NCBI RefSeq assembly: GCF_000203815.1
Contig: NW_004457715.1
Coordinates: 186,001 to 250,000 of the forward strand
Length of the DNA: 64,000 nucleotides
From: Cavenderia fasciculata
Taxonomy: Eukaryota; Evosea; Eumycetozoa; Acytosteliales; Cavenderiaceae
Direction: 5' to 3'
Position 1 is the first letter of the stretch; each line of letters starts with the position of its first letter. Shown piece by piece: positions 1-64,000 of this stretch. The position numbers and the translations under genes were made by a program. The notes beneath the pieces were generated by a model, which was not told the origin of the DNA, ran no database searches, and saw only the letters and a list, made by a program, of their open reading frames with translations.

Positions 1-159
1 ATGATCAAAGTCTTGATCATCGTCATCTCCATTACCACGATTATGGTTTCGAAGTTCACCTTTAATCTTGTAATTGATATATCTCGAGTAATGACCAATC
101 AACTTTATTAAATGTATATTACATAATACTGATTTAATAAGTGTTGTATTATCTATCAT
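1..159 (-). CDS. N-terminal part of an ankyrin-family-like protein, running off the left edge
   Basis: An open frame on the minus strand starts with ATG at 159 and is open to base 1 (53 codons), so the rest of the gene lies outside the window. It begins MIDNTTLIKSVLCNIHLIKL and continues with an Arg/Asn/Asp-rich stretch. The pattern of a short hydrophobic N-terminus with a 'T-L-hydrophobic-S-V-L-x-N-x-x-L' motif is how many dictyostelid ankyrin-repeat proteins begin. That assignment is an inference from the first 30 residues; no repeat is visible yet. The start is chosen because the frame upstream soon meets stops in TATC repeats. Confidence 0.5.
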   Translation of the reverse strand, partial: MIDNTTLIKSVLCNIHLIKLIGHYSRYINYKIKGELRNHNRGNGDDDDQDFDH

Positions 160-375
160 ATTATCTATCTCTCTCTATCTATCTATGTGTATCTCTCTAA
201 ATAATTATTACTATTACATTCTTCAATAAACATGGTTTGAAGAGTTTTTTTAGAGTTCTTTCAAACAAAATGGAATGAAAGGAGAAACTAATGCTTGACC
301 TTTAATTTTCGAAAAAAAAGAATTATTTATTAATTTGTCAAGCAAGAATGAATGAATGAATGTTCAATGTTGTAA

Positions 376-489
376 TTATGAGTTGTTTGGTCGAGGATAA
401 TGTTTTTTCAATAGTTCTTGGTTCCTCTTTTCGATCCTTTCAGCCCTTTCTTTGTCAACGTATTCTGGAAACCAACATCCTGTCTTCCA
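376..489 (-). other. Possible terminal coding exon of a small unknown gene
   Basis: On the minus strand an open stretch of about 37 codons ends at TAA 376-378. It reads W-K-T-G-C-W-F-P-E-Y followed by a charged helix-like stretch (KERAERIEKRNQELLKK) and looks more protein-like than random A/T-rich sequence. A stop lies just upstream, so an upstream exon would be needed. A T-rich stretch ending in CAG lies to its right, but joining there does not keep this frame open. No family recognised. The remainder of 160-638 holds TATC-type simple repeats and nothing else I can support. Confidence 0.2.
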
Positions 490-638
490 TTTTTATTTAT
501 TTGTTTGAAAGTACCTGAAAGAAAGAAAAGAACGAAGTCAAACCATGGTTGACCATTCTTAAATAATGTGTGTTTCTATTCCCATTTATTTTCTCAACAA
601 TTTTTAAAAATTAATTACAAAGATGGGATTTGATTTAT

Positions 639-2609
639 TTATTCATCTTCGAGAATGGTTCTGCTGATGGTAGGAGGATCAACAGAATTGAATAATACTT
701 TCCAATTCAAGTATAGTGGTTTCTGTTGTTTAGGTAATCGAATGAATCCACCGTGTAATGATACCTTGTCAACAATTAAAACGTCAAAGTAGTCATTGTC
801 AACCGAGTTTTCAAATCTACGAATATAACAGTGAATAATTGGATGCCAGATTGCATCGATCGAAAATTCATCTGCATTGGTTTGATAGATGATTTGGTCG
901 AATCTAAAATGACTATTCACTCCAACTACTGATGGCATTCTCAAATGGATTGATTTGACTGTTTCAGGAACCAATAATATCTGACCACCAATATTACTGA
1001 AACGATTGACATTACTTTCATGAAGATGAAGAGAGTCAATATGAAAAATGTGTTGAGAGTCTGATTTACATGAAAATGAGATCGACTTTGCAAACGGTGG
1101 TATTTGGATTGAAGTGGCAAAGGTTGAACTACTCTGGAGTGTTTGGATGGTTGGTGGAAAGACAACTAATTCAGTGGTCGTAGTAGATGCCCATATGAGA
1201 TGTTTGACAGAGTGTGGAATACACTCTTGTGTATTGGTACCACGATAATTGAATAATGAGAGAGTATGTACGCTCTCTGGAATCGACCCAACCATTAAAT
1301 TGTGATCAGTATCAGTTCCCCAGAACCCAAGTTCAACCGATTGAATGGACGGTGTACAAGGAGCGAGTAACCCAATTGGTATGGGACTGGTCACACGAAT
1401 TAATTTAAGTTGTGTGAGTGTTGTTGGAAGTTGGTCTGATGAATCCTTGATATTGTCCCAATGTGTAGAGAGGTATCTGAGACCTTGAGGAATGAACGTT
1501 GATAATGAAGGGATCGGTAAAATAGTGTGTAGACCGAGATGTGTAAGGGTCGATGGGAGACGAACTGTATTTCCAATCTTAATGTTTTTTGGAAATGACT
1601 GTGGTGCTGACAACTCGAGTGTTGTCAAGTCGGTGTTTAGTGACAGATCCAATGGACCGTGACTGGCTTGTGTACAGACTGACAACTTTAAATTGACCAA
1701 ACTACGAGGAAACACCATTCCAGGTACCAAAGCAGTAAGAGTAATCTCTAGTGACGTAAGTGTACTTGGCAAGAAACCTCTTGGAATGACTGCAACAGCG
1801 TCATTGATAATAGTCAAACTTGTGAGATGGGATGGCCAATTATAGGTCAATGGATCCATCGCCATATTATGTCTAGCGTTACTAATGGTGATTGATCGAA
1901 CAGACTCTGGAACTACACCTTCTGCCAACCCTATTGGAGGAGCGACCAAACACAACTCGACCAATGATTCTGGCAACACTCCCTTTCCAATAACACCACT
2001 TTTTCCTTTAAACTCTAGTCTCTCTAGACATATAGGTAACCTATACCCTCCTTCCACAGTTAGAGCATTATTTGTTCCATTTATAGCCAACCATTTAACA
2101 GTATCTGGTAACCCATTTACAAGTAATGGTGGTTCCACTATAGTTGGGTTTGGGTCAATTTGTATCAATGCCTTTGTTATAACCTTCTCCTCGTGGCCAT
2201 CTAATCCAAAGGTTGCAGGATAATTATAGCATTGATTGTTACCTTTAACAATTTGATGAGAGAATGTATTGTGAAAGATATCGGCAAATGATTGTAGATA
2301 CAATGATTTGGATACTTTTAGAGTACGATATTGAATGTTTTCGCTACTTGATATTTGGTTCTCTTGTTGATAGACCAATTCTATACCTTTGAATCCAAAG
2401 TTATTGTTGTAATGTCTTTTAAAGTTATAAAAGAATTGTTTGCATGTCAACAATAGACATATCAAATCAGTATCATTACTAATCTCTTGAACAATCAAAT
2501 AAATGATTCTATTTGGTAAATAGTCTCCACCAAATATAAAATAACATTTATCATCATTATTATTATTATTTGTTGTAGTTATTGTTTCTTCTTTTATCTC
2601 CTTATTCAT
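639..2609 (-). CDS. F-box-like / FNIP-type leucine-rich repeat protein
   Basis: Uninterrupted 656-codon frame. After an Asn-rich start, residues about 28-65 (LPNRIIYLIVQEI...LLTCKQFFYNF) resemble a short F-box-like helix region. The remainder is a long series of degenerate leucine-rich repeats of the type LP-x-S/T-L-x-x-L-x-L (LPSTLTSLEI, LPTTLTQLKLI, IPESVHTLSL), as in the FNIP/LRR proteins expanded in dictyostelids. Members of this family with an intact F-box are expected to be substrate adaptors of SCF ubiquitin ligases; that role is inferred. It is single-exon and diverges from the RING-finger locus at 3066 across about 450 bp. Its own substrates cannot be told from the sequence. Confidence 0.75.
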   Translation of the reverse strand: MNKEIKEETITTTNNNNNDDKCYFIFGGDYLPNRIIYLIVQEISNDTDLICLLLTCKQFFYNFKRHYNNNFGFKGIELVYQQENQISSSENIQYRTLKVSKSLYLQSFADIFHNTFSHQIVKGNNQCYNYPATFGLDGHEEKVITKALIQIDPNPTIVEPPLLVNGLPDTVKWLAINGTNNALTVEGGYRLPICLERLEFKGKSGVIGKGVLPESLVELCLVAPPIGLAEGVVPESVRSITISNARHNMAMDPLTYNWPSHLTSLTIINDAVAVIPRGFLPSTLTSLEITLTALVPGMVFPRSLVNLKLSVCTQASHGPLDLSLNTDLTTLELSAPQSFPKNIKIGNTVRLPSTLTHLGLHTILPIPSLSTFIPQGLRYLSTHWDNIKDSSDQLPTTLTQLKLIRVTSPIPIGLLAPCTPSIQSVELGFWGTDTDHNLMVGSIPESVHTLSLFNYRGTNTQECIPHSVKHLIWASTTTTELVVFPPTIQTLQSSSTFATSIQIPPFAKSISFSCKSDSQHIFHIDSLHLHESNVNRFSNIGGQILLVPETVKSIHLRMPSVVGVNSHFRFDQIIYQTNADEFSIDAIWHPIIHCYIRRFENSVDNDYFDVLIVDKVSLHGGFIRLPKQQKPLYLNWKVLFNSVDPPTISRTILEDE

Positions 2610-3065
2610 TCTCTTTTAATTATACATAATATGTGTATATATATAAATATATGTTGATGATCAAAAGACACTAATAATAATCTTTCATGTCAATCACATG
2701 ATGATGTTTGTTCTTGATTGTTTCTTAAAAATATATATGTATTATGATAGTTGTAATTTCATTTGATTGATGATATGATAATGATAGATATAAAGTAAAT
2801 ATATATATATATATCTATAGATGCTCAATAAAGTATATCATAATACCATAGTAGCTACCTAAATCTAAGTTCTACGAAATACTCGACCCCAACGATAAAT
2901 TTAAATTGGCAAAAAAATAAAATTAATTCAAGTTGTGGGGGTGTTAATGCATCATTACCTTTTTTGTGTGTACAGAACTAAAAGTTTAAAAGTTTATTAT
3001 TATTATTATTTTTTTTTTGTATTATATATAAACTATACAGTTACAACTAATAGTAGTAGTAAACA
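2610..3065. promoter_or_regulatory. Intergenic region between divergent genes
   Basis: 456 bp shared upstream region of the F-box/LRR gene (minus) and the RING locus (plus). Very A/T-rich, with TA repeats around 2800-2815 and a T-run at about 3008-3018 close to the plus-strand start, a usual feature of dictyostelid promoters. No specific operator recognised. Confidence 0.4.
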
Positions 3066-4034
3066 ATGACGAATAAGAATAAGAAGAAGAAGAAAGAAGA
3101 TACAACGAGTACTACGACAACGACGAGCACAACGAGCACGAGTACTACAACGACTAAAACAAACAAAAATTATAATCCAAGTAAATCGGTTTCACCATCA
3201 TCATCTCCTTCACTTTCATCTTCTGTTGCTGCTGCTACTAGTAATAATAAGAATAATAATAACAGTAATAAGACCGTTACAAAAAGTAAAGATTCAAATT
3301 CAAATTTAAATCAATCAAAAAAGAAAGATAAAGACAAAGATATTAGTAGAAGCAGTAGCACGACTACTACGAGCAGCAATGGTGGGTCAATAGGGAAAAC
3401 AGAAAATCCCAAGAATACAGGTGACAACACATCTAACCAAACTAGTAATATATCGGGTGGTGTGCACGTGACAAAATCAAAAGCGAAAAAACAAGTGGAT
3501 GATGATCAAGATGAAACATCGACTACTTCGACCACCTCTACCACTTTACCGCCACCCCGACAAGACAAGAAAAAGAAGAAAAAAGGAGATGATCCTAAAA
3601 AGGATGCTCCACACGGATCCACCAACAACAAACCTGGAAACAACAAACAAACAAATAATCTAAACAACAATGGGACAAATAGAATTCCCAAGCTTAAAAA
3701 CAAGGCCAATCATCCTATAGATGGGGATGATAATGATCAAGATAATAGTGATCAAGAGGAAGAAGAAGATCAAGAAATTCTTACTAGTAAGAAGAAAAAT
3801 AAGAATAATAATAATAAGGATTCTTCTTTACAAACATCAACCACCTCTACCACTTCTACAACCATTTCTAAATCCAACAAAACAAATAATAATAATAACA
3901 ATAACTCCAAATCTAATAATAACAATAATAATAATAACAATAATAATAAGAATTATAGTGTAAAAAAATCAATATCACATCAAAATCAACAAAAGAAAAA
4001 GAAGAGGAGAAGGAAAAAGAAAAAGAAATGGTAA
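3066..4034 (+). CDS. Low-complexity Lys/Thr/Asn-rich ORF, probably the 5' part of the RING-finger gene
   Basis: 322-codon frame made almost wholly of low-complexity sequence: Thr/Ser runs, Asn runs and Lys-rich blocks, ending in a strongly basic tail (KKKKRRRKKKKKW). No folded domain seen. Its stop overlaps the start of the following RING ORF by 7 bases, an arrangement that dictyostelid genes do not normally use. The next frame is already open from 3959, so the two frames overlap for about 75 bases of A-rich sequence. The simplest reading is one gene of roughly 840 residues broken by a one-base length change in an A-run (true mutation or sequence error). An unrecognised tiny intron is less likely. 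Two separate genes cannot be excluded. Confidence 0.5.
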   Translation: MTNKNKKKKKEDTTSTTTTTSTTSTSTTTTKTNKNYNPSKSVSPSSSPSLSSSVAAATSNNKNNNNSNKTVTKSKDSNSNLNQSKKKDKDKDISRSSSTTTTSSNGGSIGKTENPKNTGDNTSNQTSNISGGVHVTKSKAKKQVDDDQDETSTTSTTSTTLPPPRQDKKKKKKGDDPKKDAPHGSTNNKPGNNKQTNNLNNNGTNRIPKLKNKANHPIDGDDNDQDNSDQEEEEDQEILTSKKKNKNNNNKDSSLQTSTTSTTSTTISKSNKTNNNNNNNSKSNNNNNNNNNNNKNYSVKKSISHQNQQKKKKRRRKKKKKW

Positions 4035-5602
4035 AAAAGAAATCAACTACAACAACCAAATCAAATAATAATAAGAATACCAAAAATAATAAGGATCAAC
4101 AACCACCACCAACACCACCACCACCAGTTGAACAAAAAGAATGTATTATATGTGTTGATGTAGTAACTGATGAATCAACTATAGATGGATGTAGTCATAC
4201 ATTTTGTTTTGAATGTATCCTGGAATGGAGTAAACAAGTGAATCGGTGTCCGTTGTGCAAGGAGAAATTCAATCTGGTCAAGAAAAAGGTTGCCACTAGG
4301 GGATCGCGTAGTATGGCCAAGGTCAAGGACAAGGAACAACGTGCTGAATACTCTGAAGCGGAACTGCGGGCATTGCTTGGAGACGATTATGATTCTGACG
4401 ATTCAGATGACTCAGATTATGACCCAGAAGATGATGACTATGACTATGACGATGACTTTGTCGTCGATGATGATGATAGTGACGATGAACGAGTCGCTAC
4501 CCGTAACAACAACAATAATAATAATAATAATGACCCCAACTTTACCAACACTGGATTGGAAACTTATATACAAAGACTGTTCCCATCAACAGGTACCACT
4601 CGTTTGACGGTTACTATCAACCCAGTTGCCGAGTATGTCCGTAACCTACTTCCACACTCGCTTCGATTCCTTTCTAATAATAGTGTGCTCGTCAATACTC
4701 TTCAACGTCAAAGTGCCAATCAGACAAACACCAACATTCTTGCTAGACGTCAGTACCGTACCACACTCAATAATCGTGGTCGTCCAGTTGTCCATTTAGA
4801 TGAAGATACCATTGATGTAGATGAAGAAGATGAAGAGGAAGAAGAAGACAGCCATGATATTGTTGATTTGGATGACCTTGAAAGTATGTCTGAAAGTGAA
4901 ATGGAAAGAGAAGAAGAAAACGATGGTTACAATGAAATGTGGGAGGAAGCTGAAGAGGATTCTGCCGATGAAGATGATCTTGAAGGTCATCTCAATAGAG
5001 AAGACTGTGAAGGATGTGGAGAATGTGACAATTGTTTGGAAGGAATTGATTTGACCAGTGATGGTGAAAGACATGCCGACTCTGACAATGACGTTGGATA
5101 TTATACCACTACAACCACTTCAACAGCTTCTCAATCACTCTCTTCATCTCCTTCATTATCATCGTCTGGTATCGATGTTGATGATTCAGATTCCGATGTA
5201 CAAATAATTAAAAAGAAAACAAATAGACGTAGACAAATCATTGATGATGATGAAGAAGAAGAAGAAGAAGTTGTACCACAAACAAAGAAAATGCCAACCA
5301 TCATCGATGAAGATATTATCTTTTGTGATGAAGAAGAAAAAGAACAAGAAGAGGAAGAGGAAGAAGAAGAGATTATCGTTAAAAAGAAACAACAACCCAA
5401 ACGTAAATCAATGGTCGATGATAGTTTTGATATCACTACCGAAGATGAAAGTATTGATCTCGACAATGAAGAATCAGATCAAGAAGAGGAAGAGGAAATC
5501 ATCCATAAAAAGAAAAAAATTAGTAGTAAAGAACAACAACAAAAAGAATTGAAAAAAAAAAGTAATTGTATCAACTCCAACAAAGAAGAAATCAAAATCT
5601 AA
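4028..5602 (+). CDS. RING-finger (C3HC4) protein with long acidic tail, putative E3 ubiquitin ligase
   Basis: 524 codons. A C3HC4 RING finger lies near the start: C39, C42, C55, H57, C60, C63, C74 and C77 in the pattern CIIC...CSHTFCFEC...CPLC. The RING sequence, with an EWS after the third Cys pair, recalls PHRF1/Topors-like RINGs, which bind E2 enzymes. After it come strongly acidic Asp/Glu stretches, Asn runs, a central region (LFPSTGTTRLTVTINPVAEYV), a CxxCxxCxxC cluster (EDCEGCGECDNC) and alternating Glu and Lys blocks. Ligase activity and a nuclear role are inferred from the RING and from the basic/acidic composition. The ATG at 4028 may not be the true start, because the frame is open upstream to 3959 and the preceding ORF overlaps it. 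Confidence 0.75.
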   Translation: MVKKKSTTTTKSNNNKNTKNNKDQQPPPTPPPPVEQKECIICVDVVTDESTIDGCSHTFCFECILEWSKQVNRCPLCKEKFNLVKKKVATRGSRSMAKVKDKEQRAEYSEAELRALLGDDYDSDDSDDSDYDPEDDDYDYDDDFVVDDDDSDDERVATRNNNNNNNNNDPNFTNTGLETYIQRLFPSTGTTRLTVTINPVAEYVRNLLPHSLRFLSNNSVLVNTLQRQSANQTNTNILARRQYRTTLNNRGRPVVHLDEDTIDVDEEDEEEEEDSHDIVDLDDLESMSESEMEREEENDGYNEMWEEAEEDSADEDDLEGHLNREDCEGCGECDNCLEGIDLTSDGERHADSDNDVGYYTTTTTSTASQSLSSSPSLSSSGIDVDDSDSDVQIIKKKTNRRRQIIDDDEEEEEEVVPQTKKMPTIIDEDIIFCDEEEKEQEEEEEEEEIIVKKKQQPKRKSMVDDSFDITTEDESIDLDNEESDQEEEEEIIHKKKKISSKEQQQKELKKKSNCINSNKEEIKI

Positions 5603-6008
5603 ATAATTAATAATAATAATAATAATAATAACTCTCAAGTAATAGCAACAAACAAATAATAATAATAATTATTTGGTAACTTCACATCATTAGCGGCAAC
5701 AACAATAAACAAAAAAGTCTTAATCATAATTGATTAATTTTAAATCAAATAAACCAGCGATCGACCCATCTCGATAAAGAGACACGTACATTGTATGAGT
5801 ATAAAGATATTGGAAGAATAGAATGTGACCTAAGTTGTCTCCGATTGCGAAGTGTTGTTGACTACAAAACGAAGTGTTTTTTTTTTTAATTAAATTAAAT
5901 TCAATTTCATTGACGTCTCACTCACATTAGATTTGTTTCATGTTCAATAATCATTCATTCATTCACCATCAACAAAAACAACAGCAACAGTAATAATAAT
6001 AATTAATC
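5603..6008. promoter_or_regulatory. Intergenic region upstream of the methyltransferase gene
   Basis: 406 bp. It starts with the A/T-rich 3' end of the RING gene (ATAATAATA and AATAAACA sequences) and ends with the promoter side of the next gene, including a T-run at about 5878-5888. No ORF or RNA gene seen. Confidence 0.3.
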
Positions 6009-6911
6009 ATGTCAACAGTACAACAACAATTAAAATTAGAGCAAACAGCACAAGGATGGGATCGATCAGCTGAAGGCTACTTGGCGTTTATGGAAAAGAC
6101 TGGGTTTACAAGATTGTATGCTCAAGACATATTGGATGAAACATTACCTGTCTCTTCTCAAAACAACACACCTAAAGATGTAAAGATACTTGATATCGCT
6201 GCTGGTACTGGTGCAATGTCAATCATTGCTGCTCAACGTGTAAAAGCACTTGGTGTTGGTGGTAGTGTATTGGCAACCGACTTTTCACCATTAATGGTTG
6301 AATGTATTGAAAAGGAAATCAAGTCACACAACCTAGACAATATTAAAGCACAAGTGATGGATGGTCAAAACCTGACACTTGCTGACTCTTCCATTGACTT
6401 TGCCTATATCATATTTGGTATCATGTTTTTCCCAGATCAACAACGTGGACTCTCTGAATTACTACGTGTTCTCAAACCTGGTGGTGTCACTGGTATAGCC
6501 ACTTGGTCACCTAAAAATCCAATGGCCGAATGGGTCATTAATACATTAAAGAAATTAGTTCCTCAACCAACCACTCCAACACCAGCCACTCCTACTACTC
6601 CTCCAACCCCAACTGGAATCACACTATCACTATCGGATCCAGTGTCAATCGAGACAGTTCTAAAATCATCAGGGTTTGTAGACATCAAAGTAGAAGGAAA
6701 AGAACATTGTTTTGAAAGTACAGTCGATATGTATGTCGATTGTAACTTGGACAACCCAGTTCTAGTTGGCATTAAAAACTCTTTGCCACAAGACAAACAA
6801 CCTCTTTTTGCCGATACGTTGAGACAAGTAGCCAAGGAACTTCATCCAAATGGTATCATTAAAATTAATTCACTTGCCTATCTTACAACTGCAAGAAAAC
6901 CACAATTATAA
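6009..6911 (+). CDS. Class I SAM-dependent methyltransferase
   Basis: 300 residues in one exon. Motif I of the Rossmann methyltransferase fold is clear at residues 61-70 (LDIAAGTGAM, the glycine-rich SAM loop). It is followed by an acidic position after strand 2 (ATDFSPLMVE, D91), motif II-like ADSSIDFAYIIFGIMFF (about 125-141) and LRVLKPGG (about 152-159), a hallmark of the UbiE/Methyltransf_11 group. A Pro/Thr-rich linker at about residues 180-200 separates the catalytic core from a C-terminal substrate-side part. The substrate is unknown; fungal and bacterial relatives act on small molecules or quinones. AATAAA lies about 10 bp after the stop. The start is the only reasonable ATG, following a long A/T leader. 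Confidence 0.85.
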   Translation: MSTVQQQLKLEQTAQGWDRSAEGYLAFMEKTGFTRLYAQDILDETLPVSSQNNTPKDVKILDIAAGTGAMSIIAAQRVKALGVGGSVLATDFSPLMVECIEKEIKSHNLDNIKAQVMDGQNLTLADSSIDFAYIIFGIMFFPDQQRGLSELLRVLKPGGVTGIATWSPKNPMAEWVINTLKKLVPQPTTPTPATPTTPPTPTGITLSLSDPVSIETVLKSSGFVDIKVEGKEHCFESTVDMYVDCNLDNPVLVGIKNSLPQDKQPLFADTLRQVAKELHPNGIIKINSLAYLTTARKPQL

Positions 6912-7031
6912 ACTCAAATCAAATAAATAATTAATTAGAAAATAACATTTATTTATTTATTTATTTATTTGTATTATTATTCTTTTTACTCTTTTATTTT
7001 CTTATTTTTACAATCATCTATAATAAACTGT

Positions 7032-8965
7032 TTATTTATAATAATTTTTAGTTTCTTCATTTAGGAAATTGTTCCATAGAAAATGAGCAAAGGATAGATG
7101 ACCATTTTGCAAACCTATCTCAAATGAAGTTTTTAGTGTATCTTGATCAGATTGAGGATCTTTACTGTGGATGAGAAGGTATTGCACAACTTGAATGTGT
7201 CCTTTTATAGCAACTTTGTTAATTGTAGCGTCTAACAATTTAAGAGTTGTATTTTCGTAGAGATAACATAATAGTTGAATGTTTCCAATTCGTGCAGAGT
7301 CATCCATGGCTCGCAATGGAAATGATTTTTCTACATTTTGGTAGAGGTATTTAACCATTTCAACGCTACTTGTCTGACAAGCCATACGTACCCCAAAGGG
7401 AGTGTGTCCGTACCCTCGATGTTGTAGAAATTTAACCACATGTAAATGATCATTTCTTGCTGCGCCGTCGAACGGTGACGGAAATTCATTGACAGATTCT
7501 TTGTTGTAAGAAGGAAGGTTGTGAAAATACTCTACTAGATGTAGATGACCATTCAAGGCAGAATTATAAATGGCATCTCTAATTGCTGCTTGGGACATGG
7601 GTTCTCCCATGTTTGCAAGTTTAATCATTTCAAGATTCCCATGTTTCAATGCAATTGGGAATACACCAGTTGTTGAAAATGATATTTTCTTTTCTTTTAA
7701 ATAATCAATAATATGCCAATGTTGATTTGAAACTATATCTTTAATTTCTAAACCTAAATAAATAAATAGATAAAAAACAAATAATAAATAAATAAATATG
7801 ATTATAAAATAGGAATAAGAAGAATACATACAAAGATCAATAAAATGATCTTTTTGTTGATTATATTAATAATCTAGGATTTCTAATTGACCATTAATAG
7901 CTGCACATTCAAGTGTTGTGTCATCATATGGTTCTTTTTTGTTTTCATTTAAAATCTATATATAGTAAATTAAATAATTAATTATTTTATATTCTCTCTG
8001 ATTTCATAAATGATGATTTAATTTAATTAATTACTTTAACAATATTAAAATAACCTCCAGCAGCAGCAACATTGAAAGATTCAATTTGAAATTGACTTGT
8101 AGTTGGAGAGGATAATGACCATTCAATAATATTTAAATGACCATTGATCAATGGTTGGTTTGCTGCGGGATGGATAGTATTCAATTGATAGGGGGTAGGA
8201 GATTGACCATCATAAACATTATCTCTATCAGTTTTTAAAATAAACATGATTATTTCCAAATTGCCAATACCGCAACTGCAATTTCAATGGCATCTATAGC
8301 AAATGGTATTGATCTATAATAATGTAGAAACTTGACGATATCTAAATCTCCACAATTGCCTTGTTCATTGCAGAGTTTGGGCATTTGATATTTGGCCTAT
8401 TGTTGTGTAACCACTTTACCAATTCAACTCGACCCGTGTCAATAGACTGGTCTAGTGTTGGTTCATCCCATTCTCTATTGGGACAACGTACATGTAACCA
8501 ACATGCTATTTCAAATATCACAGCAGTCACAAGTGAACTTGATGGAAATAGTCCATCACCTGACAATGATGAAGAGTATCTTTCAAATAGATACACCATA
8601 ATATCATAGTTGTTGTGAGAAATGATATTAGACATTGATTTAATATCAAAGATAAAGTCAGGTGACCAATGCAAGAGATGTACAAGTGTTTGAAGAGTAG
8701 CATTTTTGTGACACAAGTACATATTTATCAACAATGATCTTGCTGCACGATCAATGTGACCCAATGTTTGTTTGGTATACAGTGTTTGATAAAATCTCAT
8801 GGCATTGCATAACAGTTAAAACGTATGGTGTCATCTAACTTGAGTAGATCACTTCCTTTGATAAAAGGTGGTCTTGCTATCAATGGTCGAGCAAATCTTA
8901 ATCCATCTACAAGTAAATGTTTTTGTTGTTGTTGTTGTTGTGGTGGTAATTGACTAATTAATATA
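7032..8965 (-). pseudogene. Decayed ankyrin-repeat protein gene
   Basis: Reading from about 8965 down to 7032, successive pieces in different frames all encode one dictyostelid ankyrin protein: a Gln-rich start, GLRFARPLIARPPFIKGSDLL, then MRFYQTLYTKQTLGHIDRAA, VELVKWLHNN, DLDIVKFLHYY, GNLEIIMFIL, GHLNIIEWSL, GHLHLVEYF, DHLHVVKFLQHRGYGHTPFG and GHIQVVQYLL. Two introns keep good splice signals (donors at 8033 and 7831; acceptors before 7955 and 7753), so this is not a retrocopy. The frame changes near 8800, near 8345 and near 8255, and an in-frame stop lies near 7877. The N-terminal exon is missing or unrecognisable. The much longer genes nearby are intact, so sequencing error is an unlikely cause for all of these. 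Ankyrin proteins of this type are numerous and of unknown function. Confidence 0.7.
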
Positions 8966-9414
8966 AATATATTATATCTATATATTTGTTTCTAAATACA
9001 TCTATAAATGTAATTGTAAGCATATTTGAACAACAAAAATGTTATTTAATGTTGTTTTCTTTTTTTACTCTTTTAACTTTCTTGAGAAGATGCGTGCGAG
9101 AACTTATAAAGTATCATTCCTTTCCAATGTATTCTGAATTATAGTAGTATGTATACACCAGCAGGTTTCAGCTCTTGCAAGAGCACACTTATTATCATGC
9201 ATCAATATTTATTTAAACGACATTATTACTTTACTAGTATTGTACTAGGTACCACAACAAATTCATCATCATGTATGTTAATGCTAGCAGTTAAAGCACG
9301 AACGTTAAAAGTATCAGACTTGCCACGTTCATTGAAGGGTTTCTTGTCACCATGACTACGGTTGTTACCATATGACCTTGGTTAGCGGAGGAGCAGGACT
9401 GGCGGCGGGTTGTT

Positions 9415-9624
9415 TGGCAGTGTCTGGTTGGCAGTGGCTGGCAGCGTCTGGTTGGCAGTGGTTGGCAGTGGTTGGCAGTGTCTGGTTGGCAGTGGTTGGC
9501 AGTGGTTGGCAATGACAGTGGCTGGTTGGCAATGACAGTGGCTGGTTGGCAATGGCAGTGGTTGGCAATGACAGTGGTTGGCGATGACAGTGGTTGGCAA
9601 TGACAGAGTGGCAGTGACTGGCAG
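9415..9624. repeat. Minisatellite built on TTGGCAGTGG / TTGGCAATGACAGTGGC
   Basis: About 210 bp of imperfect tandem units. The left part uses 10-12 bp units (TTGGCAGTGG with TGTC or CGTC variants). The right part uses longer units of about 18-20 bp that add AATGACAGTGG. It is strikingly G/C-rich and strand-asymmetric (G and T on the plus strand) in an A/T-rich genome. The apparent ORFs across it (His/Cys/Gln/Pro repeats) are by-products of the repeat. Confidence 0.85.
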
Positions 9625-9723
9625 ATGCAACAATTAATTATTATTGGTTCGTATATATTCTATTTTATATAATGAGGATGTACATTACATTTATTACAAA
9701 AAAAACTTCATTTTATTCTCTTT

Positions 9724-9831
9724 CTCTCATTCTCTATATGCACTGCTTTAATTATCTATAGTATACCTAAATAATAATGCTATCATTCTTTATCGTATAC
9801 TCTCATTCTCTATATGCACTGCTATAATTAT
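9724..9831. repeat. Direct repeat pair, 32 bp
   Basis: 9724-9755 and 9800-9831 match at 31 of 32 positions (core CTCATTCTCTATATGCACTG), starting 76 bp apart. They lie between the minisatellite and the hairpin. Possibly a duplicated piece of an old insertion; no open frame between them. Confidence 0.7.
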
Positions 9832-9934
9832 GGAAGCCGGGGGCCATTAACCTCTTGTTACAACAATAGATATCGCTACCATCAATACCTAGCAACAACA
9901 GCTACACTGTACCTCAAGCACGAATGGACAGTTT

Positions 9935-10010
9935 AAGATGTCGTCATGGAAGATCACTCGATTTTAACAGTGTAATAAAGGTAGTCAGTGATCACCCATG
10001 ACGACATCTT
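9935..10010. repeat. Near-perfect inverted repeat (24-bp arms, 28-nt loop)
   Basis: Left arm 9935-9958 and right arm 9987-10010 are reverse complements except at two adjacent positions; the outer 15 bp (AAGATGTCGTCATGG) pair perfectly. A transcript of either strand would fold into a stable 24-bp hairpin. It is too G/C-rich and precise to be a chance A/T palindrome. It could be a small-RNA precursor or the end of a degraded element. Confidence 0.75.
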
Positions 10011-10162
10011 TCGCCATTACCAAGCTAGAATTATCATATATCATAGTTAATCAGGTACGTAATAAAAAATCTTTTCAAAGATCAAAATAAATAAATAAAT
10101 AATTAAATAAAGAGATTGATAATAATAAGGACTAAACCATTTAACTTTTAATCCTTTGTTTT

Positions 10163-11388
10163 TTAATTTGATTCTTCTTCTATTTCTTCGTCAGTGTCAA
10201 TATCATCTTCATCAAATGTTTCATCACCATCTTGGAAATTATTATTATTATTATTATTTACAATAATATCATGATTGATTGACATTTGGTTGGTATTATT
10301 TGTTTGGGACTGCTGCTGTTGTTGTTGTTGTTCCTGTTTAGCTAATTGAATTTTTTCTGCTTTAGATTTTTTATATCTTTCATTGATGTACTTTGAGAAA
10401 CATCTTTTACAGCTAGCTGAATAATGTCCACTCTTGCTTAGATAGAACAGGTCGAGTGGAAGATTGGTGTTGGGGGTGCCCGTATTGGCAAGATGGTTTT
10501 CATTGTAACAGGTCTTGGTGCCTCCCTCGCTACCACTAACACCTGACATATTGTTTTGGGTGGTGGTGGTGGTAGTTGTTGTAGTTCCATCCTCTTCTTT
10601 TTTGATACTAGTAATTGGAGATCCTGGAAAATGGGGGTTGTCCTCCCTTTCCTTTTTTGCATAATTCAATCCACATGCGTTGCAGAGAGAGGCTGGTCCA
10701 TTAGGTCCTCGTCTCCACTCGGGTGTTTGAGTGATACCACACTGATGACAAAATAATTTGGTGAGGTCTGTCTTTGTCGATCGTCTTCTATGCCTTTTCT
10801 TGATAGTGCCATGGTTACCACCCGAATCACTATCAAATGAATCCACTGCAGCCTCAATCGCTGCTTCAATTGTATCGTTAATTGGTGTCACGGCAGTTGA
10901 TGATGATGATGGTGGTGCCACCAACTTTGGAATCATAGGAAATGATGATGTATTAGGTATAGTTGATTTTGATGGTGATTTTGTTGTTGTTTTTGATTTG
11001 GATGACAAAGTAGTAGTGGAAGTAGTAGAAGATGGAGTCGGGGTAGAAGTAGCAATTGGATGATTTCCATTTGACTTGCCTTGTTGTTTTTCCATTCTAG
11101 TAAAACTTTGACATTTCTTACACTTTAAAACATATCTAAATATCCAAACAAATATAAATATTAATATCTATTTAACGATTATTTTATAATTATTTGTTTA
11201 TATATATTGTTTATACATACCGTCCTCCACATTGATAAAATTCATCTGTTGGTAAGTGTTCACAACTATATCCAGTGATTTGATCATGTCTTGGATATTT
11301 ACAAGTCATGAATTTTTGACCAAGATTCTCTACACTCATAATGGTTCTTCCAGAACTAGTTAAATTTTCTCTTTTAATCAAATCATCG

Positions 11389-11442
<54 letters not shown>

Positions 11443-13859
11443 TGGTCATTCTGGTTATTATTATTATTTTGATTATTAATACTAGCTTCATGATCTTCAT
11501 AGGCATTTGTAATTGTATACTTTTTATATTTTCTTTTTGTTGTTGGTTTGCTTGATGTATTGTCTATTTCCTTTTTATCATCAATTGTGTTGTTGTTGTC
11601 AATGCTATCTTGCATTTCCATTATACTATCAGTATCACAATCTTCCTCGTATATATCATTGGAAATGGGATTGTTCGTTGTTGTTGTTGTTGATGATGTT
11701 GATGTTGTTGAGGTACTAGTAGTTGATTGGCTTTTTTCCAGAGCAGCAGCAGCTTTAGCTTGTTTTCGTTCATAGTATATTCTAATGTGACACTTTTTAC
11801 AGCGCTGCTTATATCTTCCATTATAATAATAAAACTCTCGGAGAGGAATCTGTTTAGAGTCTGTTCCCCACCAAACAAAGTGATTTGCTTCAGAACATGG
11901 TTTTACTTGAGTTCCATACATATTGGGGTTTGGTGTTGTAGTTGTTGTTGTAGTACTAGTTGTAAAAGTAGTAGAAAGATTATCATTATCATTATTATCA
12001 TTCATACTATTATCATTATCAATATTATCATTATTATTATTATTTATATTTTCATTTTCGTTATTATTATTTTTCTTGTCTAGTAGAGCAGCTTTTGTTG
12101 ATTTTTCATGATAATGACATCTTTTACAACGATAGGATGATTTTGAAATAAAATCAGATATATACAGATTCTGAGGATCGGTTCCCCATAATTCAACATG
12201 TTGTTTTGATTGACATAATTTTCTAGTTGTATTTTCATTTTCATTTATATTATTTATCTGTTGATTGTTATTATTATTAGTAGTAGTAGTAGTAAAAGTC
12301 GTTGTAATATTATTATTCTGTTGGTCTTGATTTTGTTGTTGTTGTTGATGATTATTAATATGATCAGTAATAATATGATTTAAACTCTTGTTGATTATGC
12401 TTGTTGGTGGAGTAGTAGTAGTATTTGTTGTATTATTATTATTAGGTTGAGAATTCTTATTTGCATTGGCAAATAGAGTATTTGATATAGAGTCTTCAAT
12501 GGAACTGATATTGTATTGGAACCCTTTAGTATCTATACTAGTAACACCACTATTTCCACCACTACTGCCAACAGCTGATTTGGATATTTTTGGTGTTGGT
12601 ATTGGTACTGGTGTTGGTATTGGTGTTTTTGCTGCTGCTGCTGCATTTTTTACTGATGGTGCCTTGTTGGTTCGATGTCTCATTGAAATATAGGCAGCAA
12701 AACACTTTTTACATTTGTTGGAATGCGTTGATGTGTAAAACATGTCCAATGGTAGATTCTCTGGATTGGTGCCAGTAAGTGTTTCGTGGTTGGGGTCATG
12801 ACATGTTTTAAATAATTCACCATTGACATTTAAAACATGTAAAACTCTAACATTTGTTGATGTAGTGATCGATCCTTCACCATTATTATTATTTATCTTC
12901 ATACGTGTTGATCTTTGAGGTGTAGGTGGAGGAGGTTGAGGTAGAGGTTTAGATTCTTCTTCCAAAATCATATCATCTTGGTCATTATCTATTTCCATCT
13001 TTTTGCTCCCTATTATTTCTTTGTTTTTGTTACTATTATTATTGATATTTTTAGTCTTTTTGAGTGGTCTTTCAGTAACAATAACAAGATTGGGTTGTTC
13101 TTTTTCATCATCATCATCCCCATCATATGATGAAGTAGGGGATTCCATTTCCTTTCCCTTTGCAGCTTCATCGACAATGACAAGTGTATTGTTGTGGTGT
13201 ACGGGTGCAGATGCAGATGGTTCGAATGTTGTTTCTGCTACTGCGACTCCATTTGAGCTCGGCAGTTTGATCGACAAACTATTAAATGGTTTTGTTGATC
13301 CATTTGCTGTTGATGTTGTTGTAGGGATGGTGGGAATGGTCACTGCGATTGGTCTATTAGAGTAGGGCAAAGAGTTAAAAAGGAATGGTAATGTACCACC
13401 ACCACCACTTGTTGTGCTTGTTGACGACGATGGTGACATTGACGTTCGACCTCCAATACGGAGACTGCCAAATGGAGATGACGACGATGACGATGATGAT
13501 AATGGTAATGTTGATGACGACGACGATGATGATGACTCGCCTCTTTCCCCTGTCTTCGTAGTCGTACTACTAGTAGTTGAAGTAGATCCTGGTAGAGACG
13601 ACACCCTTTTAAATGGTGTATCCCTTTCCCTCTCTCTTTTATTATTTACATTATTATTTACATGATTGTTGCTATTATTATTATTATTATTATTATTATC
13701 AGGTGAGCGACATGACGATAATGTTGATGCCGACGACGATGCTGTGATACTATCGTCATCACTTGCAATATTGGCATTATCTACTAACTTGTCTATACTA
13801 TTGTTATGACTGTTATTAGTGTGACCATTACCATGGAATTTAAAAAACCTTTGTTGCAT
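10163..13859 (-). CDS. GATA zinc-finger transcription factor with five extra Cys/His modules
   Basis: Two exons, 13859-11221 and 11135-10163, joined by a 85-bp GTATGT...TAG intron, give 1203 residues. A single GATA-type finger lies in exon 2 (CHQCGITQTPEWRRGPNGPA...CNACGLNYAKK, pattern CX2CX17-18CX2C). GATA fingers bind (A/T)GATA(A/G) DNA. Five copies of another motif occur: C-x4-H, then a 'GT(D/N)xxxLPxxxFY' stretch, then CK(K/R)C; cores are CHDPNH...CKKC, CQSKQH...CKRC, CSEANH...CKKC, CKYPRH...CKKC (this copy is split by the intron) and CYNENH...CKRC. The rest is low-complexity Ser, Thr and Asn. A role in developmental transcription is inferred from the GATA family. Divided by eye it could be mistaken for two genes; the intron makes it one. 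Confidence 0.85.
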
Positions 13860-14328
13860 GATTTAAATCATCACTGGCGACTCGACTCTAGTAGATTAGA
13901 TTAAGATTAGATTGTGAATATATAATAAAGGAATATGTACAAAAGAATAAATAGAACTCTCTCTCTCTCTCTCTATCTTTTGTTGTCTGTTTCTCTAAAT
14001 TCTATTGCTTTTGCTTGTTGGGGAGGTGGCTATTATAATTATTATAAAGATTAAACAAACAATAAAATAAAAAGAGTGCAATAAAAAGTTGGGGTTTTTT
14101 ATTTTTTTTTTTTAAATTTTTAAAATAAATATTTTTCGAGATGGTTTTTTTAAAATATTTTAAAATAATAAATTTAAAAATTAAAATTAAAATTAAAAAG
14201 TTGTTGTTTTAGACTAAAGGGTTGGTTCGAACCCTTTAAATTTAAAAATTAAAAATAAAAGTATTGGTTTTTGTCTATTTTAATTAAAACTTTTTTTTTT
14301 TTTTTTAATATTTATTTTTGATCAAAGG
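13860..14328. other. Intergenic region, very A/T-rich
   Basis: 469 bp between the GATA gene start and the end of the ankyrin gene. It holds a CT repeat (about 13960-13974), T-runs at 14101-14114 and 14291-14306, and a 9-bp-arm inverted repeat (14215-14223 with 14230-14238, loop GGTTCG). No coding signal. Confidence 0.4.
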
Positions 14329-15574
14329 TTAAGGTTGAGGATGAGGAGGAGGATGTTGGTTGCACTCTGATCTATTCTTTATAAGCCATTGAACTACCTC
14401 TGAATAATTATAATAACTTGCTTCAATCATTGCATCGTTTGTACACTACATATACAAATAGTTTTGTAAAGAAGTAAAGATAAAGAAGATTAATATAAAT
14501 TAATTAATTAATTAATTACTTTTTGTTAACTTTAGTTTTACTACTACTACTTACACCTTCTGACCTATTTTTGTGAAGCCATTCCAAGATGTGTAAATGT
14601 CCTCTCATGCTAGCCCAATCCATCGCTGCTTTTGTGCAAATGTGTTGGTCTTGTGATTTATTGGTTTGCAACCATTGACAAACTTGGAGGTGACCTTCTC
14701 TTGAGGCCAAATCCATGGCTCGTGTACATCCAGCTGTTGTATTGGTTTGTAGCCATTGTAATGCGTTGACGTGACCATTCATAGCAGCCCAGTCCATTGC
14801 AAAGGTGGTTGCACACTCCTCCGACCTAGTAGATTGCAACCATTCCATCACTGCAACACTACCACCTTTTGCCGCCCAATCCATTGTATTCCAATTGTCC
14901 TCCTTTCCCTTGACACGATCAAGTTCGTTAAATAACCATTTTACAACATCGAGGTGTCCATGCATAGCAGCTGTTCGAACACAATCACGATAAAATTCAA
15001 GTGCTGTATTCAACTTTATCCATTGCAACATTGCTAAATTTCCATTTTTAGAAGCATAGTAACATACAATTTGAACCATTTTAAATGAACCTGGTATACG
15101 AGTATGAATGTATTGAACGATATCCAAGTGATTGTGTCGTACTGCATCTTCTATGTTTAGTCTCAAAGGTTCAAGTGGTGTTTCTCGTCTAGATGTATTC
15201 AACAACCGATCTGTCAAACTTGAGAGTGTATCTAGTGTTGCATTATAATGTGAACTGTATCCACTCAACATCTTTTCGATCAAACAATTACTAACCCTAG
15301 TTGGTGGAAGATAGTGTTTGATAAAGTCCCATGGTAATGCACAATCCCATACCATGACATATGAACCTTTACTAGCAGCTTCTATCAACTCTTTTCCCTT
15401 GTAATACACAAGAGGTCTATATGTAAACTCTTCAGAGTATTCCTTCTTTGGTAATAACTCCAATTCTTTAAATATTCTTGTTCTCAATACTATATTTTTA
15501 AGTATGTCCATAATATTGATCGCCGTCGCAGTAGCTACTGAATCGCTATGTTGTCTATGTTGTTCTTGATTCAT
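14329..15574 (-). CDS. Ankyrin-repeat protein, dictyostelid type
   Basis: Two exons, 15574-14555 and 14445-14329, give 378 residues; the intron has GTAAGT...TAG ends. Residues about 120-370 form ankyrin repeats of the family style 'AMDWA(A/S)xxGHLxxLxWLxxNRSEG' (HLDVVKWLFNEL, SVAVMEWLQS, HVNALQWLQTN, HLQVCQWLQTN, HLHILEWLHKNRSEG). The last repeat crosses the splice site: HKNRSEG joins CTNDAMIEASYYN...VVQWLIKNRSE. Ankyrin repeats mediate protein binding; the partner is unknown. It is related in style to the decayed gene at 7032-8965 and to the partial gene at the left edge. The first half lacks clear repeats. Confidence 0.8.
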
Positions 15575-15784
15575 TATTATCTATATCTAATCTATTATCT
15601 TCTATTTATTACATTTTATGATCAACACAAAATTGAAAATGAATGAATGTTATTATGTGTCTCAAACTTTTTACTTTTACTTTTGTAGTTTTAAAAAAAA
15701 TATAAAAAGTTAAGAGGAATATTAATCACTCTTAATTATTTATTATGTGTATTTATTATGTGTATATATGTAAAACTTTTAGGT

Positions 15785-16834
15785 TTAAGCCTTATTATTT
15801 CCCTTTAACCAGAAAGATGGTTTTAATAAAACGGAATAATTTGGTTTGGCAACCTTGTCCCACTTTTCCTTGGTACGTTCGCCCTTTTTCTGTTCGCACT
15901 TGGCACAGAAACAGTCACCCTTGTAGGTGGAGCCAAAGATTTGGTCCCAGACCTTGAAGAAGAAACCAGTGTGGTATGGTTGGTTCTTGATAGAGATGGC
16001 GTGATGGAGGTAATGTTGGAAGGAGGTGTTGACGATTGGGTGATGGGCATCTGGGTAGTTGAATTCGTAGCCCCAGTGGAGGTAGGAACCATAGCCGTAG
16101 AAAAAGATGGCAAATTGGGCAAACATCATGTCCATGTTGATTGGCACGATCATTGGGAAGATGAGGAGTGGTGCAGAACGAACCAATTGGTCGAGGTACT
16201 CGTCGGCAATGACAGCAAATGGGCTTGGGTTGTAAAAAGTGTGATGTGGCTTGTGAATCTTCCAGAAAAAGTCGGTGGTATGGCCCATACGATGATAAAA
16301 GAATTCGAAAAAGTCAGAGGCGATCCAAACACCTAAAAACGACAAGGCAAGGTATCCCCAGCCGAGCTCACCGACACCACAGTATGCCTTTGACATACCT
16401 CTTTGGGCCAATTGAAGCGCTAAAGCTGGGCAAAGTGTTGCTGTTACCATACCCTTTAACATCATTATAATTTCATCTTTTACCTAAAAGAAGTAGAGTA
16501 TAGAGAGATTTAAAAATATTAATATCAAAAAAAGACGACGATTTCTTTTTTTTTTTTTTTTTTTTTTTTTCAAAGAGACACAATGAGATAAGATATTATC
16601 TTGTCTTGTCTTGTATCTATCTATTTGTTTGTTTGTTTGTTTTATATTTAGTTTTACCTTTTCTGGAGTTGGATATTTAGCATTTGTTTTCCATCTCCAC
16701 ATTTCATATGTTGGATGTACATAATAACGGATAAAGACGATACCCGAGAGAATGAGAATAGAAATGAGACCAGCTACACTGAGCAAGGTCCAAGTGGCCC
16801 AAAAGTTGCCCCAAAGACTGATTTCGCACAACAT
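15785..16834 (-). CDS. Fatty acid hydroxylase / sterol desaturase family enzyme (methylsterol monooxygenase-like)
   Basis: Two exons, 16834-16658 and 16483-15785, give 291 residues. Exon 1 carries a long hydrophobic segment (residues about 11-36) and HPTYEMWRWKT. Exon 2 carries the three histidine boxes that bind the di-iron centre: HRMGH (HX3H), HKPHH (HX2HH) and HHAISIKNQPYHTG (HHX..H). Members are membrane-bound ER oxygenases that oxidise sterol C-4 methyl groups or desaturate sterols. Length and motif spacing fit the methylsterol monooxygenase (ERG25-like) proteins of about 270-300 residues known in dictyostelids. The C-terminus has a small Cys pair (CFCAKCEQKK) not typical of the family. 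The substrate is inferred from the family. Confidence 0.85.
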
Positions 16835-17642
16835 CTTCGAATTATTTTAATTATTATTAATTATTATGAAATTATATAATATATAAATAAAGAGATAACA
16901 AATAAAATATAAGAGTAGAAGAAAGATGTTGTTTGTTTTTTTTTGTAAACAGATAATTAGAAAACTAGTAAAAATAAACAACAAGCAGCGCGCACGTTGT
17001 GTTGGTCATGAAGCTCTCTCGATCACTTGCAAAGTCATGACCAAAAAAAAAAATAGATTTTTGTTTATTTTTTCTTTTCATCATCACTGTTCAGAGACAA
17101 CTCTCTTTCAAAAGAAAATAGAGCTCACTCAGCTCGATTAGTTAACCCAGGAACAACGTGGTTTTATGACGCTACGCAATTGCGATCGCACTTCACCTTG
17201 TTTTAGGGGGGCATCAACACATAAAAACTCACTTGTTCAATAGATTGTTCTAAAAGTAGAGATACCGATTTCTTTTTGTTTTGTATGACTGATGTGATGA
17301 AAGGTGGGAAGAGAGGGGTATTTGATGTAATGTTCTCTTTCTCTCTCGATTTCTTTTTTCATAACCCCCATCCCCCAGCAGAGCAGACCGATTACTTGAA
17401 ATCAGTGTTGCAATCATTGGGATATTATTTTGGTGAGACCATCTATTCTTTGTTTATGAGGGGATGAGAAGTAATCGGGTGATAATTATGAGGATGATGA
17501 AGGATGAGAAGTTATCATCTGTGATCACAGGTGACAATACACAAATATAATACATTGTATGATTTGGTAATAATAATAATAATATTGTATGTGGGGGGGT
17601 ACTATACTAGAGGATGGATGGATAGCATAATATAAATTTAGA
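16835..17642. other. Intergenic region
   Basis: 808 bp upstream of the sterol enzyme gene and downstream of the first F-box/LRR paralogue. It includes GCAGCGCGCACG at about 16985, short G-runs at about 17206 and 17592, and A/T-rich filler. No gene, tRNA or strong hairpin recognised. The open frames seen here are short and without protein character. Confidence 0.35.
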
Positions 17643-19199
17643 TTATATAATTATATTATAATTATTTGTATTGATAAAAATTGATAGATGTTCTTTTTGA
17701 ATTAATTGTAGAGTTGGAGGAGGAGAGTTATTATTATTATTATTATTATTATTCTTACTATGATTTTTATCTTTTAAATAATCCAAATAGATATCATTTA
17801 GAGAAGAGTGAAAAGTAGGTTTGATACTTTCAATGATTAATCTTTGAAATTTAGAACCAATCTTTCCAATGAAATGTAGTAATGGGTGTATTTCATCAGA
17901 TGTGAGATCATCAAACTTTGTATAGATTGATGAAAAGATGGATAACCTAATCTTACGTACGAGTGGATTGGTTTTGACAAGGTCAGTCATTTCATCCCAA
18001 GAGAAATTACCAGTGAATCCAGATCGATTAGAACTATGTACAAGCACTAGACTTGTCAATGATGGTAGATGACAATTTGTAATGATATCTTTTGATGGTG
18101 TTGGATACATTAGTTTTAACTTTTTGATGGTTGTTGGTAGTTTATCTTTAAGATTGACAAAGTGATGGTAGCCAATATCCACTACAATATTGGTCAGTTT
18201 TGTTGATGTCAAGTTGATAGTTTCGTCATCGAGACGAATTGGACTTTCAATCTTGGTGACTTGACTAGACGACAGATAGTTGATACATTTCTGGCCGAGA
18301 TATTCGTCTGGTAGTTGAAGTGTTGTGAGTGTCTTGGGTAACAAGTTATACGGTATATCTCGAGGATTGTAGAATTGTCCACCAAAGGTAATGGCAAGAC
18401 TAGTAATTGTCTTTGGAATGGCTTCAAATGGAGCTATATATTCCATAGGTTTCATTTGTTCGTTTAGGATGATTTCAAGTCTTTCCAATTCTTTACAACT
18501 TTCCAATACCTTTATCACCATTTCTTTACGGTTAACTGTAATACTAGTACCAGTATGTATAATTAGTTGTTTTAAATGTTGAAAGTATTCTGGTGAAATG
18601 TCTAAACATGTGATAGTACTACTATCTTCTTCTTTTGTTTCTTTTTTACTATTTCTTATTGCTTGTTGAAGGAATTGAGAGATATGGTCTGGTTTATAAT
18701 TAAATGGGTAGATTTCTAGTTTTTGTAAGTTTGGGAGTAGCAACCCTTCTCCTCCTCCTTCTCCTTCTTCTTTTCTTGATAACTTGATATGTCTTGGTTG
18801 GTTAAACATTAGATTAAACCATTGATGAGCATCACCATGTTCATCTTCAGTTTGAATTGATTCTATACTATTGATAAACGACGAGTGAAACCATTCGAGG
18901 TTTGATTCAACGTATTCAATGTTGGTTGCAATATGACATTCCTTTTGGTATTTCGTACTACTGACTATTCGATGTACTTGATCAAATAGACATAGAGGAT
19001 TGTCAATATGAAGTCTATAATCTTGTATTGATTCGGTGAATGGGTTGAATCTTAGTTTAAATCTTCTACCAACACATTTCTTGACAGTATTACGTATCTG
19101 TTTAGATACACTCGCCAAATAAAATAGTTCAACCAACTTTACTTTATTTTGATTACATAGTAATCTAATAATATTTGATTGTACTTGTATTGTTAACAT
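17643..19199 (-). CDS. F-box-like leucine-rich repeat protein, tandem copy 1
   Basis: 518 residues, single exon. The N-terminus MLTIQVQSNIIRLLCNQNKV then ELFYLASVSKQIRNTVKKCV resembles the F-box-like head of dictyostelid FNIP/LRR proteins. Leucine-rich repeats follow (LPKTLTTLQLPDEYL, LPTTIKKLKLMYP, LPSLTSLVLVHSS). An Asn run sits near the C-terminus. It lies 76 bp downstream of a paralogue in the same orientation, with very similar N-terminal and LRR spacing (also a poly-Glu/Gly insert at the same place). Function as an SCF adaptor is inferred only. The products of the pair differ mainly in the middle and the repeat surface. Confidence 0.75.
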   Translation of the reverse strand: MLTIQVQSNIIRLLCNQNKVKLVELFYLASVSKQIRNTVKKCVGRRFKLRFNPFTESIQDYRLHIDNPLCLFDQVHRIVSSTKYQKECHIATNIEYVESNLEWFHSSFINSIESIQTEDEHGDAHQWFNLMFNQPRHIKLSRKEEGEGGGEGLLLPNLQKLEIYPFNYKPDHISQFLQQAIRNSKKETKEEDSSTITCLDISPEYFQHLKQLIIHTGTSITVNRKEMVIKVLESCKELERLEIILNEQMKPMEYIAPFEAIPKTITSLAITFGGQFYNPRDIPYNLLPKTLTTLQLPDEYLGQKCINYLSSSQVTKIESPIRLDDETINLTSTKLTNIVVDIGYHHFVNLKDKLPTTIKKLKLMYPTPSKDIITNCHLPSLTSLVLVHSSNRSGFTGNFSWDEMTDLVKTNPLVRKIRLSIFSSIYTKFDDLTSDEIHPLLHFIGKIGSKFQRLIIESIKPTFHSSLNDIYLDYLKDKNHSKNNNNNNNNNSPPPTLQLIQKEHLSIFINTNNYNIII

Positions 19200-19275
19200 T
19201 TCTTTCTTTTCAAAAAAAAACTTTGTAAATGATTCTTGTGTGTATTGATCATCTTTGCAAAATTTATTCTTTTAA

Positions 19276-20760
19276 TTAATTGGTGAATGTTGATTGTTGA
19301 TCTTTTTGAATTAACAATAGTGGATAAGAAGAAGAGTTATTATTATTATTATTATTATTATTATTTAAATAATCCAAATAAATATCTTTTAGAGCAGAGT
19401 GAACAGTTGGTTGAAAACTTTCAATGATTAATCTGTTAAAATGAATACTTTTGTTTATGATGACATCAAATAAATGTACGATATTACTAGAGTCTATAAA
19501 CTTTGTATAGGATGATGTAAAGATAGATATCTTTATCTTTCGTATGAGGGGACTAGTTTTGGCAAGTTCAGCAAGATAGTCCCAAGATAAAACTCCATGG
19601 AATTGACGGTGAGTGTCATTGTGTACAATGACTAGACTTGTTAATGATGGTAGATAGCAACTTGTGACGGTACTATACATCGGCTTGGGAAGTACCAGTT
19701 TTAACTTTTTAATGGTACTTGGTAGAGTATCTTTAAAATTGATATCACGACAGTACTTACAATCCAATATAATGTTGGTCAGTCCTGTTGCAACCAAACT
19801 AGTTTGGGCATTCAAAAAGATTGGATTTTCGATCTTGGTGATTTGATTTGGCAGTGATGAAAGATAGTTGAGACAACTTGGTGATATTTCTTTGTTGGGT
19901 AGTTTTAGTGTTGTGAGTGTTGTTGAGGGGAGCAAGTTAAATGGTATTGTTGGTATTGTTGGTAGGTTGTGGTCAACGTTGATCCTGAGTGTTTTGACTG
20001 TTTTGGGGATGACTGAAAATACAAGAGCGAGGTCTGTTTTGGGATCGTTTACAAAGAGTTCTAATCGTTCCAATGTTTCTTTACAATACTCCAACACCTT
20101 TATAATCTTGTCGATTGCAAGGTGGCCAGCTGAGTATATATATATTTGTAGTTGTAAAAGATGCTGATAATATTCCGGTAAGATCTCCAACGTGATAAAA
20201 GGCTGTGGAAAAGGTTGTGGTACAATTGGAGATATGACTGGATAAAGGTGCATTTCTAATGACTGTAGTTGTGGCAGTAGTAGTATCGACGATCCTTCTC
20301 CTTCTCCTTCTCCTTCTCCTTCCTCTCTAGTTAACTTGACTTGTTGTCTTCTTGGTTGATTCAACAATAGATTAAACCATTCAAGTGAAATCTCTTGTAC
20401 ATAGCCTGTTTCAATTGATTCAACTCTATTGATAAATGACGATTGAAACCATTCGAGGTTTGATTGAATGTATTGAATGTTTAGATCACGGTTGTGTTCA
20501 TTCAACTTTGTACTCATACTACTGACTAGTGTGTGTACGTGATCAAACAGACATAGTGGATTGTCAATATGAAGTCTACAATCTTGTATTGATTCGTTGA
20601 ATGGGTTGAATCTTAGTTTGAATCTTCTACCAACACATTTCTTGACAGTATTACGTATCTGTTTAGATACACTCGCCAAATAAAATAGATCTCTTAACTT
20701 TACTTTATTTTGATTACATAATAATCTAATAATATTTGATCGTACTTGTATCGTTAACAT
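19276..20760 (-). CDS. F-box-like leucine-rich repeat protein, tandem copy 2
   Basis: 494 residues, single exon. The first 55 or so codons are almost identical to copy 1 at the DNA level (MLTIQVRSNIIRLLCNQNKV; then RDLFYLASVSKQIRNTVKKC and RRFKLRFNPF). The Gly/Glu insert and the Leu-rich repeats (LPSTTLTTLKLPNKEI, LPSTIKKLKLVLPKP, LPSLTSLVIVHND) lie in equivalent positions. This is a tandem duplication with the start conserved and the remainder diverged. The C-terminus again holds an Asn run and a serine-rich tail. No substrate can be named. Confidence 0.75.
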   Translation of the reverse strand: MLTIQVRSNIIRLLCNQNKVKLRDLFYLASVSKQIRNTVKKCVGRRFKLRFNPFNESIQDCRLHIDNPLCLFDHVHTLVSSMSTKLNEHNRDLNIQYIQSNLEWFQSSFINRVESIETGYVQEISLEWFNLLLNQPRRQQVKLTREEGEGEGEGEGSSILLLPQLQSLEMHLYPVISPIVPQPFPQPFITLEILPEYYQHLLQLQIYIYSAGHLAIDKIIKVLEYCKETLERLELFVNDPKTDLALVFSVIPKTVKTLRINVDHNLPTIPTIPFNLLPSTTLTTLKLPNKEISPSCLNYLSSLPNQITKIENPIFLNAQTSLVATGLTNIILDCKYCRDINFKDTLPSTIKKLKLVLPKPMYSTVTSCYLPSLTSLVIVHNDTHRQFHGVLSWDYLAELAKTSPLIRKIKISIFTSSYTKFIDSSNIVHLFDVIINKSIHFNRLIIESFQPTVHSALKDIYLDYLNNNNNNNNNNSSSYPLLLIQKDQQSTFTN

Positions 20761-21187
20761 ATTTCTTTGTGATTGATATGTGTGATTGATATGTGATAGA
20801 CCATCTTTGCGAATTTTTATTTGTGGGTAATTTATTTTGAGGAATTCTTTTTCCCGGTACTTGGACGAGTAAGAACCTTGAGCTGGTCATTCATTCATCC
20901 TTTCAAGGTGTAAAGGAAATCAAATTTTCTTCATCACTATATAAATAATAATAATAATATTTACATTTTAGAGAGAGAGAAGGCAGATGCATTGCTAACG
21001 TTGGTTGTTTCCTGTGTTTATCATGATTCTGTACAGATAAATAATAAATATATATATATATATACATACAAAAGGGAATAAAAATAATGACAATGATCAA
21101 GGACTCTCATAAAAAACATGTTTCTCGAGCCTTGTTTTTTTTTTTTAATTTATTTATTTATTTATTTATTTATTTAATGATTTGTAT
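20761..21187. other. Intergenic region
   Basis: 427 bp between the second F-box/LRR gene start and the 3' end of the Fn3-like gene. TA repeats (about 21048-21063), a T-run (21128-21139) and ATTT repeats (21146-21175) next to the 3' end. No gene seen. Confidence 0.35.
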
Positions 21188-24100
21188 TTAGATTAAAATA
21201 ATTGTGAATAACACTACTAATAATAGTAATGCAGAGGTATATTGTTGTTGTTGGATGGTTGATGCAGTTGAAGGATATAAATCTAAAGTTGTAGTTTCGA
21301 TGGTTGATTGACCGTCCAATGCATCATCTCCTGTCTTTTGAGCAGTCACTCTAATACTGTAAGTAGTCTTGGGTGTCAACTCTGTAAAATCACAATATAG
21401 ATAGTTGTTGTTGTTGTTGTTGACATGACAAGTATCAACCCAAATAGAGTTTATGAGAATACTTGCAATATAAGAGTCGGCACCATCAACCATAGTCCAA
21501 TTAGTCATAATCGATTCTGTATCTGGAGTGACAGTGATGACTGGATTACTTAATCTTGGAATATACTCAAATATAGTACTATTACTAACATCATCTGATG
21601 ATTGTTGTCCTTTAGATGCAATGACTTGGATGGTGTAGTTGGCTGGTGTGGAAGACTCGGTTGTTGTAAAAGTATAGGTTATACTTTCTTTAGTGATTAA
21701 AGTCTCACCACTAATAAGTTGGTCATTCAACTTGACCTTGTACATTGTTGGAATGGTTGGGTTACCACCCTTGCAAGAATAACTAATGACTAGACCACCG
21801 TTGTTTGGACTGGCGGTGACAGTGATAGTTGGTGGTTGAAGTGGGTATTGGTAAGTGACAGATGTCGATCCTTCAGAGGTCATTGCACCATTGGTTGCAA
21901 TTACTTGGATTTGGTAAGTTGCCCAAGTCTCTGATTCAACCTTTGTAAATTGGTAGCTTGCCTGTCCACTTGCATCATTGGTGACCAATGATTGGCCATT
22001 CACAGTGACTGCATAGACAGTGGTAATGGACTGACTACCTCCAGCTGAATGGTATTGGATAGAGATACCGGTACTACCTACATTGGTCGCATTGACAACT
22101 AATGGTTCGAGTGGTGGTATAAAGGTATACGATATAGTTGATTGTGATGACATTTGACCATTTGTAGCTTGGACTGTAATTGCAAAGACTGTTTCACTGT
22201 CTGATTGTTCTGCTGTTAAAGTATATACAGCTTGTCCAGTTGTATCATCAGTTACTAATGATTGACCATCTACAGTCACAGCGTAACTAGTTGGTGTATC
22301 TTTCTTTCCTCCACTAGTTGTATACTTTATAGTCAATGATTCACTACCTGTTGGAGTGACTTGAATGATTGGATTGGTCAATACTGGAATATAAGTAATT
22401 GACTTGGATCCTTGCGACGACATTTGACCATTAGTTGCAACAACACTGATTTGATAGGTTGCATCAGTATTGGATTCAGTGCTTGTAAATGTATAAGTTG
22501 CTTGTCCACTCACATCATTGGTGACCAAAGATTGACTATTGACAGTGACTGCATAAGTAGTAGTAATAGACTCACTACCACCATTGGCATGGTATTGAAT
22601 AGATATACCAGTATTATCGGTTATACTAGCATCGATAGTTGGAGTCAAGAGTGGTGGAATAAATGTAAAGGTAGTGTATGATTGAGTTGACATTGCACCA
22701 TTGGTAGCTTGGACTGAAATAGCAAAGATTGTTTCACTTTCAGATTGTTGTGCTGTTAAAGTATATACAGCTTGTTCAGTTGTATCATCAGTTACTAATG
22801 ATTGACCATCTACAGTCACATCGTAACTAGTTGGTGTATCTTTCTTTCCTCCACTAGTTGTATACTTTATAGTCAATGATTCACTACCAGTAGCAGTCAC
22901 TTGGATAATTGGACTGGTCAATACTGGAATATAAGTAATTGATTTGTATCCTTGCGTTGACATTTGACCATTGGTTGCAACAACTGCAATTTGATAGGTT
23001 GCATCAGTATTGGATTCTGAGCTTGTGAATGTATAGGTTGCTTGTCCAGTTGTGTCACCAGTGACTAAAGATTGACCATTGACAGTGACTGCATAAGTAG
23101 TAGTAATGGATACACTACCACCATCTGCATGGTATTGAATAGAGATACCGGTACTATCAACAATGGTAGCAGAAACAATTGTTTCTTGAAGTGGTGGAAT
23201 ATAGTTGATAGAGGTGGATGCCTGGGTTGACATTGGACCATTTCTAGCTTCAACTGTGATTTGGTAGGTTGCATCATTGGAAGCTTGTTGTGATGAGAAT
23301 ACATAGGTATAGGAACCAGTAGTATCTGATGTTATAGCCACTACACCGTTGATAGAGACATCGTAGGATGTTGGGAGACGGGTGTCCCCACCAGTGGTAG
23401 AGTAGGTGATGACAATACCTTGAGAGGTTGCAGATGCAGAGATGGAGGGGTTGGAGAGTGGTACAATATAAGTGACCGATGTTGAAGCTTGTGCAGTTAG
23501 TTGACCATTGTTGGCAACGACTAGGATATTGAGAGTGGTTTGGACTTGTTGTTGGGCTGGTGTCAAGGTGTATTGGATGGATCCTGTAGTGTCTGCAGAT
23601 ACAATAGACTGACCATTGACAGAGACTGCATAAGTGGTGGTAGTTGTCTTGCTTCCACCGGTGGACGAGTATCCGATCGATACAACTACACCATCCAAAG
23701 TGGCAGAGACAACTGGGTTGGTCAATGGAGTAGGAGATAATTGTTGCTCGATTTGTTGGACTGCAGAGAAGGAACCACTATTGTATACTTGTAATGTAAT
23801 GATAGCAGTTGTTTCAGGGACAAGATCGGTAAACGTTAATGTCGAAATACCAGTATAGGTAGTTTCAACACCACCATTCAACGTTACAATATATACAGTA
23901 TCTGAAGAGGTGATGCCACCAACACTTGCAAATACAATAGTCACCGAGGTATGTGTAAATGTAGTGACCTTGAATTGAGAGATAGTTGGTAACGCGTACG
24001 ATACAATGGTCGAAGAGGTTGAAGTCGAATCTACATTATTGATTGTATCAACCGTCACAATATTAGATGATCCAGGTACAACAGTAACTGTACATAATTG

Positions 24101-27100
24101 ACTTGGACAAGAGCTAGATGGAACAACTTTACTATTCAATTTGACAGTTGTTACAGTTTCACCTGGAACACCTCCACTCGATGCATAACTAAATGAAATC
24201 CAAGTCATATTGGTTGTAACAGGTGTGATGGATGGTGTAGACAATACAGGATAGGTAACAATTGATGGACTGGTAAAAGTTGAAGTGTATTTACCGTCAG
24301 TTGCACGAACAGCCAATACATAAGAAGTGGATGGAGTAGTTTTGATTGTACAGGTCGACGATACAGTTACACCTTGACAATTGGCAACTGGTGATCCATT
24401 TGCAGACACATAAATCAATACCAACGCTGCATTTCCTCCACTAACAGAATACCCAATAGTAATCGACTTTGATTTGACAATTGATGATGTCAAGGTTGGT
24501 GTTTGGATGACTGGATAGTAGACGATTGATGCAGAGTTTTGTGAGGTCATTGCTCCATTACTTGCAACTACTAGTATAGTATAGGTAGCTTGTTGGGTTT
24601 GTTGTTGAGAGGATAGCGTGAAACGGGTCAATCCAGTGCTGTCATTGTCAGATACCAACTGTCCATTGACAGACACGTCATAGGTGGTTGTTATGGCAGT
24701 GCTACCTCCCTTGGCCGAGTAGGTAATGGTGATACCAGTGGCATCATAGACTGGCGAGAGGGTTGGCATGGCAAGATCGGGAATATAGACAATCGAGGTG
24801 GTTTCAGAGCTTGTGAGAGCTCCATTGGTGGCAGTGACTATGATACTCAATGTGGTTTGGGTACTTGTCTGAGCAGGTGTCAGTGTGTAGGTGGCAGTAC
24901 CAGTAGTGTCACCAGTGACGACAGATGTACCTGCGACAGTGACAGCATAGGTGGTTGTAGTTCCAATATATCCACCCGTAGTACTATATGTGATGGTTAG
25001 TTGGTTGTTGGCTCTATTGATGGATGCTCCAACGATTGGAGTTGATAATGGGGTTGGATTTAGCTTTTGAACCATTGATTTGGTCGTAGAGGATGACCCA
25101 CTATTCCAAACATACAGTCCAATGACTGCAGTTGACTCTGGAACAAGCCCAGTGAATGTGTAGGTGGTGTAGGTGGATGTGGTGGATGCAGGGATGACAA
25201 CTGCTGGAGTACCAATCAGTGTAATCACATAGAGGTATGTTTCGGTTGGCACACCACCCGTGTATGAGAGTCGGAGGGTGATAGAGTTGCTCGTGACACT
25301 AGTGATGACTGGGTCGACCGATGGAACAGGGTATGATTGCAAGACGATGGATTGGACGGGTGGAGCATCCAAATTGTTGGTTGCAGCGACTGTTATGGCA
25401 TTGCTCGATGCTGGAGCAACCGATACTGTGCAGCTGGCTGGCAAACACGTCGATCCTTGTGTAACTGTATTTCCATTCAACTTGACCAAATAGACAGTCT
25501 CGCCGGGCACACCACCAGCCGAGTTGAATGAAAAAGAGACAGTTGTAATGTTTAACACGCCTGGTGTAAGAACTGGTGGTTGCAAGTTGGCATAAGTAGT
25601 GAATGGAGTGACACTAGATACCACGACAATCCCACTATTCGATGAGGTTACTTTAATTTGATACAAAGTATTTGGTTGAGTTACAATATTACATGAACGT
25701 GACGAGTAGGGTAGATTGATACATCCAGTATAGTCTACACCGTTGACGTTGTAGGTAGAGACAGTCAAAGCAGGGTTACCACCATTGACAGTAAAAGTTG
25801 CGAGAATTGATGTAACCTTGACGGTAGCAGTGACCAATGGCGTAGTGATAGCATCCCATAGGTAAACAGACTGTTGGTTATTAGTTGTTTCCTGACCATT
25901 GACAGCCACAACCTTGACTATATAGGTTTCCAATGTTGTCAATCCAGATACTGTACATTGTTTTCCAGCAATGTTTGTACATGTAGTCACAGCAGTTCCA
26001 TTCAAATAGACAGAGTAGGTAGTTGACAACAAACCTCCAAATGTATCATATGACACTACTATACCGGTTGGACTTGGTGACAATGTAACGACAGGTACTG
26101 AAAGCGCACCAATAGTGACTGTTTTCTGTGGACTAACCTCTGCTGTATTAGTTACCGACACACCCACCTTTAATCCAAATCCAAGTGACGCTGTAATTTT
26201 ACAAGTAGTCTCAACGATATTATTACAATTAGATACGATCACTCCATTATAATATACTTGGTAGGTACTTGTTGCAGTTGTAAATCCACCCGATGAAGAA
26301 TAATCAACTACAACCCATTGTAAATTTGGATCAAGTGATGAAATCACAAGTGTCTCGATAACTGGTACTAAATGAATGAATTAAAAACAAAAAGGGAGTG
26401 TATGTTAGCTATGAGTGACATTCAAAGTTGTTTGTTTGTTTTGTTTGTATTTGTTTTATGTGACATACGAGGAATTAAATTAATAGTTGCACTTTGATTG
26501 GTTGGAGAGGGGGTGACTGTGAGACCGGCCATATTGAATACAACATAGGTTGGAGTATTTGGTTTGGCATTGGACACAATTCCACTGGCCCATTTTCCGG
26601 TACCGACGACTGAATCAGCAATCGATGAGAATGTCAGGGCATCGGCAACCCACATATAACGACGTCGTGGAAACTGGTATCCTGTGATTGTTACACCGTC
26701 GGCTGGCAATTGATATCTACGGTATCCCTGGACAATAGGTGTTTGGATGATGATTTGTGTATTGGTTGGAAGACATGCAAATGTAAACCAAGATGGTGTC
26801 GATGGCACTGGCAAAGAACAAGTGGCTGCAATAGTCTGTGTATCTGTACTACAACCAGTACTGGTTGTTGCTACATTGGACATAATAACACTCTTTCCAT
26901 CATCACTCTTTCTAAAACTTGCATAAACATTACTCTTTGGTTCAACCAATCTACACTTTCCATCATTTAAAATTGCATGTGTAATTGGTGTTGGTTCTGT
27001 ACAACTAAAATGAAATTAATTAAATCAATTAAATAAGAGTCAATAAATAAATAGATTTGATTTGATTTTTGATTTGAATTGATTTAAATTTACCTTCTAA

Positions 27101-27509
27101 CACGTTCAAAATAAAGAGCATTGTCAGATGGAACAGCTGGAACAGTTGCATATTCATAAAGAGTATCTGTAGCCGTATCACAATTGGGTTGTGAGTTTGA
27201 AACGAGTACTGTCGTAGTGCCAGTACCTGCACAAGTCAAACTGGCAGCATACGTGTATTTGGTGGAATAAAGTTGGCCTCCAACAACCTCTGTCAGCACT
27301 TTAAAAGAGTCTACTCCATTCAACGATGCAAAACATTGATTTGAAGGAAACGATATGACTGATTTTGGAAGTGATGGTTTAAAAACACATGGTGTCTTCA
27401 TATTCAACCAATATGAATCAAATTGTCCATTTACTTGTTGTTGTTCATTTAATGTTAATAGTAACAATAAAGTTGTTACTATTAATGTACTGTGTTTACC
27501 AAACATCAT
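21188..27509 (-). CDS. Very large secreted or surface protein of fibronectin-III-like repeats
   Basis: Three exons, 27509-27094, 27004-26469 and 26367-21188, give 2043 residues. Residues 1-28 are a signal peptide (STLIVTTLLLLLTL). The first 330 residues are a Cys-containing region. From there on about 20 domains of 80-95 residues follow, each with the pattern '(V/I)xxxYSxxGG...TTYxVxVNGQ...Y(T/I)(L/I)xVxAxNGxxxS', i.e. Fn3-like beta sandwiches of about 7 strands. In bases 22051-23131 domains alternate as two types in an exact 540-bp unit. The C-terminus is a hydrophobic stretch (ALLLLVVLFTIILI) ending the protein, so a GPI anchor or membrane anchor is likely. Expected role: cell-surface adhesion or recognition, inferred. 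No known dictyostelid family is recognised with certainty. Confidence 0.8.
22051..23140 (-). repeat. 540-bp (180-residue) higher-order repeat inside the Fn3-like gene
   Basis: The sequence GGTATTG(A/G)ATAG anchors at 22051, 22591 and 23131, exactly 540 bp apart. Each unit holds two Fn3-like domains, one with ISIQYHxxGG and one with LTIKYTTSGGKKDTPTSY. The DNA is highly similar between units, pointing to recent tandem duplication of a domain pair. Confidence 0.85.
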
Positions 27510-28471
27510 AATAATTTTTGTATTTTTTTGACTCTCTAACTCTCCTCTCTCTTTTTTTTTTAATTTATATAAATAGATATGTGATCAGACAAGATAAGAT
27601 ATGATAGATAAAGATAGAGATATGATGATAGAGATAATTTATAAATAAATAAAATGTATTGTTGGTGATGATGATGATGATGACCTAAAAGAAGACGAGT
27701 GAGTGCAACCAACCGACCTAACCAAATTAAATAGGCTATGGGTAGGTTAGGTTGGTGGCCAAACCTTTAGTCAAGGTCAGACTGAGCAGGCTGGTCTGTC
27801 TCTCTTGTTTGTTGACCACCCACAACGAAACGGTTGGTGTATCATATGATGTGTTGAGGAGGATGACGACGACGCTGCTTTCGACATTCTCAAAGCTCGT
27901 CGATCGATCGGCTTTTTTAACGACATCGAGATTACTCAACGACATTTCCCCGGGAATCCTTGGAGTCGACTGATACCATCGATAGGTGGTCTGAGCTAGT
28001 TCCAGGGACTACTTGTAGGGAGGTGATTCGTGTCAAGTATTATAATACTTAAGTATATCTTGATTGTTGTTGTTATTGTTGTTCTACATATGCACTTTAT
28101 TTTAAGTGTTGTGATAATTTTATTAATATTGAGTGCTGTGCATGAGACTATGAAAGTCTATCATTCAATGGATCTATTTATATCTATACTATACATTACG
28201 TCCAGATACAACAACAACAACATCTGTCCTTTATGAGGGGATTAAAAGTAAAGTATTTTAAAGACATACTACAAACCACATTACGAGGCCAGGCAGTAAT
28301 ACTCAGTGGCCTGATAAAAAAAACGAAAAGTTTGTTTCAGGCACAAGAAGCCATTATCATCTTTAAATATATTTTAGTCTTGTTTGAGCTAACTGTAGTA
28401 TACATTATAACTTTTCAAGAAGATCTATATATTTTTATTTATTATCTAACACTATATTAGAGAGAGAATAC
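27510..28471. other. Intergenic region between the Fn3-like gene and the zinc-knuckle fragment
   Basis: About 960 bp. A G/C-richer block (27715-28025) holds an open minus-strand stretch of roughly 90 codons ending at 27736 (RIPGEMSLSNLDVVKKADRS...) that looks coding but matches no family I know; it could be debris of a mobile element. The rest is A/T-rich. No promoter element is recognised beyond T-runs near 27530-27561. Confidence 0.35.
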
Positions 28472-28942
28472 ATGGGAATGGAAAACAAGCTTTGTATTGA
28501 GAATGCTACCCATCCATTGTTTGACTCTTGGCCCTACAGAGCTGTACCGAAGAAGTTGTCACATAACCCGAAACTCGCCTGGAATATAAACAAGGTACAA
28601 GGCACGAATGGTACAGCAGTTCGCAAGTTCCTCCTAGGTCTCAAGAAACCAGTACCTAACGAATGGTCCTCCAGAAACCTCATCACACACAACGATCTAA
28701 AGAAACCAAAGAAGTTATGTGAACAGTGTAGTACAACTAATCACAACACAGTAGACTGTCAATTCCGTAATGCACCACCATCACGTTCAAATGGGACAGC
28801 AAATGATACATACACCAATCAGAACAAACAACAAAACCACCATGGTCGCGAGGGTCGTCAATCCAACTTGTCGATTGTATCTGATATTGTGATCAGAGAT
28901 TGACCAATAGAGATCATGATATCCGATACAATCGACAAGTTG
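28472..28942 (+). mobile_element. Fossil fragment with Gag-like zinc knuckle and terminal hairpin
   Basis: A plus-strand frame to 28903 carries a CCHC zinc knuckle (CEQCSTTNHNTVDC, pattern CX2CX4HX4C), the signature of Gag-type nucleic-acid-binding proteins of retroelements, preceded by a basic region. Its 3' end overlaps a strong inverted repeat (28864-28894 with 28912-28942). No reverse transcriptase, integrase or long terminal repeat is seen nearby, so this looks like an isolated and broken remnant. The family (DIRS-like, LTR or other) cannot be told. It is a fossil of uncertain, probably moderate, age; a domesticated small gene is a less likely alternative. Confidence 0.4.
28864..28942. 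repeat. Inverted repeat (31-bp arms, 17-nt loop)
   Basis: Arms 28864-28894 and 28912-28942 pair at 28 of 31 positions, with a perfect outer 18 bp (CAACTTGTCGATTGTATC). It lies across the end of the zinc-knuckle frame. It may mark an element end or form a transcript hairpin. Confidence 0.8.
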
Positions 28943-29075
28943 TCAGGTCACTTTCACTTACAAAATGAACAAAGCTGACTGGTATTATAAGTTCTATGTA
29001 TACATATATATAATATTTATTTATTTATACACTTATTATTATTTATTAACAATATTTTGATCTAAAAATAGTAGG

Positions 29076-32000
29076 TTAATTCATTTTGGATAGTTGGATA
29101 AAGTTGTTTCTTTTTTTGTTGTTTTCTTTCTTTTTAAATATGATCATCGACGTGATGATAATAGCAGCAGCAACTATACAAGATACAACAATAGCAATGA
29201 CAAGTAGGTTGTTGTTACTCGATTCTATATGCGCGATATCACATTGGTCTCCTTTTCCAAATATTTCACGGTCAATTTGAAGAGGTGTGAAATTAGGATC
29301 AATCAAACATAGTTGACATTGTGGAAGATGAATACCAATCAATACAATCGATTGTTGATCATTGATTCTAGTTGTGTTGATTAATTCTATTTTGGAGTAC
29401 GTTGATTTGTTGTTGTCTGATATTACAAATGGTAGGAATTGTCCAAAGAATTGAATATCATCGTTGGTGATGATTCGAATAAATTCAATTGAATCACTAT
29501 CTTGGAATGATTGGAATGTTTCCACTTGATTGATTGATCCATCACATCCAATAATAGTTTGATTATTATTAATTGTGGTTGAGAATAATACAACGAGATG
29601 TGGTGATTCTGATACTGTTGAATAGGGCCAATCTTTAATTGATACTGTTGATTTAATACTATTATTACCAATATAAATACTTTCATCTCCAAATTGAATG
29701 GTTCTATTACCGTTATTTGATATTTCAATGGTTGATTTAATATCAGTGTTTGAAAATATATTCTGTACATTATTATTTGTCGATAATTGATATTCTAATG
29801 ATTTAAATTGTTGATCTGTTGTTGATGTTGTTGTTGATGTGGTATCAGTATAATTATTCCAATTATTAGTTGTATGTAATTCTTTAATTGTTTGATTATT
29901 AATATCCAATTCTTGAATTGCAATCATTGAGAATTCGAATCTATAATCATCACCAATTCCAAATGATATCGTTGGATTGTTCAAGTGTATGATTGATTTC
30001 AAATCTTGATCGATTGATATTTTAAATTTACAATCATCATACCATTCCAAAGGAACGCATTGACACTTTCCATCAACACATTTACCATGACCACTACAAT
30101 TATTTGTTCTAACCATACACTCTTCATCATCGGTTGGTATTGGATATGGTATGAATAATAATGTATTGGATGAATAATCTCCATTTGGTATGTTGATTGT
30201 GATACTTGTTTCACCAGGTTGCGGTGTTTCATCAAAGTTACATTCAATCATTGTTTCATTGGATTGTACAATACTACAAAAGTTGGGATTACTGGCATCG
30301 TTGATATAGATTGATCCTTGATGCGAATTAATTCCAAAATGACCATTTAAAATCATTGATGTTGGTGGAGATGTTGGTGTTGGTTGGGATATTGACTCTG
30401 CCAATAATCTAATAAATTTGGTTGATATTAATTGAATCGATGATACAATTGCTTTTGAAAATAAAATAAATCATATGATTAGTATTATTATTAAGTTGAT
30501 AAATAATACAATGTAACTTATATAACATACTTGGATAAGGAATAATAGTAGTAGTTGTATAAACTCCATTGGGTACATTGATTCTAAGGGTATTTCTCCC
30601 AGGTGTTGGTTGACTATCAAATTGACATTGAATAGAAACATTACTTGATTGTTTAATCGAACAGGTGTATGAACCAATCAATGAGGTCATCAATATAGAA
30701 CCTTTGTCAGAGTTGACTCCAAAATAACCATTTAAATTCATATACTTTGGTGGATAGGTAATCGGTTCAAATGTTGTTGATATTATATTGGCTTAAGAAT
30801 AATAAATATAATTAATTGATTGATAATAATACAAATATTATTTAACAGATACATACTCCTAGGAAAAGGAATAGATAATAATGATGAAGTAAAGTTTCCA
30901 TTTGGAAGTTGAACATAAAGTGTTGATGGACCTGATAATGGTGTTTTATCAAATTTACATTTGATCATAGTTTGACTTGATTCGATAATCGTACAGCCAT
31001 ACGGATCGGTAGGTGTGTTTATAAATATTGATCCTTGACTTGCATTCACTCCAAAATATCCATTTAAATTTAAATACAAAGGTGGATAGGTTGATGGCTC
31101 CAATGATAAAGATTTAACACTCGCTATAAATAATAAAGGTAATAAAATAGATTCATATTAAATTAATTATTTAATGATTATTAATTGCTATATCATCTAT
31201 ACTAAATATTTCAACATACTTGGATAAGGAATAGTTAATAAAGTACTCGAATTAAATTCTCCATTTGGTATGTTGATTGAAATGAATGTTGGACCAGGTA
31301 AAGGTATTCTGACAAATGAACATTTAATATTGGTTGGTGTTGAAGCAATAATATTACAATAATAACGATCTGTTTGATTATTGATGTATATCACTCCACT
31401 TCCAACATCCAATCCAAATATACCAATTAAATTTAAATATAAAGGTGGATAAGTTGGTGGTTCAAAACTATATGATCTTACATTTGCTATAAATGAATGA
31501 AATAAAGAATTAATAAAATAAAATCTAATTATGAATATTTTAGTTTTACATACTTGGAGGATAAGGAATAGATAATAATGAATCAGATGAATAATCACCA
31601 TTTGGTAATTTTAGATTTAAATTAATCGATCCAAATGGAAGAGTATCTGAATCTGTAATATTACATCTTATAAATGTTTGATTTGATTGAATTATAATAC
31701 ATGCATATTGATTGGTGTTGTTGTTTGGATTGGTCAATATAATCTCTCCATTATTTGAATACAATCCAAAATAACCATTGAAATTTAAGTATTGAGGTGG
31801 ATATGTTGTAGGTTCACTTATAATCTGAATCAATGTTGTTGCTAAAAAATAAATAAAGATTAATTAAATATTATTTATATTGATCAAGATGTAGTTGAAT
31901 AGTTTAATTACCTTTTTTATAGATATATGGAATGATTGTTTGATTATGAGCTTCATTATAAACATTTATATTTGATAATTGGTTGGTAGGATATTGATCG

Positions 32001-34357
32001 ATAGTACATATTATATAACCTGATTCATTCTTTTGAATGTGACATGGATACCCTCCAAATTCAATTTTAGGTTGGTATTGTTCAAAGTTGGGGAGTAGTG
32101 TATAACCGGTTGTCACTGATATCTTGTTGTATCGAGCGTCTAATGGTTCAATGGCTGATGATCCCATTGTAAATGTTGCATCATAGATTGTAAAATTAAA
32201 TGAAATATTTTCGTTCAATGAGATCGTTTTATTGACCACTGATCCAATCCCGATGTTTTGATCTATAGATCCTCTAAAATTGAAAATGAATTATTATGGT
32301 TAGAAATGAATATATATATTATAAAAAAATCGAGATAGTAGGATGATAAGCTTACTGTAATTTCTTGTTTGGATAAACTATGAAAAGGCCTGCACTGTCA
32401 CCCCATCCAATATTATCACCAGTGACCCAATATTGGTTATTAAATGCTGCCAATATGAATGAATCAATTTTGAAATTGTCTAAATAGTAAAAAGATTTAG
32501 ATTATTAACAAATTTGTTTGACAAGGATGATGATATATATTTAATTATATTTATACATACCAGTACATGGATAATTAGGAAATCTAGGACCATTGTACCG
32601 CCCACCTGTGCCAGCAGAGTAACATGGCCAACACGCAGGAACCATTGATACATTGGTGTCTCGTAAAATCAAAGAATTAATATAACAAAATTTTTGGTTA
32701 CTCAAGTCTCCAGTCAAATCAGTATTTCCAGATAGATCAAGATCCAATTTATAAGGATCATTATCAAGTAGATTAGGTAAAATACGTGTCATATTTCCAT
32801 ATCTTGCATCACTAATAATAATAGAATATATTAATTAGTTGTTGAAAAACATATATTTAATAAATAATAAAATAATTTAATAATTACATTTTTGTCAATG
32901 TTGATGGTAATGGATCATCGATATTGGTAGTTATAAACAAGGTACGACCATATAATATAAGTTTATCCAATGTAGTATAATGTGATATATTATTTGGTGA
33001 TATAAATTCTAAAGATGGTATATCTCTGGGAAAATGTTAAATAATAAGATGTCAGTATGCAGTCAGGTGTATTATTACTCAAACATACAATAATTTAATA
33101 TTCTGTGGATATTTAAATATAGCTTGAAAAGGAATATAATAATGCATATGTACTCCAAACCCTTTCAAACTATTAGATTCAACTTGAACTATTGTTTTGT
33201 TTTGACCTGATAAATAAATATTTCTTTTTTTTTTTGTGTTAGATATGAAAACAAATGGTATGAGTGTATATATAACATATTACATACAATTGGTCTAGTC
33301 TAGGATATGATATTTGGTCAATCAAAAGTATACCATCATCTTTAATAGCGTTGACGTTGATTGTAAAAGTAGTAAGTGATTTGGTATTCAAAAAGTAAAA
33401 TGGAAGTGTGATATTAACACCAATATTGGCTTGATAAAGTAGAGGTGGAAACGTCATTGAATTTCCAGTACCCACACTACTAACATTTGGTGAAAATATA
33501 TCCCTAAATAAATAATAATAATAATTAATATATATATATTTATCTTATCGTTTCCTTTGATGCTCATCAATTATTAGTTTGGACATAACAATTACAATTG
33601 TTCTAAAATAGGAAAGCCGTTGAATAAATGGTCGGGTATGCTTGTGACTCTAGAATCTCTCACATGAAAGCTGTACATCCTGGGGTATGACCCATTGACA
33701 AACATATCCAATACGTTGATATGTTGATGTTCTGTAGTTGGTGTTGTCGCCAAGTCGACATATAATACTTTGGGGAATACCAATGTCTTCAAATCTGGTA
33801 GTTCTGCTTGTCTTTGGGTGTAAAACATATCAAATGTTCTATTGTTGAGAGGAGAGGATTATGATGATTGGTGAGTCATTTATTCATTCACTCATTCTAT
33901 TGAGTGTAATAATAATATTATTATTATGTAATATATATATCTCTACATACATTGAAGTGATACGATTAGTAGTTTCATCACAGTAAAAATCACCATTGCG
34001 GCAACTCGGTGTCCCATACCTTCCATAGTAATTGTGAAGCCATAATGCCGAGTCAGCTAAAGTAAAGTAATAATACAAGATAGAGATAAAGAAACAAGTA
34101 AGATTAATAACAATGAATGATCTATATATCTATCTATCTATCTATCTATCATATTAATATTAAAACCTACCTTCGTCTGCAACGAAATCATCAGGTGACT
34201 GAGCAGTAACGAAATAAGATCTTGCTGCTGCTGATGATGATGATTGTTGATCATTACTTGTAATGATGATCACTATCAACGTGATCAAAACAACAATGAT
34301 ATGTGACCGTAGTGATGATGATAATCTACATTTCACTCTGCTGATTTGCTGCTGCAT
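29076..34357 (-). CDS. ComC/Tgr-like membrane protein: LRR region, IPT/TIG-type modules, EGF domain, TM (paralogue A)
   Basis: Fourteen exons on the minus strand (34357-34171, 34056-33951, 33838-33596, 33503-33288, 33206-33090, 33025-32888, 32811-32561, 32479-32356, 32273-31912, 31841-31554, 31486-31220, 31123-30857, 30791-30531, 30451-29076) add to exactly 1401 codons. Order: signal-anchor-like hydrophobic start; Cys pair region; leucine-rich stretch (VTSIPDHLFNGFP); IPT/TIG-like modules, several of them on single phase-matched exons of about 265 bp (TYPPxYLNxNGYFG...LPNGxxxSSxLxIPYP); one EGF-like domain (CMVRTNNCSGHGKCVDGKCQC); a conserved ectodomain (IYIGNNSIKSTVSIKDWPYS); TM helix (LLVIAIVVSCIVAAAIIITSM); short basic tail. 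Dictyostelid ComC/Tgr proteins act in cell-cell communication and recognition; that role is inferred here. Confidence 0.8.
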
Positions 34358-34510
34358 ACTTTAAACTACAAGAATTCTTAACACACAAACTTTTATTCCT
34401 CTTTCATAAACGAGTACTCACGAAACCCCCGCTTTCATCAAAAAATTAATTAATTAGTAAGTCGGCAACCTACCTCAAAGAGGAGCAGTCTCCAACCATT
34501 CATTCATTGG

Positions 34511-34511
<1 letters not shown>

Positions 34512-34541
<30 letters not shown>
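34512..34541. repeat. TA dinucleotide repeat
   Basis: About 30 bp of alternating A and T in the 276-bp spacer between the two ComC/Tgr-like genes (34358-34633). It lies in the promoter region of paralogue A. Confidence 0.9.
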
Positions 34542-34545
<4 letters not shown>

Positions 34546-34633
34546 TAGGTTTCTCACAGCTCTATGAAATAACAAAGGTTTCGACTGCTGTTATTATTTA
34601 TACATGTACATAATAATATTTAATTTAAATGAT

Positions 34634-37600
34634 TTATTTAATTTTCATTAGATGTACTCTGTGATGTGATGTGGCTTTTTTGGATTGTCGGTATTTGATA
34701 AATACGAAGAGAGCAACTGCAATGCTTGGAATAATGGTGCATACCAATATCACTGCTATCTTCCAACTAGCAAATCTATTGTCTGTTGGTGGTGGTGGTG
34801 GACACTCTCCAAATATTTCACGGTCAATTTGGAGTGGTGTGAATTGAGGATCAATCAAACATAGTTGACATTGTGGAAGATGAATACCAATCAATACAAT
34901 CGATTGTTGATCATTGATTCTAGTTGTGTTGATTAATTCTATTTTGGAGTACGTTGATTTGTTGTTGTCTGATATTACAAATGGTAGGAATTGTCCAAAG
35001 AATTGAATATCATCGTTGGTGATGATTCGAATAAATTCAATTGAATCACTATCTTGGAATGATTGGAATGTTTCCACTTGATTGATTGATCCATCACATC
35101 CAATAATAGTTTGATTATTATTAATTGTGGTTGAGAATAATACAACGAGATGTGGTGATTCTGATACTGTTGAATAGGGCCAATCTTTAATTGATACTGT
35201 TGATTTAATACTATTATTACCAATATAAATACTTTCATCTCCAAATTGAATGGTTCTATTACCGTTATTTGATATTTCAATGGTTGATTTAATATTTGTA
35301 TTTTCAAAAATAATATTATTAATATTTGTAGACAGTGATAATTGATATTCCAATGATTTATATTGTTGATTGGTTGTTGTTGATGTGGTATCAGTATAAT
35401 TATTCCAATTATTAGTTGTATGTAATTCTTTGATTGTTTGATTATTAATATCTAATTCTTGAATTGCAATCATTGAGAATTCGAATCTATAATCATCACC
35501 AATTCCAAATGATATCGTTGGATTGTTCAAGTTAACGATTGATTTCAAATCTTGATTGGATGATATTTTAAATTTACAATCATCATACCAATCCAAAGCA
35601 ACGCATTGACACTTTCCATCAACACATTTACCATGACCACTACAATTATTTGTTCTAACCATACATTCCTCATCATCACTTGGTAATGATGGATACGGTA
35701 TGAATAATATTGTATTGGATGAATAATCTCCATTTGGTGTTACAAGTGTCAATGGAGTGATAGAACCTGATGATGGTTGTTTTGTGAAATGACATTCGAT
35801 CGTTGTCTCATTTGAAGTTGTTACACTACAAAATGAATCGGTATTATTAAATCGAATGGTTGATAAACTAACATTTAAACCAAAATGACCATTTAAAATC
35901 ATTTGTTGGTCAATTTGTCTTGTTGAATCAATTAATTTTACAGATGTAATTAAAACATCTAAATAATTAAATTAAATTAATTAATATTAATTCAAACTAG
36001 TTAATTCTTTGATATGTTAACACATACCTGATTGAATATATGGTATAATTAATTGAGATGAATAATTTCCATTTGGAACAACTACAGTATAATCAAGTGG
36101 TCCTGAATATGGTTGGTTTTCAAATTGACATATAATACTAGTTTCATTTATATCTGTGACTGTGCATTGAATAATATTATGTTGGTCGCCACCAACATCA
36201 TCTGCAAGCAATACTTGTCCTACATTTGTATCAGGTCCAAAATACCCATTTAATTCAAGATGTGTTGGTGGGTAGGTTGATGGTCTTAAAGTATATGATT
36301 CAACATTTGCTATAATAATTAAATACACAAAGTTAATATATATATTATAAATAATAATATGTGTGTTTAATTTACATACTTGAAGGATAAGGAATAAATA
36401 ATAATGGAGAATTATATGAACCATGAGGTACAGTAACAACCAATGTTGATGGACCTGGGAATGGTTGATGGGTGAAACTACATTGAATATAATCACTACT
36501 AAATAGTTTGACCAAGCATTCAACATCGTCGTGACCAGGTGACTGAATAGAAACATTTGCCTTTGGTTCTAAAATAGTCCCAAAATACCCAAATAAATTT
36601 AAAAGGGTTGGTGGATATATAGGTGGTTCAAGTTGATATTGAGTAACAATAACTAGATAGAGATAAATATTTTTGTTAATATTATATTATTATGATTATT
36701 TTAATTGATAGTCATACTTTGAATTGGAGCAGGAATAACAATTAAACTAATATTATTGTATGATCCATAGGATGGTATTACAATATCAAATCCAGTGATA
36801 CCAGGTGGTGGTTCTAGTTGTTGTAATTTACACTGAATAAATGTTTGGTTTGATTGAATAATCTCACAACCATACGTCTGTAATGTCTCATCTTGAGGTG
36901 TCAATGTAATGACGGCAAGATTTGTATTGATTCCAAAATACCCAATTAAATTTAAATAGGTTGGTGGGTAACTTGGTGGATCCAATGTATATGATACAAC
37001 ATTTACAGCTAAAAATAACAAATTAATAAATTAATAAATAAAATTATTCATTTATCTTTTTTTTTTTTAAATGTTTTACATACATTTCAAAACAACATCA
37101 GGATTTGTAATAGTTTGATTGAATTGATTTTCAATTTTAACCAATGGTTTTGTATTATTTGGATAAGTTATTGGGGTACAAACAATTGATTTGGTAAACT
37201 CTTGGTATCTTTGGAATTGACATGGGTATCCTCCATAAGAGATCGATGGTTGATGTTGAACAATTGGATTAACAAAATCGAAAACAACAGTCACCGAAGT
37301 TGCATTAAAAGTTGAATCCAATGGATCAACAATCACATTATTAACTTGAAATGATACCTCTGAAATGGTAAATTCAAATGTATATCCTTGAATTGGATCT
37401 TTAACCAATGAATAATTATTTACTTGATTTCTACCTAAACTTAAATCAATTTTACCCCTACAAACAAAAAAGAAAGAGATTAGAATAAATAATTATAATT
37501 ATTATTTATAATATTATTATTTAGGATTGACTTACATTAACTTTTTGTTTGGATAGATTTGAGTAAAGTTTGTGTTATCACCCCACCCGATATTATCACC

Positions 37601-38034
37601 AGTTATATTAAACCAACCTTGATATGAAGTTAGATTAAAACTATCAATTTGGATATTACAAAGTGGTGATGCGGGTCGTTGCACAATTGTGCTGAGTCTT
37701 GATGAATTATAACACCACCAACATGACGGAATCGAGTTGATTGGTGCATAGGGTGCTCTCAAACCTTGAATATAACAAAATGCTTGCGATAAATCACCAG
37801 TAATTCCATGGTTGCCATTAAAATCCAATACCAAATTATTTGGATCATTGTCCAGCAAGTTGGAAGGTATCTTTCCACCTTCCCACTCTGATTGAGATTT
37901 AAATGATTTCAATGATGCTGGAAATGGTGTATTAATAGGTGGAAATAATTGACCTTCTAATGTCCTAAAAATTAAAATAATATTAAATAAATAAATTACA
38001 ACAATAAATATTAAGAGTATTATTATTATTTTCA

Positions 38035-38065
<31 letters not shown>

Positions 38066-39374
38066 CAATGATTGTAAATTTGAATACAAAGACATATTTT
38101 GTGGTGATAATCGTGATGCTCCTCCATGATGATCTCTAAAAATAGAATAGAATAAATATATTAATATATTAACGTTAATACATATTATTATTATTATTTA
38201 TGTGAGAGTACTTACAAAATGATCAATGATTCTGGATGAATAAATTGAGGATTAATAGTAGCATATCCAATAGAGTATTCACGATATCCAATGAATTGGG
38301 TGACTGAAGATGTTTCGACGGTGATAGTGAGTTGATGACCAATATCATTGGCATAAGTGATATAAATAAGGTCAAGATTTGGGAACCCGTGTTGACTGAA
38401 ACTTATATCCATGGAATCGTTAAGAGAAAATAACAAGTTGAAATTAATCAAGTTGGGAAGATAAATAGTTGGATCAATTGTAAAAGGTGAAGTGGTCTTG
38501 GAGATTGTGATATCCTGTACAGTTGTTATATTTATAAATGTTTCGACTGATAATATATTGGTAGAATATATACCCCTAAAATAAAAAGAATAGATTTGGG
38601 ATAAGTACAAAAAGATATTGGATAATAATAATAATAATAATATTATATAATTTGAGGATACAAACAATTTTGTTAAACTTGGGAAATTTCCATTTGAGAA
38701 AGAGTCTGGTATATTATGAAGACGATCATCTGTAATGATTAGAGATTCTAGGGATGGAAGATCAGTGAAATAAGATAATAAATCAATCTCTGCAAATTCG
38801 GGTGGCATCAAGTCAAAATATAGTATTTGTATATCCATCTCTGTAACATAGGGAAATGTCAACTTTGTTATATTTGGTAATTCTCCAACATATTCAAAAT
38901 CAACTACTGTCATAAATGGACTAAAGTAATAAATAAATAAATAATAATAATTATTAGAATTTCAAAATTGAATGAAATGGTCTGTCTGTCTGTCTTATTT
39001 AATAGAACAACACACTTACAATTTGATAATATGAAAGACATCTGGATCATTATCATCCAAAATACAATCGATTTGGTATGTGTCATCTGTACATATACGA
39101 ATCGACGATTCGGTTGAGATATACGATCCAAAGTATTTAATTAACCATTCAGCCGATTTAACTAGTTCAAATTAATAAATAAATAAATATGTTATTAATA
39201 TTACCTTAATACTTAATACTTACACTCATCTTCTGGTAAATCAGGAGTAGCTATAATACCACAAGTTGATACAAACAACAACAACAACGAAACTAATACT
39301 AATATTACTGATGTTGATGATGATGTACTACTCCTACTACTCCTACGAGTACTTGATCGATCATGTAACACCAT
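34634..39374 (-). CDS. ComC/Tgr-like membrane protein (paralogue B)
   Basis: Eleven exons on the minus strand (39374-39224, 39161-39020, 38920-38666, 38575-38216, 38135-38067, 37964-37536, 37457-37084, 37008-36718, 36652-36380, 36309-36028, 35958-34634) total 1317 codons. Exon 1 holds Arg/Ser-rich sequence and a hydrophobic signal (VILVLVSLLLLFVST). LRR-like exons (LPNITKLTFPYV, DLPSLESLIITDDRLHNIP) precede IPT/TIG-type exons (TYPPTHLELNGYFG, SYPPTYLNLIGYFG), the EGF domain (NCSGHGKCVDGKCQC) and the conserved ectodomain. The TM (WKIAVILVCTIIPSIAVALFVFI) and tail differ completely from paralogue A, whereas the ectodomain DNA next to it is identical for 449 bp. Tandem duplicate in the same orientation; a 22-bp palindrome lies in its upstream region. 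Surface recognition is inferred. Confidence 0.8.
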
Positions 39375-39863
39375 TATCACTACGTCTCTCTCTCTTATTA
39401 TCTATCTATCTATCTATCTATATTCACACAACTTTTGATGAAAGAGAACTGTGAACCACGACATAGAGTTAGTTTTGAGAGATATTTTTAAACGCGATAA
39501 ACATCCCTTTCTTTTTTTGTCCAAGGTCCTGCCCGTCCTCTTCTCAAGAGTTGTCGGTGCATGAATGCATGCATGCATTCATTGTATACGATTAATATTT
39601 AATAGATCTAACTTCTAAAAGAAAGACAAAGAAAAAGACAACAGTTAAGTTCATGAAGTACTTTGTACATGTTGCTGTCCCAAGTAAAGATCTGCAACTC
39701 CTTTGCCCGAAATTTCAAACCACACACCACACACCCCCATAAAGTTCAACCCTTTCAAGATGATGAGCCTTTTCCTCTCCTCCTTTCAAAGCAGATGAAC
39801 AACACTCTATATAGAGCAAAGCAAAGAAGAAGAAAAGAGATAATAGATAAATAAGAATAAGAG
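39375..39863. promoter_or_regulatory. Divergent promoter region between paralogue B and alpha-mannosidase
   Basis: 489 bp shared upstream region. It holds TATC repeats near 39404-39421, a T-run near 39509-39517 and a palindrome at 39561-39582. The minus gene starts at 39374 and the plus gene at 39864. Confidence 0.5.
39561..39582. promoter_or_regulatory. Perfect 22-bp palindrome in a divergent promoter
   Basis: Bases 39561-39582 read the same on both strands, built from GCATGCATGC with TGAAT/ATTCA ends. It lies 187 bp from the minus-strand start and 282 bp from the plus-strand start. It could bind a dimeric factor; a simple (ATGC)n repeat is the alternative. Confidence 0.35.
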
Positions 39864-42800
39864 ATGATGATGAAATCAATCATCTTTGTATCATTATTGA
39901 TCATCATCTGTGTTTGTAATAGTAGTAGCCATAGTAGTAGTAGTACAAGATCTGATAGTGATAGTAGTAATAGTAATGATGATCACATCAATGTATTCTT
40001 GATTGCACATTCTCATTGTGGTATGTATAATAATAACAACTTAAAAGTTATTTATTGTATTTATTTGTTTTATTTAGATGTAGGATGGCTTGAAACTTAT
40101 AATCAGTATTATACAGAAAATGTAACACATATCTTGACCAATGTCATGCCTTATTTGATTAAAGATCCATCAAAGAGATTTGTATGGGCTGAAATGTATG
40201 TTGTTGGATTGAAGAGTTGTCTCTTTGATAATGAATTAAAATATTGTTTTCCTTTCTTTCTTTCATTTTTTGTATAGAGTATACTTTGAAAGATGGTGGA
40301 ATGAACAGACAGCATTGATGCAATCAGCTGTTAGAGGATTGGTGGATGGTGGACAAATTGAATTTGTTGGAGGAGGATTCGCACAAAATGATGAGGCGTT
40401 GACTCATTATGAAGCGATATTGAACCAGAATACGCTGGGTCATCAATTCTTGTTGTCTACGTTTGGTGTGAAACCACAGGTTGGTTGGCAGATTGACCCG
40501 TTTGGTCCGAGTACCATGACGGCTCAGTTGTTCAAGTTGATGGGGTTCAAGGGACACATTATCAATCGGTTGGATATGCGTATCAAGAACATCTACAATA
40601 ACAGCACTGGTATCGTGACGATTGAAGGGTCGGGTGAGATGATCACCAATCGGTCATTTGAGTTTACTTGGTACCCCTCACCCAACTATGATACGTATCA
40701 AGACGACTTTTCCATCTTTACGCATGTCCTAGACAACCACTACAGTCCGCCGTCGTGGTGCTACCCCAATGCAACCGACCCGTCCACTAATATCTGCACC
40801 GGCTATGACTTTGAGTATGGCGGTGACATGAACCCGGCCATCAACGAGTCTAATATTGCCGAGCGTGCCGACACGCTCATGCTGATCATTCGCACGCGTG
40901 CCAGCTACTACCGTCACAACAATCTGCTCTTGCCATTTGGAAATGACTTTAGGTACCAGGATCCAGGCCAGATGTTTGATAATATGGACTTATTAATCGA
41001 GTATATCAACGCCAACGCGTCGTATGGCGCCACACTCCAGTACGCTACAGTGTCTGAGTACTTTGCAGCGGTCGACCAGTCCGTGCCGGATCCCCAAGAA
41101 GTATTCCCCGTGCTCCAAGGCGGACACGACTACTACACCTACACCATGTGTCTTACTCCAGACTACCAAAACTTCAACACGTGTGTAAACTATTGGGCTG
41201 GATACTACACGAGCTATCCATTGTTGAAACAGACGATTCGTCAATCCGACTACTTGCTGCGATCGGCCGAAGTACTATTCTCGATTGGTACAGCCGTCTA
41301 TAATGCCGATCACAACATTATCGACGAACAAAAGTGTTATGATATTATCAATATGCATCGTAACATTAGTAGTATCTTGACACATCATGATGCGTTGCCT
41401 GGTACTGCTCGTACTGTTGTTCGTGAAGACTATATGAATATGCTTGAACAAGCTCAAAATGATACCTACTCTATACTACCTCAAATAGTCGGTCAGATCA
41501 TGGCCAACACAAGTGTCGAGTTGGGATACATGGATATGTCATCTGGTGCTCTTGCCTCGCTGGCAGACGGTCAACTCTTGGTTGTCACAGTCACCAATAA
41601 TTTGGCATGGAATCGTGTAGAATACTTGGCATTGGAATCTGGTACCATTCAAAACTATGCTGTATTTGATTACAACCTCAATCCAGTCGTATCACAAGTC
41701 ATACAAAGTGTCGGTGGACCAACCAATTGGACACTCTACTTTGAAGTAAATGTTCCAGCTATTGGTGCATCATCTTATTTCATTGTTGGTGTAGATTCAA
41801 ATGTACTAACTACCAAAGATAGAAAAAGAATTGGTCAAGTCGTTGGACTACAAGACCCGGATAATATAATACTATCACATAGATCATATCCAATCAATGG
41901 TAAAGAGAAACAATTGTCATCATTGATTGTTGGAAACAATGTATACAACTTGCAATTCCAAGTGAATAATGGGAATGGAGGATTGTTGGAATTGGTAGGA
42001 TACGAGGATTTGGTCGAGGGTGGTGTAACCATACCACTACATCAACATTTGGTAGAGTATGATGCAATGACGGACGACTGTTACAAGTTTAGACCGACCG
42101 GGCCATCATACCCTCTTGTCGCAACGTCTCCCCAGTTTTACCTCACCGAAGGACCGTTGGTGCAGCAGGTGACTGTTTTCTATAGCAATAATGCCAGTCA
42201 GGTGTTTACAGTATTTAATCAGACGAGTCAAGCATCAGGAACGGGTGCACAAGAATCTGATTATATTCTCATTGAAAACAAGGTTGCTGTCGGATGGGAC
42301 CGAGAGATTGTGATGCGATTCGATACAACTGCCATTGACAATAACCAAACATTCTATTCCAACAATGGATTGGAAGCAATGAAACGAGAGTACTCTGTCA
42401 AGTTTAACGACACACATCCTTGGAGTATGGTTTCTGGTAACTACTTCCCCGTCATTAATATGGCCATGATACAAGACTTGCTCAACGAACTAGTCATCCT
42501 CAATCGCCAGAGTATGGGTGGTAGCAGTCAATCACCAGGTTCACTCGAAGTCATGCTCATTCGTCGTAGTAATTACACACAACCTAGTATCGGACAAAAG
42601 ATGAATGACACTAGCACCGTGACAATTGCCCATCGAATCTTGTTTGGTCGTAAAACAACCCGTGATATCATCCGTACTCCTCATTCAATCGTACACGAGA
42701 ATCCAGTGTTACCACTCGTTGCATTGGTAGAGACGGGTCAGTCCATGTACAATTACTCGCACTCTCATCGTGTCTATTACGAGCCACTGTCTACAGGACA

Positions 42801-43194
42801 GCAATTCCCTGCCAATCTGCATCTTCTAACACTTGCACGAGAGTGGCTCAACAGTCCAGCGGTCCTCCTCCGTCTCGTCAACATTTACGAGGTTGGACAA
42901 AGCAGCGAATACTCTCAGCCATCTTCAGTGGCCGTATCCTCGCTCTTTGGCCAGTCGTTCAATATCTCCAACGTCGACCAAACCACTGCGTCGGGCAACT
43001 CAATCATCGCTCCTCAAATCGACCTTCCCCTCGTCGTCACTCTTAATCCAATTGAAATTAAAACATTCATGTTGGATTTCCAGAGTATTGTAAATAATAA
43101 TAGTAATAGTAATATCGACGATATCCAACAACAACAACAAAAAGTAGACCAAATTCAAATTGATAAAGACATTTATTTGTTTAAAATTAATTAA
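39864..43194 (+). CDS. Alpha-mannosidase, glycoside hydrolase family 38
   Basis: Three exons, 39864-40020, 40078-40195 and 40278-43194, give 1063 residues. Exon 1 encodes a signal peptide (KSIIFVSLLIIICVCN) and a Ser-rich stretch. The first metal-binding motif is split by intron 1: HSHC joins DVGWLETYNQYY. The catalytic nucleophile lies in GWQIDPFGPS, the usual GH38 nucleophile loop. Length and layout fit a lysosomal acid alpha-mannosidase (about 1000 residues), which trims N-linked mannose in endolysosomes; several N-glycosylation sites (NXS/T) are present. Lysosomal rather than Golgi location is inferred from the cleaved-type signal rather than a type II anchor. Exon 3 is relatively G/C-rich. 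AATAAA follows the stop. Confidence 0.92.
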
Positions 43195-43985
43195 ATAAAA
43201 TAACAAAAAAAATCGCCATTGTATTTTCGCTCACCCTTGATCATTATCCATTCTTGTACTTTGTTAAGTTGCGTTATTGTTATTTATTTATTTTTTAAGT
43301 TAATACATTCTTATAAAGAACAGCAAAGGTATTAAAGATAATATAGAGCTATAAAGTGATAAGGGCAACAGGTATAACCCAACCTCCGAATAAAAGACAA
43401 ACGACTGGAAGAGAGGTTAAATGAGAAAAAGAAGCAAATTGCTTTCATAATGAATCAGATCATACACTGCCCGCACCACAAACAGATTTGAACCAAACAA
43501 TAACTTTTCAATACATTAATTATATCTCGGAATAGAGATCTTGAACATGGATCTTGAACCCACAACCATACTTTAAATTCAATGTTATGGTTCAAGATCC
43601 ATGTTCAAGATCCATCCAAAGCTGACATTCAAGATCATGATGAAAAGGTACGTATTAAACACAATGTTATTATTAATTTTGTTGATATTTTTTTAAAAAG
43701 ATGTTATACAAATTGGTGTGTAACTATTCACCATTGCTCTCTTCAGCATGAGAAAGGCACTTTGAGGATCGATCATACTATCCATTTCAAATAATTACCT
43801 TGTGAAAAATGGTAAGGCCGTTTCACCAAAATAATCAGATTGACCACGTATGCAATCCGAAGGGGTTTCTCTGGATTTTAGTATCTTCACCGACTAGTAC
43901 TCAAAGCTTCAACATGTTGTATTCCATTGTTTTCATAATCATTTCACATTCTTACAAATTATATTTATTATTACTATTCTATACA
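43195..43985. other. Intergenic region with a perfect hairpin
   Basis: 791 bp between the mannosidase and the Cys-rich gene. The inverted repeat at 43537-43612 is the notable feature. The open frame starting at 43809 is the upstream extension of the next gene's first exon, without protein character before the signal peptide. Confidence 0.4.
43537..43612. repeat. Perfect inverted repeat (24-bp arms, 28-nt loop)
   Basis: Left arm 43537-43560 and right arm 43589-43612 are exact reverse complements, each containing two copies of GTTCAAGATC-type sequence. The right arm with its left flank (43577-43615) recurs at 46292-46330. Same arm and loop sizes as the hairpin at 9935-10010. Possible hairpin RNA or element end. 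Confidence 0.85.
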
Positions 43986-45863
43986 ATGAGAATAAAAAAT
44001 ACATCAGTTCAGCTAGCTATTATATTCATAATATTTTTTGGGAATATTATTTATACCATAAATGGCCAAGGTACGTACCAATGGTATCTCTGTTTATTTA
44101 ATTCCTTTTTGAAACATAACCTTTTTTTTTTTTTTAGTATGTGGATCATTAACAGGTGGTACAGCATGCCCAGTTAATAAAATCTGTTATGCAGGAGTAT
44201 GTGTTGGTAAGTTTTTGTTTGATATTAATTAGTTTATATCATTGCGCGATGGTTTGGCCAATCCTCAAAGGTGAACTAGTTTCTAACATTTTCTTTCTTT
44301 CTTTCTTTACAGATTGTGTTTCAAATTCAAATTGCCCTCCAGGGAGAGTGTGTCAATCAAATACATGTGTTGGTAAGTTTAGTTGTTTTAAAAATATCTA
44401 ATTATGATTTCAACATCAATCATAAGAATTTAAATTAACATTATTCCAATTTTAGTTCATTGCATTGTACCTATTGATTGCGGAAGTAGTCAAGCTTGTA
44501 TAAATAATAGATGTGTTAGTAAGATGCTTCCTATATTTTCATTAAAATCAATCAAAAACTAATGCATATATATTTTTTTTCTTTTTTAATGTTTAAAGAT
44601 TTCTCTAATTGTACTACAGATCCACAATGTAACACTGCCTATGGAATCAACACCCATTGTGAAAATGAAAAGTGTGTTTGTGATGATGGCTTTTATGGTT
44701 TAACAGAAGGCCTTTTTGGTACAGGTTGTGCAAATAGTATGTTTACAAATTGACCCGACTCTTATATATTTTCTTTTTTTTTTTTTATATGTTAACATAT
44801 TCTATTCTATTCTATTCTATTCGATTAAATATTATCCTACTTGCAGAATACCCAACAATATCATCAATTCAACAAGATCAAGATAATTATACGATATTAA
44901 GTTTAAATGGAGATTTTAGTCCAAATGTTTTATCGACCAATTTGAACATTACAGTTAATAATACGATACCATGTACTCCAATATTCGTATCAAAACCATT
45001 AATTAATTGTACTCTTCAGAATCGTCCTACTCCTGGTAATGCAACTTTACAAATCAAGGTATCAAATTCAACGGGTGTTGGTAACATCGCGATTGCAAAT
45101 TACCCAGAACCAATTTGTAACTATACAATTTTACAAAAACAATGTCAACAAGATACAAATAATTGTACTGCTGGAAATGGATATTGTAATGAAATTGGTC
45201 AATGTATATGTCATCCAAAATATGATCCTAAATCAAATTGTTCTTTACAAAGTAAGATAAAGAAAAAAAAAAAAAAGAATTAATATTTTTAATTTATTAC
45301 TTACTAATACTTTTTTTTTTATTAATCAAGGTAATGAACAAGGTCCATCTATAATTTTCTACCAAGGATGTGATAATATAGATTCCAGCAGTATAAATAC
45401 ACAATTGTGTAATCAAACTGTTTATTTAGGTGAATGTACGCCACTCAACCTTTGTGGTGGTTCAACACCGATAAATCAATGGATTATTGTTGTAAATTCA
45501 AACAACACAAATTTAGGTATTCAATACTATGACAATGAAAACTGTACTACAACTCCATGTGGAAACCAACAAGAGATCAAAGAAGAAAAGTGTGATACCT
45601 GTTTGGAAAATACCAACATGTATTGTAAATTTGAGATCATTCCCACCTCCACTAGTACTAGTACTGGTAGTACTACCTCTACGACCACCGCTAGTACAAC
45701 GGGTTCTACTACTACTACTACTACTACAACAACAACAATGACAACAGGAACTCCAACCTCTGGTGAATCACCAACACCAAGTGATTCCACAAGTATTATC
45801 TCAAATCAACTAAACTTTACCTATTCACTTTTACTTGTATTATTATTTGCTACCCACCTATAA
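43986..45863 (+). CDS. Secreted or GPI-anchored Cys-rich / IPT / EGF-like surface protein
   Basis: Seven exons (43986-44070, 44138-44206, 44313-44372, 44456-44518, 44599-44736, 44847-45251, 45331-45863), all joined in phase 1. The signal peptide (LAIIFIIFFGNIIYTI) ends exon 1. Exons 2-4 each encode one short six-residue-spaced Cys module (CGSLTGGTACPVNKICYAGVCV; DCVSNSNCPPGRVCQSNTCV type). Exon 5 has an EGF-like half (CENEKCVCDDGFYG). Exon 6 has an IPT-like sandwich then EGF-like CNEIGQCICHP. Exon 7 has a Thr-rich stalk (TTTTTT) and a hydrophobic end (YSLLLVLLFATHL) fitting a GPI signal. Adhesion or recognition is inferred. The ATG at 43986 is chosen over 43809 because it starts directly at the signal peptide. 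Confidence 0.75.
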
Positions 45864-46677
45864 ATATTTGATTTAATTTAAATAAAATTAAAATTTTGAT
45901 TAACATTTCATTATCATTCATTGATATATATCAGTATATATTAAACCCATCAATATAGATATATATTAGTTAGTTAGTTCGATATTCTTCAAAGTGTATA
46001 GTATTTTTATCAAAATTAAGTTCGATATTTTGTATTCAACTTTACCCAGTACCCTAGTAGTAGTAATGTTGAATTAGTATTTTTTTTTACTGGATGTACA
46101 AATAACTGCAGATGTTGATATTGAGCACTGAGTTGATGAAATGTCATTGACTTATCGTTGAATTGTATTTGATTCTACGATCGGAATCTAACCTTTATCA
46201 CCATTTCTTTTGTACTAAATACAAAGCAAAAAACCATTACCATAAAAGAAACTATTTGCCTTGTCCAAGCTGTTCAACTTGATTAAACTTTATTCAATGT
46301 TGTGGTTCAATATCCATGTTCAAGATCCATTCCAACAAAAAAATGGAAGGAAGCTTTGAAACAGATAATCAATTTCTGAACATTTGTTGACAATTTTGAA
46401 TAATTATTGCAATTATATTTACTCTCTTTGTTTAAATAAACACAATCTATGGATCTCCATATTGATCAAAATGATGATCGATCGATGTTCATTATCAGGT
46501 TTTTCTTAAAAAATTAATAAAAAATCTATATTTAATTTAAATATTTTTAATTTACAAAAACCCATCACCCTAAAAAAGGTTTTGAAAAACAACTATTATA
46601 GTTTGTTTGTTTAATAATATTCGAATAGATCAAAACAAAGATATATATATATATATATAAAGAGATAAAGATAAGAA
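45864..46677. other. Intergenic region with a dispersed repeat copy
   Basis: 814 bp, very A/T-rich. It contains a copy of the 43577-43615 sequence at 46292-46330 and TA repeats at 46642-46659 just before the next gene. No gene seen. Confidence 0.4.
46292..46330. repeat. Dispersed 39-bp repeat, partner of the 43577-43615 hairpin arm
   Basis: Matches 43577-43615 at 37 of 39 positions (core CCATGTTCAAGATCCAT). The complementary arm is absent here. Together the two copies flank the Cys-rich surface gene, in the same orientation. Confidence 0.8.
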
Positions 46678-47810
46678 ATGTCTCAAACTACTACTACAGC
46701 ACCACCAACAACAACAACAACAGAAACAAGTGAACAAGATAAAGAATTATATGAAACACAAAAGAATTGGATACCATTGGAAGCAAACCCAGAGGTGTTG
46801 ACATCGTTTATGCATAACCTTGGTGTCTCTGAGAAATGGCAGTTCTGTGATATCTATGGTTTAGATCAAGACTTGTTAGATATGGTTCCTAAATCATGTG
46901 CTGCTGTACTTTTATTGTTCCCAATCACTAGTGATGTAAGTAGAAAGAAGAAGAAAGTAGAAGAAGATCTATCTATATTTGTGATGATCAAAAACTAATC
47001 AAATCTATTCCTTTCTAAAAAAGTATGAAGAAAAGAGATATCAACAAGAAGATGAAATCACTAAAAATGGTCAACTAGTTAGTGAAAAGGTGTATTTTAT
47101 GAAACAAATCGTTGGTAATGCTTGTGGAACCATTGCTATCATTCACTCTGTACTCAACAACTCCAATGTCATTGAATTCAAAGATGGTTTCTTTAAAAAC
47201 TTCTTACAAAAAACATCTTCTCTCAATGTTGATGAACGTGCTAAAGCTTTACTTCATAATCCTGAATTAGAAAGAGTAAGAAAGAAATGAAAAAGAATAG
47301 AAAAGAATAGAAAGAAAAAGAATTTTAAACTAATTCATTCTATTTTTAAGAGTCATGAAATTTCAGCCAATCAAGGTCAAAGTGTAGTTCCAGATGAAGA
47401 TGAACCTGTTATTCTCCATTTTGTTGCTTTTGTTAATGTATGTTACATATTTGATTTAATTTGATTTGTTTGTATTGTAATTGGAATCCACTTCCATTTA
47501 TTTATTTATTATTTGTTTTTTTTTAATTTATTATTTGTTGTTTATCTAATATTCTTTTTATTATTATTATTATTATTATTAATTATTATTTTAGGTTGAT
47601 GGACATTTATATGAATTAGATGGCAGAAAACCATTCCCAATTAATCATTCAACCAGTTCTAAAGAAACATTTTTAGGTGATGTTGTTAAAGTTCTCCAAA
47701 AAATGATCGATGATAATCCTACAGAAATTAGATTTAATTTAATGGGTTTGGTTAAAGAAGAAGAAGAGGAAGAGGAAAAGGAAAAGGAAGAAGAGAAAAA
47801 GGAAAATTAG
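46678..47810 (+). CDS. Ubiquitin carboxyl-terminal hydrolase, UCH (peptidase C12) family
   Basis: Four exons, 46678-46935, 47024-47275, 47351-47437 and 47595-47810, give 270 residues; every intron lies in phase 0. After a Thr-rich start, WIPLEANPEVLTSFMHNLGV is the typical UCH N-terminus. The catalytic Cys lies in QIVGNACGTIAIIHSV, the catalytic His in HFVAFVNVDGHLYELDGRK and the Asp in the same ELDGR motif. UCH enzymes (UCH-L1/L3 type) cut small adducts from ubiquitin C-termini and recycle ubiquitin. The C-terminal Glu/Lys tail is low complexity. The gene converges on the kinase gene with about 73 bp between the stops. Confidence 0.92.
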
Positions 47811-47883
47811 ATTAGATTAAATGATCCAATAATAATAATAAAATAGATAATATAGAGTGATTCCTCCCTTCTCTCTCTATTTA

Positions 47884-49862
47884 TCAACATGTTGTACTAC
47901 TTACCTGTTTTTGTTCGAGTTCATTGATTATTGGTGTTGTTGTTGGTGTTGGTGTAAATACAATTTTTCTTAATAATGTTACAATGACTAATAAAATGGC
48001 AAAGATCAATCCTAATAATACAATACTAAAATAATAATAATAATATATTAATAAATAAATATAAATTCTTTGATCTAAATTATAATTTTGTTACATACTT
48101 TTTTTGATTTTGATTTAAATCTTTTACAACTGGTACTTTATCAACCATTTGATTGGTTTTGATGTGAATGGTATTTTTATATTGTAGGATGGTATTGGAG
48201 ATGGTTCCATTGGGTTTGATTGTTTTGTTTAAAATGACAGTACTAAAGTCAGCATTATCAATTTGACGAATACTATTCTTGTTGTTATTGTTGACAGTTG
48301 CACTATTTCTTTTAGTTTTATCCCAATCCTTGTGAATAATGACAGTATCACTACCACTTTCATTCATGGTTGATCCTCCTTTTCCATTATTTTTGTTGTT
48401 GTTTAGAGCATCGTCATCATAAATGACTGAACTGTATCCTCCTCCTCCTGCAGTGGTCTCATCACCCTTTGTTGTTGTATCATTAAACTTTTTACCTGGC
48501 ATACGAATGTTTACAAGATCATTACTACTATTTAAATCTACATAATCCTGTGCCTTTAAATTTTTGGATTTCTAAATGAGAGAGATAGATAAATAAATAA
48601 ATAAATATTAATATACATATATTCATTTCATTTGGATTGTTTCACACAAGTATATATACTGACTCTTTTCTTTTCTTTAATAGCACTAGAAACTAAATCT
48701 TTTAGAGCATCTTGTTTGGCACCAGCAATGAATGGATGATTCATGAGTTGTTGGGGTGTAGCTCTCTTGTCAATCTCTTTGACTAGACAACACTCGATAA
48801 AGTTGATAAACTCTTTACTCCATCGTTTGGGTTCCTTGAGTGTTGGAGGTGGTCTTCTAGGCATCATGTACATTGCCTTGATTGGATTAATGTCACTGTA
48901 TGGAGGTTCTCCCTCTGCCATTTCAATCGCTGTAATTCCCAACGACCAAATATCCACTTTATTACTATACTTGTCTTCTTTTAATATTTCTGGTGCCATC
49001 CAATACTACATAGTCCAAAGAAAGAAAGATAAATTAATATATATATTAGAATGATGATTTATCTTATTTTCTCTTTATACTTACAGGAGTACCAGCAATA
49101 GAACCTTTACAAAAAGTTGAGATGATTTGAGAGCTTACACCAAAATCGGCTATTTTGACTTGACCAGATTCATCCAACAGTATATTGGCAGCTTTGACAT
49201 CACGATGAATGATTTGGTTAGAGTGGAGATAGAGCAAGCCGTCAAGTGCTTGGTGAAGGATAAGAGCAATTTCCTTTTCTTTGAGTGTTCGTCCTAAACT
49301 TCTCATGATATCAGCAATTGAGCCAAGTCCACAATAATCCATCAAGATCCACAATTCATACTTTCGTTTACATGATCCAAAGTAACTGACAATATGAGGA
49401 TTCTTGCACTTTTTAAGGATATCAATCTCTTTTTCAAGTGGTGTCTTTTCTTTTTCTTTAATTGAAGTAGGAGAACCAGCAGCAGGAGCAGGGGTAGGAG
49501 TAGGAGTAGGTGGTGGAGGGTCGATTGGTTCTTCTAATATATCATCACTACGAATTACTTTGATAGCAAGAGTGAAACCACTGTCTTTGTGAACAGCTTT
49601 GTACACTACACCAAATGAACCTTCACCAACAATATCCTCCATTGCAAATGATGTTGTATTAGTCTTCCAATTCCATTGTTGATCTACATGTAATTTATGT
49701 GTATAATCTGATGGACTACTAATATCTAATTGATCTTCATTACCTAAAGAAAGAAAAAGAGAGAGAAAGAGAGAAAAGAGAGTGTGAATAAAGTAGAGAA
49801 CAAAGCTTTTTAGAGCTTAATAAATACATACTCTTTGATCCACTTCTAAATAATCTAACCAT
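47884..49862 (-). CDS. Ste20-family (MST/Hippo-like) protein kinase with predicted C-terminal transmembrane segment
   Basis: Five exons, 49862-49832, 49743-49085, 49005-48664, 48571-48099 and 48025-47884, give 548 residues. The kinase domain starts near residue 45: glycine loop [12 protein letters not shown], lysine in LAIKVI (K72), helix C Glu in [35 protein letters not shown] and a final [14 protein letters not shown]. This matches GCK-II/MST (KrsA/KrsB-like) kinases. A roughly 30-residue Pro-rich insert sits between the Lys and helix C. The Asn-rich C-terminal part has no visible SARAH helix. The last exon encodes [18 protein letters not shown] followed by RK, a predicted membrane helix, and a 27-residue Thr-rich tail. 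A CAG-GTAAGT near the stop suggests a possible alternative end. Stress or Hippo-type signalling is inferred from the family. Confidence 0.82.
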
Positions 49863-50483
49863 GATTTGATTTGATTTGATGTGATGTGAATATATACAAT
49901 ATAAAATGTCTTTTTTTCTTATTCTTTTTCTTTCTATGTTGATTTTAAAATGATTGATTTAATTTTGAACTGTGTTGTTGATATTAATGATACAATGTTG
50001 TTGTTGTTGTTTATATGTTACTACTATGTGTGATTATAACTCTATAAAATGAGAATAAATAAATAGATATAGATATAGATATATGATATGTTATGTTGTT
50101 ATGTTGGTTTGATGAATGAATGAATGAACAATAATAGATTCAAAGGAACAAATAGATTCAGACGACCCTTTTTGTTAAAAAATTAAAATTAAAAGAAAAA
50201 CTCTTCTCTCATCTCGATAGTGATCTTGGTTAGATCTAGCTAGTATTGATACTCATGAGGTCACTACATCATACATCACACTAGTACTACCATCCCCTCC
50301 TAACTGAGTACTCATCCTACTCTTATTACCAAACGAATCGTAGTAATCATCATCGTTGTCATCCACTATTCAATGAATTCATTTGTTGGCCCCTCCGAGT
50401 CACTACTCCTAAAAAGGAACGAGCACTTTAGCTCATCCCCAGGACAACAACACATTAATTAACAACGAGGTCTACTACTACTA

Positions 50484-50499
50484 TGACGTCGATGACGTA
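50484..50499. promoter_or_regulatory. Two adjacent CRE-like TGACGT sites
   Basis: TGACGTC (50484-50490) and TGACGTA (50493-50499) on the same strand, 9 bp apart, fit the core bound by CREB/bZIP-type factors. The position is about 620 bp from the kinase start and 890 bp from the WASP start. Only sequence similarity supports it. Confidence 0.25.
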
Positions 50500-50971
50500 T
50501 ATTTATAGGTCTGTCTGTTTCGAAGAGAGGAGAGACAGATGTTGTGTAACGTTATGCTGGTCATGGATGGCTAGACGAGAGGAGGTAAGATAGTTAGACA
50601 GATAGATCAATTATAATTGCATCAATCAATCTTCTAATACAATTTTGTGTGTTTTTTGTGTGATCAAAAAATGGTGACTGGAAACAACCTTCTGCGAAGA
50701 CATAACTTTGAAAACAGGAATAGGTTTTCAAGTAAAGTAAAAACAGAAAAAACAAATAACAGTCCTTTATTCCTCTCTCTTAAGAGTGTACACTTAACTT
50801 CAACTTCAAAGTTGTTTACTTTACTTTACTTACTTATATATTTTGTTATTCAACAAGTTAAATAATATTATTATTAATTATATTTACCACACAGTATCCC
50901 CCTACACTACACTACAGTATCTATATAAATCTATCTAAAATATTTTACTGGCTATATCTAAATATTAAATA

Positions 50972-51003
50972 CCCCCTTCTCTCTCCCCCCCCACCCCCTC
51001 CCT
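50972..51003 (-). promoter_or_regulatory. C-rich tract, G-quadruplex-capable on the minus strand
   Basis: 32 bp of C and T with one A. On the minus strand it gives G-runs of 3, 5, 8 and 5 separated by short loops, which meets the usual G-quadruplex pattern. Such a run is unusual in this A/T-rich sequence and lies about 390 bp upstream of the WASP start. Confidence 0.4.
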
Positions 51004-51392
51004 TAATTATTTGTATTCATTTTATCCATTTTTGTATACAAATAATTAAACCCCACTCCAAACACTTGCTACCACTACCACACTGACTCGTCCGTCATTG
51101 TTAAAATTATTATTATTACTATCGTCGACATACTCTCTCATAAATAATAATAATTATTTTAATTATTATAATATTCAATTCCAATCCAATAATTCCAACC
51201 AAATTTAATATTAATATTAATATTAATATTACCAGCAACTAGAGATAAATATATATTAATAGCTCCCAGTATTCTACTAGCTAAGCAGCTGTGTCTATAT
51301 AGTATAGTTATTTATATTTCTATTTATATTTATTTATTTAATAATTACCATTAATCGATTTTGGTAATTACAATTATTTCATCAACATCAAC

Positions 51393-53467
51393 ATGCCAGC
51401 AACATTAAATACATTATCAGAACAAGAAAGAGGACAGATATCATTTGTTCATGGTAACAGTTGTGATGTCCTTGCAACATCGGTTGCCAGACTCTACGAA
51501 GGTAAACAAGGGTGTTGGGTATACACCAATGTCATCGGTGCATGTTCAGTCGTAGTCAATAGAGTTGAACGTACTATCTATATTAGAATAGTTGATCTTT
51601 GTGTAAGTAATTCAAAAAAGATAAATAACAAAAAAGTAGAAAACAAATAGTAGTAGTATACTTTTACTTTCAAAGATTGAGTCAACAAGTTGGAACTTTG
51701 GTGGAAATTAATTTTATTTTTTATTTTTAAAAAAACATTCATTTTACAATAATTGGAATATAATTATTATTACCAAATTTAGAACAAGAGAACTGTATTT
51801 GAACAAGAGATTTATAAAGATTTCGATTATCAAAAATCAAGAGATTTCTTTCATACTTTTGAAGGCGATAATACCGTCTATGGACTATCGTTTGTCAATG
51901 TAGATGAAGCTTGTCAATTTCAAGGTCAACTACAACAACAACTGTCAAAGAGTAAGTCGACAACTATCATGCTACACTACACTACACTACACTATACTTT
52001 TGAAAGAAAGAAAGAGATAATTATAAAATTATATAACAATATATATTAATCATGTTTCATCGACATAAAGAACACTCCCAAGTACCATCGTCATCGTCGT
52101 CATTTGCAAGCTCGAGCAATTTAGCAAATGTGCAACAACAATCTAATAATGTCAATGTTACTCCATCCTCTTCATCAAACAACTACAACCAACAACAACA
52201 ACAACATGCTGGAGGAAAGGAACAATATACATTTGTAGCAAAGGAGAAACCAAAGAAATCAAGAAGTGGATTCTTTAGCAAGATATTGCACGGTGGCAAC
52301 GAAGAAAAGGAAAAGCCAATGGAGATATCTGCACCCACTGGATTCAAACATGAGTCACATATTGGATGGGATGCAGACAATGGATTCGATATTCGTAATA
52401 TTCCAGAGGACTGGCGTAAACTATTCTCGAGTGTTGGTATTAAAAAGAGAGAGTTAAAGAACCCTGAAACTGCTCAGTTTATCCTGTCGGTCATCGGAGA
52501 GAGTGTAGCACAACAGAATGCTCAAAAGTCTACGTCTGCTTCATCTGCACCACCTCCACCTCCACCTACAATGGGTGTATCCAAGCCACCTGGTATTCCA
52601 CCAATGTCCAGTATCCCATTAACTCCTATTAGATCATCGGTTGCTCCACCTCCACCTCCACCAACATCCTCAGTGACACCACCTCGTTACCAACAACAAC
52701 CACCACCTTCTTCCTCTCAACAGACCTATGTCTACCAATCGAATCAACAACCAGTTACTTATTCTTATGATGTTGATAGTAGTGTACCAACTCAACCATT
52801 CCAACAAATGAGTATGCAGAACACTCAAAATACTTCTACACCAAAGATGAAACCACCAGTTCCCATCTCACCACTCCCACCAACACCAACTCAAAAGATG
52901 CAACAAGTTCCACCAACTACTACTGGACATCCACATCCACCAGTTCCACCAAGACATTTTGCTACACCACCAAAGAATACAACATCACCACCAGTTGCAA
53001 TGACTCCCCCACTTCGTGGATCGCCACCTCCACCACCATCTGTAACAGCTCGTGGAATGTCTCCAGCTACTGTTGTTGCAGTGTCTGATACACTCCCACT
53101 TCCACCTCCACCACCACCTCCAATGGTAGCTGCCAAGAGTATTCCCACCACCTCGACTACTCCACCTCCACCACCTCCAATGGTTGCACCCGCTCAATCG
53201 GCCGCACAAAGCAGTATGCCACCAATGGCAACTAGCAGTACTGGAGGAGGTCGTGATGATTTACTCGCTGCCATTCGTAGTGGTACCGCTCTTAAAAAGG
53301 TCGATTCCTCTCAACCACTTCCAGATCTCTCCAACCTCGGTGAAAAAGGAAATCGATCCTTACACGACACTCTCTTTGCCGCCATGGAAATTCGTAGAAA
53401 GAATATGGGTGAACAAGAACAAGAACAACCAGATGAAGATTCTGATGATAGTGATTGGGAAATGTAG
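51393..53467 (+). CDS. wasA: Wiskott-Aldrich syndrome protein (WASP) homologue
   Basis: Three exons, 51393-51602, 51783-51951 and 52071-53467, give 591 residues. WH1/EVH1 domain at about 1-127 (LYEGKQGCWVYTNVIGACSVV... FEQEIYKDFDYQ... FHTFEGDNTVYGLSFV), basic region (KPKKSRSGFFSKIL), CRIB/PBD at about 211-270 (ISAPTGFKHESHIGWD), a long polyproline region, a WH2 motif (GRDDLLAAIRSGTALKKV, about 520-540), a central helix (DTLFAAMEIRRK) and an acidic end (DEDSDDSDWEM). WASP links Cdc42/Rac and PIP2 to the Arp2/3 complex to nucleate actin. The domain order is complete, and the terminal DW is present. The acceptor at 52070 has a weak pyrimidine tract, and its exact place is the least certain splice site. 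Confidence 0.93.
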
Positions 53468-53718
53468 ATCTCTCTCTATTAATCCTCATTTCAACAATTA
53501 TATTTTTTACCTATATATTAATTTAGCGATCTATTAAATTAATATTTTTAACATAAAGAAAAAAAAGAAAGAAATAACGACATAATAATAATAATAATAA
53601 TAATAATACTTGCTATCTATTATCTAATATTTTAACAATAAAATACTTTACAGTAAACAAAAAAAAAAAAACTATTTAAATACAACTTTTTCCAAACACT
53701 TTTTTCATTAAATAAATA

Positions 53719-54189
53719 ATGGAAACCAATAACCTCGTAATCGATATTAAAGAATTTATTATATCTATAAAAGCAAGAGACAAAATCGATAGACAATCAT
53801 TTATAGTGAAATAGAAGAAATATTCGCGATCCATTTTGCTCGTTCAATTGAATTGGTCACAAAAGTTAAGTTTAACCAAGATCTAGCTCACTCTATTATA
53901 AATACACAGAACTTTTCAGACTTGATCAATCAACCAAATGTCAAAACCTTTTGGAACCATTTTATAAACATATACATAAAAAATAATGCTAAAGTTTCCA
54001 GGGAGAATTCAAGACCAATATTATAAAAAGTTTCAAATCCAAATGAAAAGTATAGGAATGAACATTGAATATGAAAATAGTTCCTCATCACCTCCTACAA
54101 TGAATGATGGAAATGTAGCTATAGTCATGTCTATTCTTGTTGCAACAAGCATTCTTGTAGGAACTTTTATCATCTTTTACAAATTATAA
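53719..54189 (+). pseudogene. Frame-broken small gene with C-terminal membrane segment
   Basis: A start at 53719 (METNNLVIDIKEFIISIKAR) runs about 30 codons. A second frame continues (EIEEIFAIHFARSIELVTKV, LAHSIINTQNFSDLINQPNV, KTFWNHFINI) and a third frame from about 53986 ends in a hydrophobic helix (AIVMSILVATSILVGTFIIF) and a stop at 54189. All three parts look coding, with the order N-terminus, soluble part, TM, so the locus resembles one protein of about 150 residues broken by two frame changes. No splice signals of suitable length explain them. The family is unknown. A sequence error is possible but the neighbouring long genes are clean. Confidence 0.45.
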
Positions 54190-54302
54190 TATATAATATA
54201 TAAAATCTATTTCAAAAATTACTAAAGTATTTCCCAAATTTAGAAAAAAATATATTTGGAATTACATTTATTTATTTTCCAATTTATTTAAAACATACAA
54301 CA

Positions 54303-54943
54303 ATGAAGAAGAATAGTAAATTAATTTATATTAATGATATTGATAGTGGTAAAATAACAACTAGTGGGCGCCAACAATATAGTTGCAGTAGAAGTAGTAG
54401 TTATCATCCATACCAAAGACAAGAACAACAAAAGATAATAATATCATGTGATAATACATTACAAAAAAAATTGTCAATTCCAAAGGAAGGAATGAGCCAT
54501 AAAGATTTTTTAGAGTTGGGATCGGACGATTATTATTTCCTCATTAGAAAAGATATATTATCAACCAACATTCAAGTTCAATGTCTACAATACAGTTATT
54601 CAATCATTATTATAGTTGATCATAGACCAACAGATGATTGGTATTTAGAAGCATACAATGAACTTGCTCAATTAGGTATACCATTAAAGATATCCGATTA
54701 TCATTACCCAAATTTTATACTATCCGTCCTATTATTACTCATCATGATCTCCGATCACCAATCAAAAAAAGAAGTATCACTGTTTGCGTAAAACATGGTT
54801 GTCAAATTATTAGAGCAACTAAAATAGGTTATGTCCCTAAAATTGTTACTTACATTATCATCAACAAGAACAACAACACGACCACTAAACAAGAAGACGA
54901 AGAAGAAGAAGAAAAACCTAATGTTTTAACATTAAATAAATAA
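54303..54943 (+). pseudogene. Frame-broken hypothetical protein gene
   Basis: The frame from 54303 encodes a Ser/Tyr-rich start, then KLSIPKEGMSHKDFLELGSD, YYFLIRKDIL, IIIIVDHRPTDDWYLEAYNE and LAQLGIPLKISDYHYP. Near 54705 the coding signal moves to another frame (YTIRPIITHHDLRSPIKKRS, ITVCVKHGCQIIRATKIGYV) and stops at 54941-54943 after an acidic run. Read across, about 213 residues would result. One base-length change in an A/T run would account for it. No domain recognised. It follows the other broken gene at 113 bp spacing, same strand, and may be of the same family or neighbourhood decay. It could also be functional if the shift is a sequence error. Confidence 0.45.
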
Positions 54944-55285
54944 ATAAATAAATAAACAAATAATATTTGTATCTAAAGAATATTATAATATACTAACATA
55001 GAATGATTTACATTCAGGCAATGTCCCTCGAAAATTTCATTTCACTTTTCAAATGTGTTAAAAAAATCTTCTACTCTGCAGAGCAAAGAAAGAGTTTTAA
55101 CTCTGATTATTTTAATGATTTAGAGATTAGTTTAGTTTAGATTATTTATACACACGCACACGCACACGCACACGCACAGAAGTCAGTCTTTTATATCTTC
55201 TTATTATTATTATTAGTTTTACTCTTTATAGAATAAGAGAGAAGAGAAGAGAGGGATAAAGAGAGTGTGACATAGGAGAGGAGAG
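54944..55285. promoter_or_regulatory. Intergenic / upstream region of the RCC1 gene, with a CACACG microsatellite
   Basis: 342 bp. It includes an (ACACGC)n repeat at about 55150-55178, an alternating purine-pyrimidine stretch that can favour Z-DNA, followed by AG-rich sequence just before the start at 55286. No gene seen. Confidence 0.4.
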
Positions 55286-58200
55286 ATGAGCCAACAACAA
55301 CAACCAGAGAAAAGAAAAGGTGGTGGAGGGTTCTCGCAAATGGGTATCATGAACCTTACCCATTCTCCACCAGTTATGCTTCGAAATAGTACTAGTGGAT
55401 CATCATCATCTTCTAATATTAATATTAGTAACAACTATAATAATAATAATCATAATAGTAATAATTCATCATCTTCATTTATATCATCATCATTTGTAGT
55501 TGGTACATTGGGTTCTGTAATGCAACAACAACAACACCAACAACAACAGCAATATGGGTCATTATCAACACAACAATCATCTGCATTGGATATTAACAAT
55601 AACAACAACAACGTAGGTAGAGGTGGTGGTGGTAATGTTGGAATGTTATCATCATCTAGCTTTACTTCTACCTATGATGGTATACCATCACCTATCAAAT
55701 CATCATCATCGTCATCATCAATGTCTGGTGGACAAGGATCAAATAGTAGTGGAGGTCTAGGTGGTGGAGGTGCCAGTAGTAATGGTATAGGATCATTTAC
55801 ACAAAACTATGAATTATATTCAATGAACAAATTATTCTGTATCAATACTACCGGTGGTGGTGGAGGTAAAAGCAAAGAACAACAACTACCAAGTGGATCA
55901 AGCGGTATTGGTGGTGGTAGAAGAGGTGCATCACGTAGTGACCGATCAATGACATCTTCATCATCAGTTGATTCATCTCTCAATACATCTGGTGGTCTAT
56001 TGTCCAATGATATGGGTCCATTAGGTGTAACTGTACTTTTAGAAGCTCAAGCTGGTTATGATGATCATTTATTTTTTGCAATGTTTTGTTCAAATGGTAA
56101 ATTAATCAAATAACAACCTACCTTTAGTATATACTAAATATATGTCTATTTTTTGTTTAGATTACTTAATATTTAGATATGTTGGACAAAGTAAAGTACC
56201 ACAATACAAATATATACAATGGAATCGTGACCCACTAAAAAAGATAGTAGCCATGTCATTTGATCCAACTGCTCAATGGCTTTTATGCCTTTCACATGAC
56301 ACATCACTTGTAAGAATACCAATTTATTTTATGATGTGTAAAAAGATTAATGTCTTGGAAGAAAAAACTCCTCAACCAATGTATGTTAAACGCAAACAAT
56401 CAAAGATATATATATATAATATATATATATATTAATATATTTATAATTTTGTAATATTATTAGTGAAAAATCAGATAAATTATCAAGTTGGGTATCATCA
56501 TCTAGATTATTTAAAAATGTTTCATTGGGATCACTTGGAGGTGGAGGAAATAATAATAACAATAATAATTCTAATAATCAACAAACAAAAACCATTCAAA
56601 GTATGGTAACTATTCCACCTATATCAACAAAAGGACAAATAGGATCAAGTTGTATATGGTGGAAAACATCAAATAGTGAAGATTTTGGTATTATTTCAAC
56701 TCAAGCAGGTCATATCTTTTTCGTTAATCTATCAACCAATGAATTACAGAAAAAGGTTAAATTTGAACATCCAATTACTAAAATTGATTTAATTAATGCT
56801 GGTAATGAAACTGTATGTAAACAATAGGAAATAATAATAATAATAATAATAATAATAGTAATTTATTTTTGGATATTAATTAATTGATGTTTATTGTATA
56901 CTTTTAGTTTATAATCATTTCAACAAAAACAAATGGATATTATCAATTATTGATTGAACAAAAAATTAAACATCAATATGATAGTATAGTGACATCGACA
57001 TTTGGTAATAATTCATCATCATCTTCAAATGCAACGATTACATTGGTTATTAGTGGTGGAAATAATAATTCAAATTCTCAAAATGGATCAAATACAAATC
57101 AAAGTAATAATATTAACCAAAATGGAGGTAGTGGTGGTTTGGCAACCATTCAATCACCGTATCAATTAGTGACACCATTATTTTCAAGTGATCGTGTATT
57201 GAGTGATCGTACAATTGAAACTCAATCATCACAAGAGAATGGATTGGTAGTAACAAGTTTTATAAAGTCTACTAGTAAGCTAGAGATTTATGATTACCTC
57301 TATCTCGATAAATTCCCTCTTTTCGTATACCAACTACCACAGACGACCACTAAATTCTACTTTACCAAAAACATTACATTCCTCTCAGAGATTGATCACC
57401 ACGATGATCAAGCACGTATGAATGTATCGATCATTTCAAATCTCGTGTCTGGTACAGCATCCAATTCAAAATATATGAAGAATCAATCGATTATTCAAAC
57501 ATTCTCATTGGCACAAGGAGAGTTTGTTTTGGATATTAAAAATTCTCTCACAGTCTCTTCCAATGATTTGTTAAATGGAAGTGGTCATCTTTCACCTTCA
57601 AATTTTAATAACATTAATAATACAAATACAACAGCATCTTCATCTTCATCATTAAATAATAGTGGTAAATTAAATGGTAGTAGCGGTGGAAATATGTCAC
57701 TTTCATCATCTTCCTCATCACCATTATCAAATTCATTGGCTCAATATAATAACAATAATAACAATAATAATGGACCTATTCAATCAACTTTTCTACCTTC
57801 ATGTTATATTTGGACCAATTATGCAGTCTATGAATTGAGAGCCAAAAAAACACCAGAAGAAATCTTTTTTGAATTATTGTCAAAGAATTTGGAAAAAACC
57901 GATGGTGAAGCACTTGGTAAAACATTTAGAATGGATCTACTAAGTCTTTATGAAACTGCTGCTGATCATGCTTTTGAACAAAGTCAATATGGTAGAGCTT
58001 TAGAGTATGTCAAAACAAACAAGTCAAATCTAATCAATATTTTGTGTATTAATTATTAATTTTCTTTTTGTTTAGTTTATATTATTTGTCAGGAGTTAAA
58101 ACAAGTAAATTAGTATTAAAATTTTTAGAAATTGGTAGAATGGATATTATAATGACACATTTGAAAGCAGTTTTACATGGATCCGATGCATATAGTGCAC

Positions 58201-61200
58201 ATGAAAGAAAGAAATTGACCAATATTCTATTCCAATGTTACCTACAAAGATTGTTGTCGTCGAGAGAGGAATTCAAATCACTAGAGACAGAGTTTACAGT
58301 GTTTCTAACTACCAACACTGACTATGATGTCATTGTAGCGTTACAAAATCTAATGTCTAATGGTTTGATTGATTATTATTTCATTGTGGCACATAGTAGA
58401 AAATTGGTTGGCAAAGCATTGACTAGTTTATTGGAAAACAATCGATTACATTTGGATTCACAAAACATTTCATTCTTGCAAAGTCAATATTGTCAGGAAT
58501 TAAAGAGTAATTCAAATGGTATGATATTTGATTGTCTACCACCAGATTTCCAAGTTAAATTGATTCTTGAAGATCTTGGCAATGTACCACGTTACCTTAA
58601 ACGTCTCTATTACCTCTTACCAATGGTATCTGAAAAGACATTAATTGATATCATTACATTATTTGATCCAATTACTTTTGAACCATTTAATTTATCTCAA
58701 CAACAATCAACTAGTGGAAATAATAATAACAGTAACAATAACAGTAATAATAATAATAATAATAGTCAAGCATCACCAAATGGTATTCCAACATCACCCA
58801 TTTCAAAACAAAATCAACAACAACAACAACAATCACAACAACATCTAAATAATAATAATAGTCCAAAATCATCATCAGGTAATTTAATTGGATTAGAACA
58901 TTATCATTCAATATCATCAGATGTTGAACCATTACCAGGTAGATCAAGTGAATCAATTCCAGTTAGAAATGAAGAGTATTTTGAATTATATCTTACATCT
59001 CTACTGCTACTACTCAATCATTATAAATCAAAATATGGTGATCAAAACTTTGCAGATTTACAACGTCAGAAAATGATGTTGGAGAATCAAAAACAACAAG
59101 ACAAGAATAGTAATAGTGATGACGATGACTTGGACGATGAGGATAATGTGGTTGATCAAGACTTGTTGGTACATCCAATGCCCGCACTTCGATTCAATGA
59201 AAAACATGCCAAATCAGTGTCGTGTGGTTGGGAACATGCAGCAGTTATCACCGTGGATGGTGAGCTGTTTACATGGGGTAACAACACGAGTGGACAACTT
59301 GGACATGGTTTGGCCGCCGGCAAGCATCAATCTACACCAATGCGTGTAGAGAGTCTCAAACAGACACCCATCATGATGATGTCGTTGGGTGGCGAGCATA
59401 CTGTTGTTATCGACCGATCATTCCACATTTACTCTTGGGGTAATGGTAAATACGGTCAACTTGGTCACGGTGTATCTACTCCACACAATCTTCCCAAGAG
59501 AATAGAGGAGTTTGCCGGACAAAAGATTAGCTCCATTGCCACGGGGTACTGGCACACACTTGTACTGCGATCGGGTGGAGACTTGTTTGCATTTGGATCA
59601 AATGAACATGGTCAACTTGGGTTGAACGATCTCAAGCATCATTTACCCATTCCAACACGTGTCAATACTGCTGACATTCACCATGCTGGACAACCAACAC
59701 GTGTGACTGGTATATTCTGCGGACACAGCCATTCAGTACTGCGTACGTCACACGGAGACGTCTACAGTTTTGGTGCAAATGCCAAGGGACAGCTGGGACA
59801 CGGGTCGACCGAGTCGTGTCGCTATCCAAAGCTCATCCAGGGTCTCAAGGGCAAGAACATCAAGCGTATTACATGCGGTCCGTACCACACGGTCGTCACG
59901 ACCGACCTCGACTCTGTGTATTGTTGGGGACAGGGTGAACACATGTGTCTTGGCACGGGCAGCAACAAGAACGAGCTCGTTCCCAAGTTGGTCGAGTTGT
60001 TTGTCAACAAACGTGTCGAACGTGTCGTCTGCGGTCTCTACCACACGGCCACTCTGACACAGCCAATGGGTGACTCGAACACCGGAGGCAATGTATATAT
60101 CTGCGGCAGCAGCGAACACGGTAAACTTGGTATTGGAGGTGACCCACGATCCCCCTCACTCGACAAGGCGTACCCTGCCATCATCCCATCGATCAATTCG
60201 GCCAATGTGGTTGATCTCGCCAGTGGCGCAGAGTTTAACGCTCTCATCACCTCGAATGGTGCTCTCTACATGTGGGGTGCCGGTACACACGGTCAAATCG
60301 GTAACGGTAAGAACCAAGACACCTGGATACCCACACGAGTCTCTTTGAGCAGTGAAAAGAACCAAAATCAATTCATAGTGGACGAGTCGGGTAGTACTAT
60401 TACTCTCTCAAGTAGTATGCTACTCACCGAGAAAAACAACCGATACACTCAAGAAGGATTAGAAGAGACACTTAGAAAGAATGCCAATGGGTACCGTCCA
60501 TTTGTAGTGATCAACAAGGCCAAACAATTTGGCAATTGGGATGCTGTAGCCACGATCTATGAAGTATTGGAAGACTATAAATCAACGCTAGAGTGTAGAC
60601 TATTATCATTGAAACAAAGAAATTTGGATACTGATAAACAAACTCATACTCTACTTCAACTTGCTCATAAATATATTGTTAATATGAATGGAAATAATGA
60701 AACATTTAATCAACAACAAAAATCAAATAATGCAACAACATCAACAAATGGAGGAGGATCAACTTTAATACAACCATCAACTTCACCTTCATCTAATGCA
60801 TCAACTTCACCATCTAATAGATTATCACCACCAATCAATAATGCTCAAGAAATCTTACCACCTCAATCTAACAACAAGACAACCAAAGAAAATGAACTTG
60901 ATCATCAACAAATTCAACAACAAAAGACACAAGCATCAGAGATTTCAAAGGAATTGTTATTGTTGATATTAAACTATTGGAAGGAGAAACAATTGCCAAT
61001 TGAAGAATTGGAAAATTATATCATGGCAAATTTGGAATACTTTTCATTACCCTTGTCAAATATATTATCAACTTTTAATAGTAACAGTAATAGTAACAAG
61101 GTTGATAATACATATCCATTGGTATTAAATTTCTCACCATTACTTTATTTAAATGTTGTTAAATATTATCTTCAATTGATGAAGTATTTGGGAGAAAAGG

Positions 61201-61634
61201 AAAGAAATCATCAAAGGGTATCTGAAAAGGTACTATTGACCAATATCAAGGAGAATCTTCAAAAGGATATTCAATCACGTACAAAGATTCAAATTCAATC
61301 ACTTCAAATGGATATGTTTACATCACCTACCACTGCAGCTATAGTTCCAAACTCTTCATCTGTGATGAGAGGAGGATCAGCCGATGAATCCTACATTGAA
61401 AAGGATCTTGCATTTACATGTAATCATTTCTTTTCAAAACGTAGATACTATAGTTCCATTCTTCCACAATTCCAAACCGATGTACAAAAACTATCAATCA
61501 TGTCTCCAACCACTCTCAATCATATCATTGAAGAATACAACCAAAAGTGGGTATCTCTTTCCTGTCCAGTTTGTCTTTACAACTTTTTACGTGAATTGGC
61601 AAATGATCCATTATCAAAACAATGGAAAGTTTAA
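55286..61634 (+). CDS. Large protein with RCC1-type seven-bladed propeller
   Basis: Five exons (55286-56096, 56161-56380, 56464-56812, 56908-58004, 58076-61634) give 2011 residues. The first 800 residues hold Ser/Asn/Gly low complexity and, between, short WD-like blades (KIVAMSFDPTAQWLLCLSHD; IGSSCIWWKTSNSEDFGIIS). Seven RCC1 repeats lie at about 1190-1585, each ending like WGNNTSGQLGHG, WGNGKYGQLGHG, FGSNEHGQLGLN, FGANAKGQLGHG, WGQGEHMCLGTG, CGSSEHGKLGIG and WGAGTHGQIGNG. RCC1 propellers serve as guanine-exchange or protein-binding platforms. The region after the repeats has helical segments and a Cys pair near the end (SLSCPVCLYNFL). No protein family with this order is known to me, and no catalytic activity can be assigned. 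Confidence 0.82.
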
Positions 61635-61886
61635 ATCAAATCGAATCGAATGTATATCAAAATAGTTTGATACAACTTTCTCTCTGTCAAAAACCTTTAC
61701 ACACTATAAATAAATAAATTCCTACCTTAACTTATTAAATTATATATTATCTAAATATTGTTGTAGTATTGTTCATTTTCATATTCATATGACCGAATGT
61801 TTCGTTTGTATATATATATATATTAATCTTGAGTTTATTTTAAATCTGTATCTTGTTTGTTATCTACCTATGTTTATGTTATCTAT

Positions 61887-62225
61887 CTATCTCGCTTCGA
61901 ATTGAATCACTATAGAAAAGAAGTAAATGTTAGTTTTGTTTGTTATCTAATCAATCTCAAGACTTTGTATCTGTCTATATCTATCTATGTCGATATCTAT
62001 ATCTATATCTATATCTATATTTATGTTCATACTCTTATCAGTTCTCTTCTTATACATAATACGGTAGGTACAATCTTTACATTTGATTGGTTCCTTTGGT
62101 TTGATTTCGTTTTCAGAACCACATTCTAATTGATTGTAGATAGAAAAGAATCTATTAGTCTCTTGTTTCACTCACTATAGTATTCAATGTATGTACATAC
62201 CACCACAAATATAAATACAAGGCAT
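61887..62225 (-). CDS. rpb12: DNA-directed RNA polymerases I, II and III subunit RPABC4 (Rpb12)
   Basis: Three small exons (62225-62201, 62125-62033, 61909-61887) give a 46-residue protein. Exon 1 is only 25 nt and exon 3 only 23 nt. Residues [36 protein letters not shown] and the end IQFEAR match the shared RNA polymerase subunit: zinc ligands C7, C10, C24, C27 (CGEC...CKDC), then YRIMYKKRT and the FEAR end. Its role is a structural zinc-ribbon subunit of all three nuclear polymerases. Intron 2 holds an ATCTAT microsatellite (about 61990-62020). The exons are easy to miss because no single open frame exceeds about 31 codons. The plus-strand gene downstream (62561) is divergent. Confidence 0.9.
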
Positions 62226-62560
62226 TTTCTAAAGATCTATATTAATTGAATGTGAATATATATATGTACAAAGCTACTAATATTAAACGAAAAAACTCCT
62301 TTCTCGTAGTACGATCGAATTTATTTCATTTTTTTTGAATAATTAGACAAACAAGTCGCAACTACCTCGTTTGTACTTGTTGGAGGACAGATCATTCAAT
62401 TAATAAACCAATGATACTCAATTGGTCTATAGAAACAACAAGATGTGAAGGTGAAATATTAATATACGCATTACCAATCATATATATATAAATATACTAT
62501 AATAAATATAAATATATATATATAGATATATATTATAACTATAATACATTGGCCTACAAT
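62226..62560. promoter_or_regulatory. Divergent promoter region between rpb12 and the zinc-finger gene
   Basis: 335 bp, A/T-rich, with a T-run at about 62330-62336 and TATATA repeats at 62480-62530 close to the plus-strand start. No gene seen. Confidence 0.4.
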
Positions 62561-62977
62561 ATGAGTTATTATGCATATAATGCAAATTTATCTGGTATGA
62601 GATTGGATCAATATGAAGAAGCAGAGATGGATCAACAGACTCAAGTGGTGATGAAACGAATTGAAGACTGTTTGCCGACATGTGTCATTTGTGGAGTTAA
62701 ATTAAATCCACTCTATGTCTACAAACATTTAGTGCATTGCCAACTGGTGTTGGGTATGGCCTTGGATACCATCTTTAAGGACACTGTCGATTTAAAAAAT
62801 CAACTATCTCAATCTCAAGCAATCGTCAGAGAAAAGGATTCACAAATTGAACAACTCCAAAAACAACTTGGTCAACAACATCTTGGACAACAACCAGACC
62901 AACAACAACAACAACCAGAATGTGTCAGTCTTGCCAAAGAAGAAGATCCTGATCCAGAACCAAAGTTTGTTTTATAA
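62561..62977 (+). CDS. Small CCHC-type zinc-finger / coiled-coil protein
   Basis: About 138 residues from ATG 62561 (MSYYAYNANLSGMRLDQYEE), single exon; an upstream TTG at 62549 is in frame but not a likely start. A zinc-finger-like pattern C-VI-C...H-x5-C lies at residues about 40-65 (CVICGVKLNPLYVYKHLVHC). It is followed by a predicted coiled coil (DLKNQLSQSQAIVREKDSQI, then EQLQKQL), a Gln-rich run and an acidic end. Function unknown. The organisation of zinc motif plus coiled coil suggests binding or dimerisation. It converges on the uroporphyrinogen-III synthase gene, with about 50 bp between stops. Confidence 0.65.
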   Translation: MSYYAYNANLSGMRLDQYEEAEMDQQTQVVMKRIEDCLPTCVICGVKLNPLYVYKHLVHCQLVLGMALDTIFKDTVDLKNQLSQSQAIVREKDSQIEQLQKQLGQQHLGQQPDQQQQQPECVSLAKEEDPDPEPKFVL

Positions 62978-63026
62978 ATCAAAAAGAAAAGGTATCAACC
63001 CTGACCTTTATTCATCCAATAAATAA

Positions 63027-64000
63027 TCATTTTTGATTATTATTATATTCCAAAATTGAATTGAGGAGTGATTGTGCATTGGGAGAGGATGAAGTAATAT
63101 TTGGTGTGATCTCATATTGTTCTTTTAAATGTTTTGTTGTAGTTGGTCCTATTGATGCTATTCTAATATTAGCACAACCGGTGTTACTTTCGGAATGAAT
63201 TAATGATTTATGATTATTTATAATATAGTCTACTCCACTTGGACTAAAAAATACAATCCATTGAATTCTATCTTTTATCATGTTTAATCTTGTCAATACC
63301 ATATCTTCTTCTTCATCTTGGCCACCACTACTAGTAGTACTGTTATTGTTGGTTGTATTTTCGTAAATAATCAATTCATCCAAAATGATATTATTTGATT
63401 TTAGAGTTGATGGTAATTCATCTCTTCGAATATTTCCACATAAATATAATACTCTATTATTATTATTATTGTTGTCAATTGATTTATGTTGTTTCTCTAT
63501 AATTCTATTTGATAATAAATTTGCATTTGATTCGACTATAATCATTTCTTTTAATTCGTTGATTGATGTACCATCATCATTATTATTATTATTATTATTT
63601 GTATTGAGTTGTTGTTGTTGTTGTAGATATTTGATTAATAAATTTAAAGATGATTCACCAACGAGAAAGATACCATTTCTAAACAACCTTAATATATCCA
63701 ATAATAAAAGGTTATGATCATCATTCTTTTCAACTATATTAATCAATGACTGCATTGCATTTGAACTAGTAATAACCAATGATGAATAATAATAATTCTT
63801 TTCATCACCAGTACTAGTACTAATATTCTTTAATGTTGTCAACACTTGTTGATCATTACAATTTAACTTTATAGTTAGCAAAGGTATAAACTCTACATTG
63901 AATCTTTTCTCTTTAAACAACTATATAGTAATCATATAAATAACATGTTAATACCAAATATATAGTATATATATACTACAAGTACTTACCATTAGATATG
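63027..64000 (-). CDS. hemD: Uroporphyrinogen-III synthase (partial, 5' end outside the window)
   Basis: Exon 63920-63027 encodes 297 residues to the stop. An 11-nt piece at 63990-64000 (ending CTAATG, then GTAAGT) is the end of the previous exon, so the start lies beyond the window. Features of the HEM4 family: VEFIPLLTI near the start of this part, SSLVITSSNAMQSL (first-lobe motif T/S-S-xxA), LVGESS, NRVLYLCGNIRRDELPSTLK (the G-N-xRRDxLP motif), IQWIVFFSPSGVDYII (SPSGV) and ASIGPTTTKHL (IGPTT). The enzyme closes hydroxymethylbilane to uroporphyrinogen III in haem synthesis. Asn runs and a Gly/Gln/Asp/Glu insert (SSGGQDEEED) are local expansions. The acceptor is CTATATAG before 63920. Confidence 0.9.

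Follow-up and report, generated by a model that had tools for sequence, protein, structure and literature searches.

The window examined is the whole 64,000-nucleotide stretch of Cavenderia fasciculata DNA (GCF_000203815.1, NW_004457715.1, positions 186,001 to 250,000 of the forward strand), with a G+C content of 33%; the assembly searched comprised 31.0 Mb in 21 contigs. On its minus strand lies a gene for a GATA factor, the limits of which (10163..13859) had been placed correctly by the first-pass annotation. The 1203-aa frame is open once a single GT..AG stretch of 85 nt (11220..11136) is removed, a splice predicted from the sequence alone. The features of the gene were as follows:

13859 (ATG)..10163 (TAA), minus strand: GATA-factor gene with five Cys/His modules, 1203 aa with the predicted splice
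12660..12809, minus strand: module 1, aa 351-400 (sequence, leave-one-out profile)
12075..12224, minus strand: module 2, aa 546-595 (sequence, leave-one-out profile)
11751..11906, minus strand: module 3, aa 652-703 (sequence, leave-one-out profile; structure predicted)
11081..11309, minus strand: module 4, aa 851-898, interrupted by the predicted intron (sequence, leave-one-out profile)
11136..11220, minus strand: predicted intron, 85 nt, GT..AG, phase 2 (sequence)
10649..10756, minus strand: GATA zinc finger region, aa 1007-1042 (PF00320 match, aa 1009-1043)
10367..10516, minus strand: module 5, aa 1087-1136 (sequence, leave-one-out profile)

The GATA finger was over the Pfam cut-off (PF00320, E = 1.7e-15; 56.7 bits vs. 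a cut-off of 26.8) and was the sole Pfam domain found in the protein; Rfam and tRNA scans of the 64-kb window gave 0 and 0 matches. Modules 1 to 4 were N-terminal to the GATA finger and module 5 was C-terminal to it, and the linkers between modules were rich in Asn, Thr, and Ser. All five modules contained C-x4-H and, 23 to 27 residues on, CK[KR]C, followed in each case by a basic stretch. A profile of four window modules detected the fifth at 29.5 to 60.3 bits, and for each module the real score was never reached, whether in 1000 full shuffles or in a further 1000 in which Cys and His kept their positions. The five C-x4-H...CKxC copies noted at first reading were thus confirmed, and a chance spacing of Cys and His was ruled out by the same shuffles. 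The shared core described there, GTD/N..LP..FY, fitted modules 1, 3, and 5 best; modules 2 (LYISDF) and 4 (GYSCEHLPTDEFY) diverged from it.

Searches with seven different modules, together with a profile scan of the loci collected by then, yielded at least 31 module copies in 11 genes of the C. fasciculata genome, both counts being lower bounds because only the best candidates were scored in the genome searches. The spacing was present in all 31 census copies, which were collected partly by that spacing. Five copies were in the window gene, two each in genes at C18:2 kb and C12:223 kb (the first C12 copy being degenerate between the His and the CxxC), and one each in genes at C1:157 kb, C1:1144 kb, C4:1152 kb, and C3:2552 kb. 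Another 18 copies were found in a four-gene tandem cluster at C1:354-369 kb (2, 3, 7, and 6 copies), for which gene limits and four splices were judged by eye. The cluster bears signs of duplication, namely, shared CRRxKLNNPDNNxDHPxN stretches.

As first described, module 4 of the window gene is split by its single predicted intron, which lies 13 nt upstream of the first Cys codon of CKKC. Introns read from sequence in five modules occupied differing positions (12, 12, and 13 nt upstream of the first CxxC Cys codon in three of them, directly before the first Cys in the fourth, and directly before the second Cys in the fifth), and a single conserved intron site was therefore rejected. All intra-module introns were in phase 0 except that of window module 4 (phase 2).

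The module is not a property of GATA factors: 10 of the 11 carrier genes had no GATA match, and of 24 GATA matches genome-wide, 23 of them above the cut-off, only that of the window gene had modules in its locus (approximately 3.1 kb scanned for each). Two carriers encoded WRKY domains. In the C18 protein the domain (Pfam E = 4.4e-15; 58.0 bits vs. a cut-off of 21) preceded both modules, and in the C12 protein it (E = 8.4e-10; 43.9 bits vs. 21) was flanked by one module on either side (19.8 and 31.7 bits). Modules were thus found at two of three WRKY loci; at the third, with two WRKYGQK domains, no module was seen in the 2.5 kb read, a stretch shorter than the whole frame. The WRKY domains of both carriers (L067 of C18 and L463 of C12) were without the WRKYGQK signature but kept the Cys/His end. 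The C1:1144 kb protein had a C2H2-like finger read by eye, without a Pfam match. No Pfam DNA-binding domain was found in the parts scanned of the other seven carriers, some of which were scanned piecewise and may be missing first exons. A rough enrichment estimate (GATA or WRKY in 2/10 carriers, P = 2e-4) was set aside, as it used an assumed gene number and predates the second WRKY carrier.

The C18 WRKY, C12 WRKY, and C1:368 kb proteins had a common C-terminal end motif (FIQNLVSMLLNGIKKE, FINTLVSMLIGSIK, and FIQQLISILMKK, respectively). Since this short motif is common to all three, it suggests that they are paralogues and that the last one lost its WRKY domain. A second Cys/His motif, approximately C-x4-C ... 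H-x4-H-x2-C-x3-C-x2-C, was observed N-terminally in three carriers, at C18 (L076/L067), C1:368 kb (L034), and C1:157 kb (L008). With blastp on selected stretches and composition correction off, E-values among the three ranged from 4e-7 to 1e-4, but L008 against the C1:368 kb stretch gave only 0.09.

The residues C, H, C, and C were invariant in all 24 aligned copies, and the Phe of LPLxxFY was conserved at 90% or more. Net charge was positive in 29 of the 31 copies (mean, +4.9). Among 22 unsplit copies, pN was lower than pS in 44/44 same-length pairs, which are not independent of one another (best pair, 0.198 vs. 0.779). Because amino-acid-changing differences were rarer per site than silent ones, the module sequence is under constraint. 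Structure prediction of a single module, suggested by the first-pass annotation as a check, gave a hairpin and a long helix for module 3 (AlphaFold2; input, module 3 and the four unsplit window modules). The best model had a pLDDT of 92.5 and a pTM of 0.71, and the other four had pLDDT values of 87.7, 63.4, 63.3, and 56.5. The predicted fold consists of a short helix that starts at the His (12-16), two strands (28-31 and 34-39), and a helix (40-59) that begins at the Lys of CKxC. A zinc site formed by these four Cys and His residues is probable, and fits both their invariance and the predicted fold.

No Pfam or NCBIfam family matched more than one of the 24 module copies, and the scores of the window modules, and of module 3 alone, were below cut-off. 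Single-copy matches were obtained for eight Pfam families (best, PyrI_C, E = 0.002) and three NCBIfam families (best, 0.024). The weak matches to PyrI_C, STEEP1 (0.003), and Fer4_11 (0.0084) were attributed to chance because each of these families matched 1/24 copies. The GATA zinc finger, which consists of a zinc knuckle, a hairpin, and a helix, is present in the same protein as the five window modules. However, profile comparison (hhalign) of modules with 10 GATA fingers of the same genome (22 loci tried, 10 with usable sequence) gave a probability of only 1.0%, with 71 of 100 decoys (columns permuted, C and H positions fixed) as good or better. The modules were therefore rejected as extra GATA fingers.

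A resemblance to the ribbon of endonuclease VII-like HNH proteins had been proposed from the sequence, and we compared the modules with two sets of phage ribbons. Set A (72 ribbons from 80 loci among the matches listed) came from proteins found by the ribbon motif and favours resemblance because it was retrieved by that motif itself. Set B (80 ORFs among the matches listed) was found by the endonuclease VII HNH motif, a route without such a bias; 36 of its ORFs had an upstream C-x2-C..C-x2-C stretch, which contained PLxxF in five of the 36. Among the matches listed, hhalign probabilities were 97.0% for the 72 PLxxFY ribbons of set A, 95.5% for the 36 ribbons of set B, and 91.5% for the 27 of these 36 without P[LI]xx[FY]. 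In each of these three comparisons, all 100 decoys scored below the real alignment. Endonuclease VII-type ribbons were also on top when the profile search suggested alongside the structure prediction was run with the 24-copy profile against 56,172 ORFs from 379 viral and bacterial loci, a set that is ribbon-rich by design. The best loci were L156 (E = 2e-4), L217 (2.7e-4), L187 (7.5e-4), and L123 (0.0015), followed by L298 (0.0025), L114 (0.0027), and L261 (0.0028); the 16 loci with E ≤ 0.01 comprised 12 from the ribbon-motif search and four from the HNH-motif search.

Against PDB sequences the best match of the module profile was the N-terminal part of PacI (3ldy, 3m7k; E = 0.078, weak), through NLxxDEFY..CKxC; unlike the module, this segment is part of an HNH nuclease, the zinc sites of which are Cys4. 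Further matches were at chance level (NADH-quinone oxidoreductase subunit I, 0.34; uS14, from 0.44). The same search gave nothing useful with the five window modules alone and 0 matches at E ≤ 1 with the phage ribbon profile. In PHROGs, endonuclease VII was matched by 2/24 copies (best, 0.011) and HNH endonuclease by 3/24 (best, 0.043); 17 families were matched overall, the best single value (0.009) being for a family of unknown function. One module searched against phages with tblastn returned 12 records (best E = 3), and two single-module searches of viral contigs returned 28 and 31 pattern stretches with no relative among them. C-x4-H..WGT..P patterns occurred in 19 viral-contig stretches and at least 120 prokaryote stretches, with module-profile E-values of 0.02 or worse; a narrower pattern had no match in the loci read.

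The phage ribbon model (31 sequences; pLDDT = 96.2) had two strands (16-18 and 26-30) and a helix (31-50), and L13, F16, and C30 of the ribbon were equivalent to L25, F28, and C39 of the module, so that in the models the elements coincide apart from the module's extra helix. Foldseek against PDB gave three matches for the module, the best being the HPV E6 zinc domain (E = 6.9). This null says little because even the ribbon model matched Hpy99I and PacI at no better than E = 1.4-1.7 (PacI at rank 2, E = 1.6). Against viral models, the module's best match was a Clandestinovirus "Restriction endonuclease HNH" (E = 0.042; probability, 1.00; TM, 0.72; rmsd, 1.4; 60 columns). A phage "Recombination endonuclease VII" was at rank 7, with more HNH proteins lower; none of the 98 matches had an E-value as low as 0.001, and among the 50 listed many proteins were uncharacterised or unnamed.

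Module and ribbon are thus alike in having LxxFY, the hairpin, and CKxC in the same order and position, and a long helix from the Lys of CKxC. They differ in the first half-site, which is C-x4-H in the module (24/24 aligned copies) and C-x2-C in the ribbon, whereas the second is C-x2-C in both. Only in the module is the His followed by a seven-residue insertion that includes a short helix, and only the module occurs in several copies per protein. Ribbon proteins carry an HNH domain, whereas no HNH match was found in the 1203-aa window protein (Pfam) or in the carrier ORFs scanned. The proposed resemblance therefore held for LPLxxFY...CKxC and the helix, that is, the C-terminal part, but not for the C-x4-H half.

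This partial likeness could reflect convergence of small zinc knuckles, in which case the module would be new in dictyostelids and not HNH-derived. The shortness of the domain, the first half-site outside the match, the weak E-values of the fold searches, and the selection of one ribbon set by the matching motif itself are all in keeping with convergence. We nevertheless consider it somewhat unlikely, given the scores of the ribbons retrieved by the HNH motif, including those without P[LI]xx[FY], the four HNH-search loci at E ≤ 0.01, and the lack of a match to GATA fingers. Endonuclease VII-like HNH ORFs were also observed in the amoeba genome itself, at C1:2103853, C16:719767, and C11:414883 (E = 2.6e-6 to 7.5e-6), with three weaker ones. 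A Cys-rich ribbon-like stretch was nearby in two of the five loci read, and no C-x4-H module was seen by eye in these five.

The reading that we favour, with modest confidence, is that the module is a C3H variant of the endonuclease VII-type ribbon that serves as a repeated accessory DNA- or chromatin-binding module in transcription factors. The Cys and His of C-x4-H and both Cys of CKxC would hold one zinc. LPLxxFY, between the half-sites, would run into the hairpin, and a basic helix of approximately 20 residues would extend from the Lys of CKxC. Such a module would be a diverged relative, with C3H in place of C4 ligands, of the treble-clef-like ribbon found N-terminally in endonuclease VII/HNH nucleases. 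It would lack the nuclease, and would have multiplied in C. fasciculata and been joined to GATA, WRKY, and C2H2-like-finger transcription factors. The classical finger would read the target site, and the modules, on their Asn/Thr/Ser-rich linkers, would supply several weak contacts with DNA (or the nucleosome) via their basic helices, the sum of which would amount to multivalent binding. We favour accessory DNA or nucleosome contacts because four of the carriers have GATA, WRKY, or C2H2-like domains, nearly all copies are basic, and a basic helix is predicted. If the module binds DNA, target prediction for these factors changes.

The main rival to DNA contact is that the modules are protein-protein adaptors, similar to Stc1, that recruit chromatin or co-regulator complexes to sites found by GATA or WRKY domains, additional copies raising avidity. 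Phage ribbons of the same type matched the Stc1 domain (PF12898), a eukaryotic chromatin-linked zinc domain, in 17/31 cases (best E = 1.2e-6, Pfam), but none of the 24 module copies did so at E ≤ 5; a Stc1 search of the C. fasciculata genome gave zero signal at every locus and was uninformative. According to the portions consulted of the respective papers, fission-yeast Stc1 is LIM-like with tandem zinc fingers, and zinc-region mutants lose association with its protein partner Ago1, for which that region is needed (PMC2875855); a review describes the zinc motifs found in HNH restriction enzymes as structural and unrelated to sequence recognition (PMC4081073). An adaptor role would also suit the 8/11 carriers for which the scanned parts gave no match to a Pfam DNA-binding domain. 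The basic character of the copies, however, suits nucleic acid at least equally, and we regard the adaptor role as rather improbable.

Basic zinc modules are also able to bind RNA, and the modules could tether nascent or regulatory RNA to the factors instead of contacting DNA. The profile matches to ribosomal protein uS14 (best E = 0.44) would point in this direction but are at chance level, and three carriers had Pfam DNA-binding domains, whereas an RNA-binding domain was found in none in the parts scanned. RNA binding thus seems a distinctly poor candidate.

Returning to the module as a ribbon-derived accessory domain, a more specific origin would be the capture by a social amoeba of part of an HNH nuclease of phage or giant-virus type, its change from Cys4 to Cys3His, and its multiplication into a general accessory domain of unrelated transcription-factor classes. 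Clandestinovirus is a giant virus of amoebae, and its HNH protein as the best structural match to the predicted module is compatible with a viral donor; we view the capture itself as doubtful. The plant AP2 domain is part of a homing nuclease that became a eukaryotic regulatory domain, and capture, if true, would be a second such case. If descended from nuclease ribbons, this domain of approximately 55 residues would clearly illustrate how parts of mobile elements feed into transcription factors.

In the titles and abstract openings covered, no such module was described, and the portions consulted of two papers that treat dictyostelid factors (PMC6873476 and PMC12714135) do not mention it. Within that literature, the fold class is known, and the C3H form, its multiplication, and its placement in transcription factors appear to be new. 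The novelty that had been suggested for the repeat therefore stands as regards Pfam, NCBIfam, and the literature covered, but not as a novelty of GATA factors.

Beside the gene, TGGTTGGCAGTG-like units form a tandem array at window positions 9415-9623, in which several periods overlap. Between this array and the 3′ end of the GATA gene there was a near-perfect hairpin (9935-10010; MFE, −36.5 kcal/mol; z = −8.3; none of 200 shuffles equally stable), the sole occurrence found in the genome, which may represent a small RNA gene or the trace of a mobile element.
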